Below, piece by piece: positions 1 to 64,000 of a stretch of DNA of 64,000 nt. The first letter of the stretch is position 1. Every line of letters begins with the position of its first letter. Source of the stretch: Nitrospiraceae bacterium. Its GTDB lineage: Bacteria > Nitrospirota > Nitrospiria > Nitrospirales > Nitrospiraceae. Below the pieces are notes generated by a model. That model was not told the DNA's origin and did no database searches. It saw nothing but the letters and a program-made list of their open reading frames with translations. The stretch spans positions 62,001 to 126,000 of the forward strand of contig JAHBWI010000004.1 of the NCBI GenBank assembly GCA_019637075.1, in the 5' to 3' direction. The translations under genes were made by a program, and so were the position numbers.

Positions 1-13
1 CATGAGATCTTGG

Positions 14-19
14 TATACT
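14..19 (+). promoter_or_regulatory. Candidate -10 box upstream of tldD
   Basis: TATACT lies 32 nt before the likely tldD ATG at 52. The -35 would fall outside the window, so only half the promoter can be seen. Confidence 0.35.
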
Positions 20-51
20 GCAGCGTATCTCCTTCACCGCCGAGACCCGTG

Positions 52-1509
52 ATGACCGGACCCTCGTGGGACGAGCTGGCCGAACTGGGACTCAGTCGCG
101 TACGGGCGGCCGGCGTGGACTACGCCGACATCCGCATCCTGCACAGCACGACACAATCTTTGCGCGGGGAAGACCGGCGCATCGCCCACATTCGCGACGC
201 GGACGACCACGGGTTCGGCATCCGGGTGCTGCACCGTGGGGCCTGGGGTTTTGCCGCAAGTTCGATTCTTTCGCTCGAAGAAGTGCCACGAGTGGCAGAG
301 TTGGCGGTGGAAATCGCCAAGGGGTCCGCATCCCTCGCTATCGAGAAAGTCCATTTGGCGCGCGAGCCCGTCCATCTCGACCGCGTCGTCACACCCTATC
401 GTATCGATCCCTTTTCGGTACCGCTCGAAAACAAGACGCGCCTCCTGCTGGAGATCATGGAACGGATTCAGCAGCAGCGCGGTATCGCGCGGAGCGAAGC
501 AAGCCTTTGGATGCAGCGTGACCGCAAGCTGTTCGTCTCGACCGAAGGGAGCCGGTTGGAGTTCGATGTATTGGCGCTGCAGGGAGATTGTGCCGCCACG
601 GCGGTGCATGATAGGCGATTCGCCACCAGATCCTTCAATACACCGCATCTTCGTACGGGGTACGAGCTGGTTCTCGATGCGGGGTTCGATCGTGAAGCGG
701 CTCGTATTGCGGAGCAGGCAGTCGAGAAGGTGAAGGCCCCGGCCGTCGAGGCCGGCGCGTACGATTTGGTGCTCGATCCGGAACATCTCTCGCTCACGAT
801 CCACGAATCCTGCGGGCACCCCAGCGAGCTGGATCGAGCGCTCGGCTACGAAGCCAACTATGCCGGCACCAGCTTTCTCACCCCAGATACGCTCGGCCGA
901 TTCCGCTACGGCTCCGACCATGTGACCTTGATCGCCGACAACACGGAACCGGAAACGCTCGCCGCCACCGGCTACGATGACGACGGAGTCGAGTGCCAGC
1001 GATGGGACATCGTGCGCAACGGCCTGTTCGTGGGCTATTGCACGAATCGGGAAGTGGCTCCGAAAATCGGCGACGAGCGTTCGCGAGGCTCGAATCGGGC
1101 CGACAGCTGGGGCTCGGTCCCGATCGTGCGGATCGCCAACATCGGGCTGGCCCCGGGAACCGCGCAACTCGACGAGCTGTTGGCGGGGGTCAAACGCGGC
1201 ATCTATATCGAAGGGCACGGGTCCTACAGCATCGATCAGCGACGGTACAACTTCCAGTTCGGGGGCGACGCTTTCTGGCTCATCGAAAACGGCAAGCGCA
1301 CCCACATGCTGAGAGATGTGATCTACCACGGCATCACGCCGGAGTTCTGGGGGAGCTGCGACGCTGTGGCGGACAGTTCGCACCGTCGGCGCTACGGGTT
1401 CATCACCTGCGGGAAGGGCCAGCCGGGTCAGTCCGGTTGGATGACCCATGCTGCGTCCCATGCGAGATTCCGGCGCATCCAGGTGATGCGCGGCGAGGCG
1501 AAGGGATGA
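52..1509 (+). CDS. tldD: Metalloprotease TldD
   Basis: Predicted 485-residue TldD-family zinc protease, the catalytic half of the TldD/TldE heterodimer that degrades unfolded peptides and trims some modified peptides in the cytoplasm. The zinc motif HESCGH is at about residues 251-256, and the conserved Cys of CGKG at about 453 is present near the C terminus. An in-frame TTG at 10 would add 14 residues, but those residues are unlike the family, so the ATG at 52 is preferred; no clear ribosome binding site is visible. The stop overlaps the start of tldE by 4 nt, implying coupled translation. Function comes from family knowledge. Confidence 0.93.
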   Translation: MTGPSWDELAELGLSRVRAAGVDYADIRILHSTTQSLRGEDRRIAHIRDADDHGFGIRVLHRGAWGFAASSILSLEEVPRVAELAVEIAKGSASLAIEKVHLAREPVHLDRVVTPYRIDPFSVPLENKTRLLLEIMERIQQQRGIARSEASLWMQRDRKLFVSTEGSRLEFDVLALQGDCAATAVHDRRFATRSFNTPHLRTGYELVLDAGFDREAARIAEQAVEKVKAPAVEAGAYDLVLDPEHLSLTIHESCGHPSELDRALGYEANYAGTSFLTPDTLGRFRYGSDHVTLIADNTEPETLAATGYDDDGVECQRWDIVRNGLFVGYCTNREVAPKIGDERSRGSNRADSWGSVPIVRIANIGLAPGTAQLDELLAGVKRGIYIEGHGSYSIDQRRYNFQFGGDAFWLIENGKRTHMLRDVIYHGITPEFWGSCDAVADSSHRRRYGFITCGKGQPGQSGWMTHAASHARFRRIQVMRGEAKG

Positions 1510-2852
1510 GCTCCGTCATCAGCAAGACTTGGCCCAAGATGACGGGCCGGCAGGAGTTCGAATTCCTGGCCGACTTGGTCATGAAACACTCGACCGGTGA
1601 CCATACCGTCATGCAGCTGCATGATTCGCACGGCGGGACGACGCGTTTCGCCAACAATCAGATCGTGCAGAATGTGAATAGTCGCCGCGGCACGCTGTCC
1701 GTGACCGTGGCATTCGGTCGCCGTCGCGGCACCGCGACCACGACGGATTTCACGGCGGGAGCGGTGCGTGAGGCGCTCAAGAGGGCCGAACGCGTGGCCC
1801 GTGCCGCGCCGGAAGATCCCGAATATCTGCCTCCCGTCGGCCCGCAACAATACCTCTCCTTGCCGACATCGCGACCCGAGACCGTGCTCGCCGGTCCGAC
1901 CCGGCGGCTTGACTATGCCCGCGAAGCGATCGGGCAGTGCAAGATGGAGAACCTGAGCGCGGCGGGAACGGTGGCCTCGTCGACCTCGATCGTCGGTCTG
2001 GCGGCGGACACCGGCCTCAATGCGTACGAGGAACGGACGGAAGCGCGCTTCAGCATCACGGTGCAGGCGGGCGATGCCACCGGTTGGGCCGCCGCCTCCC
2101 ACCGATCGATCGACCATCTGCGCGTACAGGAACGGACCCTGGCCGCGATCACCAAAGCCAAGCGGGGCGCCGATGAGCCTCGGGAATTGCCGGCCGGTCG
2201 GTACACGGTCGTGCTGGAACCGGCGGCCGTGGCCGGCCTCGTCAGTTGGATGACCTGGATGCTTGACGCGAAGTCGTTCGATAAAGGGACGAGTCCTTAT
2301 TGCGAAAAACTCGGAACGCGCATCATCGACCGGCACCTCACACTGTCGAATCAACCCGACCATCCCGATCTGCTGGGTTATGGATTCACCGCGGAAGGGT
2401 TGCCGGTGACGGAGTCTGTCTGGATTGAGGCCGGTGTCCTTACCCAGTTGCAATACGACCGCTATACGGCCAAGGCGCATGGGATCGATCAGTTGCCGAC
2501 ATTGGAGTCCCCGTTCTTATCAGGGGAACGGCCGATCGGCTCCAGGGTCGATGACTTGATTCGCACCACGACCAGGGGGATCCTCGTCACCAATTTCTGG
2601 TACATCCGTCCGGTGAACCAGTCCGATTTGACCCTGACAGGCATGACGCGGGATGGGACATTCCTTATTGAAAACGGCGAGATCGTATCGGCGCTTCGGA
2701 ACTTCCGTTTCCACGAGAGTCCCCTTCGCGCGTTCAATCACCTCGAGGCCTGGACCACCCCGGCGGAAGCCGTGACGTCGGAGACCGGCAAGAGCCTGGT
2801 GCCGGCGATGCGCCTGCATGACTTTAACTTTTCCAGCGTCACGCGGTTTTAG
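1506..2852 (+). CDS. tldE: TldE/PmbA-type metalloprotease subunit
   Basis: A 448-residue PmbA/TldE homologue, the partner of TldD; this half of the heterodimer normally lacks zinc ligands and forms the substrate chamber. No HExxxH motif is present, as expected. The start ATG overlaps the tldD stop (ATGA), which is the main reason to place it here; the reading frame stays open for 171 codons upstream, but those belong to tldD's region. The C-terminal part has the family pattern with GILVTNFWY and FLIENGEIV. The pair forms a two-gene operon. Its peptide substrate in this organism is unknown. Confidence 0.92.
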   Translation: MSSVISKTWPKMTGRQEFEFLADLVMKHSTGDHTVMQLHDSHGGTTRFANNQIVQNVNSRRGTLSVTVAFGRRRGTATTTDFTAGAVREALKRAERVARAAPEDPEYLPPVGPQQYLSLPTSRPETVLAGPTRRLDYAREAIGQCKMENLSAAGTVASSTSIVGLAADTGLNAYEERTEARFSITVQAGDATGWAAASHRSIDHLRVQERTLAAITKAKRGADEPRELPAGRYTVVLEPAAVAGLVSWMTWMLDAKSFDKGTSPYCEKLGTRIIDRHLTLSNQPDHPDLLGYGFTAEGLPVTESVWIEAGVLTQLQYDRYTAKAHGIDQLPTLESPFLSGERPIGSRVDDLIRTTTRGILVTNFWYIRPVNQSDLTLTGMTRDGTFLIENGEIVSALRNFRFHESPLRAFNHLEAWTTPAEAVTSETGKSLVPAMRLHDFNFSSVTRF

Positions 2853-3020
2853 ACCGGGGGCCGGTTCGGAGCGGGGTTCCAGGTGTCTCCTGACAGCCGA
2901 CGGTGTGCCTTCCGGGTGATCTAGGCGGGGAATGGAAAAAAGCCTGAATCGACCATTGACTCAGCCTAACGGAAAGAGTAATGAATGAAGGTGGCGCCCT
3001 AGTGCCGGTACTATAGAATC

Positions 3021-3722
3021 ATGACGAAAAAGCAACAACGCCTGGCGGAAAAGCCGATACAATTGCTGACGCTCGCGCCCTCCGAGGGGAAGACGCCCGG
3101 GCCAAACCCCTTGCTGCCCTCTCCGGTCCGCACGGCCGTGAGAAACGTCTTCGTGAAGCTTGAAGATCTCACGGAACGGTTCGAAGATTGGTGTCATCAT
3201 GGGCGAAGCGAGGAACGTGCGCTCGAACCGGTTGGACAGCGCGTCCGGCACTGGCTTGGGGCCTTGCCTGATCGCTATAACGAGGGCTCGCTTCCGCAGG
3301 AATCGGCCCTGGTGCCCTCCCGCCGATGGGAGGGGTCGGTGGGAGAGGTCATTTTCCGCATCCGCGATCGAGCTGGATACGTGCAACGCGCGTTGATGGC
3401 CCAGGCCCGCGAGATCAAGGAGTGGATGGTCCAGCACACGCAGGCTACTCAAGCCGAGCTGAGCGACCTTCGCGGACAAGTGGCCGCACAGCGAACTCAG
3501 GTCGAACAACTGACGGCTCAGCTTCAAGATCTTCGGGCTATCGTGGCCTCTCAGCAGCAGGTGTTGGTGTATATGGGGAAGGAGCTGGACACGACCCAGC
3601 CTACCGAAACCGACGGGAAATCCATTGCCGGTCGTGTGGTGGTTTCCCGCGGGAAATCCGGGTCGCTCGATCGACGCGAAGCATCGGCCGACGCCAGCCA
3701 AACTCCCTATATCAACGCCTGA
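3021..3722 (+). CDS. Coiled-coil protein, unknown function
   Basis: A 233-residue soluble protein that I do not assign to a named family. The first 40 residues are Pro/Lys-rich, a middle part is basic and Trp-containing, and residues about 130-190 form a likely coiled coil (repeated Gln/Leu/Ala heptads around QAREIKEW and QLTAQLQDLRA). The tail is Ser/Thr-rich and probably disordered. No signal peptide or membrane segment. Two promoter arrangements are possible: TTGACT-N17-TAATGA at 2956-2984, or a TACTAT box just 6 nt before the ATG. No Shine-Dalgarno is evident. Confidence 0.7.
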   Translation: MTKKQQRLAEKPIQLLTLAPSEGKTPGPNPLLPSPVRTAVRNVFVKLEDLTERFEDWCHHGRSEERALEPVGQRVRHWLGALPDRYNEGSLPQESALVPSRRWEGSVGEVIFRIRDRAGYVQRALMAQAREIKEWMVQHTQATQAELSDLRGQVAAQRTQVEQLTAQLQDLRAIVASQQQVLVYMGKELDTTQPTETDGKSIAGRVVVSRGKSGSLDRREASADASQTPYINA

Positions 3723-3859
3723 TCGCCGGTTCCCTTCCGTTCCACGGATTCCCACGTCAGCTTTCACTCTCGGCTGTACGCGTCGCATGCTGCGGGGACC
3801 GAACCGTAGATAGATGAGCGAATCACGGGCTGTTCCCTGTTTTGTGTGGAGACAAGCGC

Positions 3860-5500
3860 ATGGTGGGCCCCATAGGCAGGGTAACGGCAGCGGGACTCTT
3901 GGTCGCTGCGGTGACGATGGGGTCCGGCGCCTCGGGGCTCGCGAACGCCGCCACGGCGTTGTTCGACAATCTGGGCTCCCTGCACCATGAGATCTCCACC
4001 ACCTCGCCGCAAGCGCAGCAGTTCTTCGACCAGGGGCTTCGGCTGGTGTTTGCCTTCAATCACGAGGAGGCCGTCGCCTCGTTCGAAGAGGCGATCCGCC
4101 TCGATGCCGACGCGCCCATGCCCTACTGGGGACTCGGGCTGAGTCTTGGCCCCAATATCAATTCAGCCATGGATGCCAAGCAGGAGCCCCGTGCGGCGGA
4201 GGCCTTGCAGAAGGCCGCAAGTCGGCTGGGCCGGGCTACGCCCCGCGAGCGGGCCTATATCGAAGCCTTGTCCGTACGGTATTCGACGAAAAGGGGATCC
4301 TCACGCAGGATCAAGGACGAGGCCTACGCGAAGGCCATGCAGGCGGTTGCGCGCGCGTACTCCGCCGATGCCGATGCCTTGACGTTGGCGGCGGAAGCGC
4401 TGATGAACTTGCGCCCCTGGGATTACTGGCGTGCGGACGGGCGGCCGCAGCCAGGCACCGAAGAGATCGTCAGTACATTGCAGCTGGCCCTTCGAGTGAA
4501 TCCAGATCACCCCGGCGCCTGTCACTACTACATTCACGCAGTCGAGGCGTCCCGGGAGCCGGAACGTGCGGTCGACTGCGCGAAGCGGTTGGCGTCGCTC
4601 ATGCCGGGTGCCGGGCATCTTGTGCATATGCCCGCGCATGTGTTCATGCGTGTGGGCCTCTATCGCGAGGCATCCGAGCATAACTCGTCGGCTGCCGCCG
4701 TCGACAGCGACTACCTGGAGCATCATGGATCGCGCAGCACTTATGCGATCGGGTATTACGCCCACAACCTCCATTTCCTGAATGCGTCGTTGATGATGGA
4801 GGGGCGGAGTGCCGAGGCACTGCGGGTAGCGCACGACTTGTTGGAGAAGTTGTCGGCCTGGGATACCAAGGACGACCCGGCTGGAGAGTTTTATGCGCCC
4901 ACTGCGCTAATGACGCTGGCGCGGTTCGGTCACTGGAGTGAAATCATCCGGGAGCCGCCGCCGGCGAGGGAACGTCGACTGACCACGGGGCTCTGGCATT
5001 TCGTGCGCGGCTTGGCCTTTGCGGCTACCACCCGTTTCGGCAGCGCGGAAGGCGAGCTGTCCAACTTGCGAAAAGTCATGAAGGTGTTCGCCAAGGCGAA
5101 GACCTCCGAGGGCAAGACGAGTCGAAGTATATTGAAAGTGGCGGAGCGGGTCCTGGTCGGAGAGTTGGCGGCGCGTCAGGGGCGGTATGATGCCGGCATC
5201 CAAGCCCTGCGGGAGGCCGTCCGGCTGGAGACGGCGCTGCCCTACAGCGAGCCCCCGTTTTGGTACCAGCCCGTGCGCCACAACTTAGGCGCGGTGCTGA
5301 TGCTTGCCGGGCTGCCGGCCGAGGCCGAGCGGGTGTATCGTGAAGACCTCGAGATCAACCCGGAAAACGGGTGGGCTCTGCAGGGACTGGCGCAAAGCCT
5401 TCGAGCACAGCATAAACAGGATGACGCGGAACGCACGGACGCGCGATTTCGGACGGCGTGGGCAGGCGCAGATGTCACCCTACTGACGTCGAGATTTTAG
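3860..5500 (+). CDS. Secreted tetratricopeptide-repeat protein
   Basis: A 546-residue protein with a signal peptide (hydrophobic residues 9-30, likely cleaved after ANAA) followed by TPR-type helical repeats over most of its length. It matches a known family of stand-alone TPR proteins with conserved blocks such as FDQGLRLVFAFNHEEA, HMPAHVFMRVG and HNLHFLNAS; the His-rich conserved blocks are typical, but no enzymatic role is established. A GGAGA at 3848 is 7 nt before the ATG at 3860, which supports this start over a TTG 18 nt upstream. Likely periplasmic. Confidence 0.85.
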   Translation: MVGPIGRVTAAGLLVAAVTMGSGASGLANAATALFDNLGSLHHEISTTSPQAQQFFDQGLRLVFAFNHEEAVASFEEAIRLDADAPMPYWGLGLSLGPNINSAMDAKQEPRAAEALQKAASRLGRATPRERAYIEALSVRYSTKRGSSRRIKDEAYAKAMQAVARAYSADADALTLAAEALMNLRPWDYWRADGRPQPGTEEIVSTLQLALRVNPDHPGACHYYIHAVEASREPERAVDCAKRLASLMPGAGHLVHMPAHVFMRVGLYREASEHNSSAAAVDSDYLEHHGSRSTYAIGYYAHNLHFLNASLMMEGRSAEALRVAHDLLEKLSAWDTKDDPAGEFYAPTALMTLARFGHWSEIIREPPPARERRLTTGLWHFVRGLAFAATTRFGSAEGELSNLRKVMKVFAKAKTSEGKTSRSILKVAERVLVGELAARQGRYDAGIQALREAVRLETALPYSEPPFWYQPVRHNLGAVLMLAGLPAEAERVYREDLEINPENGWALQGLAQSLRAQHKQDDAERTDARFRTAWAGADVTLLTSRF

Positions 5501-5563
5501 CCCCGGGCGAGTCCATCTCGGACAACGCACAACTGCATCGCACAGGGAGAAGAAGGGCGGGAG

Positions 5564-6373
5564 ATGTCCAGGACCGAGTATGTATTCCAGGCAGGGGAAG
5601 AGCAGCGAGAACTCGAGCGTCTGCAGACGATCGAAGCGGCGTTTGATCCCGGTACCCAGCGCCGGTTGCTCACAACGGGGTTGAGCGCGGGGTGGCGTTG
5701 CCTCGAGGTGGGCGCCGGAGCCGGTTCCATCGTGCGATGGCTCGAACAGCGCGTCGGGCCGTCGGGCAAGGTGCTGGCGGTCGACACCAATCCCCGGTTT
5801 CTGCGGGGAAGCGGGACGTCCACGATCGAAATCGTGCAGGGGGACATTCGCAACGTGGACCTGCCGGCGGAGGCCTTCGACCTCGTGCATGCTCGGTATG
5901 TACTGATTCATCTTGCCGACTATCGAGAAGTCTTTGAGCGCATCCTGCGGTGCGTGAAACCAGGCGGGTGGGTGGTGATCGAGGAGCCCGACTTTTCCGC
6001 CGCCCGGGCGATCTCGGGACCCGAGGACGACAAATGCGCCTTCGATCGGATTACGGCGGCCATTGAGGGGATGTTCGCGTCGCTGGGAATGGACCACGCT
6101 ACCGGGGCAAAGCTGCCCGCGCTGTTTCAGGAACACCATCTCAGCCAACTGACCGTAGACTACGAGGGGCATTTGGCTTCCGGGGGAGCGCTGGTGCCTC
6201 GCCTCATGAAGTTGTCGGCACAGCAGCTGCGAGAGAAATATGTCGCGACGGGACTGGTCACGGATTCGGATGTCGATGCCTACTGCCGCTTTGCCGACGA
6301 TTCCGATGCCTGGGCCGTTTACTATGCGACCGTGGCTGTGACAGGATGGTGGCATCCGCAGTGCGGCGGGTGA
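5564..6373 (+). CDS. Class I SAM-dependent methyltransferase
   Basis: A 269-residue Rossmann-fold methyltransferase. Motif I is LEVGAGAGS at about residues 47-55, the acidic motif II is VLAVDTNP, and VQGDIRNVDLP fits motif III; the KPGGWVVIEEPD segment is the typical strand 5 region. The substrate cannot be read from the sequence; small-molecule methylation resembling UbiE/COQ5-type enzymes is the closest general class. It lies 17 bp upstream of the next gene and may be co-transcribed with it. Confidence 0.85.
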   Translation: MSRTEYVFQAGEEQRELERLQTIEAAFDPGTQRRLLTTGLSAGWRCLEVGAGAGSIVRWLEQRVGPSGKVLAVDTNPRFLRGSGTSTIEIVQGDIRNVDLPAEAFDLVHARYVLIHLADYREVFERILRCVKPGGWVVIEEPDFSAARAISGPEDDKCAFDRITAAIEGMFASLGMDHATGAKLPALFQEHHLSQLTVDYEGHLASGGALVPRLMKLSAQQLREKYVATGLVTDSDVDAYCRFADDSDAWAVYYATVAVTGWWHPQCGG

Positions 6374-6390
6374 GGCGAGGATTGGAGTAG

Positions 6391-6924
6391 ATGCGATTTA
6401 TCGTCGGCGTAATGGGCCCGGCCAAGGCCAGAAAGAAAGACATCGAAAATGCCCGCATGCTGGGGGAACTCATTGCCAGGCGTGAGTGGGTCGTACTGAC
6501 GGGCGGCCGCGATGTCGGCGTGATGGATGCCGCATGCCAGGGCGCCAAGCAGGTTCCCCGGAGTCTGACGATCGGCGTCCTGCCCTCCGGCCGCGATCGG
6601 GTGTCGAAGTATGTGGACCTGGCGATCGTCACGGAGATGGGAAACGCCCGCAACAACGTCAACGTTATGACCAGTCAAGTCGTCGTGGCCTGCGGGCTGA
6701 CCGGTTCCGGAACCGTTTCCGAAGTGGCTCTTGCACTGAAGGCAGGCAAACCGGTCATTTTGGTGGGTGCTTCGCCGGTCGAGGAAAAGTTCTTTAAAAA
6801 GCTGGGCGGAAAGCATCTGGCCTCCGTGGAGTCTCCCGAGGAGGCCATCAATCTCATCATGAAGCAGTTTGAGCGACACCAACCAGAGGTCGTTGAAGGC
6901 GCGAGGTCCTGGGGCGGCGTATGA
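6391..6924 (+). CDS. TIGR00725-type Rossmann nucleotide-binding protein
   Basis: A 177-residue protein of the DprA/LOG-like Rossmann superfamily, closest to the TIGR00725 family. Visible markers are the N-terminal strand IVGVMGPAKA, the turn LTGGRDVGVMDAA at about residues 36-48, and the loop GLTGSGTVSEVALALKAGKPV. It lacks the PGGxGTxxE motif of LOG cytokinin-forming enzymes, so a phosphoribohydrolase role is not supported. The exact ligand is unknown. Confidence 0.8.
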   Translation: MRFIVGVMGPAKARKKDIENARMLGELIARREWVVLTGGRDVGVMDAACQGAKQVPRSLTIGVLPSGRDRVSKYVDLAIVTEMGNARNNVNVMTSQVVVACGLTGSGTVSEVALALKAGKPVILVGASPVEEKFFKKLGGKHLASVESPEEAINLIMKQFERHQPEVVEGARSWGGV

Positions 6925-7064
6925 CGCTCCCGATACCGGCGGCCTGCGTTCCGTAGTCCCCTTTTCGTATCCCCTTTCAGTCCTTCGCCTCTCGGGGAAT
7001 TCCCACCCTGGTGTCCGACTCCAACCGTTGATAGAGTGAACGGGAATCGGCCCTGCACGGCCGA

Positions 7065-7550
7065 TTATTGCCCGGCAGGGGCGTCGGAACTCGGGCCTTT
7101 TTCCAGCAGCACGCCGGAACTCTCAAAAGGCAGCCGGCCATCGCCTGTGTGGAGGATACCTTTGATCGTATAGGTCACGGGGCGGTCCGGGGAAAAGGCC
7201 ATGAATTGCCGGAAGACGTCGAGTGTCGAGGTGCTGGTCGAGACAGAGGCGATGGCCTCGCCGAGTCGCGGAACGAGGACGTCCTGGTTTCCCAATCCCC
7301 GTGCGAGGCGGTTGCCGTTCAAGTCCAGGCGAAAGTCGATGCCGGTTACCTTCAAATCGAAATCGTTGGGATTGCGGAGCCGAAGGTCGACCTTGAGTCG
7401 TTGCTCGAAGGCGCTGGCCTCCAGCGGCGTGACGTTGGTGACGAGTACTTCCGGTGGCTCGCCCTTCATCAACCAGGACGCGCAGCCGGGGAGCAATAGC
7501 AGGGCGACGAGGAGGAGCGTGGCCTGAATGCGATGCATAGGGGTCATCAT
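7065..7550 (-). CDS. LEA type 2 / WHy-domain lipoprotein
   Basis: About 161 residues with a lipoprotein signal ending in LLLLPGC, then a single WHy/LEA-2 beta-sandwich: VLVTNVTPLEAS, FEQRLKVDLRLRNPNDFDLKVTGIDF and the conserved LDLNG segment. Bacterial members are membrane-anchored and linked to stress or outer-membrane functions, but the role is not settled. The start could be the ATG at 7550 or the ATG at 7538; the lipobox argues against the longer frame. It is divergent from msrA. Confidence 0.75.
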   Translation of the reverse strand: MMTPMHRIQATLLLVALLLLPGCASWLMKGEPPEVLVTNVTPLEASAFEQRLKVDLRLRNPNDFDLKVTGIDFRLDLNGNRLARGLGNQDVLVPRLGEAIASVSTSTSTLDVFRQFMAFSPDRPVTYTIKGILHTGDGRLPFESSGVLLEKGPSSDAPAGQ

Positions 7551-7679
7551 AGCGAAACATCCGGCGGAATTCGAGCGCCGTAGTACTGATCGAGGGCGAG
7601 GATGGACCGCCTCCGGTCGGTGTGGCCGGCAAGTAAGGAATCGAAGAGGCGCGCGACAGAGGATTGGGAGGGCTGTCCA

Positions 7680-8294
7680 ATGAAAACTCGTACTGGTTTT
7701 CACAGGTTCGTACTGGTCATGCTATTGCTGGGGGGAATTACTGCTTCGAGTGCGGCGGAGGAACGGCCCGGCAGCGCCAAGGCTTTCTTTGCCGGCGGCT
7801 GCTTCTGGTGCATGGAAGAGGTGTTTGAGAAAGTGCCAGGGGTAACAGCCGTGGTGAGCGGCTATATGGGGGGTCGGGTCGCCAATCCAAGCTACGAGGA
7901 CGTGTCGGCCGGGACGACCGGTCATGCGGAGTCCGTCGAGGTGACATACGATCCCGCCAAAGTGTCCTATCGCGACCTCCTGAACGCGTTCTGGAAGAAC
8001 GTAGATCCGGTCACGCCGAATGCGCAATTCTGCGACCACGGGTCGCAGTATCGTGCGGTGATCTTCGTCCAGAACGATGAGGAGCGCCGGTTAGCAGAAG
8101 AATCCAAGCGAGCCATCGAAGAGAGCAAGCGCTTCAAGGAGCCGATTGTGACTGAGATTTCGCCGACAGCCCCCTTCTACTCGGCGGAGGAGTATCATCA
8201 GGATTTCTATAAGAGGAATCCCATTCGGTATAAATTCTACAAGTACAACTGCGGGAGGGCACAGCGGCTTGAAGAGCTGTGGGGAGCGCCATGA
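7680..8294 (+). CDS. msrA: Periplasmic peptide-methionine (S)-S-oxide reductase
   Basis: A 204-residue MsrA that reduces methionine-S-sulfoxide in damaged proteins. The catalytic motif GGCFWC is at residues 39-44 with nucleophile Cys41. The N terminus has a clear signal peptide (MLLLGGITASSAA), so this copy should act in the periplasm. GGGAGGG upstream of the ATG at 7680 fixes the start over an upstream in-frame ATG at 7602. A C-terminal Cys (YKYNCGRAQ) may serve as the resolving cysteine. No MsrB domain is fused. Confidence 0.93.
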   Translation: MKTRTGFHRFVLVMLLLGGITASSAAEERPGSAKAFFAGGCFWCMEEVFEKVPGVTAVVSGYMGGRVANPSYEDVSAGTTGHAESVEVTYDPAKVSYRDLLNAFWKNVDPVTPNAQFCDHGSQYRAVIFVQNDEERRLAEESKRAIEESKRFKEPIVTEISPTAPFYSAEEYHQDFYKRNPIRYKFYKYNCGRAQRLEELWGAP

Positions 8295-8528
8295 TGCCTG
8301 ACGAGAGCCCCGATTCGCTGCAACGAATTTTGTCGCAAGTTTCCTCTCGTGCACACAGACTGGGCGGAGCCGATTCGTCAAGCCGAGCACCTTTTCCGTT
8401 GCCGATCATAGAGTTCTGCGACATCCCTCCTGGCATGGAAGTTGAGCTTATGCCGGGTTGTGATGCCTGTCTCGTTGAACAACAACCGACATCAGCGGAT
8501 CTTCACGGCTTGGGGTGTATCCGCCGTG

Positions 8529-9065
8529 ATGCGTCGTATGCTCTGCCCACTCAGTGTGCTTCTCTTGGTTACGCTAGGGTGGCCGGCCCCGACCAAGTCC
8601 GACTTCGACGGCAGGTCCCGGTATTCGAACGACGAGATTCAACGCGCGATCGTCTTCTATGCTCACAAGTATCAGCTTGAGCCTGCCCTGCTACGCGCGA
8701 TCATCAAGGCAGAGTCGGATTTTCAGCCCGATGCGGTGTCGAGCAAGGGGGCCGTCGGCCTGATGCAGCTGATGCCGGACACGGCCGCGGACTTGCGGGT
8801 CCATGACCGCTTTGACGCCGTGCAGAACATCCGGGGCGGGGCTAGGCAACTGCACTATCTCCTGGGCGTCTACGACGGCGACCTGCGGCTTGCCGTTGCC
8901 GCCTACAATGCCGGCGTGCATCGGATCCGAGGGCATGGACATATCGCACGGATCCGCGAAACCCGCCGCTATGTGCGCAAGGTGTTCCGCTACTACCGGA
9001 TATTCAAGGCCGAAGAACAGCGACAACAACGTCACTTTGTGGAGGGACTCGCTCGAGCCGTTTAA
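8529..9065 (+). CDS. Lytic transglycosylase, SLT-type (first of a pair)
   Basis: A 178-residue lysozyme-fold transglycosylase that cleaves peptidoglycan to 1,6-anhydro products in the periplasm. The catalytic Glu62 is in KAESDFQP, followed by KGAVGLMQLMP and AVAAYNAG, all diagnostic of the SLT family. A signal peptide is seen from MRRMLCPLSV. The start is uncertain: the ATG at 8529 gives the best signal peptide, while ATG 8463 or GTG 8526 would also be in frame, and none has a good ribosome binding site. Confidence 0.85.
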   Translation: MRRMLCPLSVLLLVTLGWPAPTKSDFDGRSRYSNDEIQRAIVFYAHKYQLEPALLRAIIKAESDFQPDAVSSKGAVGLMQLMPDTAADLRVHDRFDAVQNIRGGARQLHYLLGVYDGDLRLAVAAYNAGVHRIRGHGHIARIRETRRYVRKVFRYYRIFKAEEQRQQRHFVEGLARAV

Positions 9066-9274
9066 GTTCCACAGAATGGCTTCCCCCGGTGGCCCGATGC
9101 CCGCCTTCAGCCCCCTGCCTCGATTTCCTCTTTTACTTGGCGATCGGTCTACGTCATGGGACAGTGGTCCATGCCCATGCCGCAGCGCTGTATGGATCAG
9201 CGCCGCACATCACCGAGTTGATATTGAGGACGATTTGGCCCTTGGCGGCTGAATGGCACGACTTTCAGGCAATC

Positions 9275-9889
9275 ATGAATTGGCCCGTTTGGAATCCACG
9301 CTGGACACCTGTGGCCCGTACGCTCTGCACAGTGGCGGTGGCGGCCACCATCAGTGCCGCCTTGCCTTCGGTCCCCCGCTTGGCGCTCGATCCCAATCCC
9401 TTGGAGCGGTGGCAGTCAAAGCCATCCGATCCCTTAGGGACTCTGATCGTCTCATACGCCGGGCAGTATGGATTGGAGCCGGCCCTGTTGAAGGCCGTGA
9501 TCAAGGTTGAATCGAACTTCAATCCGCAAGCAATTTCCCCGAAGGGAGCGCTCGGTCTGATGCAGCTGATGCCGATTACTGCTGCGGCCTTGCACGTCAT
9601 GGACCCGTTCGATCCGGATGAGAATATCCGGGCCGGCGCCCTGCTTCTGCGGCGGCTGTTGGATCGATTCCATGGAGATCTTGCCTTGGCCTTGGCTGCG
9701 TATCACGCGGGTGAAGGGCGAGTGAGCCAATTGGCCGGTCTTCCACCGTCTCCCGGTACGCAGCAGTATGTGGAGCGGGTCCTGAGCCACTACGGTGGAT
9801 TTCTAGCCGGCGCACCCTCGACAGCGCGGAAGATTCCCCTCTGGCCGGATCGGCGGGCCGCTCGCTCACAAGCCTCTGCTCTGGATTAG
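9275..9889 (+). CDS. Lytic transglycosylase, SLT-type (second of a pair)
   Basis: A 204-residue paralogue of the preceding gene. Catalytic Glu79 is in KVESNFNPQAISPKGALG, then LMQLMPITAAAL and AAYHAGEGRV. Residues 15-33 form a signal-like hydrophobic stretch, so the product is probably periplasmic or membrane-anchored. The ATG at 9275 is preferred because upstream codons are unlike either the family or a signal peptide. The two genes are in tandem, 209 bp apart, and share the same domain order, suggesting duplication. Confidence 0.85.
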   Translation: MNWPVWNPRWTPVARTLCTVAVAATISAALPSVPRLALDPNPLERWQSKPSDPLGTLIVSYAGQYGLEPALLKAVIKVESNFNPQAISPKGALGLMQLMPITAAALHVMDPFDPDENIRAGALLLRRLLDRFHGDLALALAAYHAGEGRVSQLAGLPPSPGTQQYVERVLSHYGGFLAGAPSTARKIPLWPDRRAARSQASALD

Positions 9890-9982
9890 ACTTCCGTGAC
9901 GTGAGCCCGAACGGTTGAGCCAGCGGTAGTAAGAGCAGTTTGATGAGGTGGAGGGAGCGGCCGTTCTCGGCAGACCTCGGAT

Positions 9983-10016
9983 ACCTGCCGGGGAGGGCTC
10001 TTTCTACCCGGCAGGT
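9983..10016. terminator. Perfect hairpin between convergent genes
   Basis: ACCTGCCGGG at 9983-9992 and its exact complement at 10007-10016 make a 10-bp stem with a 14-nt loop. It lies between the convergent transglycosylase and PilZ genes, so a bidirectional terminator is likely even though no T-run follows. Confidence 0.5.
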
Positions 10017-10038
10017 TGATCGGGACAGTGGAGCGGAC

Positions 10039-10389
10039 TCAGACTGCCTGTCTTGTCGGCCGCGGTAGTTCCAGCCGACTCTTCTCGAGGAAATGATCCA
10101 GCCGCTCCTGCTCCTGGGTGTCGATCTGTACAACCTCCAGACCGAAGTTCGACCCCTTCACCCATCGCACTGCCGCCCGGCCGATCGAGACCCATCGTTT
10201 CTCATTTCCAAGATACAAACAGACCGGCATCTCCATGCCGACTGTGACCGGGGCCGTCCCGCTTGCGCGCCATCCTGAGCTGGAGAGATCCCACACGGTC
10301 CCTTCAGCAACGCCTTCATCGAGGAAATATTGAAACTTGCAGCGGAGGGGCTGTCGGGCTTCTGCGCGGCAGGTATAGTATTTCTCCAT
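10039..10389 (-). CDS. PilZ-domain protein
   Basis: A 116-residue single-domain PilZ protein. The N-terminal RxxLR-like stretch (RQPLRCKFQYF) and the later DLSSSGWRASG segment fit the two c-di-GMP contact motifs, although the first is RxPLR rather than the consensus RxxxR spacing, so nucleotide binding is plausible but not certain. GGGAGC 7-8 nt before the ATG supports the start. It is one of three PilZ-type proteins in the window. Confidence 0.8.
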   Translation of the reverse strand: MEKYYTCRAEARQPLRCKFQYFLDEGVAEGTVWDLSSSGWRASGTAPVTVGMEMPVCLYLGNEKRWVSIGRAAVRWVKGSNFGLEVVQIDTQEQERLDHFLEKSRLELPRPTRQAV

Positions 10390-10705
10390 TCGTGGGCTCC
10401 CTGGTTTCTGGTGGTGGCCGCCGACTCGATCCGTCTCGCGCGCCTGTATGAGTCAAAGCTACCAGCCAATCGCGGTTTGCCAATGCAGCCTTGGTAGTAC
10501 CGTGAAAGGAGGGGGAGTCATGAAGTTCTAGTATTTCCAATATGTTATGCAATGCGCCTGGTTCGTCTGACTAAGCGTATTGTGCGTGTTTGCCCGCTTG
10601 CCCACAGGGTTCACGCCTTGCCGGACGGGGGATATGCGGGATAGTATCGACACCCGCCTGTGTCAGAGTGAATCGGTAGATGGTCGTAAGAAAGGGGGCT
10701 GATGC
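10390..10705. other. Gene-free stretch, 316 bp
   Basis: No supported gene. It separates the divergent PilZ and lipoprotein genes and holds the candidate promoter at 10618-10647 and a short GACAC/GTGTC hairpin just after it. Confidence 0.5.
10618..10647 (+). promoter_or_regulatory. Candidate sigma-70 promoter for the 10706 lipoprotein
   Basis: TTGCCG at 10618, 18-bp spacer, TAGTAT at 10642. The downstream gene starts at 10706 and has a good GGGGG ribosome binding site. Confidence 0.45.
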
Positions 10706-11968
10706 ATGCTGAAGTGGTGGATGGACAGATTCCGGAAAGCCGCACAGTCTCACCACGGAGCGCTATGGATAGCGCCGGTGCTCCTTTCCCTCTCGCTGAG
10801 TGGATGTCTCTCGCCGATTGCCATGCATCGTGCGGTCTTGGAGTACGACCGAACGGCTACAGAGCTGGAAGCAGAAATGTTGCTGCTCAACATTGCGAGG
10901 ACGAGTCATTTCAGGCCGTTGCACTTTACGACGATCTCCAGCGTCGCGGCGACGTTTGATTTTTCAGCCACCGGCGGCTTGAACAGTCTCTTGTATCAGC
11001 GGGTGGATCCGCCGAATCAGACGGTCTTCATGAGCGTCGGAGGCTCAATTGCGGAACGGCCGACTGTCACGATTATTCCGATTCAGGGCGAAGAGTTTAC
11101 GAGTCGCATCCTAACTCCGTTTGATGAAACCAAGCTGGCCTTCTTGTTCCAGCAGGGGATTGAACCGGGCATCCTGCTTCGGTTGATGGTCAGGGAGATC
11201 GTCTTGACCGGTGGCTCCCAGCGGACGCTGTTCCGCAACAATCCGTCGCGACGGGACGAGTATGAGGAATTCCGTCGGCGGGTCTACCACCTCTCTTCTC
11301 TACACAACAATCGTTCGCTCTACGTGTCGCCGATCGTGTATGAGGAACCGTTGCCCATTACGATCGACCATAAGTTGAGTGAAGGCATGATGGGCACAGT
11401 GATGGATGCGTCGGAAAAGCAGTACCGATGGATCGCCCCCAATGAACATACGCCGTTGGTTTTCACGAAGCGCATGATGGGCCGCGTCATCATCACCAAC
11501 TACGATCTGCATAGTCTCACCAACGAAGAACGCCGTCAGCTGCAGCGGGAAGCAGAGCGGAATCCCCCCAGTACCGTGCTGGTCGACATTCGGCCGAATT
11601 ATCCGGGTGGGGAGTATCCCCTGCATGGCGTCATGTTGCTGCGAAGCTTCAACGCGGTGCTGCGCTTTCTGGCTCTGGGTATTGCCACTGGGCCGGAATA
11701 TGCGGTCGAGCGGCACCCCGCCACGCCCGAGGGGCCACAGAATCCGCCCAGCACCATTCAAATCGATGAAACAGACAAGCGACCGACGGACAGCGATTTT
11801 GCGGTGGAATATGAGGGAAAGTGGTACTCCATCAAGAAGGCGCCTCGGACGCTCGGTGCTCGCGCGCCCTGGAATCAGGAGGCCTTTCGCGTGTTGGCGA
11901 TGCTGTACCAGGTGACGGTGACGGATGTGTCGAGAGTCCCCACGCCTGCGATCACGATTGCGAAATAA
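10706..11968 (+). CDS. Large predicted lipoprotein, unknown function
   Basis: A 420-residue protein with a lipoprotein signal (hydrophobic residues 20-31, LSGC with lipidated Cys34). The mature part starts with a conserved-looking helix (AVLEYDRTATELEAEMLLLNIARTS shortened here) and continues as a mixed alpha/beta protein with no enzyme motif that I recognise. Similar proteins with the N-terminal block around LLLNIAR occur in many Gram-negative genomes as hypothetical proteins. GGGGG before the ATG supports the start. The product is probably anchored in the outer membrane. Confidence 0.8.
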   Translation: MLKWWMDRFRKAAQSHHGALWIAPVLLSLSLSGCLSPIAMHRAVLEYDRTATELEAEMLLLNIARTSHFRPLHFTTISSVAATFDFSATGGLNSLLYQRVDPPNQTVFMSVGGSIAERPTVTIIPIQGEEFTSRILTPFDETKLAFLFQQGIEPGILLRLMVREIVLTGGSQRTLFRNNPSRRDEYEEFRRRVYHLSSLHNNRSLYVSPIVYEEPLPITIDHKLSEGMMGTVMDASEKQYRWIAPNEHTPLVFTKRMMGRVIITNYDLHSLTNEERRQLQREAERNPPSTVLVDIRPNYPGGEYPLHGVMLLRSFNAVLRFLALGIATGPEYAVERHPATPEGPQNPPSTIQIDETDKRPTDSDFAVEYEGKWYSIKKAPRTLGARAPWNQEAFRVLAMLYQVTVTDVSRVPTPAITIAK

Positions 11969-11980
11969 CGGGGAGGCTCG

Positions 11981-13375
11981 TTAGGAAGAGGGGGCAATGG
12001 CCTGGAGGATTTGCCAAAGGAAGTCCTCGTGGTCCCAGGCATCAGGACGTCGTGTCAGACCCAACCGTACGACCACGAGTTGGTGCGACGGGATGATGCT
12101 GGTGAATTGTCCCTCATAGCCCACTGCATGCCAGGCTGTCGGTAAAGCCCGGGCCGGCCCCTCGAGCTTCCGAAACTCCCTGGGCACTCGCAACCAGAGG
12201 TGTGCACCGTAGCAGGCATCGGTGGCTTGTGGAGTCGTTGTCGTCGAATAAGAGACCCACCCTTCCGGAAGAACTCGTCTCCCCTCGCAGACACCGTCCT
12301 GAAGGTACAGCGCACCAAAACGAGCCCAGTCCCGCGCCGTCGCATACATGAACGACGACCCGACGAAGGTGCCGCTGCCGTCGGTCTCTAATACCGCATG
12401 CTCCATCCCCAGAGGGTCGAAGAGTGCCTCCTTTGGGAAGGTGAGATACGCCCGTTCGTTACCGATGGCGTCCCGCATCACCCGCGAAATGATGTTCGTA
12501 TTTCCACTCGAATAGTGCCAGACGGATCCGGGAGGGGTCCGGAGCGGCTTGCGTGCCGCGTATGCGGCTGCATCCGGATGGTGGAGCAACATGCGGATCA
12601 CATCTTTGAATGGACTGCGGTAGTCTTCATGAAAGTCGAGCCCGCTTGTCATCCGCAGGAGATGGTCGAGGGTGATGGCACGACGGGAATCGAAAGGTTC
12701 TCGCCAGAACGACTGCGGGAGTTCCCCCGTGAGGGACAGCCGACCTTGGCCAACCAAGATCCCGGCCAAGGCGTTGATGACCGTCTTGGCCATCGACCAG
12801 CCCAACAGGGGCGTATCGGGGCCGAAGCCTTCTGCATATTGTTCGGCGACCAGGCGGCCGTGATGAAGGATGACGACCGCCCTTGTACGGCGACGGGGGG
12901 ACCCCGCCTGTTCCGCAAATGCCGCGTTGATGACGTTGTGGAGTGACGGGTAGGTGACCTTCCCGAGCGTGGATGTGTGTTCCCGCAAGGTCGGTCGTGC
13001 TGGGGAGGAGAGGTGCCCCTGCAGATCTTTCTGTGTCGACGCGGACGACATTCCACCCGCATCCGTGGCAGCCTGGTACTCCAAGGCGCAGCCCAATCGT
13101 CCCCGATAGACGGCTGTACGCCTGACCAGTCCCCAGAAGCTCACGGTTACTCGCTTGCTCGCGTAATCCACGTGTGAGGAGAAGTGGCGGAGTACAGACA
13201 AGTCGTCGACGCCGACGTCATTTGCCAAGATGTCATCAGGCCGGCGGCCGGAGACGAACAGGGCGGAACAAAAGATCTTAGCCTTATAGCTGCAACCGGT
13301 CGAGGCGAGCATCCGGCCGAGCATGAGGAACCCGAGAAGGAGCGCGAGTACGCCGAGCAGCCAGATGGAGGTCAC
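11981..13375 (-). CDS. Membrane-anchored serine hydrolase, beta-lactamase fold
   Basis: A 464-residue protein of the class C beta-lactamase/DD-peptidase-like family. The catalytic SxxK is SMAK (Ser194, Lys197) and the second motif is the Tyr of HYSSGN at about 288. An N-terminal hydrophobic helix (residues 4-20) anchors it facing the periplasm. Members act as esterases, amidases or peptidases; the substrate cannot be assigned here. The start is GTG at 13375 with no good ribosome binding site; a Met at residue 17 or 22 would shorten the anchor. Confidence 0.85.
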   Translation of the reverse strand: MTSIWLLGVLALLLGFLMLGRMLASTGCSYKAKIFCSALFVSGRRPDDILANDVGVDDLSVLRHFSSHVDYASKRVTVSFWGLVRRTAVYRGRLGCALEYQAATDAGGMSSASTQKDLQGHLSSPARPTLREHTSTLGKVTYPSLHNVINAAFAEQAGSPRRRTRAVVILHHGRLVAEQYAEGFGPDTPLLGWSMAKTVINALAGILVGQGRLSLTGELPQSFWREPFDSRRAITLDHLLRMTSGLDFHEDYRSPFKDVIRMLLHHPDAAAYAARKPLRTPPGSVWHYSSGNTNIISRVMRDAIGNERAYLTFPKEALFDPLGMEHAVLETDGSGTFVGSSFMYATARDWARFGALYLQDGVCEGRRVLPEGWVSYSTTTTPQATDACYGAHLWLRVPREFRKLEGPARALPTAWHAVGYEGQFTSIIPSHQLVVVRLGLTRRPDAWDHEDFLWQILQAIAPSS

Positions 13376-13523
13376 GAGGGGGTTACCAGTTGATTTCGCC
13401 GGGCGTACCGTTCCGAAACTTACCCGCGGGCGCGGAGAAGATCAGACGGTACCCTACACGGGAGCGATGTCGTTCTGCCACAGAAAAGGGGATGGGGGAG
13501 GAGACGTGAGCCGATCCGGGATA

Positions 13524-13862
13524 CTAAGCCAACGGCTTGCCCTTCATGATGAGATGGCGAAGGCGCTCGCGTTGTGCGGGGAGAATGACGTCGAATTCCA
13601 GGCCGAATGTATAGCCATCGACCCACCGGATGATGGCGCGGTCGATTCGCAGCGGCCAGGAAAAATCGGCCAGGAAGATTGAAATCTGGAACTCCGTCCC
13701 GACCTCCACTGCGATCTCGGATTCGGCGCGGCAACCGGTGGTCGAGATGTCCAGAACCTGTGCTTGACCCTCAAGCCCGTCAGGCCCCGTAAATACCAAG
13801 TGGCATGTCGCGGCCATGCGCCTGGCGCGTCGGCTTTCTGCTGTGGTGGGTTTCGAGTTCAC
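13524..13862 (-). CDS. PilZ-domain protein
   Basis: A 112-residue PilZ protein. RRARRMAATCHLVF is the arginine-rich first motif and DISTTGCRAES is the D/NxSxxG second motif, so c-di-GMP binding is better supported than for the 10.0 kb copy. The remainder is the beta-barrel ending in FGLEFDVILP. It has no partner domain and lies upstream of the serine hydrolase on the same strand. Confidence 0.85.
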   Translation of the reverse strand: MNSKPTTAESRRARRMAATCHLVFTGPDGLEGQAQVLDISTTGCRAESEIAVEVGTEFQISIFLADFSWPLRIDRAIIRWVDGYTFGLEFDVILPAQRERLRHLIMKGKPLA

Positions 13863-14054
13863 CTGCGAGTGCCTCCGAGGAAGCGGGAGTCTGTTTCGCG
13901 GCCTGTCTGTGTCTCCTCTAGAAGTCTAGTCAAAAATCGGGATTTCGGCATGACCCTGACAGCGTACCGCGCAAGTAGGGCCTGTGGTTGTCTCAGGCTT
14001 GGCCGTTCCTGTATACAGGGCGCATTTGGACTCATCAGGCAGGAGGGACGGGCG

Positions 14055-15212
14055 ATGGGACGTACCGGCAACCAGCGGATGGAACGCTTGGCACAATCCG
14101 AGATCCGGGCGATGACTCAGGCCTGCGCGCACGTGCAGGGTATCAACATGGCTCAGGGGGTGTGCGACACGGGAGTCCCACCAGTCGTGGCGCGCGGGGC
14201 GCAGCAGGCGATTGACGAAGGCATCAATATCTATACGCGATACGATGGTCTGGCCCGGTTGAGGCAAGCCATCGCTGGAAAGCTTCAGACCTACAACGGG
14301 CTTCGGGCGGATCCGGAACGGGAGGTCACGGTGAGTGCAGGCGCGACCGGCTCATTCCACTGCGCCTGCCTGGCGCTCTTAAATCCAGATGATGAAGTCA
14401 TCGTTTTCGAGCCCTACTATGCCTACCATACGAGCGCGATCGTCGCAGTGGAGGCCGTGCCTCGGGTTGTCCGTACCGCCCCGCCGGACTGGACATTTTC
14501 TCGCGAGGATGTGCTCCGGGCGATCACCAGCCGGACCAAAGCCATTGTCGTCAATACCCCAAGCAATCCCTCGGGCAAGGTGTTCGGTCAGGAGGAATTG
14601 CAGTGGATTGCCGAACTCGCCCAGGCGCACGACCTCTTCGTGTTCACGGACGAAATTTATGAGTATTTTCTGTTCGACGGGCGCCGTCACCAGAGTATTG
14701 CAGCCCTCCCAGGCATGGCTGAACGGACGATTACGATCGGCGGCTATTCTAAGACCTTCAGCATCACCGGTTGGCGTATCGGATACAGCCTGGCGCATGA
14801 GCAATGGGCTCAACTCATCGGAGCCATGAACGATCTCCTGTATGTGTGTGCTCCGGCTCCGTTACAGCAAGGCGTGGCGATCGGGATCGAGCAACTCCCG
14901 GCCTCCTTCTACGAGGACTTAGCGCGCGAGTACCAAGCCAAGCGTGATCTATTCTGCCGAGCCCTGTCCGACGCAGGGCTGCCGCCGGCCGTGCCGCAGG
15001 GCGCCTACTATGTCCTGGCGGATGTCTCGCGCCTGCCTGGCACGACAGGAAAGGAGCGCGCCATGTACCTGCTCGAAAAATCCGGAGTGGCGGGAGTTCC
15101 GGGCGAGGCGTTCTTTCAGAGTTCCGCAGGCCATCGCTTTGTTCGGTTCTGTTTTGCGAAAACCGACGAGGACTTGCGCGAGGCCTGCCGTCGACTGACA
15201 CGTCTGGGTTAG
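14055..15212 (+). CDS. Class I/II pyridoxal-phosphate aminotransferase
   Basis: A 385-residue fold-type I aminotransferase. The PLP lysine is Lys233 in GGYSKTFSITGWRIG, with NTPSNPSGKVF upstream and the C-terminal RFCFAK arginine that binds substrate carboxylate. The pattern is close to aspartate/kynurenine/methionine aminotransferases; the amino-acid preference cannot be read. AGGAGG at 14041, 8 nt before the ATG, fixes the start; upstream in-frame codons are not part of the protein. Confidence 0.9.
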   Translation: MGRTGNQRMERLAQSEIRAMTQACAHVQGINMAQGVCDTGVPPVVARGAQQAIDEGINIYTRYDGLARLRQAIAGKLQTYNGLRADPEREVTVSAGATGSFHCACLALLNPDDEVIVFEPYYAYHTSAIVAVEAVPRVVRTAPPDWTFSREDVLRAITSRTKAIVVNTPSNPSGKVFGQEELQWIAELAQAHDLFVFTDEIYEYFLFDGRRHQSIAALPGMAERTITIGGYSKTFSITGWRIGYSLAHEQWAQLIGAMNDLLYVCAPAPLQQGVAIGIEQLPASFYEDLAREYQAKRDLFCRALSDAGLPPAVPQGAYYVLADVSRLPGTTGKERAMYLLEKSGVAGVPGEAFFQSSAGHRFVRFCFAKTDEDLREACRRLTRLG

Positions 15213-15330
15213 CGGGAGAAGCTCCAAGCGAAGAGCGCGAAGCGACGCGATGCTTGTACGACTGGAACGGCCATGGTATCAAAATAGGGTTGCATCGTAA
15301 GGTCGAGCCAGGGGTGACACAATCATAACG

Positions 15331-15843
15331 ATGAGTGGCATGACGACAATGGGCAAACGCAGTCGGGTCCTGAGCCTTGCTGCGACCATGGTCTGGTTAT
15401 TTATGCTCGTCGGCTGCGGCCACCAGCAGAGTCGGCATCAGACGCCTGCGCCCCTCGTTGGATCAACGGAAATCAATCAAGGAGCGGTCGGCGAGACTGA
15501 GCGATTGGCAGGGGAATGGGAATACGAAGAAAGTGGCATGACCATCACGCTGATCTTAGATCGTTTCGGCAACGGCAATTACGATTTCAAAGACGGGCAG
15601 TTTGTGACGCATCGGTTAGTCGACCGTGTATGGAGCGGTACGTGGATTCAGCGGGAGAACGATCGGGAGGGTGGCTTCGAGATCACCCTTTCCTCGGATT
15701 ACCGTGAAGGTGATGGGCGTTGGTGGTACACACGCATCGAAGATGACCGCAATCCCCAGAAGCCCGGCGGACGGTTCCACGTGACGAAGAATGCTCTCCC
15801 CCTGGATGCCCGAAGTGTTCCCATCCTCTCTGCTCGGCCGTAA
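15331..15843 (+). CDS. Small lipoprotein, unknown function
   Basis: About 170 residues with a lipoprotein signal ending LVGCG (Cys29), a low-complexity linker, and a compact beta-rich domain starting GEWEYEESGMTITL, which resembles lipocalin-like or META-type small beta domains but is not assignable. The start could also be the ATG at 15340 or 15349. It converges on the reductase gene with only 3 bp between the stops. Confidence 0.65.
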   Translation: MSGMTTMGKRSRVLSLAATMVWLFMLVGCGHQQSRHQTPAPLVGSTEINQGAVGETERLAGEWEYEESGMTITLILDRFGNGNYDFKDGQFVTHRLVDRVWSGTWIQRENDREGGFEITLSSDYREGDGRWWYTRIEDDRNPQKPGGRFHVTKNALPLDARSVPILSARP

Positions 15844-15846
15844 GTC

Positions 15847-16722
15847 TTACGCGCGGCCGTTCCCGGCTCCGTCAATCGCTTCGTACAGTGCCGAGTAGTC
15901 CCCGTCTGAAAATCCCATCTCAAGGGCTCTCTCCAGCAAGCTGCGGACGCCCTGCAGCCCGAGCGTACTGAGGCCTGCCCGTTGTGAGGTCTCCAGCATG
16001 AGGTCGACATCCTTCAACAGGTGCCGGGTGGAGAAGTTCGGGCGCTGGTATTCTCGAGTCGTGAGTCTGGGCAGCTTTTTATCGAATGTGGGGGCAAAGA
16101 GGGCGCTTTTTCGGAGGAGCGCCATGAAGGTATCCGTCGAAAGCCCGTTGCGGCGCACCAACCCCAAGCTGAGACCGAAGGCAGCGGTTTCGGCCGCGAT
16201 GAGCTGATTGAGGGCCAATTTGATGACCGCAGCGCTTCCGACCGGTCCGATCCGTTGGACTTCCTGCCCAAGCGCCTGCAACATCGGGGACCACTGAGTA
16301 AACTGCTCCGGCGTGGAGCCGACCATCACGAGCAGGGTCCCTTGCGCGGCTTCGGTCACGCTGCCCAAGACGGGCGCCTCCATGTAAGCCCCACCCAGTC
16401 GCTGGATCTCGAATGCGAGCTCGAGACTCTGATCAGGACCGATCGTGCCCATTTGAATGATGGTGCGTCCGGCCAGCCGTTGGGCGGTTTCTCCCTGGAG
16501 CAGAACCGATCGAATGGCAGTCTCATCGGCCAGCAGCAACAGCACGGCCTCCGCCGAGCCCATCGCGTCCGCCGATCGTGAGACGACGCGAAGCCCCCGA
16601 TTGCGCAAGGGCAGAGCCTTCTCGATGGTGCGGTTGTATACGGTGACCAGATGGCCGGTTCTGTGGAGCCGCTCCGCGATAGCGCTCCCCAACACGCCCG
16701 TTCCAAACAACGCGAGCTGCAT
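15847..16722 (-). CDS. NAD(P)-dependent 3-hydroxyisobutyrate dehydrogenase-type reductase
   Basis: A 291-residue beta-hydroxyacid dehydrogenase. The N-terminal dinucleotide motif is FGTGVLGSA, the substrate-loop pattern GAYMEAPVLGSVTEA is present, and the catalytic lysine lies in the VIKLALNQLI helix. It resembles the GLYR1/succinic semialdehyde reductase branch as much as 3-hydroxyisobutyrate dehydrogenase, so the substrate is open. AGGAGTGGAGG just before the ATG at 16722 decides the start. Confidence 0.87.
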   Translation of the reverse strand: MQLALFGTGVLGSAIAERLHRTGHLVTVYNRTIEKALPLRNRGLRVVSRSADAMGSAEAVLLLLADETAIRSVLLQGETAQRLAGRTIIQMGTIGPDQSLELAFEIQRLGGAYMEAPVLGSVTEAAQGTLLVMVGSTPEQFTQWSPMLQALGQEVQRIGPVGSAAVIKLALNQLIAAETAAFGLSLGLVRRNGLSTDTFMALLRKSALFAPTFDKKLPRLTTREYQRPNFSTRHLLKDVDLMLETSQRAGLSTLGLQGVRSLLERALEMGFSDGDYSALYEAIDGAGNGRA

Positions 16723-16795
16723 GCCTCCACTCCTTTTCCCGATGAGTGGTGGCATAGTACGCGGGACGAAAGGGAATCGGAAGGGGAAAGCCGGA

Positions 16796-17611
16796 CTACC
16801 GGCCGGCAGCCGCGGTCTTCTTCAGCAGATTCAATAGGGGAGGGTGAATCGACGAAGACAGTGCGAGTGCGCCTCGCTGACGCGTATTGGGTTGATTGAA
16901 GCACGGGAGTTCGCCGGATGCATTGGTGGCCTGTCCGCCTCCTTCGATGACCAGCAGGATACCGGCGACAATATCCCACTCGTTGCCGCCATCGAGCATG
17001 ATCGCCGCCTCCGCCTGACCGGCAGCCACCAATGCGAGGCCATAGGCGATGGAGCCGATCGGCTGGCAGCGGACCCGCGATTCCAACTGCCGCAGCCTGC
17101 CGCTTCGCAGGTCCCAGGGATTGACGAGGACGATGGGCCGCTCCCCTGGCTCGAATCGACCGGCATCCGGCTTCGACAGATGCTCGACCATGAGGCCGCC
17201 TCGGTGAATGGCTGAAAACCATTCTCCCCTGGTGGGATTATAGATGGCGGAGAGGATGGGTCTGCCGTCTTCCACCAGTGCGACGGAGATGCAGAACTCA
17301 GGATCGCCCCTGACGTAGGCGCGGGTACCGTCGATCGGGTCGACGATCCACACACGTTGTTTCGAGAGACGATCTCCGTTGTCCTGGGATTCCTCGGAGA
17401 GCCATCCATCTTCCGGAAACTCCTCGCCCAAGCGAGACTGGAGAATCTCGTTCACGGCCAAGTCCGCCGTGGTCACCGGCGATTGATCGCTCTTCGTCCG
17501 AGTCTCGAAGCCGGTTTTGGCCAGGCGCAGCGCTTCGGTACCGGCCGCCAGCATGGCCTCTTTCAATGTCTTGAGTTCTCGCTCCATCCGTTCACCGCGC
17601 TTTCGTTTCAT
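16796..17611 (-). CDS. Inositol monophosphatase/CysQ-type phosphatase
   Basis: About 271 residues of the Mg2+-dependent, Li+-sensitive phosphatase superfamily. Metal-binding motifs are visible: LSEESQD near residue 75, VDPIDGTRAY, and the C-terminal NEWDIVAG. This family includes 3'(2'),5'-bisphosphate nucleotidase (CysQ) and inositol monophosphatase; the sequence here does not separate them. Starts at GTG 17617, ATG 17611 or ATG 17587 are possible. It is followed by the reductase gene on the same strand. Confidence 0.85.
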   Translation of the reverse strand: MKRKRGERMERELKTLKEAMLAAGTEALRLAKTGFETRTKSDQSPVTTADLAVNEILQSRLGEEFPEDGWLSEESQDNGDRLSKQRVWIVDPIDGTRAYVRGDPEFCISVALVEDGRPILSAIYNPTRGEWFSAIHRGGLMVEHLSKPDAGRFEPGERPIVLVNPWDLRSGRLRQLESRVRCQPIGSIAYGLALVAAGQAEAAIMLDGGNEWDIVAGILLVIEGGGQATNASGELPCFNQPNTRQRGALALSSSIHPPLLNLLKKTAAAGR

Positions 17612-17686
17612 CGACACGTTCTTCAGTTACCGTATCAGGTCGTCGGGCCGGAGCAAAGGGGGAACAGAATATACACGAGAAGGCTC

Positions 17687-17715
17687 TTGACCGCGTCCGG
17701 CGATGCGCGTACAAG
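17687..17715 (+). promoter_or_regulatory. Promoter of corA (leaderless type)
   Basis: TTGACC at 17687, 17-bp spacer, TACAAG at 17710. The ATG follows 10 nt after the -10 box, so the transcript would start at or just before the start codon. Confidence 0.55.
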
Positions 17716-17725
17716 CGACCCCATC

Positions 17726-18784
17726 ATGAAACTGGTGCAAAAGCGGTCGCGAAAATCAGGATTGCCGCCGGGCACGCTTGTACACATCGGGGAGAAGCGC
17801 GCCGAAACCGTCAAGGTCAGCCTCTTTGACTACGGCGAAGGGCAGTTTCAGGAACGCACGGGCTTGAAGCCAGAAGATATTACCGCTGCGGGTGACGCGG
17901 CGGTTCGCTGGATCGACATCGGCGGCGTGCACAAGGTGGATGTGCTGGAGACGTTCGGCAAGACGTTCGGTCTCCATCCGCTGCTGCTGGAAGACATCGC
18001 CAATACCGACCAACGGCCCAAATATGACGACTATGGCACGTATGGCTACGTGGTCCTGAAAATGTTGTATGAGGGGGAGCGGCGAGGCGATATCAACGTC
18101 GAACAGGTTAGTCTGGTGTTTGGCGAAAATGTCCTCCTGTCGTTTCAGGAGAACGGAGGCGACGTCTTTCAAGTGATCAAAGACCGGCTTCGGGCTGGGA
18201 AGGGACGCTTGCGCCATGCCGGGGCGGACTACCTTCTGTATGCGCTCATGGACTCGATCGTCGATCGCTACTTCGGCGTGCTCGAAACGCTGGGGGAGAA
18301 GATCGAAGTGTTGCAGGATTCCGTCGTGACCAACCCCCAACCGGAGACGCTACGGGATATCCACGCACTGAAACGGCAATTGCTCTTTCTTCGGCGATCC
18401 GTGTGGCCGCTGCGGGACGTCATCAACAACCTGTCGCGCTCGGATGGACAGTTCCTTCAGGGGACGACGAAGGTCTTCTTCCGCGATGTGTACGACCATG
18501 TCGTCCAGATCGTCGATACGATCGAGAGTCTGCGCGAGATGGTATCTTCGATGATGGAGGTCTATCTATCCAGCGTGAGCTATCGACTGAACGCGGTCAT
18601 GAAGGTGCTGACGATCATCACCACGATCTTCATGCCGCTCAGCTTCATCGCCAGCATCTACGGCATGAATTTCGAGCACATGCCGGAGCTGAAGTCTCCC
18701 TATGGCTACCCGGCGGTCCTCGCGGTGATGGCGTTCAGCGGCGGCGCGATGCTCTATTTCTTTAAGCAGAAAAAGTGGCTTTAG
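17726..18784 (+). CDS. corA: Magnesium/cobalt transport protein CorA
   Basis: A 352-residue CorA-family divalent-cation channel of the inner membrane. The long cytoplasmic domain is followed by two C-terminal transmembrane helices; the pore signature YGMNF lies at the end of the first, and the basic tail FFKQKKWL ends the protein. The ATG at 17726 matches the family N terminus (KLVQKRSRK...PPGTLVHIGE), whereas upstream codons run antisense to the phosphatase gene. No ribosome binding site is seen; see the promoter entry. Confidence 0.92.
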   Translation: MKLVQKRSRKSGLPPGTLVHIGEKRAETVKVSLFDYGEGQFQERTGLKPEDITAAGDAAVRWIDIGGVHKVDVLETFGKTFGLHPLLLEDIANTDQRPKYDDYGTYGYVVLKMLYEGERRGDINVEQVSLVFGENVLLSFQENGGDVFQVIKDRLRAGKGRLRHAGADYLLYALMDSIVDRYFGVLETLGEKIEVLQDSVVTNPQPETLRDIHALKRQLLFLRRSVWPLRDVINNLSRSDGQFLQGTTKVFFRDVYDHVVQIVDTIESLREMVSSMMEVYLSSVSYRLNAVMKVLTIITTIFMPLSFIASIYGMNFEHMPELKSPYGYPAVLAVMAFSGGAMLYFFKQKKWL

Positions 18785-18802
18785 CCACGGAAACCTTCCG
18801 CG

Positions 18803-19192
18803 TTAATCCAGAACCTCGACGCGATCGACGAAGTAGGCCGTTTCTCCGAAGCAATTGGTGGGAATGTATCGAAACTCCTTGTAGTGGAGCACAACCCGCT
18901 TTCCCATCTGTCCATCCAGCTTCTTGGCCACGGCATCGTCCCACACGCTGAAATCCCACAGCAGCGGCGCGACCCCGGGAACGGTGGTCATGGCCAACTC
19001 GCCCTCGTGGGTCTTGCAGACCCACCCCTTGCGTGAAAACTTTTGCAAGTACCCGGCGCGGTCGCCGTCGGAGTAGCTCCAATTGAATACGATCAGGAGG
19101 TAGGCCGCCCCTCCAAAGAAGAGGAGCGTCAGAAACAGTTTCGGTCGCCAAAGCCACATGAAGGGGAAAAGCAGGGTTTCCCACCAGGTCAT
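18803..19192 (-). CDS. Conserved membrane-anchored protein, unknown function
   Basis: A 129-residue protein with an N-terminal hydrophobic helix (residues 15-37) and a soluble domain marked by GYLQKFSRKGWVCKTHEGEL and FSVWDD. I recall this family as widespread and often misnamed a 6-phosphogluconate dehydrogenase; it has no dehydrogenase motif. It is the last gene of the leuCD operon, starting 12 bp after the leuD stop, although a leucine-related role is not implied by the sequence. Confidence 0.75.
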   Translation of the reverse strand: MTWWETLLFPFMWLWRPKLFLTLLFFGGAAYLLIVFNWSYSDGDRAGYLQKFSRKGWVCKTHEGELAMTTVPGVAPLLWDFSVWDDAVAKKLDGQMGKRVVLHYKEFRYIPTNCFGETAYFVDRVEVLD

Positions 19193-19204
19193 GAAGACTC
19201 CTTC

Positions 19205-19828
19205 CTATGAGGTGAGGTCTTGGAACAACCAAGGCGCTTGGGTGCGTCGGCGCTGTTCATACTCCGAAATCTTGGCGGCGTGTTCGAGCGTCAGGCCGAT
19301 CGAGTCCAGGCCCCGGTACAGGCAGTCCTTCCGAAACGGATCGACATCGAAGTGATACGAGGTGCCAGACGGCGTCGTCACCTGCTGTGCCGCCAGGTCG
19401 ACTGTCAGGCGGTAGCCTTCTTTCCCGGTCACGCCCTGGAAGAGCGCCTGAACCTCGTCGGCTTTCAGGACCACCGGGAGAATCCCGTTCTGGAAACAGT
19501 TGTTGTAAAAAATGTCGGCGAAGCTGGGGGCGATGACGCACCGGATGCCTTGGTCCAACAGCGCCCAGGGTGCGTGCTCGCGCGAGGAACCGCAGCCGAA
19601 GTTGTCGCGGGTCAATAGAATCGTCGCCTCCTGGTAGCGCGGCTGGTTCAGGAAAAAGCCGGGATCGGCGGAGCCGTCCTTCCGCTTCCGCCAATCGAAA
19701 AACAACCCTTCGCGCAAACCCGTCCGCTTGATCGTCTTCAAAAACTGTTTCGGGATGATTTGGTCCGTATCGACGTTGAGCCGATCCAGCGGCGCGACGA
19801 TGCCTGTCAGTGTCGTGAATGGTTGCAT
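19205..19828 (-). CDS. leuD: 3-isopropylmalate dehydratase small subunit
   Basis: A 207-residue LeuD, the swivelling small subunit of isopropylmalate isomerase in leucine biosynthesis. The diagnostic loop [15 protein letters not shown], which contacts substrate, is intact, as is the N-terminal [17 protein letters not shown]. Full length for the family. It lies 75 bp downstream of leuC and works with it as a cytoplasmic heterodimer. Confidence 0.96.
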
Positions 19829-19903
19829 GAGTCTCGTCTCTCCCTTGAATCATCCGCCAGGGTGCCGTGAAGGCCCAGGAGATGCGACGGCGTAACCGGA
19901 GTA

Positions 19904-21307
19904 TCAGCCCCAGTGCCGGATATCGACAAAATGTCCTTCGACGGCGGCGGCTACGGCCATCGCCGGCGACACGAGGTGCGTGCGGCCTCCGGCTCCTTGC
20001 CGACCTTCGAAGTTACGGTTGCTGGTCGAGGCGCAACGCTCGCCGGGCTTGAGCACGTCCGCGTTCATGGCCAGGCACATGCTGCAACCGGGCTCACGCC
20101 ACTCGAAGCCGGACTCGCGGAAAATCTTGTCGAGACCTTCCTGCTCGGCTTGTTGCTTCACGAGGCCCGAGCCAGGCACGACCATCGCGTGCACGCTAGA
20201 GGCGACCTTCTTACCTTTGGCAAAGGCGGCGGCAGTCCGCAGATCCTCGATCCGCGAATTGGTGCAGGAACCGATGAAGACCCGATCGATCTTGATATTC
20301 CGAATCGGCATCCCGGCCGTGAGCCCCATGTAATCGAGGGCGCGCTCTGTGGAATGCCGGAGTTTTTCGTCCTGCATGGTCCGAGGATCGGGAACGAGAC
20401 CGTCCACGCCGGTGACCATTCCGGGGCTGGTGCCCCAGGTCACTTGTGGGGCGATCTTGTCGGCCCGCAACTCCACGACTGCGTCGTACCGTGACCCGGG
20501 ATCGCTGGTAAGGTGACGCCAGGCAGCCACTGCCTGGTCCCAGAGGGCGCCGGTCGGTGCCATCGGCCGTCCTTTGATGTAGGCAACGGTCTTGTCGTCC
20601 GGAGCCACCATTCCGGCGCGGGCTCCACCTTCGATCGACATGTTGCAGAGGGTCATTCGGCCTTCCATGCTGAGTGCGCGAATGGCGGAGCCGGTGTATT
20701 CAATGACGTAACCGGTGCCTCCGGCAGTGCCGATCCGGCCGATAATGGCAAGGATCACATCCTTTGCGGAGCAGCGCGGCGATAGTTCACCTTCGACCCG
20801 AACCTCCATCGTCTTCGGGCGCTTCTGAATCAGGCACTGGGTAGCCAGGACGTGCTCGACCTCGCTCGTGCCGATGCCGAACGCGAGCGATCCGAAGGCC
20901 CCGTGCGTGGACGTGTGGGAGTCACCGCACACAATCGTCATGCCGGGAAGGGTGAATCCCTGCTCCGGACCGATCACGTGGACGACGCCTTGCCGGATAT
21001 CGCTCATTCGGAACAGCGTGATGCCGAAGTCGGTGCAGTTCTCATCCAGTGTCTGGATCTGCTTGGCGCTGATCGGATCGGCAATGGGAAGACTCCGGTC
21101 AGTGGTGGGGACGTTGTGATCCGGCACTGCCAGCGTGGCGCCCGGGCGGCGCGGCTTTCGTCCGGCCACCTTGAGCCCCTCGAAGGCCTGTGGCGAGGTG
21201 ACCTCGTGAACCAGCTGACGATCGACATAGAGCAATGTCGTGCCGTCCGGTTCCGATCGAACGACGTGCGAATCCCAGATCTTGTCGAAAAGTGTCTGTC
21301 CGGCCAT
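19904..21307 (-). CDS. leuC: 3-isopropylmalate dehydratase large subunit
   Basis: A 467-residue aconitase-family protein that carries the [4Fe-4S] cluster for isomerising 2- to 3-isopropylmalate. Cluster Cys residues appear in [12 protein letters not shown] and in [21 protein letters not shown] and the N-terminal [16 protein letters not shown] are family-typical. GGAGGAGCAGAGG precedes the ATG. First gene of a leuC-leuD-unknown operon with its own promoter. Confidence 0.97.
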
Positions 21308-21341
21308 CCTCTGCTCCTCCAGGGCGCGAAGAAAAGAGCCT

Positions 21342-21347
21342 ATTATA
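21342..21347 (-). promoter_or_regulatory. Consensus -10 box of the leuCD operon
   Basis: On the reverse strand TATAAT (perfect) sits 34 nt before the leuC ATG, preceded by a weaker TTGATG about 19 nt upstream. The leader of about 28 nt has room for a ribosome binding site but not for a leucine attenuator or T-box, and I see neither. Confidence 0.55.
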
Positions 21348-21434
21348 CATGGGAGCAGGCGGTCGGCATCAAGGCCAAAGGCGGCGAGCGTCTGGGAGCT
21401 TCAGATTTTGAAACTGCCTACCGATAGAGTGCCC

Positions 21435-21668
21435 ATGGAACGCGATTCACTCGATTGCGAACAGATCACGATTCCTCGCTGGACCATCAAGCGGGATCCC
21501 CGGGCGCTCGGATGCCCGGTCTGCGGCTCGGTGATCGTCAAGATCACGGCCGAATGGCGCCAGGTGTCGTTCTGCACCTGCCGTTTGATCGAGTATCGTG
21601 TACTGCCTCGAGCCCCCAAGGCCCTTCCCAGCCCGCCCGCGACCCCAGACGTCCGGAAAGAGCCCTAA
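21435..21668 (+). CDS. Small cysteine-rich protein, unknown function
   Basis: A 77-residue reading frame with a CPVC pair and a later CTC, spaced like a small zinc ribbon (GCPVCGSVIVKIT, SFCTCRLIEYR), and a Pro-rich tail. No ribosome binding site is obvious. The cysteine spacing makes it more likely than chance, but it remains a modest prediction. Confidence 0.5.
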   Translation: MERDSLDCEQITIPRWTIKRDPRALGCPVCGSVIVKITAEWRQVSFCTCRLIEYRVLPRAPKALPSPPATPDVRKEP

Positions 21669-21753
21669 TACCGCCGATTTCCTCGCCACTTCCAGCGCTC
21701 TGCTACTCTTATCATTACACCAGTTGTTTGATCCGTCGGCCAGGGAGGGGACT

Positions 21754-22305
21754 ATGGTGCGCCGAATCGTACTCGTGACACTGCTCGCAACCTGGGGAGT
21801 AACCGTTGCCGCTTCCGTGGAGGCTGCCGATCGCTCGCCGGCGAAGGCGCTCAGTAAGGCCTATACCCTGCCGCAGAGCAACGTGGCTCGTTCTTGCACG
21901 TCCGACGACCTGTTGGGAAGCTGGCAGCTGGTGGGGTTTGACTCGCCCTATCGCTTCCGCGACCCGCGCGCTCCCTATCTGTTGCCCTACCAAGTGTTTC
22001 AGTATGCCGATCATGGAAGCATGAAATCCGCGCATTCGTCGAAGCCCATTGTCAGCGAGGCGGAGACGCTGTTTGCCACGATCCCGCAGGCAATGTCCTA
22101 CAGGGTGCAACTGGGCGGAGTCGTGACGTTGAGCAGAGAAGGGCAGGACGGGGCGGTGGAAACATGGCGCTGCACCACCATGACCGAGGACCGCATGGAC
22201 GTGCGACGCCAGATGTCGTTTCAGCGGGGCGACTTGATCATGACCCTGACGGGACGAGAAGGCCGGACCCTGTTCGTACGCCACCTCAGAAGGGTCTCCT
22301 CCTAG
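21754..22305 (+). CDS. Secreted protein, unknown function
   Basis: A 183-residue protein with a signal peptide (MVRRIVLVTLLATWG..., cleavage after VEA). The mature domain begins SCTSDDLLGSWQLVGFDS, a pattern of lipocalin-like small secreted proteins, and has a few short beta strands. GGGAGGGG before the ATG at 21754 fixes the start. The 3' side carries a strong hairpin. Confidence 0.75.
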   Translation: MVRRIVLVTLLATWGVTVAASVEAADRSPAKALSKAYTLPQSNVARSCTSDDLLGSWQLVGFDSPYRFRDPRAPYLLPYQVFQYADHGSMKSAHSSKPIVSEAETLFATIPQAMSYRVQLGGVVTLSREGQDGAVETWRCTTMTEDRMDVRRQMSFQRGDLIMTLTGREGRTLFVRHLRRVSS

Positions 22306-22344
22306 CCTCGTTGCATTGATCCTCAGGACCGTGATACCACCGGC

Positions 22345-22373
22345 GGGCGCGTCGTGCCAGGCACCACGCGCCC
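22345..22373 (+). terminator. GC-rich hairpin downstream of the secreted protein gene
   Basis: GGGCGCGT pairs with ACGCGCCC, and after one C/C mismatch GTGCC pairs with GGCAC around a single A. The tail TTGTCTGT is only weakly T-rich, so a terminator is likely but not classical. Confidence 0.5.
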
Positions 22374-22397
22374 GTTGTCTGTCGGGGAGAAAATCGC

Positions 22398-22871
22398 ATG
22401 GAACCTGCCAGTCCGCCGTGGAGTCGGCCTGCTGCGATCGAGTGGGCGCAGTGTCTCTTGAACAGTTATCGCCGCTGGATCGGACGGGAGTTGACCGATC
22501 GAGTCGGGGATCATGGATTTCAGGCGCAGGCTCTGTTTCTCGCCCCAATCGTGGTCGTCTCACACGGCTTGGAGGCAGATCCTGTTCTCAACTATGGGAA
22601 TCAGCGCGCATTGGAACTTTGGGAGACGACGTGGGAAGAGTTGGTGAAGACGCCGTCGCGTCTGACGGCCGAGCCGGTCAATCGCGCCGAGCGGGAATGG
22701 ATGCTCGAGCAGGCGAAGACTCGCGGGTACATCGAGAACTATCGGGGAGTGCGCATTTCCCGCAGCGGCCGCCGTTTTCTGGTGGAGCGTGCGACCGTGT
22801 GGAACGTCGTGGATGCAACCGGCCACCGACTCGGGCAGGCCGCGACGTTTTCAACCTGGACGTTCCTCTAG
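22398..22871 (+). CDS. MEKHLA-domain protein
   Basis: A 157-residue single MEKHLA domain, a PAS-like sensory fold named from plant HD-Zip proteins. The family blocks are all here: SHGLEADPVLNYGN, ALELWETTWEEL, PSRLTAEPVNRAER, and GRRFLVERATVWNV. Ligand and partner are unknown. GGAGA lies 8 nt upstream of the ATG. Its 3' end overlaps the DUF1653 gene on the other strand by 21 bp. Confidence 0.85.
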   Translation: MEPASPPWSRPAAIEWAQCLLNSYRRWIGRELTDRVGDHGFQAQALFLAPIVVVSHGLEADPVLNYGNQRALELWETTWEELVKTPSRLTAEPVNRAEREWMLEQAKTRGYIENYRGVRISRSGRRFLVERATVWNVVDATGHRLGQAATFSTWTFL

Positions 22872-23069
22872 CCGACGGAACCTGGGCATCTCCACGCCGC
22901 TGACCAGGACAGACTCCAGGAACATCGCCATGGGCCTGATCCACAGGCCACCTTCTCCATAAAGCGGACGATAGACGACGAACTCTTCCTCCGTCTCGGA
23001 GTGGCGGGCCACACCGATGACTTCGTAGTCCTTCCCCTTGTAGTGACGATAGCGACCGAGCTGAAGCAT
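22851..23069 (-). CDS. DUF1653-family protein
   Basis: A 72-residue DUF1653 protein, recognised by GRYRHYKGKDYEVIGVARHSET and VVYRPLYG...LWIRPMAMF. Full length for the family, which has no known activity; proposed to be a small beta-barrel. The gene is divergent from the flavoprotein gene and converges on the MEKHLA gene. Confidence 0.88.
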   Translation of the reverse strand: MLQLGRYRHYKGKDYEVIGVARHSETEEEFVVYRPLYGEGGLWIRPMAMFLESVLVSGVEMPRFRRLEERPG

Positions 23070-23106
23070 AGTGTATTCTTACCCGCGCCAGTCTATCGGA
23101 CACCGC

Positions 23107-24519
23107 ATGTCGCCACAAGCCCCGCTCAACGCACCGCGTCGTCATGATGTCGTCATCATCGGTGGCGGCTCGGCCGGTTATGCCGCCGCCCGTGTCGCTC
23201 GTGATGCCGGAGCCGATGTCGCGATCGTCGATTCCGGCCCGCTTGGGGGACTCTGCATCCTTCGCGGGTGCATGCCCACGAAAGCAATTCTGCGATCGGC
23301 GGAAGTTGCGGCGTTGAGTCGGCGAGGGCCGGAGTTTGGCTTGGCGCCGATGACTCCCCGTGCGGACCTTGCGGCAGTCGTCGATCGCAAAAACCGGTTG
23401 GTTCAAGAGTTTGCCGCCGATCGAATCGCGTCGCTGCATGACCCGAAGTTCACGCTCTACGAATCCCGTGCCGAGTTTCTCTCCCCGGCCGAACTGTTGG
23501 TGGGTGCTGAGCGCGTGACGGCCGGGTCTTTTGTCATCGCCACGGGTTCCACGATCAGCCAGGTGCCGATCCCTGGTCTCGAGGAGATTGGCTATCTCAC
23601 GAGCGACACGGCGCTGGACATCCGACGGCCGCCGGCATCGCTCGTTGTGTTAGGCGGAGGACCGGTTGCCGTGGAGTTCGCGCAATTCTTTGCGCGCATC
23701 GGAACGAGCGTGATTCTCATCCAGCGTAGTCCAACCCTGCTCTCCGATATGGACGAGGACGTAGGGCATGCGTTGGCGGCGGCCTTGCGGATGGAAGGTC
23801 TCGAAGTGCTGACGGGAATCTCCGTGGATGAAGTGACCCGCGACGCGACGGGCAAGACGGTCAGGATTCGCCTCCCCGACGGGGCGCAGCGGTCGATCAT
23901 GTCGGAGGAGATTCTCCACGCGCTGGGCCGTCGTCCCAACTTAGATGGGCTTGCGCTTGATCGCGCCGGGATTGCCGTTATCGATGGACGGTTGACGGTC
24001 GGTCCCGACATGCGCACGGCTCAGCCGCACATTTTTGCCGTCGGTGATGTGAACGATTTGACGCCGGTCGTGCACTCGGCCGTCATTCAAGGTGAGGTGG
24101 CGGGCTATAACGCAACCCATCCAGATCGACCTGCTCGGACGGTAGATCGACGGCTCGACATGGAGGCGGTGTTCACGGATCCGCAGGTAGCTACGCTGGG
24201 ACTCAGTGAACGGACGTGCCGGGAACGAGGAATGCCTTACCTGTCGGCCAAGTATCACTTCGCCGACCATGGTAAAGCTATGTGCCTGGGTGCCACGCAT
24301 GGATTCGTTAAGCTGGTGTGCGAACCGCAGCGTGCGGAGTTGATCGGTGCCCACATCGTCGGCCCCGAAGCAGCGGAACTCATTCATGAGCTGGTCGCGG
24401 TCATGCATTTTCACGGAACCGCCCACGATCTCATGCGTATGCCGCACTATCATCCGACGCTGGCAGAAATCGTGACGTACCCGGCGGAATCCATCGTGGA
24501 ACAGCTGGAGTCCCCATGA
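23107..24519 (+). CDS. Pyridine nucleotide-disulfide oxidoreductase (mercuric reductase/Lpd-like)
   Basis: About 470 residues with FAD motif IGGGSAGYAA near residue 18, redox-active disulfide LCILRGCMPTK, NAD motif LGGGPVAVEF, FAD motif IFAVGDV, and the C-terminal HYHPTLAEIV with the catalytic His. This makes it a class I flavin disulfide reductase. It is not linked to 2-oxoacid dehydrogenase or mer genes here, so dihydrolipoamide or another disulfide is an open question. The GTG at 23071 would leave only 1 bp to the divergent gene, so the ATG at 23107 is preferred. Confidence 0.85.
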   Translation: MSPQAPLNAPRRHDVVIIGGGSAGYAAARVARDAGADVAIVDSGPLGGLCILRGCMPTKAILRSAEVAALSRRGPEFGLAPMTPRADLAAVVDRKNRLVQEFAADRIASLHDPKFTLYESRAEFLSPAELLVGAERVTAGSFVIATGSTISQVPIPGLEEIGYLTSDTALDIRRPPASLVVLGGGPVAVEFAQFFARIGTSVILIQRSPTLLSDMDEDVGHALAAALRMEGLEVLTGISVDEVTRDATGKTVRIRLPDGAQRSIMSEEILHALGRRPNLDGLALDRAGIAVIDGRLTVGPDMRTAQPHIFAVGDVNDLTPVVHSAVIQGEVAGYNATHPDRPARTVDRRLDMEAVFTDPQVATLGLSERTCRERGMPYLSAKYHFADHGKAMCLGATHGFVKLVCEPQRAELIGAHIVGPEAAELIHELVAVMHFHGTAHDLMRMPHYHPTLAEIVTYPAESIVEQLESP

Positions 24520-25199
24520 TCTCGAGGTGGCGCATCCCGGGGATCGTCCTGACGGCCGCGGCCGTTCTGTCTTGCGGGCAGCAGAGCTGGGAAGACGTCA
24601 TGCAAGCCGGGGAGGCTTCTCTTCAGAAGGGGCAGTATCAAGAGGCCGAACGGACTTTCTCGGCAGCGGTGAAAAAAGCCGAAGCGTTCGGCGCGCACGA
24701 TCGGCGGGTGGCGGTGTCACTGTCTCGTCTAGGCCAAGCCTTGTCGGCGCAGGGCAAGTTCGTCGAGGCCGAGCCGGTGTACCTGCAGGCCCTGACGATT
24801 TATCAGGAAGTACACGGCGAGAATCATCTGGATGTGGCCGCTGCGTTGAACAACCTCGGCGTATTGCATCGCAAGCATGGTCAATATGCGGACGCCCAAC
24901 GGCTATTGGCGAGGGCATTGTCTATCAAGGAACGCTTGCTGGGGGCAGAGCACCCGGACATCGCGCTGGCGCTCACGAACCTGGCGACGATGCACTTGGC
25001 GCAGAGTGAGTGGGGGGAGGCGGCTCCCTTACTCGCGCGCGCGCTCGCCATTCGCGAGAAGCAACTCGGGAAGGACCATCCCGAACTGATCAAGACGCTT
25101 GAAGACTATGCCGGGACGCTGCGGAAGTTAGGGAGGACGGCAGAGGCGGCGGCTTTGGAGGATCGTGTCTCGAGTATCAAAGGAAAGAAGAAGCCCTGA
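24516..25199 (+). CDS. TPR lipoprotein
   Basis: A 227-residue lipoprotein (LSCG, Cys20) with about four kinesin-light-chain-type TPRs; repeats carry the ALNNLGVLHRKHGQY and LALTNLATMHLAQ patterns. Its start overlaps the flavoprotein stop (ATGA), so the two are translationally coupled. Likely a periplasmic scaffold; no partner can be named. Confidence 0.85.
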   Translation: MISRWRIPGIVLTAAAVLSCGQQSWEDVMQAGEASLQKGQYQEAERTFSAAVKKAEAFGAHDRRVAVSLSRLGQALSAQGKFVEAEPVYLQALTIYQEVHGENHLDVAAALNNLGVLHRKHGQYADAQRLLARALSIKERLLGAEHPDIALALTNLATMHLAQSEWGEAAPLLARALAIREKQLGKDHPELIKTLEDYAGTLRKLGRTAEAAALEDRVSSIKGKKKP

Positions 25200-25277
25200 C
25201 CGGAGGCCCGTTGAACCGATACACCGGTCCAGTGTAGCGTACGCTGGCAAGGCATTCGATCAGCGAGAGGATGGGTG

Positions 25278-25496
25278 ATGTCGGAATTGCGCATGAGAGC
25301 CCTCATTGCCCGAGGGGTTGGAATTTCATTCACGGCCTTGGGGTTCGTGTTGGGAATGTATGGGCTCGACCATACTGAGACCATGTGGTTGCGGACGGCG
25401 CTGGGGCTTCTGGTCACGGGAATGGCCGCGCAGGGCTATGCAATGTATTGCTCCGTCCGCTGGATGCGCGAACAGCGTGATGGGGAGTCGCAGTAA
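25278..25496 (+). CDS. Small membrane protein, two helices
   Basis: A 72-residue protein with two hydrophobic segments (about residues 8-28 and 36-58) and a basic tail. GAGAGG seven nucleotides before the ATG supports the start; GTG 25275 is an alternative. Function unknown. The next gene begins directly after its stop codon. Confidence 0.65.
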   Translation: MSELRMRALIARGVGISFTALGFVLGMYGLDHTETMWLRTALGLLVTGMAAQGYAMYCSVRWMREQRDGESQ

Positions 25497-25967
25497 ATGG
25501 CACGGGACGGGAGTTTGCTGGCTCACCGACTAGTCAGATCGGCTACGTTTCTTCTGCTCGCGGCCATGATGTTGCTGACGGCCTGCGGCGGTCCTTGGCG
25601 CGATAAATATCTCGAGAAGGGGCTGAACAACCTGACTCAGGACCAGGTGGCGGAAAAGCTTGGTCCTCCCCACACGCTGAAGACGCCGGCGCTTGGCGGC
25701 GATACGATTTGGACGTATCGCGTGCCAATGGGGGACAAGGAGATTCATCCTTGGAATCCCAGCAATTTGACGGCCGGACCGAAAACCAAAGCGCCGCCCT
25801 CGCCGTCGCCGTTCGGGAAAAGCCTTGCCGGAAGCGAAGAGGCCTACCGGGAGCCGCTATACTGCTACCGCTATACCCTTGCGTTCGATGAAGCCAAGGT
25901 GCTCAAGAGCTGGAAGCGTGAGGAGTGCGTCCCGCGGTCCGGAGGAGAGGGTTCCGCCACGCCGTAA
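25497..25967 (+). CDS. Small lipoprotein, BamE/SmpA-like
   Basis: A 156-residue lipoprotein (LLTACGG, Cys30). The segment LEKGLNNLTQDQVAEKLGPPH followed by WTYRV resembles the BamE/SmpA-OmlA fold, in which a helix-turn precedes a small sheet. The extended Pro/Lys-rich middle is not typical of BamE. Possibly outer-membrane assembly, but this is inference. The ATG follows the preceding TAA without a gap. Confidence 0.65.
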   Translation: MARDGSLLAHRLVRSATFLLLAAMMLLTACGGPWRDKYLEKGLNNLTQDQVAEKLGPPHTLKTPALGGDTIWTYRVPMGDKEIHPWNPSNLTAGPKTKAPPSPSPFGKSLAGSEEAYREPLYCYRYTLAFDEAKVLKSWKREECVPRSGGEGSATP

Positions 25968-25985
25968 CGACGGAGAAAGGTCTTG

Positions 25986-26816
25986 ATGCAGTCACTGTTG
26001 CCTGGTCTGGACTCAAGTGTTCTGTTCGATCTACTGAAGTCGTTGTTACTCCTGTCGATTTTGCTCGCCACTAGGGCGCTGCTCGTTCGCTCCATCGCCC
26101 GCAATCAGACCTTGACGATCGAAGCGAAGCGCCGATGGATCGTGACCACCCGCAATAGCATCGTGCTGTCGTTTGCGGTGGGGTTGGTCGTCATCTGGGC
26201 GCATGAGATCGAAGCGTTCGCGGTTTCATTGGTGGCGTTGGCGGCGGCCGTGGTGCTGGCGACGAAGGAGCTGATTCTCTGCTGGAGCGGAGCCGCCCTG
26301 CGCGTTGGTGGAAGCGTCTACTCGGTCGGGGATCGGATTCAGATCGGATCGTATCGCGGCGTAGTGCTGGACCATGACATCTTCGCCACCAAGTTGCTCG
26401 AGATCGGGCCGGGTTCCTTGTCTCATCTTTATACCGGCCGGGTCGTCGTGTTTCCGAACAGCATGCTGTTCACCAACGGGTTGGTGAAAGAGAACCCCCC
26501 GCAGGATTACGGGCTGTATGTGATGACGGTTCCCCTGAGGGGTGAGGACGATTGGGCGATCGCGGAGCGCGCGCTGCTGGACGCGGCCAGGACGGAATGC
26601 GCGCCGTTTCTGGAGGAAATGACCCGGCAACTCAAGTTGTTGGAGCAACGGAATCTGCTTGAAGCGCCGTCACCGGAACCTCGGATCACGATCCAGTTGC
26701 CGGAGGCCGGCAAAATGCACCTTGTTCTCCGCTTCCCGGCGCCTGACCGCGGCCGATCCAGAGTCGAGCAGGCGATCCTCCGTCGATACCTGGCGGTGAC
26801 GCGATCGGCCAAGTAG
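25986..26816 (+). CDS. MscS-family mechanosensitive channel-like protein
   Basis: A 276-residue inner-membrane protein. Three hydrophobic helices (about residues 10-35, 50-75 and 80-100) precede an MscS-type beta domain with VGDRIQIGSYRGVVLDHD and VVFPNSMLFTN. The pore helix has LAAAVVLATKELILCWSG, where MscS has a Gly/Ala-packed helix. Likely opens under membrane tension. GGAGAAAGG before the ATG supports the start, with a TTG one codon earlier. Confidence 0.85.
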   Translation: MQSLLPGLDSSVLFDLLKSLLLLSILLATRALLVRSIARNQTLTIEAKRRWIVTTRNSIVLSFAVGLVVIWAHEIEAFAVSLVALAAAVVLATKELILCWSGAALRVGGSVYSVGDRIQIGSYRGVVLDHDIFATKLLEIGPGSLSHLYTGRVVVFPNSMLFTNGLVKENPPQDYGLYVMTVPLRGEDDWAIAERALLDAARTECAPFLEEMTRQLKLLEQRNLLEAPSPEPRITIQLPEAGKMHLVLRFPAPDRGRSRVEQAILRRYLAVTRSAK

Positions 26817-26998
26817 CCGCGGAAGCCACCTCTACCGACTCTCCGGTCCCTGTGTTTCCCGCTGTCTTCCCCTGTGCCCGCGGAGCCTTGCACAAAAGGA
26901 CAAAACAATTGGCAAAACGGAATCTTCACGATACTCCTGGAGGCACAACGGACAGCCGCGGTGCCGTCCATAACTTGTCGTACTAAGGGAGGTCGTCG

Positions 26999-27397
26999 AT
27001 GAGAAAGTGTGTGGCGATGATGGTTGCTCTCGCGTGGATGGGAATCAGTGCACCGTCGTTTGCGGATGAAGGCGGCCATCTTGCCGAAGGGATGAAGAGC
27101 GAGTTCGGCGGTATGGCTGATGATGTGAAAGGCCATGCCGACGACATGACGAATGACATGAAGGCCAAGAAGGATCAACTCAAGGCCGACATGAAGTCCA
27201 AGCGGGAAGAAGCCAAATCAAAGAAGCGGCATGCCAAAGCGGAGATGAAGGCCAAGAAGGATCAGCTCAAGGCCTCGGCCAAAGCGAAACGGGATTCGGC
27301 CCATGCCAAGGCCAAAGAAGTGAAGCACTCCGCCGATGACATGAAGCATGAAGCGGACGGGATGGCTCACGACTTGATGGATCCGGTGAAAAACTAA
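26999..27397 (+). CDS. Secreted lysine-rich helical protein
   Basis: A 132-residue protein: signal peptide (cleavage after SFA), then an almost continuous Lys/Ala/Asp/Met-rich amphipathic helix. A 29-codon internal repeat starts at 27158 and 27245 (MKAKKDQLKA in each). The composition resembles LEA-like or apolipoprotein-like stress proteins. Met-Ala-Asp-Asp blocks recur, and there are no cysteines after the signal. GGGAGG before the ATG. Not assignable to a named family. Confidence 0.75.
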   Translation: MRKCVAMMVALAWMGISAPSFADEGGHLAEGMKSEFGGMADDVKGHADDMTNDMKAKKDQLKADMKSKREEAKSKKRHAKAEMKAKKDQLKASAKAKRDSAHAKAKEVKHSADDMKHEADGMAHDLMDPVKN

Positions 27398-27438
27398 GTC
27401 TTGCGAGCAGGCGAGTGATCCTCGCCCCAGTTCATCGA

Positions 27439-27473
27439 CGGCCCGCGATCGGGTGATCCCCGGTGGCGGGCCG
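27439..27473 (+). terminator. Hairpin downstream of the lysine-rich protein gene
   Basis: CGGCCCGC at 27439-27446 pairs exactly with GCGGGCCG at 27466-27473, with a smaller inner hairpin in the loop. Only a short T-rich tail follows (GTGTTT). Confidence 0.5.
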
Positions 27474-27493
27474 CGGTGTTTGAAGAATCTCCA

Positions 27494-27523
27494 TTGTTGG
27501 CGGCGCGGACGGTCTGCTAGAAT
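27494..27523 (+). promoter_or_regulatory. Promoter of xth (leaderless type)
   Basis: TTGTTG at 27494, 18-bp spacer, TAGAAT at 27518, then 11 nt to the ATG. No Shine-Dalgarno motif is seen between. Confidence 0.55.
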
Positions 27524-27534
27524 CCCCCGCTACT

Positions 27535-28308
27535 ATGAAAGTCGCCACCTTCAACGTCAATTCCCTGCGAAAACGAATTCCGATCGTTCTGGAGTGGCTC
27601 CAACGCCATCAACCGGATGTGCTCTGCTTGCAGGAAACCAAGGTGCAGGACAGCGAGTTCCCATTAATGGCGCTCGCGCCGTCCGGCTATGAAATCACTT
27701 ATCGGGGTATGAAGTCCTATAACGGCGTAGCGGTGCTCACGCGCACCAAGCCCGACGCGGTGTTTTATGGGTTCGACGACGGTGGGGACACGGAGGAGGC
27801 CCGGTTGATGCGGGTGGTGGTCGGCGGAGTTCCGATCGTCAATACTTATATTCCGCAAGGATTCGAAATCGATTCGCCGAAGTATCAATATAAGCTCGGA
27901 TGGTACGACCGTCTACGTCGCTATTTCGATAGACATCTCTCTCCGAAGGAGCCGGCGATCTGGTGTGGAGACATGAATGTGGCCCCAAGACCCATTGATG
28001 TCCACAGTCCGGAGAAGCACCTTAAACATGTCTGCTATCACGAAGACGCGCGCAAGGCGTACGAACGAACCGTTGCGTGGGGCTTCGAGGATGTGTTCTG
28101 CAAACTGTATCCAGATCGCCAGCAATTTACGTTTTGGGACTACCGCGCTCCAAGTTCACTCGCTGCAAACAAAGGGTGGCGAATCGATCACATCTTAGCC
28201 AGCTTATCGATGGCGGCAAAATGTCAGAAGGTCGAGGTCGACATCGAACCTCGCCGCGCTGCCGAACCTTCCGATCATACGTTCCTGTGGGCCGACTTCA
28301 GTCTCTAG
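27535..28308 (+). CDS. xth: Exodeoxyribonuclease III
   Basis: A 257-residue AP endonuclease/3'-exonuclease of the EEP family, acting in base-excision repair. Visible active-site motifs: FNVNSLRKR (Asn), LQETKVQD (Glu), GDMNVAP (Asp-x-Asn), and the C-terminal PSDHTF with catalytic His; TFWDYRA and GWRIDHILAS are also conserved. Full length. The gene is transcribed alone and converges on a small zinc-ribbon gene. Confidence 0.95.
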   Translation: MKVATFNVNSLRKRIPIVLEWLQRHQPDVLCLQETKVQDSEFPLMALAPSGYEITYRGMKSYNGVAVLTRTKPDAVFYGFDDGGDTEEARLMRVVVGGVPIVNTYIPQGFEIDSPKYQYKLGWYDRLRRYFDRHLSPKEPAIWCGDMNVAPRPIDVHSPEKHLKHVCYHEDARKAYERTVAWGFEDVFCKLYPDRQQFTFWDYRAPSSLAANKGWRIDHILASLSMAAKCQKVEVDIEPRRAAEPSDHTFLWADFSL

Positions 28309-28380
28309 GCAGGACCTGCGCGGGGACGGCTTTGCAGCCCGCCGCCTCCCGCGCCGTTGTGTCCCGCTTCGCATGCGGGT

Positions 28381-28560
28381 CTACTGCAATGCTTCAACCG
28401 GTTCCATCAGTAGTTGCTCGGCGGCCCGAGTCCGACGATTTTGCTCGATCAAGGGATCCACGAGAGATCCGCAATTAATACAACGCCAGACGAAGGTTTC
28501 GGGCGAAAAGTCCGGCCGCCATTCATCAACCATCAGTCCTTGGCAACGTCTGCATGTCAT
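28381..28560 (-). CDS. Small zinc-ribbon protein
   Basis: A 59-residue protein with CRRC and CINC pairs about 22 residues apart, a typical zinc ribbon. AAAGGAGG 8 nt before the ATG is a strong ribosome binding site and fixes the start. The C-terminal tail is acidic and helical. Function unknown; regulatory or chaperone roles are common for such proteins. Confidence 0.75.
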   Translation of the reverse strand: MTCRRCQGLMVDEWRPDFSPETFVWRCINCGSLVDPLIEQNRRTRAAEQLLMEPVEALQ

Positions 28561-28886
28561 GGCTCCCACCTCCTTTGAGTTGTGCCCTTGTTCGTTCTAG
28601 GGCCTTGCCCATGCGAAGGAGAAAATAACAGCGAGAGATTAAATCGCTGTTAGTGCGACGTTAGAAGGTTCTAACCGAAATTATTCTGTAGATTGAGGCG
28701 GTTAGGTGATCTCACTTTGACAAATCATGGAGCGCCTCCGGAGGTTGTGTCCAAGCTGGCGGCGAGAACTTTAACCAGCGGTGCGCATCGCACACCCTCG
28801 AGCTTAAGTCCTGGTGCGAAATGCTTGCTCCCTTGACAGAAGCGGGGTGATGCTTTATCCGTGGCGAAAGGCCAGACGAACCCACT
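28561..28886. other. Gene-free stretch, 326 bp
   Basis: No supported gene. It contains the imperfectly AT-rich segment around 28630-28720 and the palindrome TTAGAAGGTTCTAA at 28661-28674, listed separately. Confidence 0.5.
28661..28674. promoter_or_regulatory. Palindrome TTAGAAGGTTCTAA
   Basis: Two perfect 6-bp arms around a GG, in an otherwise gene-free region 213 bp before the PilZ gene. It could be an operator, but no regulator or target can be named. Confidence 0.3.
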
Positions 28887-29387
28887 ATGCCCACACCCCT
28901 CACGTGCCCACAATGCGGGAAAGACAAAGTCTTTCGATCCCGCTGCCACACATGGCTCGAATGGCTTCAAGCGCTCGCGTGCATATCGCCTTTTCATTGC
29001 CAGTCCTGCAGTTTTCGCTTTCCCGCATCCCGCCTCGGGCGCGTCTATCCAACCCAGACCGTGGATCGCCGCGAACATCTGCGAATTCCGGTGCGACTGT
29101 TCCTTTCGTTCTCCGGAGGGAAAATTCAAGGGAAGGGCACTGTGCTGGATATTTCCATGGGCGGGTGCATGATCGAGAGCGATGCGCCAGTGCACGTCGA
29201 CGACATCTTCTACTTGCAGATTGCGCTGGATGGCGCGCAAGACCCCTTGGAAGTCGCTGCGATGGTACGATCGATCAGCTCCCGCGGCATCGCCTTCAAA
29301 TTCTTGCGGGCGGCGCAGGAGAACAAGCGGCTGCTGGCATTCGTGCAAACCAAGACCTCAGCCGGCGGATCGAGAACCGGATCGTGA
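28887..29387 (+). CDS. Zinc-ribbon/PilZ fusion protein
   Basis: A 166-residue protein. Residues 1-45 form a zinc-ribbon-like region (CPQCGKDKVF and a later CQSC), and residues 60-150 a PilZ domain with DRREHLRIPVRLFL and DISMGGCMIES, matching the RxxxR and D/NxSxxG c-di-GMP-binding motifs. The fusion suggests a c-di-GMP effector that also binds metal or another protein. No clear ribosome binding site. Confidence 0.8.
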   Translation: MPTPLTCPQCGKDKVFRSRCHTWLEWLQALACISPFHCQSCSFRFPASRLGRVYPTQTVDRREHLRIPVRLFLSFSGGKIQGKGTVLDISMGGCMIESDAPVHVDDIFYLQIALDGAQDPLEVAAMVRSISSRGIAFKFLRAAQENKRLLAFVQTKTSAGGSRTGS

Positions 29388-29420
29388 AGGGCAAGCACTC
29401 TGCTACGTGGGCGATGCGTA

Positions 29421-29726
29421 CTAGATTGGTGTTTCCCAAGCAGATGCCTGGGGATAATCCGAGATTAGGCGTTCATGCTCGGAGTGATCGAAGGGTTCGA
29501 TATGAAGATCTGCGGGCCGCAAAGGCTCAGGGCATGTCGGCGACGTGAGGTAAGCCACATAAGCCTCCGCCTTGTCCCTGGTTGAAAAGCGACACAGCCC
29601 GTGTTCGGGCATGTTGGACGTGGGATGCCAGAAGGCCAGGCCGATCGATGTGCCTTGGAACACGCCGAGTTCGCCATGGCGAATTTGATAGCCTCCGGAA
29701 TTTCTAGTCGAACGTTCAATAGCCAT
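29421..29726 (-). CDS. Hypothetical protein
   Basis: A 101-residue soluble frame with no family I recognise. The sequence is well mixed (GVFQGTSIGLAFWHPTS, YVAYLTSPTCPEPL) and not low-complexity, but there is no good ribosome binding site. Included with moderate doubt. Confidence 0.45.
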   Translation of the reverse strand: MAIERSTRNSGGYQIRHGELGVFQGTSIGLAFWHPTSNMPEHGLCRFSTRDKAEAYVAYLTSPTCPEPLRPADLHIEPFDHSEHERLISDYPQASAWETPI

Positions 29727-29892
29727 GGGGCGGACGACGGTGCAGTAGGGGTAGAGACGGGCAGATTATATCAGCGGCACGCGAGGTTCGGTAGCGGTGC
29801 GCGCTATCACTGGAATCGGGCGTTGACTTCGCGGGTGGCGGTCTTAGATCTTCACTACGCGTCGATGATTACGGGGCGCGAAGGAGGCATGC

Positions 29893-30492
29893 ATGGGCAC
29901 GTCAGGCAAGCGGATGGCGGGGGCGTGGATCTTCGCGGGGGTGCTCGTCCTTTCGGGATGCGGCTACAACGATCTCCAAGGGTTGGACGAAGACGCCAAA
30001 GCGGCTTGGAGTGAGGTGATCAACCAATACCAGCGCCGGGCCGACCTTATTCCGAATCTCGTCAACACGGTGAAGGGCTATGCGGCGCATGAGAGAGGAA
30101 CGCTGGAAAGCGTGGTCCAGGCACGTGCGGACGCGACTAAGGTCCAACTGACGCCGGAGTTGCTCAAAGACGAAGCCGCGTTCAAGAAGTTTCAGGAAGC
30201 CCAGCAGGGGCTGTCCAGCGCCCTGGGCCGGTTACTTGCGCTGGCGGAAAACTATCCCAACCTGAAAGCCGATCAGAACTTTCGTGATCTCCAGAGCCAG
30301 CTCGAGGGGACAGAGAATCGCATCACCGTGGCGCGCAAACGCTACATCGATAAGGTCGCCGAGTTCAATAAGATGGTCCGCTACTTCCCCACCAACATCA
30401 CCGCCAAGTTCCTGCTGCATCTCGAAGAAAAGCCGAACTTCACCGTGGCGGACGAGAAGGCGGTGGCCAAGCCGCCTGAGGTCAAGTTCTAG
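29893..30492 (+). CDS. lemA: LemA-family lipoprotein
   Basis: A 199-residue LemA protein: a lipoprotein-type signal with SGCG (Cys23), then the helical core with the diagnostic VINQYQRRADLIPNLVNTVKGYAAHE and EGTENRITVARKRYIDKV. LemA proteins are membrane-associated; molecular role is unclear. GGAGG precedes the ATG. It begins a run with two TPM-domain genes, a pairing seen in many bacteria. Confidence 0.92.
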   Translation: MGTSGKRMAGAWIFAGVLVLSGCGYNDLQGLDEDAKAAWSEVINQYQRRADLIPNLVNTVKGYAAHERGTLESVVQARADATKVQLTPELLKDEAAFKKFQEAQQGLSSALGRLLALAENYPNLKADQNFRDLQSQLEGTENRITVARKRYIDKVAEFNKMVRYFPTNITAKFLLHLEEKPNFTVADEKAVAKPPEVKF

Positions 30493-30520
30493 CGTCGACT
30501 CCGATTGAAGGGAGCGGGAC

Positions 30521-31435
30521 ATGTGGCGGGTTAAGGGGCCGCGCTCCAGGCGCCTGGTTGAGGCCGTCCTGTTGGTACTGCTGTGCGTCCTGCCCGCACA
30601 GGCGCTCGACGTTCCGCCCTTCAGTGGCTGGATCGTCGATCAGGCCAAGCTGTTATCCGCCGAATCCACCGCCCAGCTCACCGAACATCTCCGGGCGCAT
30701 GAACAAAAGACCGGGAACCAAGTGGCGGTTCTCACCGTGCCCTCACTCCAGGGAGAATCGGTTGAAGACGTGGCACAGCACGTCTTCGTCGCCTGGGGAC
30801 TCGGTAAGAAGGGTACCGATAACGGCGTCCTCCTATTGATTGCTCCAAAGGAGCGAAAAGTCCGTATTCACGTCGGATATGGACTGGAAGGCGCGTTGAC
30901 CGACGTCGCCGCTTCTCGCATCATTCGTTTCGAGATCGTGCCGCGTTTTCGCACCGGCGACTTTGCCGGTGGCGTGACGGCTGGGGTCGAGGCTATCCTC
31001 AAAACGATCGCCGGTGAGTATCGAGCACCAGAACAGGCGGAACGAGCCTCGGGGGCGTCGGGGCCTATACCCCAGATCCTCTTGGCCGTGTTCGTGGGCA
31101 CCATCGCCGGGCTCGTGCTGTCTCGAGTGAATCGCTTGGCCGGATCGGCGGTCGGCAGCGGTATCTCACTCATGGCCGCGCCTTGGCTCGTTCCGGCTGG
31201 AATTGCGGCCGTGGCGACGTTCTTGTTGATGTCGCTGGTGAACGCGGCCATGAGCTCCTTAGAGTCTCAATCCAGGCGACGTAGACGTCAATCCGACGAT
31301 AGCCTCTGGTACAGTACGCAAGACGGTGGGTGGGGATCTTCTGGCGGGTTCGGTGGTTTTTCGTCAGACTCCGGCGGCTTTTCCGGCGGCGGGGGTGGCG
31401 ACAGCGGGGGAGGAGGCGCCAGTGGCGACTGGTAA
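30521..31435 (+). CDS. TPM-domain membrane protein (YgcG-type)
   Basis: A 304-residue protein: signal peptide, a TPM domain (FSGWIVDQAKLLS...GNQVAVLTVPS...GVLLLIAPKERKVRIHVGYGLEG), two hydrophobic segments around residues 180-250, and a Gly/Ser-rich tail ending GGGGASGDW, as in YgcG-type proteins. TPM domains were proposed to be phosphatases or to aid photosystem repair; in bacteria the function is unknown. Located 28 bp after lemA. Confidence 0.9.
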   Translation: MWRVKGPRSRRLVEAVLLVLLCVLPAQALDVPPFSGWIVDQAKLLSAESTAQLTEHLRAHEQKTGNQVAVLTVPSLQGESVEDVAQHVFVAWGLGKKGTDNGVLLLIAPKERKVRIHVGYGLEGALTDVAASRIIRFEIVPRFRTGDFAGGVTAGVEAILKTIAGEYRAPEQAERASGASGPIPQILLAVFVGTIAGLVLSRVNRLAGSAVGSGISLMAAPWLVPAGIAAVATFLLMSLVNAAMSSLESQSRRRRRQSDDSLWYSTQDGGWGSSGGFGGFSSDSGGFSGGGGGDSGGGGASGDW

Positions 31436-31439
31436 GCCG

Positions 31440-32081
31440 ATGTTCCTGACCGAGGAGGGGCGAAACCGCGTCGAATTGGTCGTCCGTGAAACTGAGTTGC
31501 GGACGAGGGCGGAAATCGTGCCCATGGTCGTGGCTCGCTCAGGTCTCTATCGCGAGGCGCCCTACCGCGCCGGGGTTGTGTCGGCTACCGCGGCCTTGGC
31601 GCTGTTGCTCACTACAGAATCGCTCTGGTTGCCTTGGGGATGGCACGCCGGAAACGGGGTGTTGCTCTTGCTGTTGACGATAGTGGCCTATGGGGTGGGG
31701 GCGTGGTTCGGTACTACCGAAACAGGCATTCGGTGGTTTGTGTCGCGGGAGCGCATGCGTCACAAAGTACTCATGCGAGCGGAACGGGCGTTTGCGCAAC
31801 ATGGCGTGGGACAAACCCGAGAACGTACCGGTGTGCTCCTGTTGGTGTCGTTGCTGGAGCGGCAAGTCTCGCTCTGGCCGGACCGGGCCCTGCGCGAACT
31901 GGTTCCCGCGCTGGAGTGGGAGCCGGTTGTGGCGACCATCGTGCCCCATCTCTCCGCCGGAAATCTCGCCGAGGGGTTGTGTGCCGGTATCGAGCACTGT
32001 GGCCGGTTCTTGGCCGACCGCCTTCCGCCACGCCCTGGCGACAATCCCGACGAACTACCCAATCGAGTCATTCAGGAATGA
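31440..32081 (+). CDS. Second TPM-domain membrane protein
   Basis: A 213-residue protein with an N-terminal TPM-type segment (LTEEGRNRVELVVRETELRTRAEIVPMVV), two adjacent hydrophobic helices at about residues 45-85, and a C-terminal soluble part (ALREL...AGNLAEGLCAGIEHCG) resembling the second half of TPM. It is the shorter partner often found next to YgcG-type proteins. The ATG at 31440 lies 4 bp after the previous stop. Confidence 0.85.
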   Translation: MFLTEEGRNRVELVVRETELRTRAEIVPMVVARSGLYREAPYRAGVVSATAALALLLTTESLWLPWGWHAGNGVLLLLLTIVAYGVGAWFGTTETGIRWFVSRERMRHKVLMRAERAFAQHGVGQTRERTGVLLLVSLLERQVSLWPDRALRELVPALEWEPVVATIVPHLSAGNLAEGLCAGIEHCGRFLADRLPPRPGDNPDELPNRVIQE

Positions 32082-32109
32082 ATGCAACACTAGAGCAGGG
32101 AGTCTCTCT

Positions 32110-33699
32110 GTGATTCGAGGGTATGCGGGAAACCCGAGCGTGCTGCCCGGCGGGCAGCTCTCCCTCCACGTTTCCACCACTGCTCCTGAGTTTCGGGTCC
32201 GGTTGTTTCGGCAAGACACTTCACTGGTCTTCGTACAAGAATCCGATTGGTTGGAGGGACGGCATGTGTTGGAGCCGTCTACGGCCCTTGATCGGACAGG
32301 TGACTGGAATTGGCCTGCCTATACCATACCGGTACCGTCCGACTGGCCCTCAGGTGTCTATCTCGCGCAGTTAGTCGAGGGGCGCGAAGGTAAGCCGATC
32401 AGGCCGCCCGAAGGCATGCCGAGATTCGATGGCCGCGACGGGCGCATTCTGTTCGTGGTCAAAAGCGCTGCGCCCGGCACCAAAGCCAGCATTCTGTACA
32501 ATCTTCCGCTCTTTACCTATCAGGCCTACAACTATACCGGTCGTCTAAATTTCTATATGAAAGGTGATCCGCCGGATGCGGACCGCGTCCACCGCGTCTC
32601 GTTGCGCCGCCCCGGTGCCGGCACGGGTGGCGACATCGGCGGAGAATACGACGATCACTGCGGCAGCGCCTGCGACTGGTACGATGACAGCTCACCGCGC
32701 AATACTTTCGCCCATTGGGACGCGCCGTTTCTTACCTGGTTGGCGAGCCATGGGTATCGGGTTGATGTCTGCACCGACCTCGACCTTCATGAAGGCAGCG
32801 CGACATTGCCCGCCTATCGGCTCTTGCTCTGTGTCGGCCATCACGAATATTGGTCGACCGAGATGCGCGATCACGCGGAGGCGTTCGTCAAAGCCCGCGG
32901 CAACATTGCATGGTTCAGCGGGAACACTTGCTGGTGGCGGGTCCGGGTCCGCTTGGACGGCGCACAACTGGAGTGCCGGAAAATCGACAACGGCGATCTC
33001 TGGTGGTCCGGCGCCAGACGTCCTGAGAATCATCTTACGGGCGTGAGTTTCCAAAACGGCGGCGGTTGGTGGGGTGGTGAAGCGCGTGAACCGCTGGGAT
33101 TCACCGTGCAGCATCCGGAATCTTGGGTCTTCGAGGGAACGGGACTCAAAGCCGGCGACACATTCGGCCGCGAGGCTGCGTTGGTGGGATTCGAGTGCGA
33201 CGGCGCGTCGGTTTCGAATATGCCTCAGCCCGGGCAGGCGATGGAACCGGATCATCGAGACGGTACGCCATCGTCCTTCCGCATCCTGGGTTGGGCCAGG
33301 CTGAGGCAGTTCGGCAACGGGGTCACCGGCTGGTGGAACGAAGGGCCGGCCCCGACGGGAAAGGAAGTGCGCCTCGCTACGATGGGTCTGTTCACCGATG
33401 GCGGCACCGTGTTCAACGCCGCGACGACCGACTGGGTACGCGTGCTCGTGCAGGCCCGTGAGGCCCATACGGAACGAATTACGCACAATGTACTGCAACG
33501 GCTGTCCGGCCAAGTCGGGCAGGCGGCAGTCGAGCCGCAGAGGGATGGCTTGGCAGGGAGGCTGGTGCAGGCGGTGACGACGGTCGGCTGCTTCTTCGCG
33601 GCTCTGCGAACATCCACCACGCGTCGGCCGGTCCTGTTCGGTGGCCTCCGGTTCGCATGGAGACTCGGTCGATTAGCCCGGCTAATCCGATTCCCGTGA
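32110..33699 (+). CDS. N,N-dimethylformamidase beta-subunit-like protein
   Basis: A 529-residue protein. The central part carries the pattern of the dimethylformamidase large-subunit domain: YNYTGRLNFYMKG, the glutamine-amidotransferase-like fold around HHEYWSTEMRDHAEAFVKARG and WFSGNTCWWRV. The first 120 residues form an Ig-like beta domain. No alpha subunit is adjacent, so formamide hydrolysis is not implied. Start is a GTG at 32110 behind GGGAG, in the frame free of TPM overlap. Confidence 0.75.
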   Translation: MIRGYAGNPSVLPGGQLSLHVSTTAPEFRVRLFRQDTSLVFVQESDWLEGRHVLEPSTALDRTGDWNWPAYTIPVPSDWPSGVYLAQLVEGREGKPIRPPEGMPRFDGRDGRILFVVKSAAPGTKASILYNLPLFTYQAYNYTGRLNFYMKGDPPDADRVHRVSLRRPGAGTGGDIGGEYDDHCGSACDWYDDSSPRNTFAHWDAPFLTWLASHGYRVDVCTDLDLHEGSATLPAYRLLLCVGHHEYWSTEMRDHAEAFVKARGNIAWFSGNTCWWRVRVRLDGAQLECRKIDNGDLWWSGARRPENHLTGVSFQNGGGWWGGEAREPLGFTVQHPESWVFEGTGLKAGDTFGREAALVGFECDGASVSNMPQPGQAMEPDHRDGTPSSFRILGWARLRQFGNGVTGWWNEGPAPTGKEVRLATMGLFTDGGTVFNAATTDWVRVLVQAREAHTERITHNVLQRLSGQVGQAAVEPQRDGLAGRLVQAVTTVGCFFAALRTSTTRRPVLFGGLRFAWRLGRLARLIRFP

Positions 33700-33704
33700 A
33701 ACAA

Positions 33705-33733
33705 TAGACTGCCTCTCACGGTTTCGCTACAAT
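33705..33733 (+). promoter_or_regulatory. Promoter of murJ (leaderless type)
   Basis: TAGACT at 33705, 17-bp spacer, TACAAT at 33728, then 7 nt to the ATG. No Shine-Dalgarno is present. Confidence 0.5.
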
Positions 33734-33740
33734 CCGACCG

Positions 33741-35366
33741 ATGTCCGATCCCGCCCCCGCTGTTGCTCCATCACCATCGAAGGATGACAACCACTCCGTC
33801 GTCAAGGCGGCGGGACTCATCGGGCTTGCCACGTTTTCGAGCCGCATCCTCGGGTTTGTGCGCGATATGGTGCTGGCGAGGCTCTTCGGGGCTACGGCGG
33901 CAGCCGATGCGTTCTTCGTCGCCTATCGTATTCCGAACCTGCTGCGCGAACTCTTTGCCGAAGGGTCCATGTCGGCGGCCTTCATCCCGGTCTTCACCGA
34001 ATACCATACGTTGCGCAGCAAGCAGGACGCCTGGGAGTTGGCCAGCGCCGCCTTCACGACGTTGCTGACCATTGTCACCGCCATCACGCTCGCCGGAATT
34101 TTGGCGGCGCCTTGGATCGCTTGGCTCATCGGCTGGGGGTTCCACGACGACCCCGCCAAGCTGGAGCTGACGACCGTGCTTACCCGCGTGATGTTTCCCT
34201 ACCTGCTGTTCATCAGCCTGGCGGCGCTCGCGATGGGCGTGTTGAATTCCATGCGCGCCTTCGCGGCCCCCGCGTTCTCGCCGGTTTTTTTCAACATCGT
34301 GATAATCGGCTGCGCGTTCCTGCTGGCACCGCAGATGGAGCAGCCCATTCTCGGCGTCGCCATCGGCGTCGTCGTCGGCGGGGCGGCCCAGTTTGCCATG
34401 CAGTTACCGGGGTTGCATGCACGCGGCATGTTGTTCGGTCTGTTGTTCCAGCCGCAACACCCCGGCGTCAAACGGATCGGGCTTCTAATGGTGCCGTCGT
34501 TGCTCGGTCTTTCGGTCACGCAGATCAATATTTTGGTCAGTACGTTCCTTGGCTCGCTCTTCCCCGGGGGGCCGACCTACCTGTTTTACGGTATGCGCCT
34601 CATTCAATTTCCACTGGGCATCTTTGGCGTAGCGCTGGCGACGGCGATCCTGCCCACCCTTACAGCTCAGGCGGCGCGCGGCGCGTTGGACGATTTGCGG
34701 ACGACGCTGGGATTTGGGCTGCGGATGATCCTGTTCATCATCCTGCCGGCGATGCTGGGCTTGATCCTGCTGAGAGTGCCGATCGTGCATCTGTTCTTCG
34801 AACACGGGTCCTTTACCGCGGCCGATACGGCCGCCACCGCCACCGCCGTGCTCTGTTATGCGGTGGGGCTCTGGGCCTTTGCCGGCGTGCGCATCATCGT
34901 CTCCGCCTATTACTCGTTGCAGGACACGAAGACTCCCGCCATCACCGCGGCGCTGGCCGTTGGGGCCAACATCATCTTCTCGGTCATTTTGATGAGACCG
35001 CTCGGCGCGCCGGGTTTAGCCTTGGCCACGGCCTTGGCCTCGATGTTGAATGGCAGTATCCTCGTGGCAGTCTTGAACCGTCGGTTGGGGCGTGTGGATT
35101 GGGGCTCGGTTGCGCGATCGGCCGGGCGAGTGCTTATTGCCTGCCTGCCGTTGGTGCTGATCTGTCTTGCGGTGGCGCAAGCGCCGATTTGGAAGGAACC
35201 GGGCGCTTGGATCATGAAGACGGTCTGGTTGGCCGGAGGCATCGGCTGCAGCGTCGTCGGCTACGTGGTCGCGCATCTGTGGCTTGGGTCCGAGGAACTG
35301 GATGTGGCGTTGGGGTTGGTGAAGCGAAAGCTTGGGCGGGTCGCGAAGAAATTCGGGGGAGTCTGA
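33741..35366 (+). CDS. murJ: Lipid II flippase MurJ
   Basis: A 541-residue MOP-superfamily membrane protein with about 14 hydrophobic helices. The MurJ blocks are present: GLATFSSRILGFVRDMVLARLFG, DAFFVAYRIPNLLRELFAEGSMSAAFIPVF and a later GSLFPGGPTYLFYGMRLIQFPLG. It flips lipid II across the inner membrane for peptidoglycan synthesis. Its stop is 1 nt before the ogt start, so the two are an operon. Confidence 0.94.
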   Translation: MSDPAPAVAPSPSKDDNHSVVKAAGLIGLATFSSRILGFVRDMVLARLFGATAAADAFFVAYRIPNLLRELFAEGSMSAAFIPVFTEYHTLRSKQDAWELASAAFTTLLTIVTAITLAGILAAPWIAWLIGWGFHDDPAKLELTTVLTRVMFPYLLFISLAALAMGVLNSMRAFAAPAFSPVFFNIVIIGCAFLLAPQMEQPILGVAIGVVVGGAAQFAMQLPGLHARGMLFGLLFQPQHPGVKRIGLLMVPSLLGLSVTQINILVSTFLGSLFPGGPTYLFYGMRLIQFPLGIFGVALATAILPTLTAQAARGALDDLRTTLGFGLRMILFIILPAMLGLILLRVPIVHLFFEHGSFTAADTAATATAVLCYAVGLWAFAGVRIIVSAYYSLQDTKTPAITAALAVGANIIFSVILMRPLGAPGLALATALASMLNGSILVAVLNRRLGRVDWGSVARSAGRVLIACLPLVLICLAVAQAPIWKEPGAWIMKTVWLAGGIGCSVVGYVVAHLWLGSEELDVALGLVKRKLGRVAKKFGGV

Positions 35367-35367
35367 C

Positions 35368-35955
35368 GTGGCGCAACAGACGACAGTGGAAACAGAATGT
35401 GGGCTCGTGCGCATCACGGCGTCCGATAAGGGTGTCATCGCCATCGATTTTGTGACAAACCAGGCTGGCAAGGCGCAGCCTCGCACCACGAAGGCTGAAG
35501 GCCAGACGGAAGATCGGGCAGCAGCGTTGATGGACGAAGCTGAACAGCAAGTACGTGAATATTTCGCCGGCCAGCGCCGGACCTTTACGATGGCTGTCGA
35601 CCTGTCAGCCGGCACGGCGTTTCAGCGGAAGGTGTGGCGGGCCATCACCAAGATCCCCTATGGCCGTGTCCGGTCCTACCAGTGGGTCGCGGAGCGCGTC
35701 GGAGGCAGGCAATATGCACGGGCGGTGGGGATGGCACTTGGCGCTAACCCCGTGCCCATTGTGGTTCCCTGTCATCGCGTGGTCGCGCACGACGGATCGC
35801 TCGGCGGGTTCTCCTGCGGCCTGCCGATCAAGCGCCGCCTCCTGAAACTGGAAGGCACGCTGGAGCAACTGGAAAGGGTAGGGGCTGTGCGTGAGGCGTC
35901 CTTCGTGACCTGCGAGATGCGAGAGACGCTTCAAATCCCGCGTGGTTTGAGATGA
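35368..35955 (+). CDS. ogt: Methylated-DNA-protein-cysteine methyltransferase
   Basis: A 195-residue O6-alkylguanine-DNA methyltransferase. The acceptor Cys135 is in VPCHRVVA, preceded by [23 protein letters not shown] and [16 protein letters not shown] 25-residue tail follows the usual end, which is longer than most. The start is GTG at 35368 behind GGGGAG. The ATGA overlap to dtd implies coupled translation. Confidence 0.93.
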
Positions 35956-36416
35956 AAGCTGTTCTTCAGCGAGTGACCCATGCCTCCGTGGAGGTGGATG
36001 GGCAAGTGATCGGACGAATCGGCGCCGGATTGTTGGTGTTGCTCGGCGTGGCCAAGGGAGACGGCGAGGCGGATCTCCGCTATATCGTCGAGAAGATCGG
36101 GGCCTTGCGGATTTTCGGCGACGAGCAGGGCAAGATGAACCGGGCGGTCGGCGAGGCGGGAGGGGCGGTGCTGCTGGTTTCACAGTTCACGTTGCTGGGG
36201 GATACGAGAAAGGGCCGCAGGCCGGGGTTCGACCAGGCGGCGCCCCCGGACGAGGCGCAGGCCCTGTACGAGGAGGCAGCGGTCCGGCTGCGTGCGCAGG
36301 GCCTCACGGTTGAAACGGGGCAGTTCGGCGCGCATATGAAGGTGGAACTGCTCAATGATGGGCCGGTCACGTTTCTGGTAGATAGTCGTTTGGGGAACCC
36401 GTCGGCAGGCTGCTGA
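35952..36416 (+). CDS. dtd: D-aminoacyl-tRNA deacylase
   Basis: A 154-residue DTD, which hydrolyses D-aminoacyl-tRNA to prevent D-amino acid incorporation. The catalytic/chirality motifs [12 protein letters not shown] and [10 protein letters not shown] are intact. The last residues (RLGNPSAGC) and the TGA come from a dispersed repeat that begins at about 36404, so the natural C terminus seems to have been replaced; the family normally ends soon after GPVT. Confidence 0.93.
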
Positions 36417-36535
36417 AACAGGCCACCAGCGTCGTTCTCGCCTCGGCAGCATTCTTCACGTAGCCCAAGGCTACGCCTCCGGTGAGGCCGTCGGCTGCGG
36501 CCTCGCTGAAGCCCTGTGTGAGCCCCTGCTGGACG
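36404..36535 (+). repeat. Dispersed repeat (Nitrospira-type GCAGGCTGCTGAA element)
   Basis: The block starting GGCAGGCTGCTGAAACAGG and running through CGTCGTTCTCGC to CCCCTGCTGG resembles, from memory, a dispersed intergenic repeat common in Nitrospira genomes. Its two ends are an imperfect inverted pair. It supplies the last codons and stop of dtd. Recollection only; not verified. Confidence 0.5.
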
Positions 36536-36746
36536 ATGAGTCCCCGCGATAGTAACTGGCCGCATACGCGTACCTAGTGAAAGTCGGTGAGGTCACTCCT
36601 GTCTTGAGCGACTCTAAAGAGACGCCAGATGTTGGCCGATAGAGAGAATAGGTGGAGCAGACTCGGCCCCCGAGTCACGGTCTGTTATACTGGCAGTGTG
36701 TTGCAGCCTGCTGGATCGTAGGGCACGGAATGCCCAGGAGGTAGAG
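36417..36746. other. Gene-free stretch, 330 bp
   Basis: Holds most of the dispersed repeat (to about 36535) and the candidate promoter at 36686-36691. No supported gene. Confidence 0.5.
36686..36691 (+). promoter_or_regulatory. Candidate extended -10 box upstream of the 36747 gene
   Basis: TGTTATACT gives an extended TGn plus TATACT, 55 nt before the ATG; a good GGAGG ribosome binding site follows. Confidence 0.4.
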
Positions 36747-37313
36747 ATGGAGAGTCTCGTCCCTCGCAACCATCCGCTTCGGCAACTGTTTGGAGCCTTG
36801 ACGGAAAAGAGTTTCACTGAGCATCTCGGTTGGCCAGACCTGAACGTCACCGACTACGTCTCCAACCTCCTCGTCGAATTCGCCCACGCCGACCGCCTCT
36901 ACCGCATCCAGAATCAAGACAGCCGCCAGCTCGACTCGGTGGTTGAAATGCTTTATGAATCCGAACTCATGCTCAATGCGCAGTCTCTGGAGCGCGAGCG
37001 GGACGTCCATCGCCACATCGGCGACTTCACCCTGTTCATGGCCGGGCTTTTCCCCGAATATCTTCGCCGACTCAAGACCGCCGGGCTCATCTACCATAAG
37101 GACTTCCTGGTCGACTATGTGAAGACCGGCAAACGGTCCTACGGGCTGGTGGCTGAGTATGGGGGCTACGATCCGGAGCAGGATTCACCCTTGTTCAGAA
37201 AGCTCTCGGAGAATTTCGAACTCTGTGTCACCGGTTTGGGATTTGTCCGGTGCGATCTCGATCGCATGCAGGATCCTGCCTACCGCAAATTCAAAGACAG
37301 TCTGCTCAATTGA
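36747..37313 (+). CDS. Conserved hypothetical protein
   Basis: A 188-residue soluble protein, largely helical (ADRLYRIQNQDSRQLDSVVEML, ERDVHRHIGDFTLFMAGLFPEYLRRL) with a patch resembling uncharacterised proteins in Nitrospira-type genomes. No catalytic motif. The ATG at 36747 follows GGAGG. Its stop overlaps the start of the next gene. Confidence 0.75.
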   Translation: MESLVPRNHPLRQLFGALTEKSFTEHLGWPDLNVTDYVSNLLVEFAHADRLYRIQNQDSRQLDSVVEMLYESELMLNAQSLERERDVHRHIGDFTLFMAGLFPEYLRRLKTAGLIYHKDFLVDYVKTGKRSYGLVAEYGGYDPEQDSPLFRKLSENFELCVTGLGFVRCDLDRMQDPAYRKFKDSLLN

Positions 37314-38257
37314 CGCCCACGAGACCGATCCTTTTGATCCACGGCGGGGCCGGCCGAAGGCCCATGACGGCCGCGCAGGCGGACTGCCTTGCCGCGACGT
37401 TGAACGAGGGGCATCAGTTGCTGCGTCGCGGTATGCCTGCGATGGGTGTCGTCGAAGAAGCGATCCGGCTGCTGGAAGGTTCCGGCCTCTTCAATGCAGG
37501 GAGGGGATCCAATCGCCAGCTTGACGGCATCCGTCGGATGGATGCTTCGATCATGGAAGGACGCACCCTCAAGGCGGGTGCGGTGGCGTCGATCGAAGGC
37601 ATCGTGCATCCGATCACGGCGGCGCGCCTGGTGCTGGAAGAGACCGGCCATGTGTTGCTTGTCGGGCCATCCGCATCCCGTTTTGCCGAGCACTTCGGCC
37701 TCGAGCGATTGCCACGTAAACAGGCGCCTCGCGCCTCCCGCAAACGCCGAGAAGGATTGACGGTCCAGGCTGATAAAATCTTCCGGCTGCACCGCGCGTT
37801 GCTGCGGCGCGGACGGCTTGCCCAGCGAGCGTTGGGAAAGGAAACAGTGGGAGCGGTGGCGCTGGACCGCCGGGGCACGCTTGCAGCCGGCGCCTCGACG
37901 GGCGGGGTCGATGTCATGCTGCCGGGCCGCGTCGGGGATACCCCGTTGATCGGCTGCGGCGTTTATGCGGACAATCTGGCCGGCGCGGTCTCGATGACTG
38001 GCCTGGGCGAGAGCATCATCCGGATTGCCGCAGCCAAGGAGCTCACCGATCTTCTGGCGCGGGGTTTGAGTCCTGCCGCCGCGTCACGGAAGACCCTCGC
38101 TTCACTCACCCGCCGTACTCACGGCGCTGCGGGCGCCTTGATTCTGGCACCGGACGGCCGCTTTGCGATCCGCCATACCACGCCCGTGATGGCAGCAGGT
38201 TATTGCAAGGGCGACGGGCGGCCCGTCGTCCAGGGCCGGTTTGCACCGCACTCCTAG
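37310..38257 (+). CDS. Isoaspartyl peptidase/L-asparaginase (Ntn hydrolase)
   Basis: A 315-residue type III asparaginase-like precursor that self-cleaves to expose an N-terminal Thr. The nucleophile should be Thr179 in KETVGAVALD, with ASTGG after it and IHGGAG at residues 10-15. The start is a TTG at 37310 that overlaps the preceding stop; it is needed to include IHGGAG, and there is no upstream ATG. Removes isoaspartyl dipeptides or asparagine. Confidence 0.85.
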   Translation: MTPTRPILLIHGGAGRRPMTAAQADCLAATLNEGHQLLRRGMPAMGVVEEAIRLLEGSGLFNAGRGSNRQLDGIRRMDASIMEGRTLKAGAVASIEGIVHPITAARLVLEETGHVLLVGPSASRFAEHFGLERLPRKQAPRASRKRREGLTVQADKIFRLHRALLRRGRLAQRALGKETVGAVALDRRGTLAAGASTGGVDVMLPGRVGDTPLIGCGVYADNLAGAVSMTGLGESIIRIAAAKELTDLLARGLSPAAASRKTLASLTRRTHGAAGALILAPDGRFAIRHTTPVMAAGYCKGDGRPVVQGRFAPHS

Positions 38258-38287
38258 TGGTTGGTAGAGTGGTTGAGGGTGAAACGT

Positions 38288-38719
38288 ATGGACGCCCTCT
38301 TTCATTTGGCTTTTCCCGTTCACGACCTTGCCGCGGCGAAGCGGTTTTATGTCGAGGGATTGGGCTGCGTACTCGGCCGAGAGTCGGCCACGGCCATGAC
38401 CCTCGGCTTGGCCGGCCATCAACTCGTAGCCCATCTGTCTACGGATGAGATCCATCGGCAGAAGGGCATCTATCCTCGCCACTTCGGCCTCGTACTGAGC
38501 CTCGAAACCGATTGGCAGGTCTTGGCGGATCGGGCCAAGGCCAGGGGCCTGACGTTCTATCAGCAGCCCCGGCACCGATATTGCGGCACCAAGATCGAAC
38601 ACCGCACGTTTTTCCTCGAAGACCCCTCCGGCAATCTTCTCGAGTTCAAACACTACACGCATGAATCGGCGATCTTCGGCGAACGCGGGTTCACCTCGGT
38701 CGGCGACAGCGACGAGTAG
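38288..38719 (+). CDS. VOC-family (glyoxalase-fold) protein
   Basis: A 143-residue glyoxalase/bleomycin-resistance/dioxygenase-fold protein. Metal-binding positions are seen as His in FHLAFPVHDL and HFGLVLS, and Glu in LLEFKHY. Substrate is unknown; extradiol ring-cleavage or lactoylglutathione chemistry cannot be told apart. GAGGGTGA before the ATG at 38288 sets the start. Confidence 0.85.
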   Translation: MDALFHLAFPVHDLAAAKRFYVEGLGCVLGRESATAMTLGLAGHQLVAHLSTDEIHRQKGIYPRHFGLVLSLETDWQVLADRAKARGLTFYQQPRHRYCGTKIEHRTFFLEDPSGNLLEFKHYTHESAIFGERGFTSVGDSDE

Positions 38720-38926
38720 CGCTATAGTGTCGAATGAGCCCCGCACGATCGGCAGAGGCAATCAGCCGCCGTCGCGAGAAGTCTACGTTGATAGCATGCC
38801 AACATCGGCAAGTCGGACAAGGCGATCGGTAAGCTGCTGGTTTGAGTCAAAGAGCTGAGGCCACCGGCAGGGAATCGGGTATTCAAACCGAGACGGAATC
38901 GGCCCCCATGAAGTTGAAACGTTAAT

Positions 38927-40078
38927 CTAGGAGGCGGGAATGTGCAGGTTTCGGCATTTGACCGACGTCCAAGGTTGACAGTAAGGGGACGGGTAGAGCG
39001 CAGCATCCTTCCCCGAAATTTGCGCTAGCGCGTTCATGCGCTTCTTCAATTCCATCACGGCTGATTCCACCTCGGGAAAGTGAGGATGAAATTCGAGCAC
39101 TTTCTGATACATGACCAGCGACTCCGCATACCTCGCTTGCCCAGCATAGACTTCGCCCAAATGAAAATACGCTTCCCAGAAATTCGGATTCAGCGGTAAA
39201 GATGTTTCAAAGACGGTAGCAGCCCGGTCGATTTCGCCCATCTGTTGGAGTGTCCAGCCGAGCTGCTGGTAGGCATCGTAGGTCGGATGATGATCGACCA
39301 CATACTCAAAGAAGGGGGCTGCATCCCGATATCGGCTCATTTGTTTGAGCGCAATTCCCACATGAAGCGCCTGAGTGTAGCCCTGGGGGTAGAGTCGCAA
39401 GTATTCAAGGGCGGCATCTCTTGCCTCATCAAGTCGATTCTGGTCTATGTATAGATAGAGTAAGTTTCTCCACGCGATGGTTGCAGTCGGAATTCTGCTA
39501 ACGATCTCCTTGAAATAGTGCTCGTCGTTATGGTCAATCGTCTTGACCCACGGTATCGCCAAGAATCCCGGCCGTACCTGCATCTTGACGAATTCGCCGC
39601 CCCAGAGTTGGTATCGCTCATTCCAATTCACGAAAACTCGATCTCCCTCTTGTCCTCCTTCCCAACGGACGACGACCCACGGGAATGCCGATTGTCCGGC
39701 AATGGATGTTTTTGTTTCAGACAAGGTTGAGATTTGCGAGTGATAGCCTGCTCCTGGACTGTCGTCGAAGGCACCATTAATCACGATCAACGTACTATGG
39801 ATTGCGAATGCGGCTATCAACAGGCGAATCCATCGGCGAAGGACGTGCAATGAGGTCATGAACTGTTTTTTGAGCTCCTCTGACTCCAGGGCAAGATCCG
39901 TCAAGGTAAGGACCATGAGGCTACCTGCAAGAAAAGGCAGGACAAATGGTAGCCAGGTTCCTACTACTCGATATTCCGTCTGCGCATAGATGGAAAAGGT
40001 GGATAATGCCATGAATGGGATGCTGCCCTTGAAGGGCCTTGCCAGCTGCACGAGGTGGTTGAGCGTGCGGTGTATCAT
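38927..40078 (-). CDS. Membrane protein with C-terminal TPR repeats
   Basis: A 383-residue protein. Three hydrophobic segments near the N terminus (about residues 20-70 and 95-110) are followed by TPR repeats (LNPNFWEAYFHLGEVYAGQARYAESL and similar). It overlaps the upstream TPR gene by one base (TGATG), so they are coupled. The start at 40078 is preferred over an in-frame codon at 40207. This region appears less GC-rich than its surroundings. Confidence 0.75.
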   Translation of the reverse strand: MIHRTLNHLVQLARPFKGSIPFMALSTFSIYAQTEYRVVGTWLPFVLPFLAGSLMVLTLTDLALESEELKKQFMTSLHVLRRWIRLLIAAFAIHSTLIVINGAFDDSPGAGYHSQISTLSETKTSIAGQSAFPWVVVRWEGGQEGDRVFVNWNERYQLWGGEFVKMQVRPGFLAIPWVKTIDHNDEHYFKEIVSRIPTATIAWRNLLYLYIDQNRLDEARDAALEYLRLYPQGYTQALHVGIALKQMSRYRDAAPFFEYVVDHHPTYDAYQQLGWTLQQMGEIDRAATVFETSLPLNPNFWEAYFHLGEVYAGQARYAESLVMYQKVLEFHPHFPEVESAVMELKKRMNALAQISGKDAALYPSPYCQPWTSVKCRNLHIPAS

Positions 40079-41481
40079 CACAAATTGTCCAAACTGCGAC
40101 TCAAGTAACTCAGTGCGACCGGGTTCCTCGGGGATTGTTGTAGGACCTGACGGAAACAGGGAGCAGCTCGTTGAAAGTCCAGAAGCCGCATGAAATAAAC
40201 CATGCATAGATTCAGGTGCGCTTCTAGATCAAGCGCTCCGAACCGCAGTGCCGTCTCATATTCGGTGGCCGCTTCTTTGTAACGACCCAACTGATCAAGG
40301 ACCACACCGAAGCCGTGGTGGGAGGTGCCGCTGCTGGGGTTCAAGGATATGGCGGCCCGAAAGGCAGCAATCGCTTCCTCATTCCGATTCATATGGTGGA
40401 GATCCGAGCCATAATTTTCGTAGAACCCGGCATCCCGAGGGTTCTGACGAAGCGCGAGTTCATAGTGTGTCCGTGATTCGGGGTCATGCCCCGTTCGGTG
40501 GTACATCCTCGCCGCGAAGTACTGCGCGCGCCAGTCGTTGGGCTCTGCCTCAAGCCGCTCGATTGCCAGCGAAAGGGCTTGCTGGTAGTCACCGATCTTT
40601 TCGCTGAGAAAAACGTGAAAGGGGAAATGTTGATCTTTTGGGGTGACTTCATATCCCCGCTTCAACATCTCGTATTCATGAACGAGATCACCGCGATGAG
40701 AGTAGAGGATTGAAGCCCAGCGGTAGGCGAACCCGTTCTTGGGGTTCGCATCGATTGCCTTCAGGAATGCCGGCAAGGCCTCATTGAGTTCGTGCTCACG
40801 GTAATGCACAATGCCTATCGTAAGATGGGCGATGTCCGAATGATCGGCGTTGTCCACAGCACGCTGCGCATAGGCGAGGGCAGGTCCTGCATGATTGGAA
40901 TCATAGATCCGTAAGTAGCGGTGGTACAGCGCAAGCAGGCAGTAGGGTTGGCTTCGCTCCTCGAGCGTATGCAATTCGCCCACAGCATGAAGCATGTAAA
41001 AGAATGTTCTGGGCTGATTGGAGGTGAACAGATTCAGTGCGCGATCGAGCGAGTGAATGGCGTCATCATATCGGTGCAGGCGGGTTTGGGTGACGCCGGC
41101 CAGCAGTAGGCCGTCGATGTGGTCGGGTTGCTGCTGAAGGACCGCCAAGAAAAATCCAAGGGCGGCATCGTCGCGGTGCCTGTCGAGCGACACCATGCCG
41201 GCGCGCAGCAGGTCCGGGATTTGGGAAGACTCCGGGCCTTTGATGTTCGGCTGACTAGATTCGGACCTATTGACCTGATCGGAGTCTGCCGATTCGGCTA
41301 GGTAGGCCGTCGCTGCGGCGAGGTAATTCCCAAAGAGGTACTGGGCGAAGCCTACGGCCTGTTTCGGTGACGTTGGGAATAATAATAGATCGATGTGACT
41401 GAAACGGGCCTTGCCCGCATAGACACAAAAGAACACAATTCCGATGACGAGCAATTCAAGATATAGTCGCTTTGCGGGCAT
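40078..41481 (-). CDS. TPR-repeat membrane-anchored protein
   Basis: A 467-residue protein with one N-terminal membrane helix (LELLVIGIVFFCVYAGKA) and about ten TPR units (e.g. LNPSSGTSHHGFGVVLDQLGRYKEA). It likely faces the periplasm and binds a partner through the repeats. It forms an operon with the downstream TPR protein. No enzymatic domain. Confidence 0.8.
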   Translation of the reverse strand: MPAKRLYLELLVIGIVFFCVYAGKARFSHIDLLLFPTSPKQAVGFAQYLFGNYLAAATAYLAESADSDQVNRSESSQPNIKGPESSQIPDLLRAGMVSLDRHRDDAALGFFLAVLQQQPDHIDGLLLAGVTQTRLHRYDDAIHSLDRALNLFTSNQPRTFFYMLHAVGELHTLEERSQPYCLLALYHRYLRIYDSNHAGPALAYAQRAVDNADHSDIAHLTIGIVHYREHELNEALPAFLKAIDANPKNGFAYRWASILYSHRGDLVHEYEMLKRGYEVTPKDQHFPFHVFLSEKIGDYQQALSLAIERLEAEPNDWRAQYFAARMYHRTGHDPESRTHYELALRQNPRDAGFYENYGSDLHHMNRNEEAIAAFRAAISLNPSSGTSHHGFGVVLDQLGRYKEAATEYETALRFGALDLEAHLNLCMVYFMRLLDFQRAAPCFRQVLQQSPRNPVALSYLSRSLDNL

Positions 41482-41554
41482 TTCCCAAATATAGCAGCCC
41501 GGTAGGAATACGAAGAGCTGAGGGAAGCTGCCAGCCTGAATTCGGTGCCCGCGT

Positions 41555-41572
41555 CACGAGATACCCTTCACG
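41555..41572 (-). repeat. Dispersed CGTGAAGCGTATCTCGTG-type repeat, copy 1
   Basis: Plus strand reads CACGAGATACCCTTCACG, one mismatch from the 18-bp core that flanks the four-helix-bundle gene. Located between mtgA and the TPR genes, beyond the mtgA stop. Confidence 0.65.
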
Positions 41573-41590
41573 CGCGACGAAGTTCTATTC

Positions 41591-42346
41591 CTATCCTTCG
41601 TTCTTCGTCTTGGTGACCGAGGCCGGGCGACGGCCGTTGCCTCGTTCCAGCCAGCGGATGATGTGCTGTTGTCTGCGTGCGAGGTACCTGGTGGGCCGGA
41701 TGGGATCGTATCGGCGGGGCGAGGGGAGGATTGCGGCAAGCAGGGCCGCTTCTTCCAACGTGAGTTCCTTCGCTGGCTTATCGAAGTGGTGACGGGCCGC
41801 GGCCTCCGCGCCGAAGACCCCTTGTCCCCACTCCGCAACGTTCAGATAGAGTTCCAGGATTTGCTGCTTGGTCAGGTGTTGCTCCAGGGAACGGGTGATC
41901 AGCGCCTCGCGGGCCTTGCGCAGTAGGGATCGTTCCGATGAGAGATAGAGGTTCTTCGCCAGTTGCTGGGTGATCGTGCTGCCGCCTCGCTTGAACTCGC
42001 CGACCTCGAGGTTGTACAGCGCGGCATCTTTGATTCCTTCCCAATCAAATCCTTCATGCGCAAAAAATGAGGCGTCCTCCGCCGCGACGACCGCCCGCTG
42101 CAGGTAGGGAGAAATTTTCGACAGCGGCACCCAGACGTATTGGATCTTCTGGGACCGCCCCTGTTCCTTGGCTTGGGCGCGGCGCGCTTCCATCAAGGCG
42201 GTTTCGGCGGGATGGTGTTTCGCGAGGTCCGAAACGTCGGGAAGGGTGACGAGCCAATAGAGGGCCAAGCCGGCCAGGGGGATACCGATCAGCACGGTGG
42301 CCCACAACAGCATCCGACCGAAGGTGCTGCCTGTTGACTTGCTCAC
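41591..42346 (-). CDS. mtgA: Monofunctional peptidoglycan glycosyltransferase
   Basis: A 251-residue GT51 enzyme that polymerises lipid II. The N-terminal membrane helix (ATVLIGIPLAGLALYWL) is followed by the catalytic Glu90 in VVAAEDASFF, then GGSTITQQLAKNLYLS and NVAEWGQGVFGAEAA. The start is GTG at 42346. Its 5' end overlaps the engB promoter on the other strand. Confidence 0.93.
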   Translation of the reverse strand: MSKSTGSTFGRMLLWATVLIGIPLAGLALYWLVTLPDVSDLAKHHPAETALMEARRAQAKEQGRSQKIQYVWVPLSKISPYLQRAVVAAEDASFFAHEGFDWEGIKDAALYNLEVGEFKRGGSTITQQLAKNLYLSSERSLLRKAREALITRSLEQHLTKQQILELYLNVAEWGQGVFGAEAAARHHFDKPAKELTLEEAALLAAILPSPRRYDPIRPTRYLARRQQHIIRWLERGNGRRPASVTKTKNEG

Positions 42347-42363
42347 CCTTGACCTTCTAGTAA
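42334..42363 (+). promoter_or_regulatory. Promoter of engB (leaderless type)
   Basis: TTGACT at 42334, 18-bp spacer, TAGTAA at 42358, then 9 nt to the ATG. It lies partly inside the first codons of mtgA. Confidence 0.5.
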
Positions 42364-42372
42364 ATAACGCAC

Positions 42373-42975
42373 ATGAAAGTACTCGGCGCCGAGTTTATCA
42401 AAAGTTGCGGGGCTCCAGAACAGTTTCCCTCCGATCGCCTGCCTGAGCTGGCGTTCGTGGGCCGGTCGAACGTGGGCAAGTCCTCCCTCATCAATTCCTT
42501 GCTCTATCGCAAGAGCCTGGCCAAGGTCAGCAAAACGCCAGGAAAAACGAGGGCTGTGAATTTCTTCACGGTGCGGACCTCGGATCCGGAACTCTCCCAG
42601 CTCTCGCTGGTGGATTTGCCGGGCTACGGCTATGCCAAAATTTCCAAGAGCGTCCGCGCGCAATGGGGACCACTGATCGAGCGTTATCTGCTGGACCGCC
42701 CGTCATTGGGATTAGTGGTGCTGTTGATCGAAGCCCGGGTCTGCACGGAGCAGGACGTCATGACCGTGCAGTGGGTGCAATCGATCGGCCGCCCGCTGGT
42801 GATCGCCTTGACCAAGTTCGACAAGCTGCGCCGCAGCGAACGAGACGCTGCTTTGCGGGATACGCGAAAGGCCTGCGGGGTGGGGGATGACGTGCCGATC
42901 GTGCCCTATTCGTCCGAAACGCACGAAGGCCGGGACGCCCTCTGGGGAGAAATCCGCCGGCAGCTTAAAACTTGA
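42373..42975 (+). CDS. engB: Ribosome biogenesis GTPase EngB/YsxC
   Basis: A 200-residue GTPase that aids large-subunit assembly. G1 is GRSNVGKSSL at residues 30-39, G3 DLPGYG, G4 TKFD. Full length. There is no Shine-Dalgarno; the -10 box is 9 nt upstream. Its last 11 bp overlap the surA-like gene on the other strand. Confidence 0.94.
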   Translation: MKVLGAEFIKSCGAPEQFPSDRLPELAFVGRSNVGKSSLINSLLYRKSLAKVSKTPGKTRAVNFFTVRTSDPELSQLSLVDLPGYGYAKISKSVRAQWGPLIERYLLDRPSLGLVVLLIEARVCTEQDVMTVQWVQSIGRPLVIALTKFDKLRRSERDAALRDTRKACGVGDDVPIVPYSSETHEGRDALWGEIRRQLKT

Positions 42976-43939
42976 TCTCGATGAAAGCCTTGTTCTTCAA
43001 GTCGGCCATCCAGGTCTGATACTGGTCCTCGGTCTTCTGCTGAAAGACCAGGGACTGAATTTCCTGCTTCACCTGATCGAAGGGCCGGAACTGCCGCTGA
43101 CTCTTGTCGTCCACCCGCACGATGTGGAACCCTTCCGACGTTTCGACGATGCCTGTGGTGCCGCCGACCGGCAAGCCTGCCACGGCCTGTTCGATCGCCG
43201 GGAGCAATTCGCCTTGCCGAACCAGCCCCAATCGGCCACCCTTGGAAGCATTGGCCCCGTCGGAAAAGCGCAGGGCCAGTTCATCGAATGATTCACCCTG
43301 CTTGAGCGCGGCCAACAGGGCTTCGGCGCGGCCGCGCGCGATGGACACTTCGTCCTCGTTGCGCGCTTTGATCAAGATTTGGCTGAGCTGATATTCTTCG
43401 GGGTAGGCGAACCGGTCTTGGTGCTCCTGGTAATAGCGCTTGATCTCCGTGTCGCCCACCATGATGACCCCGCGGACTTCGCGATCGACCACCCGCATGA
43501 GCAGTAACTGTTCCTTCACGCTTCTCGTCGCGGCCTGATCACCGCGTTCGATTTTCTCGCCCTGCTTCTTGAGCTCTTCGACCGCCTGCACGACTTCCTG
43601 ATCGGAGACTTCCACGCCCTTGTTGGTGGCAGCCTGGAGCTGGAGTTTGCGCTCGATCATCTTGGTGATGGCGGTGGCCTCGGCTGCCTTCAGGCGCCGA
43701 TCAAGCTCCTCGCCCTTATAGAGTTTTCGCAGCCGTTCCTGATCGGCGAGCAGATCCCGCTTCAATTCGGACAGCATGATCAGGTCTCTGTTGACGACCG
43801 CCACGATCCGGTCTTCAACCTTGGCGGCCTGGGCGGGGAGTGATGCGGGCAAAGCCCAGACGAGCACGCCGAGGGCCAGGCCCAGGTGTCGGACCGAAAC
43901 CAGTCGGTGCAAAGGCGATATGGTGCGGGGCTGCGTCAT
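42965..43939 (-). CDS. SurA-like periplasmic peptidyl-prolyl isomerase
   Basis: A 324-residue foldase: signal peptide (residues 14-38), SurA-type N domain (VEDRIVAVVNRDLIMLSELK) and one parvulin PPIC domain (AKNEDEVSIARGRAEALLAALKQGESFDELA shortened). It helps outer-membrane proteins fold. SurA of E. coli has two PPIC domains; this has one. It is the last gene of the reverse run, with its own -10 box. Confidence 0.87.
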   Translation of the reverse strand: MTQPRTISPLHRLVSVRHLGLALGVLVWALPASLPAQAAKVEDRIVAVVNRDLIMLSELKRDLLADQERLRKLYKGEELDRRLKAAEATAITKMIERKLQLQAATNKGVEVSDQEVVQAVEELKKQGEKIERGDQAATRSVKEQLLLMRVVDREVRGVIMVGDTEIKRYYQEHQDRFAYPEEYQLSQILIKARNEDEVSIARGRAEALLAALKQGESFDELALRFSDGANASKGGRLGLVRQGELLPAIEQAVAGLPVGGTTGIVETSEGFHIVRVDDKSQRQFRPFDQVKQEIQSLVFQQKTEDQYQTWMADLKNKAFIEIKF

Positions 43940-43950
43940 AGGTCGATCGG

Positions 43951-43956
43951 ATTGTA
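43951..43956 (-). promoter_or_regulatory. -10 box of the surA-like gene (leaderless type)
   Basis: TACAAT on the reverse strand lies 11 nt before the start codon at 43939. A -35 partner is not convincing. Confidence 0.4.
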
Positions 43957-44134
43957 CACAATTGCCGGGTCAGAAAGGGAGCGTCAATGCGGTCGTCCGG
44001 GGTGCGGCATCGAGGAAGCTGAGGCGTCCTGCCGAGGAGCTTGGACTGCAATCGTAGGCCGGCCACTGCAGGGGCACGTCCGTCTGCAGGCGTCGCTGCA
44101 TATTCGACGCGTCCTGGTTCGTTCCAATTCCGGT

Positions 44135-45031
44135 TTACGGGCGGCCGGTTTCGTCGGTCACGTATCGCGACGCATCGGCCAAGCGAATCGTGGCGCCGGT
44201 CCGCAGTTCTGAGAAGACGTCATCCAACCGTTTCCGCCGCTTTTCGGCCAACAGTTCCTGGCGCAGCCGCTCGCGCGTAGCCTGGTCGGCCTGAAGAATC
44301 TCGGGCTCGAGCGGGCTGACCTTCATGAGGTAGTAGCCCTTCTCGGACTTCACCGGGTCGCTCAAGACTCCCGGCCGCAGGTTGGGCACGAGGGCGTCGA
44401 GTTCCGGTTCGAGGAGGCCCTTCTTGTACGGGCCGAGGTCGCCGCCCTTGGCGCGGCTGCGTTCGTCCACCGAATAACGGGCGGCGAACTTCGAGAAGTT
44501 CCCGCCGGCTTCCACCTGACGCTTCAAATCCTTCGCCGCATAGACGTTGGGCAGCAGCATCACCGAGACGGCGACCTTGGGGTTCGCCAACAACTGGTTC
44601 GCGTGCTTTTCCAGATACGCGTCGAGCTCTTCCTTCGAGACTTCGACCTTGGTCTTGATCTTGTCCTTCAGCAGTTCGTCCAGGATCAACTGTTCCCGGT
44701 AGCGCTGCGTCTTTTCGCGAATGTCATCCGACTGGTCCAGGCCTTGTTTCCGGGCTTCCTGCATGAGCAATTCACGCATGATCAATTCGTCGAGGAACCG
44801 CTTCTTGCCGCCTTCCTTGTCGTAACGGGTTCTGGTGGCCTGGGACAGTTCACCCCATCGGAGGTCGAACTCGGATTGCGTGATAGAGCGGCCGTTGATC
44901 ATGGCCACTACGGGTTCTTCCTGCGGCGGCTCGGTACAGCCGGTCAGCGAACCGGTCAGGCCCAATGAAATGAGGGCGCAGGCGAGGCGTACGCGCCAGT
45001 CGGCGGACAACGATATCAGAGGCTGCATCAT
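44135..45031 (-). CDS. Lipoprotein peptidyl-prolyl isomerase (PrsA/PpiD-type)
   Basis: About 298 residues with a lipoprotein signal (LTGC, Cys32), an N-terminal SurA_N-like region (MINGRSITQSEFDLRWGELSQ) and a C-terminal PPIC domain (KGGDLGPYKKGLLEPELDAL, EKGYYLMKVS). A second extracytoplasmic foldase beside the surA-like gene. Starts at ATG 45031 or 45028 are possible; a TTG at 45058 is less likely. 31 bp from the mfd stop. Confidence 0.85.
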   Translation of the reverse strand: MMQPLISLSADWRVRLACALISLGLTGSLTGCTEPPQEEPVVAMINGRSITQSEFDLRWGELSQATRTRYDKEGGKKRFLDELIMRELLMQEARKQGLDQSDDIREKTQRYREQLILDELLKDKIKTKVEVSKEELDAYLEKHANQLLANPKVAVSVMLLPNVYAAKDLKRQVEAGGNFSKFAARYSVDERSRAKGGDLGPYKKGLLEPELDALVPNLRPGVLSDPVKSEKGYYLMKVSPLEPEILQADQATRERLRQELLAEKRRKRLDDVFSELRTGATIRLADASRYVTDETGRP

Positions 45032-45062
45032 GTGGGTGATCCGGGTTGTGGGGGTCAACTGC

Positions 45063-48000
45063 TTAGGCCGATCCTACCTGTGGACTTGATTTGTTGGTAT
45101 CACAGACTTGGAGGGTTTGCAAGGTTGCGTTGAGTTCTGAAAACACCAAACTCCAGTCCTCATGCGGCATCTGGAGCTCGAAGGAGAGAGGAGACAAGAA
45201 CCGCAGGCGTTTCTTGTAGCGGTCCATCAGCGTTTGCACCGCCTTTTCGGGGACCTTGGCCTTGGCGTCGAAGGTGATGGCGACCCCGTTCGTTTGCTCG
45301 ACGATCGAATTCAGCCGGAGCTGTTTGGCCAGCAGCCGAAGCTGCATGACCTCGAAGAGTCGTTCCACGGCATCGGGGGGCGGTCCGTACCGGTCTTCGA
45401 TTTCCCCGTGCATCAGGGCCAGGTCGCCGAGTTGAGTGCAGGATGAGAGGCGCTTGTACAGCGAGAGTCGATGGTGGCTGTCCACCACGTAGGTTTCGGG
45501 AATGTAGGCCGACACGCTCAACTGCAGCATCGGGTCCGGCTGTTCTTCCACCACATGGCCTTTCAGCCGCTGGACCGCCTGTTCCACCATTTGGAGATAC
45601 AGGTCGAGGCCGATCGCAGCAATGTGGCCGGACTGCTGCTTGCCCAATAGATTCCCGGCGCCGCGGATCTCCAGGTCGGCGGCGGCGATGCGGAAGCCGG
45701 AACCCAATTCGGTGAATTGTTGAATGGCGGTGAGCCGCTTTTGCGCGTCGGTCGAGAGTGAGCCTTCGTCCGGAATGAGGAAATAGGCATAGGCCTGTTC
45801 GCCGCCTCGCCCGACACGGCCGCGCAACTGATACAGCTGAGCCAGTCCGAACGTATCCGCCCGGTTCACGATGATCGTGTTGGCGCTCGGCACGTCGATG
45901 CCGGACTGAATAATGGCGGAGGCTATCAGCACGTCGGCCTCATGCTTGAAAAACTTCAGCATGACCGCTTCGAGCGGTTTCGAGTCCATCTGGCCGTGAG
46001 CCATGACGATACGGGCTTCGGGCACCAACTGGTGCAGCCAGGCCCCCGTCCGTTCCATGGTTTCCACGCGATTGTGGACGAAGTAGACCTGCCCGCCCCG
46101 TCCGAGTTCGCGCAGGACCGCCTCGCGGATCGCCTTCTCGCTGAACCGCAGCACTTGTGTGCGGATCGCAAGGCGCCCCGGCGGCGGCGTGTCGATGATC
46201 GAGAGGTCGCGCACGGTCGCCATCGCCATTTGCAGCGTCCGTGGAATCGGCGTGGCCGTGAGCGTGAGCACGTCGACCTGTGTGCGCAGTTGCTTCAAGC
46301 GCTCCTTGTGTTTGACCCCGAACCATTGCTCCTCGTCGATGATCACGAGCCCCAGGTTGCGGAACTGTACGTCCTTCTGCAGCAGGCGGTGCGTGCCGAT
46401 CACCACGTCGACCACGCCGGCTGCCACGTCTTTGACGATCGCCTTGGTTTCCTTGCTGGACTGGAACCGCGAGAGCAGCGCCACCTTGGTGGGAAACGGC
46501 GCGAACCGCTCGGCGAAGTTGTCGTAGTGCTGGTGCGCGAGCAGGGTGGTGGGGACAAGGACGGCTACCTGACGATTTTCCTCTACCGCCTTGAAGGCGG
46601 CCCGCATGGCGACTTCGGTCTTGCCGTAGCCCACGTCGCCGCAAACTAACCGGTCCATAGGCTTGTCGGACCCCATGTCCTGCAGAATGTCCTGGATGGC
46701 ACGGCGCTGGTCCGGCGTCTCCTCGTATTCGAAAGCGGCCTCGAACTCGTGGTAGATCGTGCTGTCCCGGCCGTACGACGGGCGGTGGACCAGTTCCCGG
46801 TTGGCATAGAGGTCCACCAGTTCGTGTGCCATCTCCTCGATATCTTTCTTCACGCGGGCGGTGGTCTTGGCCCAGCTTGTGCCGCCGAGCTTGTCGAGTC
46901 GCGGGACATGGTTTTCGGCGCCCGAATAGCGCTGCACCTGGTTCAGCCGATCCAGCGGCACATAGAGTTTGTCGGTGCCGGCGAACTCGAGGATCAAGTA
47001 GTCGCTGTCGAACCCCTGCACAGACAGTCGGCGCAGGCCTTGGTACCTGGCGATGCCGTATTGCACGTGAACCACGAAATCGCCTGTGTTGAGGTCTTCG
47101 AGCGAGGACAGGAACGTCGCGGCTTTGCTCTTCTGTTGCGGCTTGTGCCGGTGGCCCTTCGCGAACAGTTCCTCTTCGGTCAGGACGATCAGGCGCAGGT
47201 CAGGCGACAGAAATCCCGCCGAGACATCGCCGTTGATGATCGCGAACGGGGTTTTCTGTGAGCCGCTTGACGAGAGGGCGGCCGTTTTCCATTCGACCGC
47301 CGGCAGGTCGTGTTCGCCGAAGAGCGCCAGGAGCCGCCCCACCTGACCCTGACTGCGCGCGACCAGCACCACCGTGCCACCCTCACGCAGTTGGTTCAGC
47401 ACTTCCAAGGTGCGGCTGAAGGCCGTTCCCCGCAGACCCAACCCCGAACTCGCCGGAGTCTGTGCCGGACAGGAGAGGACCGGCTGCCAACTGTCGTCGG
47501 GAGCGGTCACCGGTTCTAAGGCCAGGGTCGGTTGTCCATCGGTCATGGCAAGGATCTGTTCCCAGGTCACATAATGCTGGTCCGGGGTCGGATAGGGATT
47601 CGGATCGCTGCGATCCTCGTGGCGCAGATAGCCTTCCTCCACCGCGCTCCAACATTTCCCGGTCTGCTCCTTGAGCGCCTCCGGTTGGTCGAAAGCCAGC
47701 AGCGGCGACTGCGGAAAATAGTCCAGCAGCGTATCCATATGCCCATACAACGTCGGCGCGTGCCATTCGGCATCCGCGGCCAGCGGGGTCAGGGCGTCGG
47801 GCGAGTCGGCAGGACGCACATACTCGCGGGCCGGGAGCACCCAGGCCTGTTTCACTTTGTCGGTGGATTTTTGCGTGGCTGGGTCGAAGAACCGCAGGGA
47901 CTCGATCGTGTCGCCCAAAAACTCGACGCGGAGCGGTTCGGCGTAGGCCGTGGAAAAGATGTCGACGATTCCGCCGCGGATGCTGAACTCTCCCGGGATC

Positions 48001-48536
48001 TCGACCACCGAACATTGCCGATACCCCAGACGCAGCAATCCCGAGACCAACGCCTCTCGCTCCAGCGTGCCGTCCGGTTGAAAAAGGAGGCTGGCAGTCG
48101 TGAAGACCTCGGCCGGGAGGATGCGCTGCATCAGGGCCGGGACCGAGGTGAACAGCACCGTGCGCGTGGCCGTCGCCAGATGCTGCAGTGCCTGCATGCG
48201 GCGGGCGACCAGGTCGACGGGCGGTGCCGTCGACTCATAGGGCAGAATCTCCCATTGGGGGAAGAACACGATCTCGCTGGAGGGAAGCCCGCAGAGTTTC
48301 CGGAAGAACAGAGTGTCTCGATAGAGCCGATCGGCTTCCTCGTCGCTCTTCGCCACGACCAACCACGAGCGACTCGCGAGCGAGCCGGCATGGCCGGCTT
48401 GCGTGACCAGGGCCAGGCTGAAGCCGGCCGTCGAGCCGTGCAGACCAATGAGGCAGGGTTTGCCGCCGTCGGCGCGCAAGGCGTCCAACGTGGGCGTGAG
48501 CCATTGAGTCAGGTATGCGGGAGCGGCGGCAGGCAC
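45063..48536 (-). CDS. mfd: Transcription-repair coupling factor Mfd
   Basis: A 1157-residue SF2 translocase that displaces RNA polymerase stalled at damaged DNA and recruits UvrA. The UvrB-homology region, the RNA-polymerase-interaction domain (GDFVVHVQYGIARYQGL...YGRDSTIYHEFE) and helicase motifs (GDVGYGKTEVAMRAAFKAV, DEEQ, QLRGRVGRGGEQAYAYF) are present in order, with the C-terminal TRCF domain. The GTG at 48536 starts 7 bp after rfaE2 stops; the much longer open frame upstream belongs to rfaE2. Confidence 0.95.
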   Translation of the reverse strand: MPAAAPAYLTQWLTPTLDALRADGGKPCLIGLHGSTAGFSLALVTQAGHAGSLASRSWLVVAKSDEEADRLYRDTLFFRKLCGLPSSEIVFFPQWEILPYESTAPPVDLVARRMQALQHLATATRTVLFTSVPALMQRILPAEVFTTASLLFQPDGTLEREALVSGLLRLGYRQCSVVEIPGEFSIRGGIVDIFSTAYAEPLRVEFLGDTIESLRFFDPATQKSTDKVKQAWVLPAREYVRPADSPDALTPLAADAEWHAPTLYGHMDTLLDYFPQSPLLAFDQPEALKEQTGKCWSAVEEGYLRHEDRSDPNPYPTPDQHYVTWEQILAMTDGQPTLALEPVTAPDDSWQPVLSCPAQTPASSGLGLRGTAFSRTLEVLNQLREGGTVVLVARSQGQVGRLLALFGEHDLPAVEWKTAALSSSGSQKTPFAIINGDVSAGFLSPDLRLIVLTEEELFAKGHRHKPQQKSKAATFLSSLEDLNTGDFVVHVQYGIARYQGLRRLSVQGFDSDYLILEFAGTDKLYVPLDRLNQVQRYSGAENHVPRLDKLGGTSWAKTTARVKKDIEEMAHELVDLYANRELVHRPSYGRDSTIYHEFEAAFEYEETPDQRRAIQDILQDMGSDKPMDRLVCGDVGYGKTEVAMRAAFKAVEENRQVAVLVPTTLLAHQHYDNFAERFAPFPTKVALLSRFQSSKETKAIVKDVAAGVVDVVIGTHRLLQKDVQFRNLGLVIIDEEQWFGVKHKERLKQLRTQVDVLTLTATPIPRTLQMAMATVRDLSIIDTPPPGRLAIRTQVLRFSEKAIREAVLRELGRGGQVYFVHNRVETMERTGAWLHQLVPEARIVMAHGQMDSKPLEAVMLKFFKHEADVLIASAIIQSGIDVPSANTIIVNRADTFGLAQLYQLRGRVGRGGEQAYAYFLIPDEGSLSTDAQKRLTAIQQFTELGSGFRIAAADLEIRGAGNLLGKQQSGHIAAIGLDLYLQMVEQAVQRLKGHVVEEQPDPMLQLSVSAYIPETYVVDSHHRLSLYKRLSSCTQLGDLALMHGEIEDRYGPPPDAVERLFEVMQLRLLAKQLRLNSIVEQTNGVAITFDAKAKVPEKAVQTLMDRYKKRLRFLSPLSFELQMPHEDWSLVFSELNATLQTLQVCDTNKSSPQVGSA

Positions 48537-48543
48537 ACAAATC

Positions 48544-49026
48544 CTATGGCGTTGTGGAACGGATGCGCTGGACCAGCAGTGTCGTGGAGACGCCCGGCAC
48601 GAGCGGGATCGTTTGGACGCGGCCACCGCGAGCCTCGACCGTCTCGCGGCCGACGATGCGGTCCAACGCCCAGTCTCCGCCCTTGACCAGCACATCCGGT
48701 TGCAGGGCGGCGATAAGATTGCCGGGGTCCGGTTCGCCGAAAAGCACGACGTAGTCTACGCAGGCCAGGGCGGCCAGCACCTCGGCGCGCTGCGCTTCCG
48801 GGACGATCGGACGGTCTGGCGCTTTGTTCAAGCTGCGGACCGAGGCATCCGAATTGACCCCGACCACGAGCAGGTCGCCGAGCGCCCTGGCGGCTTGCAG
48901 ATACCGTGTATGGCCGACATGCATCAGATCGAAGCAGCCGTTTGTGAACACGATACGGTGCTGTTGTCCTCGACGGCAGGCCAGGATCGGCTGCAGTTGG
49001 TCACGAGTTAAGATCTTTTCATTCAT
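48544..49026 (-). CDS. rfaE2: D-glycero-beta-D-manno-heptose 1-phosphate adenylyltransferase
   Basis: A 160-residue nucleotidyltransferase that makes ADP-heptose for LPS core. FTNGCFDLMHVGHTRYL at residues 27-43 is the cytidylyltransferase-like HxGH motif. It is the C-terminal half of HldE only; the kinase half is not in the window. It lies 78 bp after dinB. Confidence 0.92.
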   Translation of the reverse strand: MNEKILTRDQLQPILACRRGQQHRIVFTNGCFDLMHVGHTRYLQAARALGDLLVVGVNSDASVRSLNKAPDRPIVPEAQRAEVLAALACVDYVVLFGEPDPGNLIAALQPDVLVKGGDWALDRIVGRETVEARGGRVQTIPLVPGVSTTLLVQRIRSTTP

Positions 49027-49104
49027 GGGTTGTCGACGTCGGAGTAAACGGTCCCATCTTAGGGTGCCGATCCCCGGCGAATCAATGGCGTTGCGCGAAG
49101 CTGC

Positions 49105-50310
49105 TCAGGTTTCCTGATGTTTGGGCTTGGTCGGTTTTTTGCGCAGGTCGCCGCCTTCGCGGGTTTGAGGCAAGCCACCCAGGCGAATCACGCCGGAGCC
49201 GTGGCGCTTCATGAGCTGATCCAAGATTGCGACCGCATCGCGCCGCTTTCGGTCGAACAGGGGCTCCGGCGCCGGGACGAGCTCCGACAAACCCAGTCCG
49301 ACAAGTCGGTAGCGCGCGCGTGGTTGCACCAACTCGGCGAGCCCGTTTCGAATGTCCGGCCACATTTCGGGGTCGTAGTTGAGCGGCGCGGGGAAGTGTC
49401 GTTGCCGCGTTGTAATTCGGAACTGCGCATCCTTGAGCTTCACGGTGAATGAGCCGGCAGCGAGACCTTCGAGCCGCAGGTCGTGCGCGAGCGCTTCGAG
49501 AAACCCGTGCACGATCGGTTCGAGCAGGCGGAGATCGTTCGTGTCCTCGTCGAAGGTGGTTTCGTGGCTCATGCTTTTGGCCTCGCGGTCGGCCACGACC
49601 GGGTCCGAATCCAGGCCTTGGGCCAATGCCTGTACCGCCGCCAGCCTGGTGCCGAAGAGGCGCTGCAGGGAGGGCCCGAACTGCGGGGCAATGAGGTCGG
49701 CGATCGTTCGGAGGCCGAGGTTGCCGAGAGACTCGGCGGTTTTGGGGCCGATCCCAGGCAAGGATCGCGCCGGGAGCGGGGCCAGGAAAGCAGCTTCGGC
49801 ACCGGGCTCAATGATGGCGAGGCCGTCGGGCTTATGGGCATCCGCCGCGATCTTGGCCACAGTTTTTCCGGTGGCGACCGCGACCGTACAGGTGAGGCCG
49901 GTGGCGGCGCGGATTTCCTCCTTGAGCGCTTGCCCAAGCACCCGCGGGTCGGGGTGGCGGATCTGGAGTCTGGTGGTGTCTGTGTAAAACTCATCGATGC
50001 TCGTCCATTCGGTTTCCGGAAAGAATCGGTCGGTGACCGCTTCAAGCTCGCGATGGAGCCGCGCATACAGCGGCCGGTCTGGCGGCACCAAGACGAGCTG
50101 AGGGCAGAGCTTCATGGCCTGGACGGTCGGCATCGCGCTCCGGACGCCGTAGCGGCGAACGGCATAACTCGCGGCGGCGATGGTGCCGCGGGGCGGAGGG
50201 CCGCCGACTGCGACCGGCTTGCCTTCCAGGGAGGGGTCGGCCAACACGGCGGCGGAGGCGAACATCGCGTCGATGTCGCCGAACAGAATCTGGCGCGGCC
50301 AACGGGTCAT
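49105..50310 (-). CDS. dinB: DNA polymerase IV-type Y-family polymerase
   Basis: A 401-residue lesion-bypass polymerase. The catalytic carboxylates are Asp12/Asp14 in FGDIDAMFAS and the SIDE motif at 104-107 (Asp106, Glu107), followed by FYTD where most DinB have AYLD. AKIAADAHKPDG and IGPKTAE (helix-hairpin-helix) follow. A likely beta-clamp-binding tail is not obvious. Twelve bp from the SprT-like gene; no LexA box is evident. Confidence 0.88.
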   Translation of the reverse strand: MTRWPRQILFGDIDAMFASAAVLADPSLEGKPVAVGGPPPRGTIAAASYAVRRYGVRSAMPTVQAMKLCPQLVLVPPDRPLYARLHRELEAVTDRFFPETEWTSIDEFYTDTTRLQIRHPDPRVLGQALKEEIRAATGLTCTVAVATGKTVAKIAADAHKPDGLAIIEPGAEAAFLAPLPARSLPGIGPKTAESLGNLGLRTIADLIAPQFGPSLQRLFGTRLAAVQALAQGLDSDPVVADREAKSMSHETTFDEDTNDLRLLEPIVHGFLEALAHDLRLEGLAAGSFTVKLKDAQFRITTRQRHFPAPLNYDPEMWPDIRNGLAELVQPRARYRLVGLGLSELVPAPEPLFDRKRRDAVAILDQLMKRHGSGVIRLGGLPQTREGGDLRKKPTKPKHQET

Positions 50311-50322
50311 CGTCGAGCCCGG

Positions 50323-50946
50323 TCAGGGTGCGGCAAACGGGAGATCGAGTTGGGTAATGAGGCGCGGTCCGGCGCGCTCCGTCTCGGCCCGCTCGAGACG
50401 GGCGAACGGCAGCTCGCTGAGCGGCCCTTGGCAGGCGCCGCAGTAGTGCATGTTGGGCCGGATCGTTCGGCGTTGCCGCCGGTACAGATGGCCGCAATGT
50501 TCGCAGCGCCAGACATAGCGCGCGAGGGCCTCCACATCCCGGCCGAGCGAGTGATAGAGCGTGACCCCGAGGCCGTCCTCGTTCATGCGGTCCATCATGC
50601 GGCGAAAATCGGCGCCGTGATTCGGCCGCCGCTTCAACACATCATACTGCCACTGGTGGATCATTTCATGCGCCAGCGTGAGCGCGATCTCCCGTTCCCT
50701 ACCCGCCTGCTTGAGCAATTTGGACGAGAGCCGGATGCACCGCCGCTCGGTCCCGACGGCGGCCACCCGGTCCGGCGGACAGCGCGGCCCGGCGCGGCTC
50801 ACGAACATCCCGACCGACGAGGTGAGGCGGGCACTCCAGATGATAGGAATCGGCGGCAGGGTGCCGGAGAAATATTGCTCGTTATAGTGCGCCCACAGGG
50901 TCTGCAGGTCACGGTCCGAGGCTGGTATGGGAATGGGGGATTCCAT
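50323..50946 (-). CDS. SprT-like zinc metallopeptidase-fold protein
   Basis: A 207-residue SprT-like protein. HEMIHQWQ at 93-100 (His93, Glu94, His97) is the zinc site, and a C-terminal zinc ribbon has Cys148/151 and Cys169/172. Eukaryotic relatives (Spartan) degrade DNA-protein crosslinks; bacterial SprT is poorly known. Position next to dinB and mfd suggests a DNA-damage link, an inference. Confidence 0.85.
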   Translation of the reverse strand: MESPIPIPASDRDLQTLWAHYNEQYFSGTLPPIPIIWSARLTSSVGMFVSRAGPRCPPDRVAAVGTERRCIRLSSKLLKQAGREREIALTLAHEMIHQWQYDVLKRRPNHGADFRRMMDRMNEDGLGVTLYHSLGRDVEALARYVWRCEHCGHLYRRQRRTIRPNMHYCGACQGPLSELPFARLERAETERAGPRLITQLDLPFAAP

Positions 50947-50969
50947 CGGGCAGATCCCGCCGGCTGCGA

Positions 50970-51941
50970 TTAGAACGAGCCTTCGAAGGCTTCGATGACT
51001 GAGGCGGCCAGCAGCGGCACCATGATCTCGTGGTGTCCGGTCAAGGCGTAGCCTTTGCCTCCTTTTTGCGTGGGGCGGCGGACGACGTTGGTCATGGGGC
51101 GATAGTGGGTCAAGAAGTCCATGTTGACGGTCGTGATGTCGCCCAATGTGTGGCCCAGGTTCCGGCCGAGCGACACGGTTTTCAGGAACACTTCCGGCAA
51201 AATCACGGCGGAGCCCAGATTGAGGTAGACGCCGCCTTCCATGCCGGCGACCACGGCGGCCAGCCGGCGGAAATCCATCAGCGAGCAGGCCCCGATCGCG
51301 GCGCCGTCGGCGGAGGGATGCATATGGATGATATCGGTGCCGACCGCGACATGAACGGTAACCGGAAGCCCCAGGCGGGCGCCTGTGGCCAGTAGGCTCG
51401 TGGCACGATGGGGGAAGAGGCGCTTGTTACGATGGATGAACCGGCCCAATGCCTCGCCCAGGCCCCGGCCTTCCCTCATCCCCTGCGTGATCGCTTCATT
51501 GAGCATGCGTCCGGTTTCTTCCGCCATCCCGAAGCGGCCCGAATCGATCTCGGCGTCGACCTCCTCGGAGGTGTGCCCCATCAAGGCGAGTTCGAAATCA
51601 TGGATGATGACGGCACCGTTCATGGCGAGTGCCGTGACGATCTCTCGCTCCATCAGGTCGACGAGCAAGGGGCCGAGCCCGACCTTTACGACATGCGCCC
51701 CCATGCCGACGATCACCGGTTTACCGCGCCGGCGAGCCTTCACGATGGCGGCGGCCACCTCGCGCAGCGTTTTGACGGCCAGGATGTCGGGGAGCGAGTC
51801 GAGAAAGCTTCGGAACGATTTGCCTCGCCGCCAGCTCCGGGCGAAGTTCGATACCTTCACCTTGCTGTGCCGGCGCTGGAGCGGATAGGTCTTCAGGCGC
51901 GAAGCGTCGATGGGTGCAATCAACCGCGGCGGCTGTGACAA
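50970..51941 (-). CDS. Deoxyhypusine-synthase-like protein in the heptose gene run
   Basis: About 323 residues. The Rossmann core (VIVGMGAHVVKVGLGPLLVDLM, AMNGAVIIHDFELALMG, HVAVGTDIIHMHPSADGAAIG, GGVYLNLGSAVILPEVFLK) resembles deoxyhypusine synthase, although bacteria lack its usual eIF5A substrate. I recall this family beside gmhA in other genomes. The start is uncertain: TTG 51941 is 13 bp after the gmhA stop; TTG 51923 is an alternative. Substrate unknown. Confidence 0.65.
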   Translation of the reverse strand: MSQPPRLIAPIDASRLKTYPLQRRHSKVKVSNFARSWRRGKSFRSFLDSLPDILAVKTLREVAAAIVKARRRGKPVIVGMGAHVVKVGLGPLLVDLMEREIVTALAMNGAVIIHDFELALMGHTSEEVDAEIDSGRFGMAEETGRMLNEAITQGMREGRGLGEALGRFIHRNKRLFPHRATSLLATGARLGLPVTVHVAVGTDIIHMHPSADGAAIGACSLMDFRRLAAVVAGMEGGVYLNLGSAVILPEVFLKTVSLGRNLGHTLGDITTVNMDFLTHYRPMTNVVRRPTQKGGKGYALTGHHEIMVPLLAASVIEAFEGSF

Positions 51942-51954
51942 GCGGGAGGCGCGC

Positions 51955-52533
51955 TTACGCGTGGGTGCCAAGGACGCGGTCCTCGATGAGTTCGCAAAGC
52001 ACGTGGCCGAGCGTGATGTGGCTTTCCTGGATGCGGGCCGTGACGGTCGACGGCACGATGAACGGATAGTCGACGAGACCGGCCAACCGCCCACCGGATC
52101 CACCGGTCCAGGCGACGGTGATCAGACCCAACTCCCTGGCCACTTCGACGGCCCGCAGTACGTTGGGAGAATTTCCGCTGGTGCTGATCGCGATGGCCAC
52201 GTCGCCTTTCTGGCCGTGGGCGCGGACTTGGCGCGCGAACAGTTCCTCATAGCCGTAGTCGTTGGCGATGCAGGTGATGGCGGCGATGTCGGTGGCTAAT
52301 GCGATCGCGGGAAAGGGCGCCCGCTCCCGTTTATAGCGGCCGACGAACTCTGCCGCGATGTGGGCCGCGTCGGTGGCGCTGCCGCCGTTGCCGAACAGGA
52401 GGACTTTGCGTCCTTCCCGAAAGGCTTGGCCGATGGCCCGCGCGACCTGCGCGATCCGCTCGGCATGTTCACGGACGAACGCCCGTTTGACGTCCGCGCT
52501 CTCCTCGAATGCTTTGATCGCCAGTTCTTTCAT
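51955..52533 (-). CDS. gmhA: Sedoheptulose-7-phosphate isomerase
   Basis: A 192-residue SIS-domain isomerase that makes heptose-7-phosphate, the first step to LPS heptose. FGNGGSATDAAHIAAEFVGRYKRER and ISTSGNSPNVLRAV are the sugar-phosphate loops, and the C-terminal QESHITLGHVLCELIE contains the metal His. It heads the long reverse-strand run. ADP-heptose also needs a kinase and epimerase not seen here. Confidence 0.93.
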   Translation of the reverse strand: MKELAIKAFEESADVKRAFVREHAERIAQVARAIGQAFREGRKVLLFGNGGSATDAAHIAAEFVGRYKRERAPFPAIALATDIAAITCIANDYGYEELFARQVRAHGQKGDVAIAISTSGNSPNVLRAVEVARELGLITVAWTGGSGGRLAGLVDYPFIVPSTVTARIQESHITLGHVLCELIEDRVLGTHA

Positions 52534-52583
52534 GGGGCCGAATTGTAGGAGAGCAGCAGCGTCCTGTCAAACGAGGACCGGCG

Positions 52584-53528
52584 CTACTTGGCCGTGGGCT
52601 TCGCCGGCGTCTCCGGTTTCTTGCCGATCACGTTCATGGCGAGCGCGAGCATCGAGCCGACATCCGACAGATTGGCCGGCAGGACGAGGGTGTTGCCGGT
52701 TTTGGCGAGTTCCCCGAACTTGCCGATGTATTGTTCCGCGACCCGAAACTGCACCGCCTCGAAACCGCCCGGCACCTGGGTGGATTCGGCGACCTTGCGC
52801 AACCCTTCGGCGGTTGCATTGGCGATGGCGGTGATGGCGGCGGCCGCGCCTTCGGCTTCGTTGATCTGTTGTTGCTTCTTGGCCTCTGAAGCCTTGATGA
52901 CCTGCTGCTTTTCACCTTCGGCTTGGTTGATCGCCGCGTCGCGCTCGCCTTCCGACGTGAGGATCACCGCGCGCTTTTCCCGCTCCGCGCGCATCTGCTT
53001 CTCCATCGCGTTGAGCACGTCCTTCGGCGGCGTGATGTTCTTGATCTCGTAGCGTAGGACCTTGACGCCCCAGGGCTCGGTCGCCTTGTCCAGTTCGTTC
53101 ACGACCTGGCTGTTGATGTTGGTCCGTTCCTCGAACGTCCGGTCCAGTTCGATCTTGCCGATTTCGCTGCGCAACGCGGTCTGGGCGAGTTGCGAGATGG
53201 CGAAGCGGTAATCGCTGATCCCGTACGACGCCCGCTGCGGATCGAGCACCTTGACGTAGAGGATGCCGTCGACGGCGACCTGCACGTTGTCGCGGGTGAT
53301 ACAGATTTGCTCGGGAATGTCGACGGCGGTTTCCTTGAGGGAGTGCTTGTATTGGATGCTGTCGATGAAAGGCACCAGAATATGGAAGCCGGCGCCGAGC
53401 GTGCGCGAGTACCGCCCGAGTCGCTCGACGACATAGGCGCTTTGTTGCGGGACGATCCGGGCCGTCTTGGCGATGATGATGGCGACGAGGACGGCAAGGA
53501 AGATGACGACAGTCAGTCCGCCGGGCAT
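52584..53528 (-). CDS. SPFH/band-7 stomatin-like protein
   Basis: About 314 residues: an N-terminal membrane helix (GGLTVVIFLAVLVAIIIAK), a band-7 domain (VPQQSAYVVERLGRYSRTLGAGFH, DVLNAMEKQMRAEREKRAVIL) and a long coiled coil. Such proteins scaffold inner-membrane microdomains and partner with NfeD, encoded next door. GGAGG in front of the ATG at 53528 is a better start than the ATG at 53543. Confidence 0.9.
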   Translation of the reverse strand: MPGGLTVVIFLAVLVAIIIAKTARIVPQQSAYVVERLGRYSRTLGAGFHILVPFIDSIQYKHSLKETAVDIPEQICITRDNVQVAVDGILYVKVLDPQRASYGISDYRFAISQLAQTALRSEIGKIELDRTFEERTNINSQVVNELDKATEPWGVKVLRYEIKNITPPKDVLNAMEKQMRAEREKRAVILTSEGERDAAINQAEGEKQQVIKASEAKKQQQINEAEGAAAAITAIANATAEGLRKVAESTQVPGGFEAVQFRVAEQYIGKFGELAKTGNTLVLPANLSDVGSMLALAMNVIGKKPETPAKPTAK

Positions 53529-53565
53529 AGTGCTTTCCTCCATGAAGGCCTCCGGTAAGTGGAGC

Positions 53566-53627
53566 GTGAAGCGTCGTTTGTGAAGCGTGGGTCGAGGCGA
53601 GATACGCGCGACGAGATACGCTTCACG
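53566..53627. repeat. Dispersed repeat, copy 2 (palindromic unit)
   Basis: GTGAAGCGT appears twice (53566 and 53580) and ACGAGATACGCTTCACG is at 53611-53627, making an inverted pair between nfeD and the SPFH gene. The same core flanks the four-helix-bundle gene. Confidence 0.7.
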
Positions 53628-53631
53628 TACA

Positions 53632-54066
53632 TTATTCCGGTCTGATCGAGAGCGTCAGGCCGTCGACGTGGTCGACGCGGCTGCGTTGCCCCTTCTGCAA
53701 GGGGACTGCGCTCACGTTGCGGGCGTTCCAGGTACTGCCGCGGAACTCGACCTTGCCCAACGCGCCGGAGGCCAAGTCTTCCAGCACCAACGCGAGTTCG
53801 CCCACCATCGTGTCGACGGGCGCGGCACCCGCTTCATCCTGGTTCATCCAGCGCCGCAACGGACCACGAAAGACGATAAGGGAAACGATGGAGAGGACGG
53901 AGAACAACAGCCATTGCATCCACTCGGCGGCGATGACGTCGAAACCCGCGAGGGCTCCGACGAGCAGGGCCGCCAGTCCGAAGAACAGCATGTAGAAGCC
54001 GCCGGGCGTGATGATTTCCGCTCCCAGCAGAAGAAGCCCCAATAAGAGCCAGAGCCACCAGGTCAT
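53632..54066 (-). CDS. NfeD-family membrane protein
   Basis: A 144-residue NfeD: three or four helices (WWLWLLLGLLLLGAEII, GFYMLFFGLAALLVGALAG) then an OB-like C-terminal domain (VGELALVLEDLASGALGKVEFRGSTWNARN). Partner of the adjacent SPFH protein. GAGGAGGTGCG before the ATG at 54066 sets the start. Confidence 0.9.
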   Translation of the reverse strand: MTWWLWLLLGLLLLGAEIITPGGFYMLFFGLAALLVGALAGFDVIAAEWMQWLLFSVLSIVSLIVFRGPLRRWMNQDEAGAAPVDTMVGELALVLEDLASGALGKVEFRGSTWNARNVSAVPLQKGQRSRVDHVDGLTLSIRPE

Positions 54067-54169
54067 CGCACCTCCTCGGGCGCGCCGCACGCCGCGTGAA
54101 CCGCTTCGGCGGGGGCAAGTCTAAGCGCCTTTCCGTAGAGCGTCAAGGACCGGGCCGCGCGCCGGTTCA

Positions 54170-54198
54170 TTGAACAGCTCTCGGACCGATGGTATAGT
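54170..54198 (+). promoter_or_regulatory. Near-consensus promoter of the CARF gene (leaderless type)
   Basis: TTGAAC at 54170, exactly 17-bp spacer, TATAGT at 54193, then 11 nt to the ATG. No Shine-Dalgarno. It is one of the clearest promoters in the window and faces away from nfeD. Confidence 0.65.
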
Positions 54199-54209
54199 CC
54201 GCGCCAGCC

Positions 54210-55463
54210 ATGGCGACCGATTCACCGGTCAAAGCTTTGCTGATCGCCTTGACGGACGCGCCACCGCCCGCCGTCCATGTGATCAACCGCTTGCAGCCCG
54301 AGCTGCTCTGCTTCTTCGTGCCGGAATCGGCGAAGGCGGGGATCGAAGAGTCGGTCCAGCCGCAGGTGCGGCAGATGCCCAAGCGGTGGGACTGGATCGT
54401 GACGCCGGACGCATCCGACCCGATCGCTTGTCACAGGGCACTGGGCCAGTCGATCCAAGACTTGTTCCGGACTTGGGACGTGCGGCCCGGCGAGGTGGTG
54501 GTGGACCTGACGGGAGCGACTCCGGCCATGGCTGCCGCACTTGGGGCTGCGACGCTGCCTTGGACGTCTCGCACGATCATGCTGGTCGAGGGACAAGACC
54601 CGGATGGCGAGACCCTTCAGATCGACGGGCAGGATCTGCGCTGGATTCAAGGCAATCCTTGGGATGAGGCGGCTGCGGTGGGGCGGCGCGAGGCGGCCGA
54701 ATCTTTCAACCACGGATCGTTCAGGGCGGCCGCCACGGCCTTTCATGGGCTGGAAGCTCGTGTGAGCGGGGGGCAGAAACCGCTTTATCGTGCGCTCGGC
54801 GATCTCGCCATGGGCTACGCACTCTGGGAACAATTTCAGTACCGCCAGGCTTGGGACAAGCTTAAGACGGCGACGAAAGCGCTGGAGATGGCGACGATCT
54901 GGGGCGGCCCGCCCGGACTCAAGAGCCTGTTGCCTGCGATCAAGGCCAACAGTGGGTTTTTGGAAAAGCTCGTGCTCGATCCCGCTGAGGTGAAAGAAGG
55001 TGTGGCCTTGGACCTGCTGGCCCACGCGCACCGACGGGCGCTGGTCGACCATGACGGTGAACGGGCGATGGGGGCGTTGGTCCGCGGATTGGAAGCCTGC
55101 GCCCAACGCCAGCTCTACCGGCAATACAAAATTAAGACCTGGGATGTGCAGTCGGAGCAACTGCCGGAAGCGCTGCGTGAAACCTGCAGGACCTGCTACC
55201 TCGATGACGTGGACGGCAAATACAAACTGCCGCTCCAGAGTCAATTTCGTGCGCTCGCGGGGTTGGGCGACCAGATGGGGCAGGCGTTCCTCCGCGACTG
55301 GCCCAAGATGAAACCGCTGCTCGATGCCGCCAATCATGCCGTGCTCGGCCACGGCTTCGAACCGGTGAAGCTCGAACGCTTCCAGCAACTCCACGACATC
55401 GTCATCAAACTCGTCGGCGTCAACACGAGCTCGCTTCCGGCGTTTCCTGTGCTGAGCCTCTAG
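54210..55463 (+). CDS. Stand-alone CARF-domain protein, TIGR02710/Cas02710-like
   Basis: A 417-residue protein. Residues 1-150 form a Rossmann-type CARF domain whose ligand loop, usually DxTGGTK, reads DLTGATPAM at 99-107. The C-terminal half (ALDLLAHAHRRALVDHDGERAM, LPEALRETCRTCY, LGDQMGQAF) matches the HEPN-like half of the TIGR02710 family. Its terminal RNxxxxxH motif reads AANHAVLGH (Ala374, Asn375, His381): the catalytic Arg is absent. In CRISPR systems such proteins sense cyclic oligoadenylate and cut RNA. No CRISPR or cas gene is nearby. Family assignment is from memory of the motifs. Confidence 0.72.
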   Translation: MATDSPVKALLIALTDAPPPAVHVINRLQPELLCFFVPESAKAGIEESVQPQVRQMPKRWDWIVTPDASDPIACHRALGQSIQDLFRTWDVRPGEVVVDLTGATPAMAAALGAATLPWTSRTIMLVEGQDPDGETLQIDGQDLRWIQGNPWDEAAAVGRREAAESFNHGSFRAAATAFHGLEARVSGGQKPLYRALGDLAMGYALWEQFQYRQAWDKLKTATKALEMATIWGGPPGLKSLLPAIKANSGFLEKLVLDPAEVKEGVALDLLAHAHRRALVDHDGERAMGALVRGLEACAQRQLYRQYKIKTWDVQSEQLPEALRETCRTCYLDDVDGKYKLPLQSQFRALAGLGDQMGQAFLRDWPKMKPLLDAANHAVLGHGFEPVKLERFQQLHDIVIKLVGVNTSSLPAFPVLSL

Positions 55464-55484
55464 GCAGGGGCGTTGTTAGTGAAC

Positions 55485-55502
55485 CGTGAAGCGTATCTCG
55501 TG
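55485..55502 (+). repeat. 18-bp inverted repeat, left arm (dispersed repeat copy 3)
   Basis: CGTGAAGCGTATCTCGTG, directly before the four-helix-bundle start codon. Its exact reverse complement is at 55876-55893. Confidence 0.85.
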
Positions 55503-55859
55503 ATGATGAAGATCAAAAACTTTCGTGATTTGGCTGTCTGGCAGTTGGGGAAAGAGATTGTCCTGCAGGCGTATCGGGTCACCAAAGGGTTTCCGAGGGA
55601 AGAGCTGTATGGGCTGGTATCGCAAATGCGCCGTGCCGCCGTGTCGATTCCCTCCAACGTGGCTGAAGGCCTTAACCGGAAGCACAATCCAGAATTTCGA
55701 CAGGCCCTCTATGTGATACTGGGGTCTTGTGCTGAACTCGAAACTTATGTCGAACTCGCGTACGAGCTGGGTTTCATGACCGTCCGGGACCGAGCGCAGA
55801 TGATAGAGGGCCTCGACCATGAATCGCGGATGCTCCGCAATCTCCTCAAGCACTTGTAA
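55503..55859 (+). CDS. S23-type four-helix-bundle protein (TIGR02436-like)
   Basis: A 118-residue helical protein of the family first found in 23S rRNA intervening sequences: KNFRDLAVWQLGKEIV, MRRAAVSIPSNVAEGLNRKHN and ILGSCAELETYVELAYELG are the signature helices. The role is unknown; relatives include accessory proteins of diversity-generating retroelements. An ATG at 55503 directly follows the repeat and there is no other ribosome binding site (ATG 55506 is also possible). It is bounded by a perfect 18-bp inverted repeat. Confidence 0.85.
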   Translation: MMKIKNFRDLAVWQLGKEIVLQAYRVTKGFPREELYGLVSQMRRAAVSIPSNVAEGLNRKHNPEFRQALYVILGSCAELETYVELAYELGFMTVRDRAQMIEGLDHESRMLRNLLKHL

Positions 55860-55875
55860 GGCATCAGCGTAATCC

Positions 55876-55893
55876 CACGAGATACGCTTCACG
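55876..55893 (-). repeat. 18-bp inverted repeat, right arm (dispersed repeat copy 4)
   Basis: CACGAGATACGCTTCACG, complement of the arm at 55485. It is followed by AACGACGAGATACC, which abuts the ybgC ATG at 55908. Confidence 0.85.
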
Positions 55894-55907
55894 AACGACG
55901 AGATACC

Positions 55908-56309
55908 ATGGAAGTTCGGATTTATTACGAGGACACCGACTGCGGCGGGGTGGTGTATTACGCCAACTATCTGAAGTATTTCGAGCGGGCGCGGACGCAC
56001 TATCTGGAAGAACGCGGCCTATCGGTGGCGGGGTTGCGCGATGCCGGTACGCAGTTCGTGGTCGTCCATGCCGAAGTGGACTACCGGTCGCCCGGCCGCT
56101 ACGGCGAGACCCTGATCGTCGAGACGACGATGCCGGACCTCTCCCAAGCCTCCTTTACGTTTGCGCACGTGCTGCGGGAAAAGGAAAGCCGGCGTGTGGT
56201 GGTCGAGGGTTCGGCCAAGCTGGTGGCGGTGGACGACCAGCTCAAAATCAAACGCCTCGACAAGACCACCCTGGCTGCGTTACAAGGACCTCCACACCGG
56301 AGGAGCTGA
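55908..56309 (+). CDS. ybgC: Acyl-CoA thioesterase YbgC/4-HBT type
   Basis: A 133-residue hot-dog-fold thioesterase. The catalytic Asp lies in YYEDTDCGGVVYYANYLKYFERART, a family hallmark. Acts on acyl-CoA or acyl-ACP in phospholipid or Tol-Pal context in other bacteria; no tol gene is here. Its start codon immediately follows the repeat, with no separate Shine-Dalgarno visible. Confidence 0.9.
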   Translation: MEVRIYYEDTDCGGVVYYANYLKYFERARTHYLEERGLSVAGLRDAGTQFVVVHAEVDYRSPGRYGETLIVETTMPDLSQASFTFAHVLREKESRRVVVEGSAKLVAVDDQLKIKRLDKTTLAALQGPPHRRS

Positions 56310-56428
56310 TGGAAAAACTTCCCACCTGGTTGGCAATCGGCGGCGTCGTGATCGGCTTCATCGTGCTCGCCTGGCTGCTGTTTTCCGACGACCCGAAGGA
56401 TAAGAAGAACAAGAACCAGAACCCGTGA
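56309..56428 (+). CDS. 39-residue single-helix membrane peptide
   Basis: A short gene starting MEKLPTWLAIGGVVIGF, one hydrophobic helix (about residues 7-26), and a Lys/Asn-rich tail. GGAGGAG precedes the ATG, and the ATG overlaps the ybgC stop (TGATG), which argues for a real coupled gene. Function unknown. Confidence 0.7.
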   Translation: MEKLPTWLAIGGVVIGFIVLAWLLFSDDPKDKKNKNQNP

Positions 56429-56429
56429 G

Positions 56430-56744
56430 CTATCGGGCTCGCGCGCCTTGGGAGTCCGAGACTCGATCGCTTTTGACGATCTTGACGATCTGATCGTCGA
56501 GATCCACTTCGATACTGACCACGTCTCCTTTCGCGAGCTTCTCCCGTTCAATCGTCACTGAGTCCGCCATGCGCAGCGTCCAGGTTTGACCTTCTTTCGT
56601 TTTGAACGTGAGGAGCTGGTTGCGCAAGTCCACGTGTTCGACCTGGCTCCTGGAAAAGACCATGGCGGTTTCATAGCTGCGGGCTACGTCGGCCGCGCTG
56701 ATCCAACCGATCAGGGCAACGGCGCTCAGTAGGAATCGTTTCAT
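56430..56744 (-). CDS. Secreted small protein, unknown function
   Basis: A 104-residue protein with a signal peptide (FLLSAVALIGWISAADVARS) and a compact beta-rich domain (LLTFKTKEGQTWTLRMADS, KLAKGDVVSIEVDLDDQIVKIVK) reminiscent of small OB or SH3-like periplasmic proteins. AAGGAGG before the ATG. Ends 1 bp after the membrane peptide on the opposite strand. Confidence 0.75.
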   Translation of the reverse strand: MKRFLLSAVALIGWISAADVARSYETAMVFSRSQVEHVDLRNQLLTFKTKEGQTWTLRMADSVTIEREKLAKGDVVSIEVDLDDQIVKIVKSDRVSDSQGARAR

Positions 56745-56810
56745 GGCAACCTCCTTCCGGCCGGGGGAGCCCGACCTGTGGGATTGAGCTAGGTGACGAC
56801 CCTCAGCCTA

Positions 56811-56825
56811 ATCCCGGCAGCACAG
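56811..56825 (+). repeat. 15-bp direct repeat, copy A
   Basis: ATCCCGGCAGCACAG, repeated exactly at 57078-57092, 267 bp away. Confidence 0.5.
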
Positions 56826-57077
56826 GCAGTCTGTCGCCGAAGGTCGGATTCGGCGGCGGTATCTGCCCCGGTAGCCTGTGGTTCCTTGTGCTACGAAGAA
56901 TTGTCGGCTCCGGCCGGGCGACCCTTCCCGAATTCCCTCCGGGTTGATATAGTGCAGGCTCATCCCACAGCCGAATGGTTCAGGCGGTTCCCCTAACATC
57001 GATGTCCAAGCCGTTGTCGTCCCGCTCTCGATGCTGCGTCGTGCCTCCAGGGTTTGGTCGTTGCTGTGCGACGATTG

Positions 57078-57092
57078 ATCCCGGCAGCACAG
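57078..57092 (+). repeat. 15-bp direct repeat, copy B
   Basis: ATCCCGGCAGCACAG, the second copy, ending 22 bp before the helicase start codon. Confidence 0.5.
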
Positions 57093-57114
57093 TCGTGGGC
57101 CGGTGGAGGTGTGC

Positions 57115-58668
57115 GTGACCCTTCCTCCTTGGAATGCCAAGTTGCGCGACTGGCAGACCCGCGCGGTTGGGGCGGCGGTGACCCACCAGACCCAGGATTT
57201 TCTGGCGACCGCCACGCCGGCCGCCGGGAAGACGCGGTTTGCGCTGCGGATCGCCCATCAATATTTGGCAGACCGTGCGGCAAGCCGAGTGCTGGTCATC
57301 TGCCCCACAAACCACCTGCGGACCCAGTGGTCGAGCGCGGCCGGGTTGGTCGGCATCCAACTCGATCCGGCGCTGACCAACGACCAGGCCATGGAAGCCC
57401 GTGACTACCACGGTGCGGTAGTGACGTACCAGCAAGTCTGTCTCGCCCCGGACGTTTTCCGTCGCGCCTGCCGAAGCAAGCCGACCCTGTTGATTTTCGA
57501 CGAGCTGCACCATGCGGGAGACGGCAAGGATTGGGGCAACGCGCTGCGCGACGCCTTTGCCGAGGCCCGGTTCCGCTTGGCCCTTTCCGGTACGCCGTTT
57601 CGATCGGACAACAATCCCATTCCCTATGTGCGGTACGAACGGGGCGAAAGCCAGGCCGACTTCACCTACAGCTATGCCCAGGCTATCCGCGAGGGGGTCT
57701 GCCGTCCGATTCTGTTCCCGAGTTATGAAGGGGAACTGACGTGGTTGTCGGGCGGCCGCGAGCATCGCGCCACGTTTGAGGATGGGCTCAGGGCCGATCG
57801 GCAACGAGAACGGCTCAAGACCGCGTTGCTGCAGGAAACCTGGCTGGGGCCGGTCATCGCCGACGCGCACGGCGAGCTGACACGGCTGCGCAAGCAGGAG
57901 CAGCCGGATGCGGGCGGCTTGATCGTCGCCATGAACCAAGACCACGCGCGCCAGGTGGCGGACCTCGTCAAGCGGGTCACCGGCACGACGGCGGAAGTGG
58001 CGGTCTCGGACGATCCGTCCGCATCGCAGACCATCGAGACGTTCTCGCAACACAGGAAGCAACAGTGGTTGGTCGCGGTGAATATGGTCAGTGAAGGCGT
58101 CGATATTCCTCGGCTACGGGTCGGCGTCTACGCCACGAACGTCCTCACGGAAATGTATTTTCGGCAGGTGGTCGGGCGGTTCGTTCGGATGCAGGAAGGA
58201 CTGCCCAAGCCGCAGCGCGCCTGGCTGTATCTGCCGAAGGATGCGACCCTCGTCCATTACGCCAAGCAGATCAAGGCCGAACGAGACCATGTGCTGGAAG
58301 ACGTCATGCCGGCGGTGCAGCGAACGCTGTTCGGGACCGTCGCGACCTCGCTGAACGAGTATGTGCCGCTGCATGCGGTGGCGCGCATGGATGCCCTGAT
58401 CGGTGGAGAGAGCGACGAGGCGGAGAGTCACACGGAACCGGTTCGGGCGGTCGCGCTGCACGAGCGGAAAATCCATCTCCGCGATATCCACCGCGATCTC
58501 GTCGCCTCTATTGCCCGCAAGACCGGGATGGACCACCGGTTGATCAACGCGGAACTCATCAAGCGGACCGGCTGCCGGGTCGATCAAGCCACGGTGCCGC
58601 AATTGGAACGGCGGATTGCGATCCTCGAACGTTGGCGCGACCAAGGGTACGACGGTCCGAGACGGTAG
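57115..58668 (+). CDS. DEAD/DEAH-type SF2 helicase
   Basis: A 517-residue helicase: Walker A PAAGKT at 35-40, DELH at 129-132, motif III LSGTPF, and motif VI VVGRFVRM. The last 90 residues form a separate helical domain (HERKIHLRDIHRDLVASIARKTG, DQATVPQLERRIAIL). Such stand-alone SF2 proteins occur in genome and mobile-element contexts; the substrate is unknown. The GTG at 57115 is 5 nt after GGAGG; a GTG at 57103 is less likely. Confidence 0.82.
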   Translation: MTLPPWNAKLRDWQTRAVGAAVTHQTQDFLATATPAAGKTRFALRIAHQYLADRAASRVLVICPTNHLRTQWSSAAGLVGIQLDPALTNDQAMEARDYHGAVVTYQQVCLAPDVFRRACRSKPTLLIFDELHHAGDGKDWGNALRDAFAEARFRLALSGTPFRSDNNPIPYVRYERGESQADFTYSYAQAIREGVCRPILFPSYEGELTWLSGGREHRATFEDGLRADRQRERLKTALLQETWLGPVIADAHGELTRLRKQEQPDAGGLIVAMNQDHARQVADLVKRVTGTTAEVAVSDDPSASQTIETFSQHRKQQWLVAVNMVSEGVDIPRLRVGVYATNVLTEMYFRQVVGRFVRMQEGLPKPQRAWLYLPKDATLVHYAKQIKAERDHVLEDVMPAVQRTLFGTVATSLNEYVPLHAVARMDALIGGESDEAESHTEPVRAVALHERKIHLRDIHRDLVASIARKTGMDHRLINAELIKRTGCRVDQATVPQLERRIAILERWRDQGYDGPRR

Positions 58669-58705
58669 CCCCTGCCGGGATACCTTTCGAGCATCTATCG
58701 ACAGG

Positions 58706-60616
58706 TTATCGTGTGAAGACAAGCAGGCTGTTGGCCGGGAGAGTTACGGCTGCCGAGGCACTGAAGCCGTGCAACGGTTGCTGGTCCGCCAGCACCGAAC
58801 CGCCGTTGCCGACCACGCCGGGATTCACCCAGTTCTCGTAGACGTCGCTGTTGAACAGTTCCCGCCAGGTACCCTCTCCGGGGAATCCGATGCGATAGCC
58901 GAATCGGTGGAACGGCGCGAGATGGACCACCACCAGCACGTCGTGCCCTGCACCAGGCACCCATCGGTGAAAGGCCAGCACTCGATTCTCGTCATGCGCG
59001 TGGACCACGCGAAACCCCTGTCCGCGTAAGCCGGGGCAGCGACGGCGCCAGGAGAGCAACTCGCTGATGCAACGGACATGGTCGAGCATCTGCTTGTCGC
59101 CCTGATCCAGTCCAGCCCAATAGAGCAGCAGTTCCGGGTGAGAGACGAAGTCGTCCGCCCACGGTTTGTCTTCCAGAAACTCTTGGCCCATGAACAGCAT
59201 CGGCAGTCCCGGCGCCGTCAGGCTCAAGCAGGTCGCGACGCGGGCTCGGCTCCGTCCGTACCAAGACCGTGGGTCGGACGGATCGGCGAGGCGGGCGATG
59301 CGCGGCTCCCGGTCACGGTAGACGATGTCGTGATTTTCCGGTCCCTGCACGAAGCGCCATTGCTCAGAAAATCCTGACGGCCAGAGGCTGCCGGCGAGTC
59401 CGGTCATGTCGAGCGGCCGGTCGTCCGGAGCGCTCGCGCTCGCAATCACGTTGCGGATCGCGCTGCGCAATCCATCGGTGAGGGTCGTGTCGAAGCCGGC
59501 CCCCTCCGGCACCGGCTTCACGATGTAGGGATTCACGTCCCAGTATTCGGCATGGTGCAAGGCCGAGGGCCGATGCGCGCGCAGGGTGGACGTAAGGTCC
59601 TGGCAAAACCGCCAGCCGTTCGGCGCTCCGTCGTGATCGATCACGCTGACTTGATCGTAGCGAAATCCATCCACGCGATACTCGTCCAAGAAGAATTTGG
59701 CGTTCTGAATCAGGAAGTCCCGCACCTCGGGTTTGGCGTAGTCGAAGACGAGCCCGCCTGCGTGGCCCTTGTCGGTGAAGTAGAGCGAGTTGTTGTTGCC
59801 GCCTGCCTGCGATTGCCGATCGAAGAAGTATAGGCTCTGGTCGCCGAACTCGCCTCCGGCGTGGTTGTAGACGACATCCAGAAGCATCGCCAGACCGTGG
59901 AGATGCGCCAAGTCCACCAGCGCTTTGAGCTGATTCATTTCCCCGCGCAAGTCTTCGCGGCGGTATCGCCGCGCCCCCTTCGCGTCGAGCAGCCGGTTGA
60001 CCTCGTTCAGGTAGGCCGGCAGGTCCGTATCCGCGACGGCGAAATCCATCTCGGGCGAAAAGTAGTCGGTACCGTTGTAGCCGAGGCTGAAGCTGGTCTG
60101 GAATTCCTGTATGGGAAGGAGTTGCAGCGCCGTCACGCCGAGCCCTGAGAGATACGGCAGCTTGCGCGCGACATCCAGAAACGTGCCGCCTTTGCGCGGG
60201 AGGTTCGGTGTAAAGAAGGTGCCGACGTGGAGCTGGTAGATGACGAGCTCGTGGAAAGGCGGCGTGACGAATCCGCTCTCGTGCCAGGGGAAATCCGGCC
60301 TTCGCACGACACAGTCGCCGGGAAACGGCGTCTGGAGCTCCCGAGCATAGGGATCGCGCTTGGGGCCCTCGCTGCCTTCGCCTACGACGTAGAACATGTA
60401 GCGTTGGCGATCCTTCACGCCGGGAATGAAACCTCGCCAATGGCCGAACGCATCGCGCGTGAGGAGGCTGGCGTCGTTTCTCGTCCGGTGGTTGAACTCG
60501 CCGATGACATGGACGGTCCGGGCATTGGGAGCCCAACAGCGAAACGTCGCGCCGTCGGCGATGAGATTGGCTCCCATCGGAGTGTCCGGACCGATATGGG
60601 CGAGGGAAGCAGACAT
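58706..60616 (-). CDS. GH13 alpha-amylase-family enzyme with CBM48
   Basis: A 636-residue enzyme. Residues about 12-110 form a CBM48-type domain; the TIM barrel has DVVYNH (247-252), catalytic Asp321 in GFRYDQVS, acid/base Glu357 in HHAEYW, and PENHD. It is close to maltooligosyltrehalose trehalohydrolase and branching enzymes; no other trehalose or glycogen gene is adjacent. Probably cytosolic, since no signal peptide is seen. Confidence 0.85.
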   Translation of the reverse strand: MSASLAHIGPDTPMGANLIADGATFRCWAPNARTVHVIGEFNHRTRNDASLLTRDAFGHWRGFIPGVKDRQRYMFYVVGEGSEGPKRDPYARELQTPFPGDCVVRRPDFPWHESGFVTPPFHELVIYQLHVGTFFTPNLPRKGGTFLDVARKLPYLSGLGVTALQLLPIQEFQTSFSLGYNGTDYFSPEMDFAVADTDLPAYLNEVNRLLDAKGARRYRREDLRGEMNQLKALVDLAHLHGLAMLLDVVYNHAGGEFGDQSLYFFDRQSQAGGNNNSLYFTDKGHAGGLVFDYAKPEVRDFLIQNAKFFLDEYRVDGFRYDQVSVIDHDGAPNGWRFCQDLTSTLRAHRPSALHHAEYWDVNPYIVKPVPEGAGFDTTLTDGLRSAIRNVIASASAPDDRPLDMTGLAGSLWPSGFSEQWRFVQGPENHDIVYRDREPRIARLADPSDPRSWYGRSRARVATCLSLTAPGLPMLFMGQEFLEDKPWADDFVSHPELLLYWAGLDQGDKQMLDHVRCISELLSWRRRCPGLRGQGFRVVHAHDENRVLAFHRWVPGAGHDVLVVVHLAPFHRFGYRIGFPGEGTWRELFNSDVYENWVNPGVVGNGGSVLADQQPLHGFSASAAVTLPANSLLVFTR

Positions 60617-60645
60617 GGTGAGCGGGCTGAGAAACGACGGTCGGG

Positions 60646-60951
60646 TTAGGTGCGCGTGGCGTTTCTGCGGGCGGCCGCCCGGATCTGCTTGGCGAACCCC
60701 CTATCGTCGTGCAGCCGTACGGATCCTCCGACCGGCGCCGGCGGAGCGATACGTCCGCTGACCGCCGCCTTGAGAATTTTGGGCGGGCAGCCGAAGAACT
60801 GGTGACTCTTTTCCGTGGCGATCTCGCGCACCGTCGTCCGCTCGCCGTCCAATGAATCGACCGCCACCGCCCAAATCTCCGGCGCCGACGACACGGCCGT
60901 CGGCAGCACTTGCTCCACCGCGATCTGCAGCATCATGCTGCCCTTTGCCAT
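60646..60951 (-). CDS. Hypothetical protein
   Basis: A 101-residue soluble protein of unknown family; the C terminus is Arg/Ala-rich (GFAKQIRAAARRNATRT). GGAGGG just before the ATG supports translation. It lies just downstream of the alpha-amylase start, on the same strand. Confidence 0.55.
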   Translation of the reverse strand: MAKGSMMLQIAVEQVLPTAVSSAPEIWAVAVDSLDGERTTVREIATEKSHQFFGCPPKILKAAVSGRIAPPAPVGGSVRLHDDRGFAKQIRAAARRNATRT

Positions 60952-61370
60952 GGTGATCCCTCCAAGGATTCAACGCGCAGGCCGGAAAATGCAGCCGTAT
61001 CTGGAACTTATTCTGGACCGATGGGCGGAGCGAATCAATCGAAAGAAGGGGAGCACGGAATAGAGGGAGCATCTGACTTAAGACTTGGGCATAGCTTGAG
61101 CAATAGAAAAGAGTTGTATAACTCATAAAACAGACTGATCGGACAGCGGTTCTATGTAAGAACGAAAGCTGAACGGTGCTACGCGACCGAAGCCGAGGCT
61201 GTTCAGGACGGCTGCCGCAGGTCGAAGGTGTGAGTCTGGTCATGTTGGTGGACAAAAGACTTGATTCTCGACACCATCGAAAGAAGCGGGAGGGGGCGTG
61301 GCGCGACGGAGAAGGGGAACGGCTGCAGTCAGGAGAACCAAAGGGTGAGGCCAGCGGAGTTTCAGCTTCT
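60952..61370. other. Gene-poor stretch, 419 bp
   Basis: No supported gene. Contains an AT-rich segment near 61100-61150 with the small inverted repeat GAGTT-GTAT-AACTC at 61111-61124. Confidence 0.5.
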
Positions 61371-61553
61371 TCACTTCTCAATGCAGACAACTTCCCTGCG
61401 GCGGGAGAGGTCCGTGACTGCCCTAAATAGATGCTTGCCAGGATACGCAATGAGGGCTGCAAGTCCGACAAGGCAGGCTGTTGTTACCAGAGACAAGCCG
61501 CCTTGAGTGAAGATGAAAAGCACGAGCAGCACGAAGAGCGCTAACCATCCCAC
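61371..61553 (-). CDS. Possible small membrane protein
   Basis: A 60-residue frame with two hydrophobic stretches (FVLLVLFIFTQ, LVGLAALIAYPG). The start would be GTG at 61553 behind GGTGAG. Hydrophobic frames can arise by chance, so this is tentative. Confidence 0.35.
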   Translation of the reverse strand: MGWLALFVLLVLFIFTQGGLSLVTTACLVGLAALIAYPGKHLFRAVTDLSRRREVVCIEK

Positions 61554-61683
61554 TTGTTCGTGCTCACCATCACTGAAGCTTCAATTCCAAGTCAGCAATG
61601 CCTGGCACAGGATTGAGTCGATCCAGAGCAGTCGGAGCGAAGCCCCGCAAGATAGACGAGGGCGATCGTGCTTGCCGCGAGCG

Positions 61684-62223
61684 CTACCAACGGAACATTG
61701 GCAAGAGGTTCAGCGGGTGCCGCAATGCCCTCTGTGCGGCAAGTTGCAGAAGTCTCCGATGAAAGCCGGCGTTCGGAAACGCCACCTTCAGGCTCGCGAG
61801 GAGGTCTGCCGAATGTCCCATTGCGATGGCGCCCCAAGAGAAGTCTGCGATGTCGGCACGCCGAAAGACCTCCACCAAAGGAAATCCGCACCCATCGCAT
61901 GAGCGTAACCGGTGGTGCATTTCAATCATCAGCGACACTTCGGGGATCCATGCCTCCCTTCCCGTGCCGGCTAAGTATTCCGATGCGAGACGAGCCGAGG
62001 GTAGGAGGTAGTCGAGGGTCTTATCAGTCCAGATTCCGATATCGTGGAAGCACGCTGCGAGGTGAATCTTCTCCTTGTCTTCAGCACCGCTTATTCCCCC
62101 TGCGTAGCAGAGATGGACCACTCGATAGACGTGGTTCCTATACCCAGGGAAGTCATTGCCGATGTGATCTTTGAACGCGCCGAGGATTTGCTCAACGAGC
62201 GGAAGATGGCGATCAAGAGTCAT
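61684..62223 (-). CDS. HD-domain phosphohydrolase-like protein
   Basis: A 179-residue single HD domain. The metal ligands His31 and His60-Asp61 in CFHDIGIW are present, as are the later Asp/His patterns of HD proteins (MHHRL, DIADFSWG). Such proteins hydrolyse nucleotides or phosphoesters; the substrate is not known. It lies upstream of unrelated shadow frames and is the only supported gene here. Confidence 0.75.
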   Translation of the reverse strand: MTLDRHLPLVEQILGAFKDHIGNDFPGYRNHVYRVVHLCYAGGISGAEDKEKIHLAACFHDIGIWTDKTLDYLLPSARLASEYLAGTGREAWIPEVSLMIEMHHRLRSCDGCGFPLVEVFRRADIADFSWGAIAMGHSADLLASLKVAFPNAGFHRRLLQLAAQRALRHPLNLLPMFRW

Positions 62224-62387
62224 CAGCCGCGCCGTTCTTTCTCGTGCATCGGCAGATCGAGTGCGAACCGCATCCGGTCCGTTTTCATCGTGGTCAGTTT
62301 CTACGGTTGTTGCTCCGACGCGGCACGCGAGCGGCGGGGGGAGGGCCGGCGTCGTGAGTCAGACTGCATGCGGTTGAGAGCGGCATT

Positions 62388-62870
62388 TCATGCGTCGTGG
62401 CTCAGTGTGAGCGCAAGGTAACGAACGCCCTCCACAGGATTGGGATAATACGCGTCGACTTCTCGGAACCCAAGAGAGTGGTAAAGTGATTGTGCCTCTG
62501 CCATGCATGGCAAGGTGTCCAGCAATATTCGGGAATAGCCCAGTTTCTGAGCGCAGCGGATGGCCAATTCGGCCAGCCTCCTTCCCAGGCCTAGCCCACG
62601 ATATTGGGTCTTCACATAGAGCCGCTTCATTTCGCAACTCTCGGTGTCCTGTTTGCGGACGGCGACACAACCAACCCACTCTCCGTTGATTCTGGCGAGC
62701 AGCAAGCAGCCCCGAGGGGGCCCATAGACTCCTGGCAGGTCCGCCATTTCCTGGGAGAAGTCCTGAAAGCAGAGATCGACAGCCAAGGCTGCCGCGTATT
62801 CTTCGATCAGCATTCTCCCTGCCGCATAGTCCTCTGCGCTGGCAGCTTCCGTGATTGCAGCCTGACTCAT
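62388..62870 (-). CDS. GNAT-family N-acetyltransferase
   Basis: A 160-residue GNAT with the acetyl-CoA pyrophosphate loop RGLGLGRRLAEL and the C-terminal LYHSLGFREVDAYYP. Substrate unknown. The ATG at 62870 follows AAGGAAA; the longer frame to 63077 lacks family similarity. Confidence 0.85.
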   Translation of the reverse strand: MSQAAITEAASAEDYAAGRMLIEEYAAALAVDLCFQDFSQEMADLPGVYGPPRGCLLLARINGEWVGCVAVRKQDTESCEMKRLYVKTQYRGLGLGRRLAELAIRCAQKLGYSRILLDTLPCMAEAQSLYHSLGFREVDAYYPNPVEGVRYLALTLSHDA

Positions 62871-63067
62871 AGTGATTTCCTTGGCTAAGCTGAGTTGACC
62901 GGCCTGCCGTGGTTGCACCGCCCTCACTATTCCTGGGGTGGAAGGAAGAGTCAAGCTCCGTAGCATGCCGATTTCGATGAAACGCATCGTAGAGGAAAGC
63001 TGAAAGGGGAGGCTGTTTGCGAGGAGACGATCACTTGAAGTCCGCGGCTGATTCAGGGACGGGGCGT

Positions 63068-63080
63068 CACGCTTCACGCG
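63068..63080. repeat. Partial dispersed repeat, copy 6
   Basis: CACGCTTCACGCG matches part of the CACGAGATACGCTTCACG core. Listed only as a weak relic between the GNAT and nuclease genes. Confidence 0.35.
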
Positions 63081-63084
63081 TTGG

Positions 63085-63714
63085 CTAGCTTTTCCGCCCG
63101 AAGCCCTCCGCCGTCATCACGTCCGCCACGTTTTCCCCGTCGATGAAGACGTCGGCGAGCCTGCGACCGTAGACGTCGCGGCCGTGCAGGACGATACGGA
63201 TAGAGCCTTCGTGTAGGAGTTGTTGCAGTCGAAGCGTGGCTTCCAACCCGCCCGGTTCCGACCGTTCCGGAGCGTTGTAGCCGCGGATACGAATGCGTTC
63301 GGCGCCGTATCGCAACGTGTCGCCGTCGATGGCGCGCACCAACCGCTGCTCCAGATCGACGCCGGGCTCCGGTTGCCCGAGATGGTAATGCGGCAGAAGG
63401 CGAAAGTGGCTGGCGCGCGCCTGTGACTTTTTGGCGAAGGGGTTTTTATGTGGGCGTGGTCCGCGTTCGTGATGGCTGCGGCGATGGTGAGGGACCGTAT
63501 GTTGGGGCAACGGGCTCCGTTCCTCCGGTTTCAGCGGCCAGCAGTCGTTGCAGGAAAACGGTGTGGGATTGCCGGACGGCGCAGGAGTGTAGGTCCGCAA
63601 GTCAGACCGGCTCTCGTCGATTGCCCCGACCGCGTTGGCGGCGGGTGAGAGCGTCAACAGGCTCAGCGTGATTCGGGCCATCAAGTGTGAACACCATTGT
63701 GTGAGAGTGGACAT
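63085..63714 (-). CDS. Secreted thermonuclease (SNase)-like protein
   Basis: About 209 residues. A signal-like stretch (LMARITLSLLTLSPAANA) is followed by a long basic linker and an SNase-type OB domain (VRAIDGDTLRYGAERIRIRGYNAPERSEPGG, GRDVYGRRLADVF). The catalytic Arg/Glu positions appear present, though spacing to the canonical enzyme is only approximate. AGGAGG before the ATG at 63714 favours this start over one at 63771. Confidence 0.78.
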   Translation of the reverse strand: MSTLTQWCSHLMARITLSLLTLSPAANAVGAIDESRSDLRTYTPAPSGNPTPFSCNDCWPLKPEERSPLPQHTVPHHRRSHHERGPRPHKNPFAKKSQARASHFRLLPHYHLGQPEPGVDLEQRLVRAIDGDTLRYGAERIRIRGYNAPERSEPGGLEATLRLQQLLHEGSIRIVLHGRDVYGRRLADVFIDGENVADVMTAEGFGRKS

Positions 63715-63822
63715 GAAGCAGGTCCTCCTGCCTCGGTGCAAAGCAGGCTTCGTGCCACCGCGATTCTCCACCCGCGTAACGTTGACAGCATGGAAAACGG
63801 CGTGCTGAAATAGCTCGTCTTT

Positions 63823-63891
63823 CGTCGTTCGTGAAGCGTATCTCGTTCATACGTGGGTTCCGCGAGATACGAAATGCGAACCACGCTTCAC
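63823..63891. repeat. Dispersed repeat, copy 5 (palindromic unit)
   Basis: TCGTCGTTCGTGAAGCGTAT at 63823 continues to a CGAGATAC...CGCTTCAC inverted half at 63861-63891. A 25-nt stretch here equals the reverse complement of copy 4. It lies between the nuclease gene and the gene cut off by the window end. Confidence 0.65.
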
Positions 63892-63918
63892 TTTTGATGG
63901 CCCACGGAGGTTCAACCA

Positions 63919-64000
63919 ATGGATATGTTTGGAAAAGTCGGCCTGGTCGAAGTGCCGATCTTGATCGCGCCGGACCAGAAGCTCTGGCTGGATAAGATGA
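63919..64000 (+). CDS. Partial gene at window end
   Basis: An ATG behind GGAGG begins an open frame, MDMFGKVGLVEVPILIA, that runs to the window edge (27 codons visible). Too short to name; it may start a soluble enzyme. Confidence 0.5.
   Translation, partial: MDMFGKVGLVEVPILIAPDQKLWLDKM

Follow-up and report, generated by a model that had tools for sequence, protein, structure and literature searches.

The DNA analysed in this study, referred to below as the window, is a stretch of 64,000 nucleotides (G000:C4:62001-126000) from the 4.06-Mb genome of a Nitrospiraceae bacterium (G000, the host genome). Within it, a gene of the S23 four-helix-bundle family is located between a gene encoding a CARF protein and ybgC, and is bracketed by two inverted arms such that the element so delimited (55471-55907) occupies the space from the CARF stop codon (ending at 55463) to the ybgC start codon (55908), with the exception of 7 bp at its left. 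The features of the locus are, in window coordinates:

54210-55463, + strand: upstream neighbour, CARF protein (TIGR02710) with a Csm6-like HEPN domain; used in the empty-site comparison
55471-55502, + strand: upstream arm, read from the sequence as CGTTGTT AGTGAAC CGTGAAG CGTATCT CGTG
55485-55502, + strand: left copy of a perfect 18-bp inverted repeat (exact match), the inner part of the upstream arm
55503-55859, + strand: S23 four-helix-bundle gene (TIGR02436, PF05635), 118 aa, identified by profiles and by a predicted fold like 2gsc, 2rld and Avd (4dwl)
55876-55893, - strand: right copy of the perfect 18-bp inverted repeat (exact match), the inner part of the downstream arm
55876-55907, - strand: downstream arm, read from the sequence as GGTATCT CGTCGTT CGTGAAG CGTATCT CGTG on the - strand and abutting the ybgC start codon
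55908-56309, + strand: downstream neighbour, ybgC, a YbgC/FadM-type acyl-CoA thioesterase; used in the empty-site comparison

The initial annotation of this DNA had reported a perfect 18-bp inverted repeat around a four-helix-bundle gene, and exact matching confirmed both the repeat, CGTGAAGCGTATCTCGTG at 55485-55502 (+) with its exact complement at 55876-55893, and its spacing, as the left copy runs directly up to the ATG at 55503 while the right copy begins 16 bp past the TAA (55857-55859). Each arm extends to 32 bp and consists of four heptamers followed by CGTG, the inner 18 bp being identical between arms, so that the arms of the window element read as tandem 7-nt units. The same core was also correctly said to recur elsewhere in the window, which has five copies in all at up to three mismatches compared to 0.08 expected by chance, and, as had been noted, no flanking target duplication is seen at this copy. 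The position of the lone Csm6-like CARF-HEPN gene (TIGR02710; 54210-55463) beside ybgC is kept in most of the relatives read.

The product of the S23 gene belongs to the family of 23S rRNA-intervening sequence proteins, matching TIGR02436 with 104.8 bits (cut-off 24) and PF05635 with 110.6 bits (cut-off 33.8), and its closest named relatives are found in Nitrospira and other Nitrospirota. The gene is under purifying selection, dN/dS being mostly 0.04-0.29 with one close pair at 0.58, and the invariant or nearly invariant residues of the protein include W13, Q41, R44, S48, N52, E55, G56, S75 and E78. The predicted model (pLDDT 95.5) is a four-helix bundle with a TM score of 0.92 to 2gsc, the S23 structure 2rld being matched as well. 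The next fold matches are to the Avd protein of a Bordetella phage retroelement (4dwl, 8ub7; TM about 0.77-0.78), and a weak match to the bAvd profile was obtained for 20 of 24 S23 members. S23 structures have been available since 2006 and we know of no role for these proteins. Avd binds nucleic acid, and it is on account of this relationship that we infer the same capacity for S23. The S23 protein of Xanthomonas forms a homopentameric ring (PMC4990558).

Inverted arms proved to be a general feature of S23 genes. Eighty loci with S23 relatives were collected from named genomes by similarity to the window protein, and are therefore not a random sample; at most of these loci 7-nt tandem units are present on both sides of the gene in inverted orientation, with units that vary by locus. 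In the 100-bp flanks of 73 S23 genes, sequence identity at lags of 7, 14 and 21 nt amounted to 0.37-0.41, whereas 896 control ORFs taken from those loci gave 0.27-0.29, and no other lag stood out. The upstream flank matched the inverted downstream flank with a score of at least 12 at 67% of S23 genes, as against 2% for control ORFs and 6% when flanks of different loci were paired, while a match in direct orientation was found at 10% of S23 genes. When 7-nt periodicity on both sides was demanded together with an inverted match of at least 14, arms were called at 41 of 65 named S23 loci and at 33 of 111 Nitrospiraceae S23 loci, whereas among 3427 other ORFs eight qualified, including a second S23 gene. 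On the window expectation, the flank-match controls and the other-ORF controls, we rejected the idea that the 18-mer lies where it does by chance. A phylum was assigned for 64 of the named loci, and these are spread over 16 phyla. Arm polarity is also consistent, since, read on the coding strand, 88% of upstream arms are rich in G and 83% of downstream arms rich in C, compared to 49% G-rich among control upstream flanks. Among 124 called loci the unit measures 7 nt in 96, 8 nt in 19, 9 nt in seven and 6 nt in two.

With regard to carriage, no S23 match was found among 50,697 phage records, on which basis phage carriage was dismissed, and the plasmid records that contain S23, 28 out of 72,556, are for the most part cyanobacterial. 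Of ten plasmid copies inspected (nine cyanobacterial), most possess 7-nt arms, one has 8-nt arms and one has none. Three such elements of cyanobacterial plasmids lie inside operons, namely between nrdB and nrdA (L253), cas10 and cmr3 (L256), and cas6 and cas4 (L259). Two further loci deserve description: in Lacihabitans (L078:10359-10490) the heptamers of the downstream arm share the reading frame of the gene that follows, to whose product they would add an N-terminal extension (ITSDQSPTASHQSPVTSDQSP...), and L212 holds a tandem pair of S23 frames with arm units of approximately 9 nt.

The sequence of the unit is associated with the type of S23 protein. Among Nitrospiraceae, S23 proteins at least 60% identical, encoded in different genomes and between unrelated flanks, have in the median 11 arm 7-mers in common, although many of these pairs involve a small number of loci; different S23 types within a single genome share a median of three, which is near the background of two. 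For pairs from different phyla with an identity of 55% or more, the number of shared 7-mers has a median of three and a mean of 5.0, compared to 1-2 for the remainder, the medians being small, and the most striking pair, L075 (Nitrospirota) and L086 (Pseudomonadota), has S23 proteins 70% identical and 29 arm 7-mers in common. As read from these sequences, the unit goes with the S23 subtype and not with the host genome, even across phyla. Unit length also clusters on the S23 tree (10 changes versus 26.8 for shuffled labels, 124 loci), although the link to S23 clade is suggestive only, because only eight changes versus 9.7 remain, with 13 of 200 shuffles as low, when each site cluster is represented by a single locus; we accordingly set aside the view that unit length independently characterises S23 clades.

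Units of this kind are not confined to S23 genes. The 14-base core of the repeat is present, at no more than one mismatch, at 35 places in the host genome, compared to two for a reversed control pattern; since this genome contains only two S23 genes, the 18-mer itself is not gene-specific, and most host arrays have no S23 gene nearby. Examples from the window are:

41555-41572, - strand: dispersed single repeat copy with one mismatch
53597-53627, - strand: dispersed array of units as in the S23 arms, without an S23 gene
63830-63871, + strand: dispersed inverted pair of units as in the S23 arms, without an S23 gene

The second S23 gene of the host (L032, G000:C4:200022-200210) is far diverged from that of the window and, as read by eye, apparently lies between inverted arms of another, GATTTGGTGATCTCGTGATTTG-like unit. 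Pattern searches and 100-kb samples were used for the array census. The 16-base motif GTGAAGCGTATCTCGT occurs in 97 of the 116 Nitrospiraceae genomes that have S23 as against 12 of the 31 that lack it (Fisher p = 2e-6), its copy number correlates with that of S23 in these genomes (Spearman 0.54), and position-fixed 100-kb samples yielded 12 7-nt arrays in 800 kb from S23-bearing versus two in 800 kb from S23-lacking genomes (p = 0.013), the p-values being optimistic because the genomes are related. The initial annotation had considered that the repeat might be genome-wide and bear no relation to S23 genes; it is indeed genome-wide, but the absence of a link is contradicted by the difference between S23-bearing and S23-lacking genomes. 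In a Nitrospirales bacterium (L040:13945-19590), prepilin-like genes are likewise flanked by CGTGAAG/CGTATCT-type heptamer arrays, which enclose no S23 gene there.

The CARF-ybgC gap was read at 30 loci of the host genome and its Nitrospiraceae relatives (CARF being absent from L166), and was found to be empty, scarred, filled by the same S23 gene with the same repeats or filled by another S23 gene with other repeats. Five loci, the host among them, contain a type A S23 gene with CGTGAAG/CGTATCT arms. In ten others the gene is of type B, its product sharing about 33-42% identity with type A, and the arms are TATGGC/TATAGC-like; two loci contain remnants and twelve have a short gap of 6-55 bp. 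All intact S23 copies in this gap carry arms, and the same arrangement conserved without repeats, envisaged initially as an argument against a cassette, was not seen. The decayed elements consist of an S23 gene reduced to 210 bp by an internal deletion in L145 and a 138-bp remnant with arm-like ends in L155. Among the short gaps, apparent arm pieces are present in L146, L148, L154, L161 and L164, which are probably scars, no array is present in L151, L153, L160, L167, L168 and L171, and L150 was placed in neither group. The gap states are scattered on the tree of the flanking proteins (14 changes compared to 14.1 for shuffled labels), and gain, loss or exchange is therefore frequent at this site. 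The motif CCGACG of L167/L168, compared with CGAC at both ends of the element in L159/L165, could reflect either the duplication of a 4-bp target, a feature of insertion sequences and MITEs, or a deletion bounded by microhomologies of 4 bp. The gap states as a whole fit new insertion and homologous recombination of neighbouring genes alike, and the two cannot be separated on the basis of these sequences.

Taken together, the recurrence of arms around S23 in 16 phyla suggests a compact mobile element, and we consider it probable that the window locus is a copy of a widespread and very small selfish element composed of an S23 gene and two inverted, type-matched arms of short tandem repeats. The minimal repeat-bracketed cassette of the initial annotation is thereby well supported and extended to a general arrangement, given the arms in 16 phyla, the empty or exchanged sites and the match between arms and S23 type; what has to be corrected is the nature of the arms, which are heptamer arrays and not one special 18-mer. 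In both the minimum free energy and the centroid fold the arms pair around the ORF as RNA, although the region as a whole is not more stable than shuffled sequences (z = -1.45); an Rfam search of 54000-57000 returned no match, and a known structured RNA at the locus was discarded as a candidate. In the transcript the paired arms would form a stem whose loop contains the ORF, and RNase III may cut this stem, as it does in S23-bearing 23S rRNA intervening sequences (IVSs), which would allow the element to be tolerated between the genes of an operon. The S23 ring, with its Avd fold, may bind its own repeat units as RNA or DNA, and this binding would favour the upkeep or copying of the element by host enzymes, the gene-less dispersed arrays then representing arm-only copies or scars. 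Searches for a reverse transcriptase (RVT_1, PF00078) in the host genome, G004 (eight S23 genes) and G009 (five S23 genes), and for a Y1 transposase (PF01797) in the host genome and G004, gave no match. Movement via a resident reverse transcriptase and RAYT-like movement via a Y1 transposase were both set aside on the results for the host genome and G004, and since the host genome is without either match, neither a resident reverse transcriptase nor a RAYT is needed for the element to be present.

The closest known counterparts are the 23S rRNA IVSs with an S23 ORF of Leptospira and Coxiella (PMC4990558), which likewise place the ORF between terminal inverted repeats and are sporadically distributed. 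The Coxiella IVS has a terminal 28-bp stem, heptamers (GACAGAT) just ahead of its S23 ORF and cutting by RNase III (PMC4990558), its RNA stem enclosing the ORF as predicted here. By analogy, the window element looks to work like these IVSs; however, it is not an rRNA IVS, because it lies outside rRNA, between the protein-coding genes for CARF and YbgC, and its arms are repeat arrays with a unit that varies with S23 type. Heptanucleotide tandem repeats have been described as GGGAATC in Xanthomonas and GGGGAYT in Nostoc (PMC4692102) and as TAACTGA in Beggiatoaceae (PMC4679880), slippage being proposed in both reports, and in a 2018 prokaryotic survey no periodic intergenic repeat was more abundant than tandem heptamers, for whose function its authors saw no clear clue (PMC6344855). 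These resemble the present arrays as dispersed intergenic 7-nt units, partly in inverted pairs, but the window arrays are the arms of a gene cassette; S23 is not mentioned in any of the three papers, and in the open-licence literature searched S23 and tandem repeats appear jointly only in the Coxiella IVS paper (PMC4990558). REP/RAYT systems also combine dispersed intergenic inverted repeats with one protein gene flanked by them, although S23 does not belong to the Y1 transposases, for which the host genome gave no match. Avd of diversity-generating retroelements (4dwl, 8ub7) has a similar fold, and its bAvd profile is matched weakly, but sequence identity is only about 10% and the host genome has no reverse transcriptase match.

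Among other explanations, S23 may insert into, or be captured by, pre-existing heptamer arrays or hairpins, the arms then belonging to the target. Many arrays without S23, some of them close inverted pairs, and the array pieces retained in some short CARF-ybgC gaps would accommodate this, but other short gaps have no array, the same site has received two S23 types with two different units, and S23 genes of the same type share units at unrelated sites, so that we regard this as unlikely. Somewhat less probable still is an element that is not mobile, in which S23 plus arms would serve the CARF-ybgC operon as an inherited regulatory module, providing for example processing or termination hairpins, and would be shuffled among strains by recombination of the neighbouring genes. 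The ability of the arms to pair as RNA agrees with such a role and exchange of flanking genes could yield the scattered states; similar arms nevertheless surround S23 at unrelated sites in 16 phyla and between unrelated plasmid genes, and are rare around other genes.

That the S23 ring acts in an Avd-like manner with a reverse transcriptase and spreads through cDNA is improbable, since the fold of the S23 model and the bAvd profile matches speak for it while no RVT_1 match was obtained in the host genome, G004 or G009, although the enzyme could have been lost or be supplied externally. Least credible of all, and very improbable in our estimation, is that the heptamers are ordinary slippage-prone simple repeats between which S23 has come to lie by chance. 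It is true that heptamer repeats abound in bacterial intergenic DNA, with slippage as a proposed mechanism (PMC4692102, PMC4679880), and the repeat is dispersed in the host genome, yet bilateral inverted arms seldom occur at other ORFs and S23 genes of 16 phyla commonly have them, arms match within and not between loci, and their polarity is fixed. The small selfish element with type-matched arms is therefore the explanation we prefer.

In its broader form, which we put forward more tentatively, S23 would be the partner of heptamer tandem repeats, with each S23 type recognising and spreading its own unit, and the rRNA IVSs would be the rRNA-inserted branch of the same selfish class. S23 arms are a possible source of the unexplained 7-letter repeats of bacterial genomes, and the link between S23 and heptamers opens both problems to experimental test, through the binding of S23 to its own unit and through the growth or movement of arrays. 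If this proposal is true, the rRNA IVSs are one branch of a far larger class of elements residing between ordinary genes, a class that would reach inside CRISPR and ribonucleotide reductase operons.
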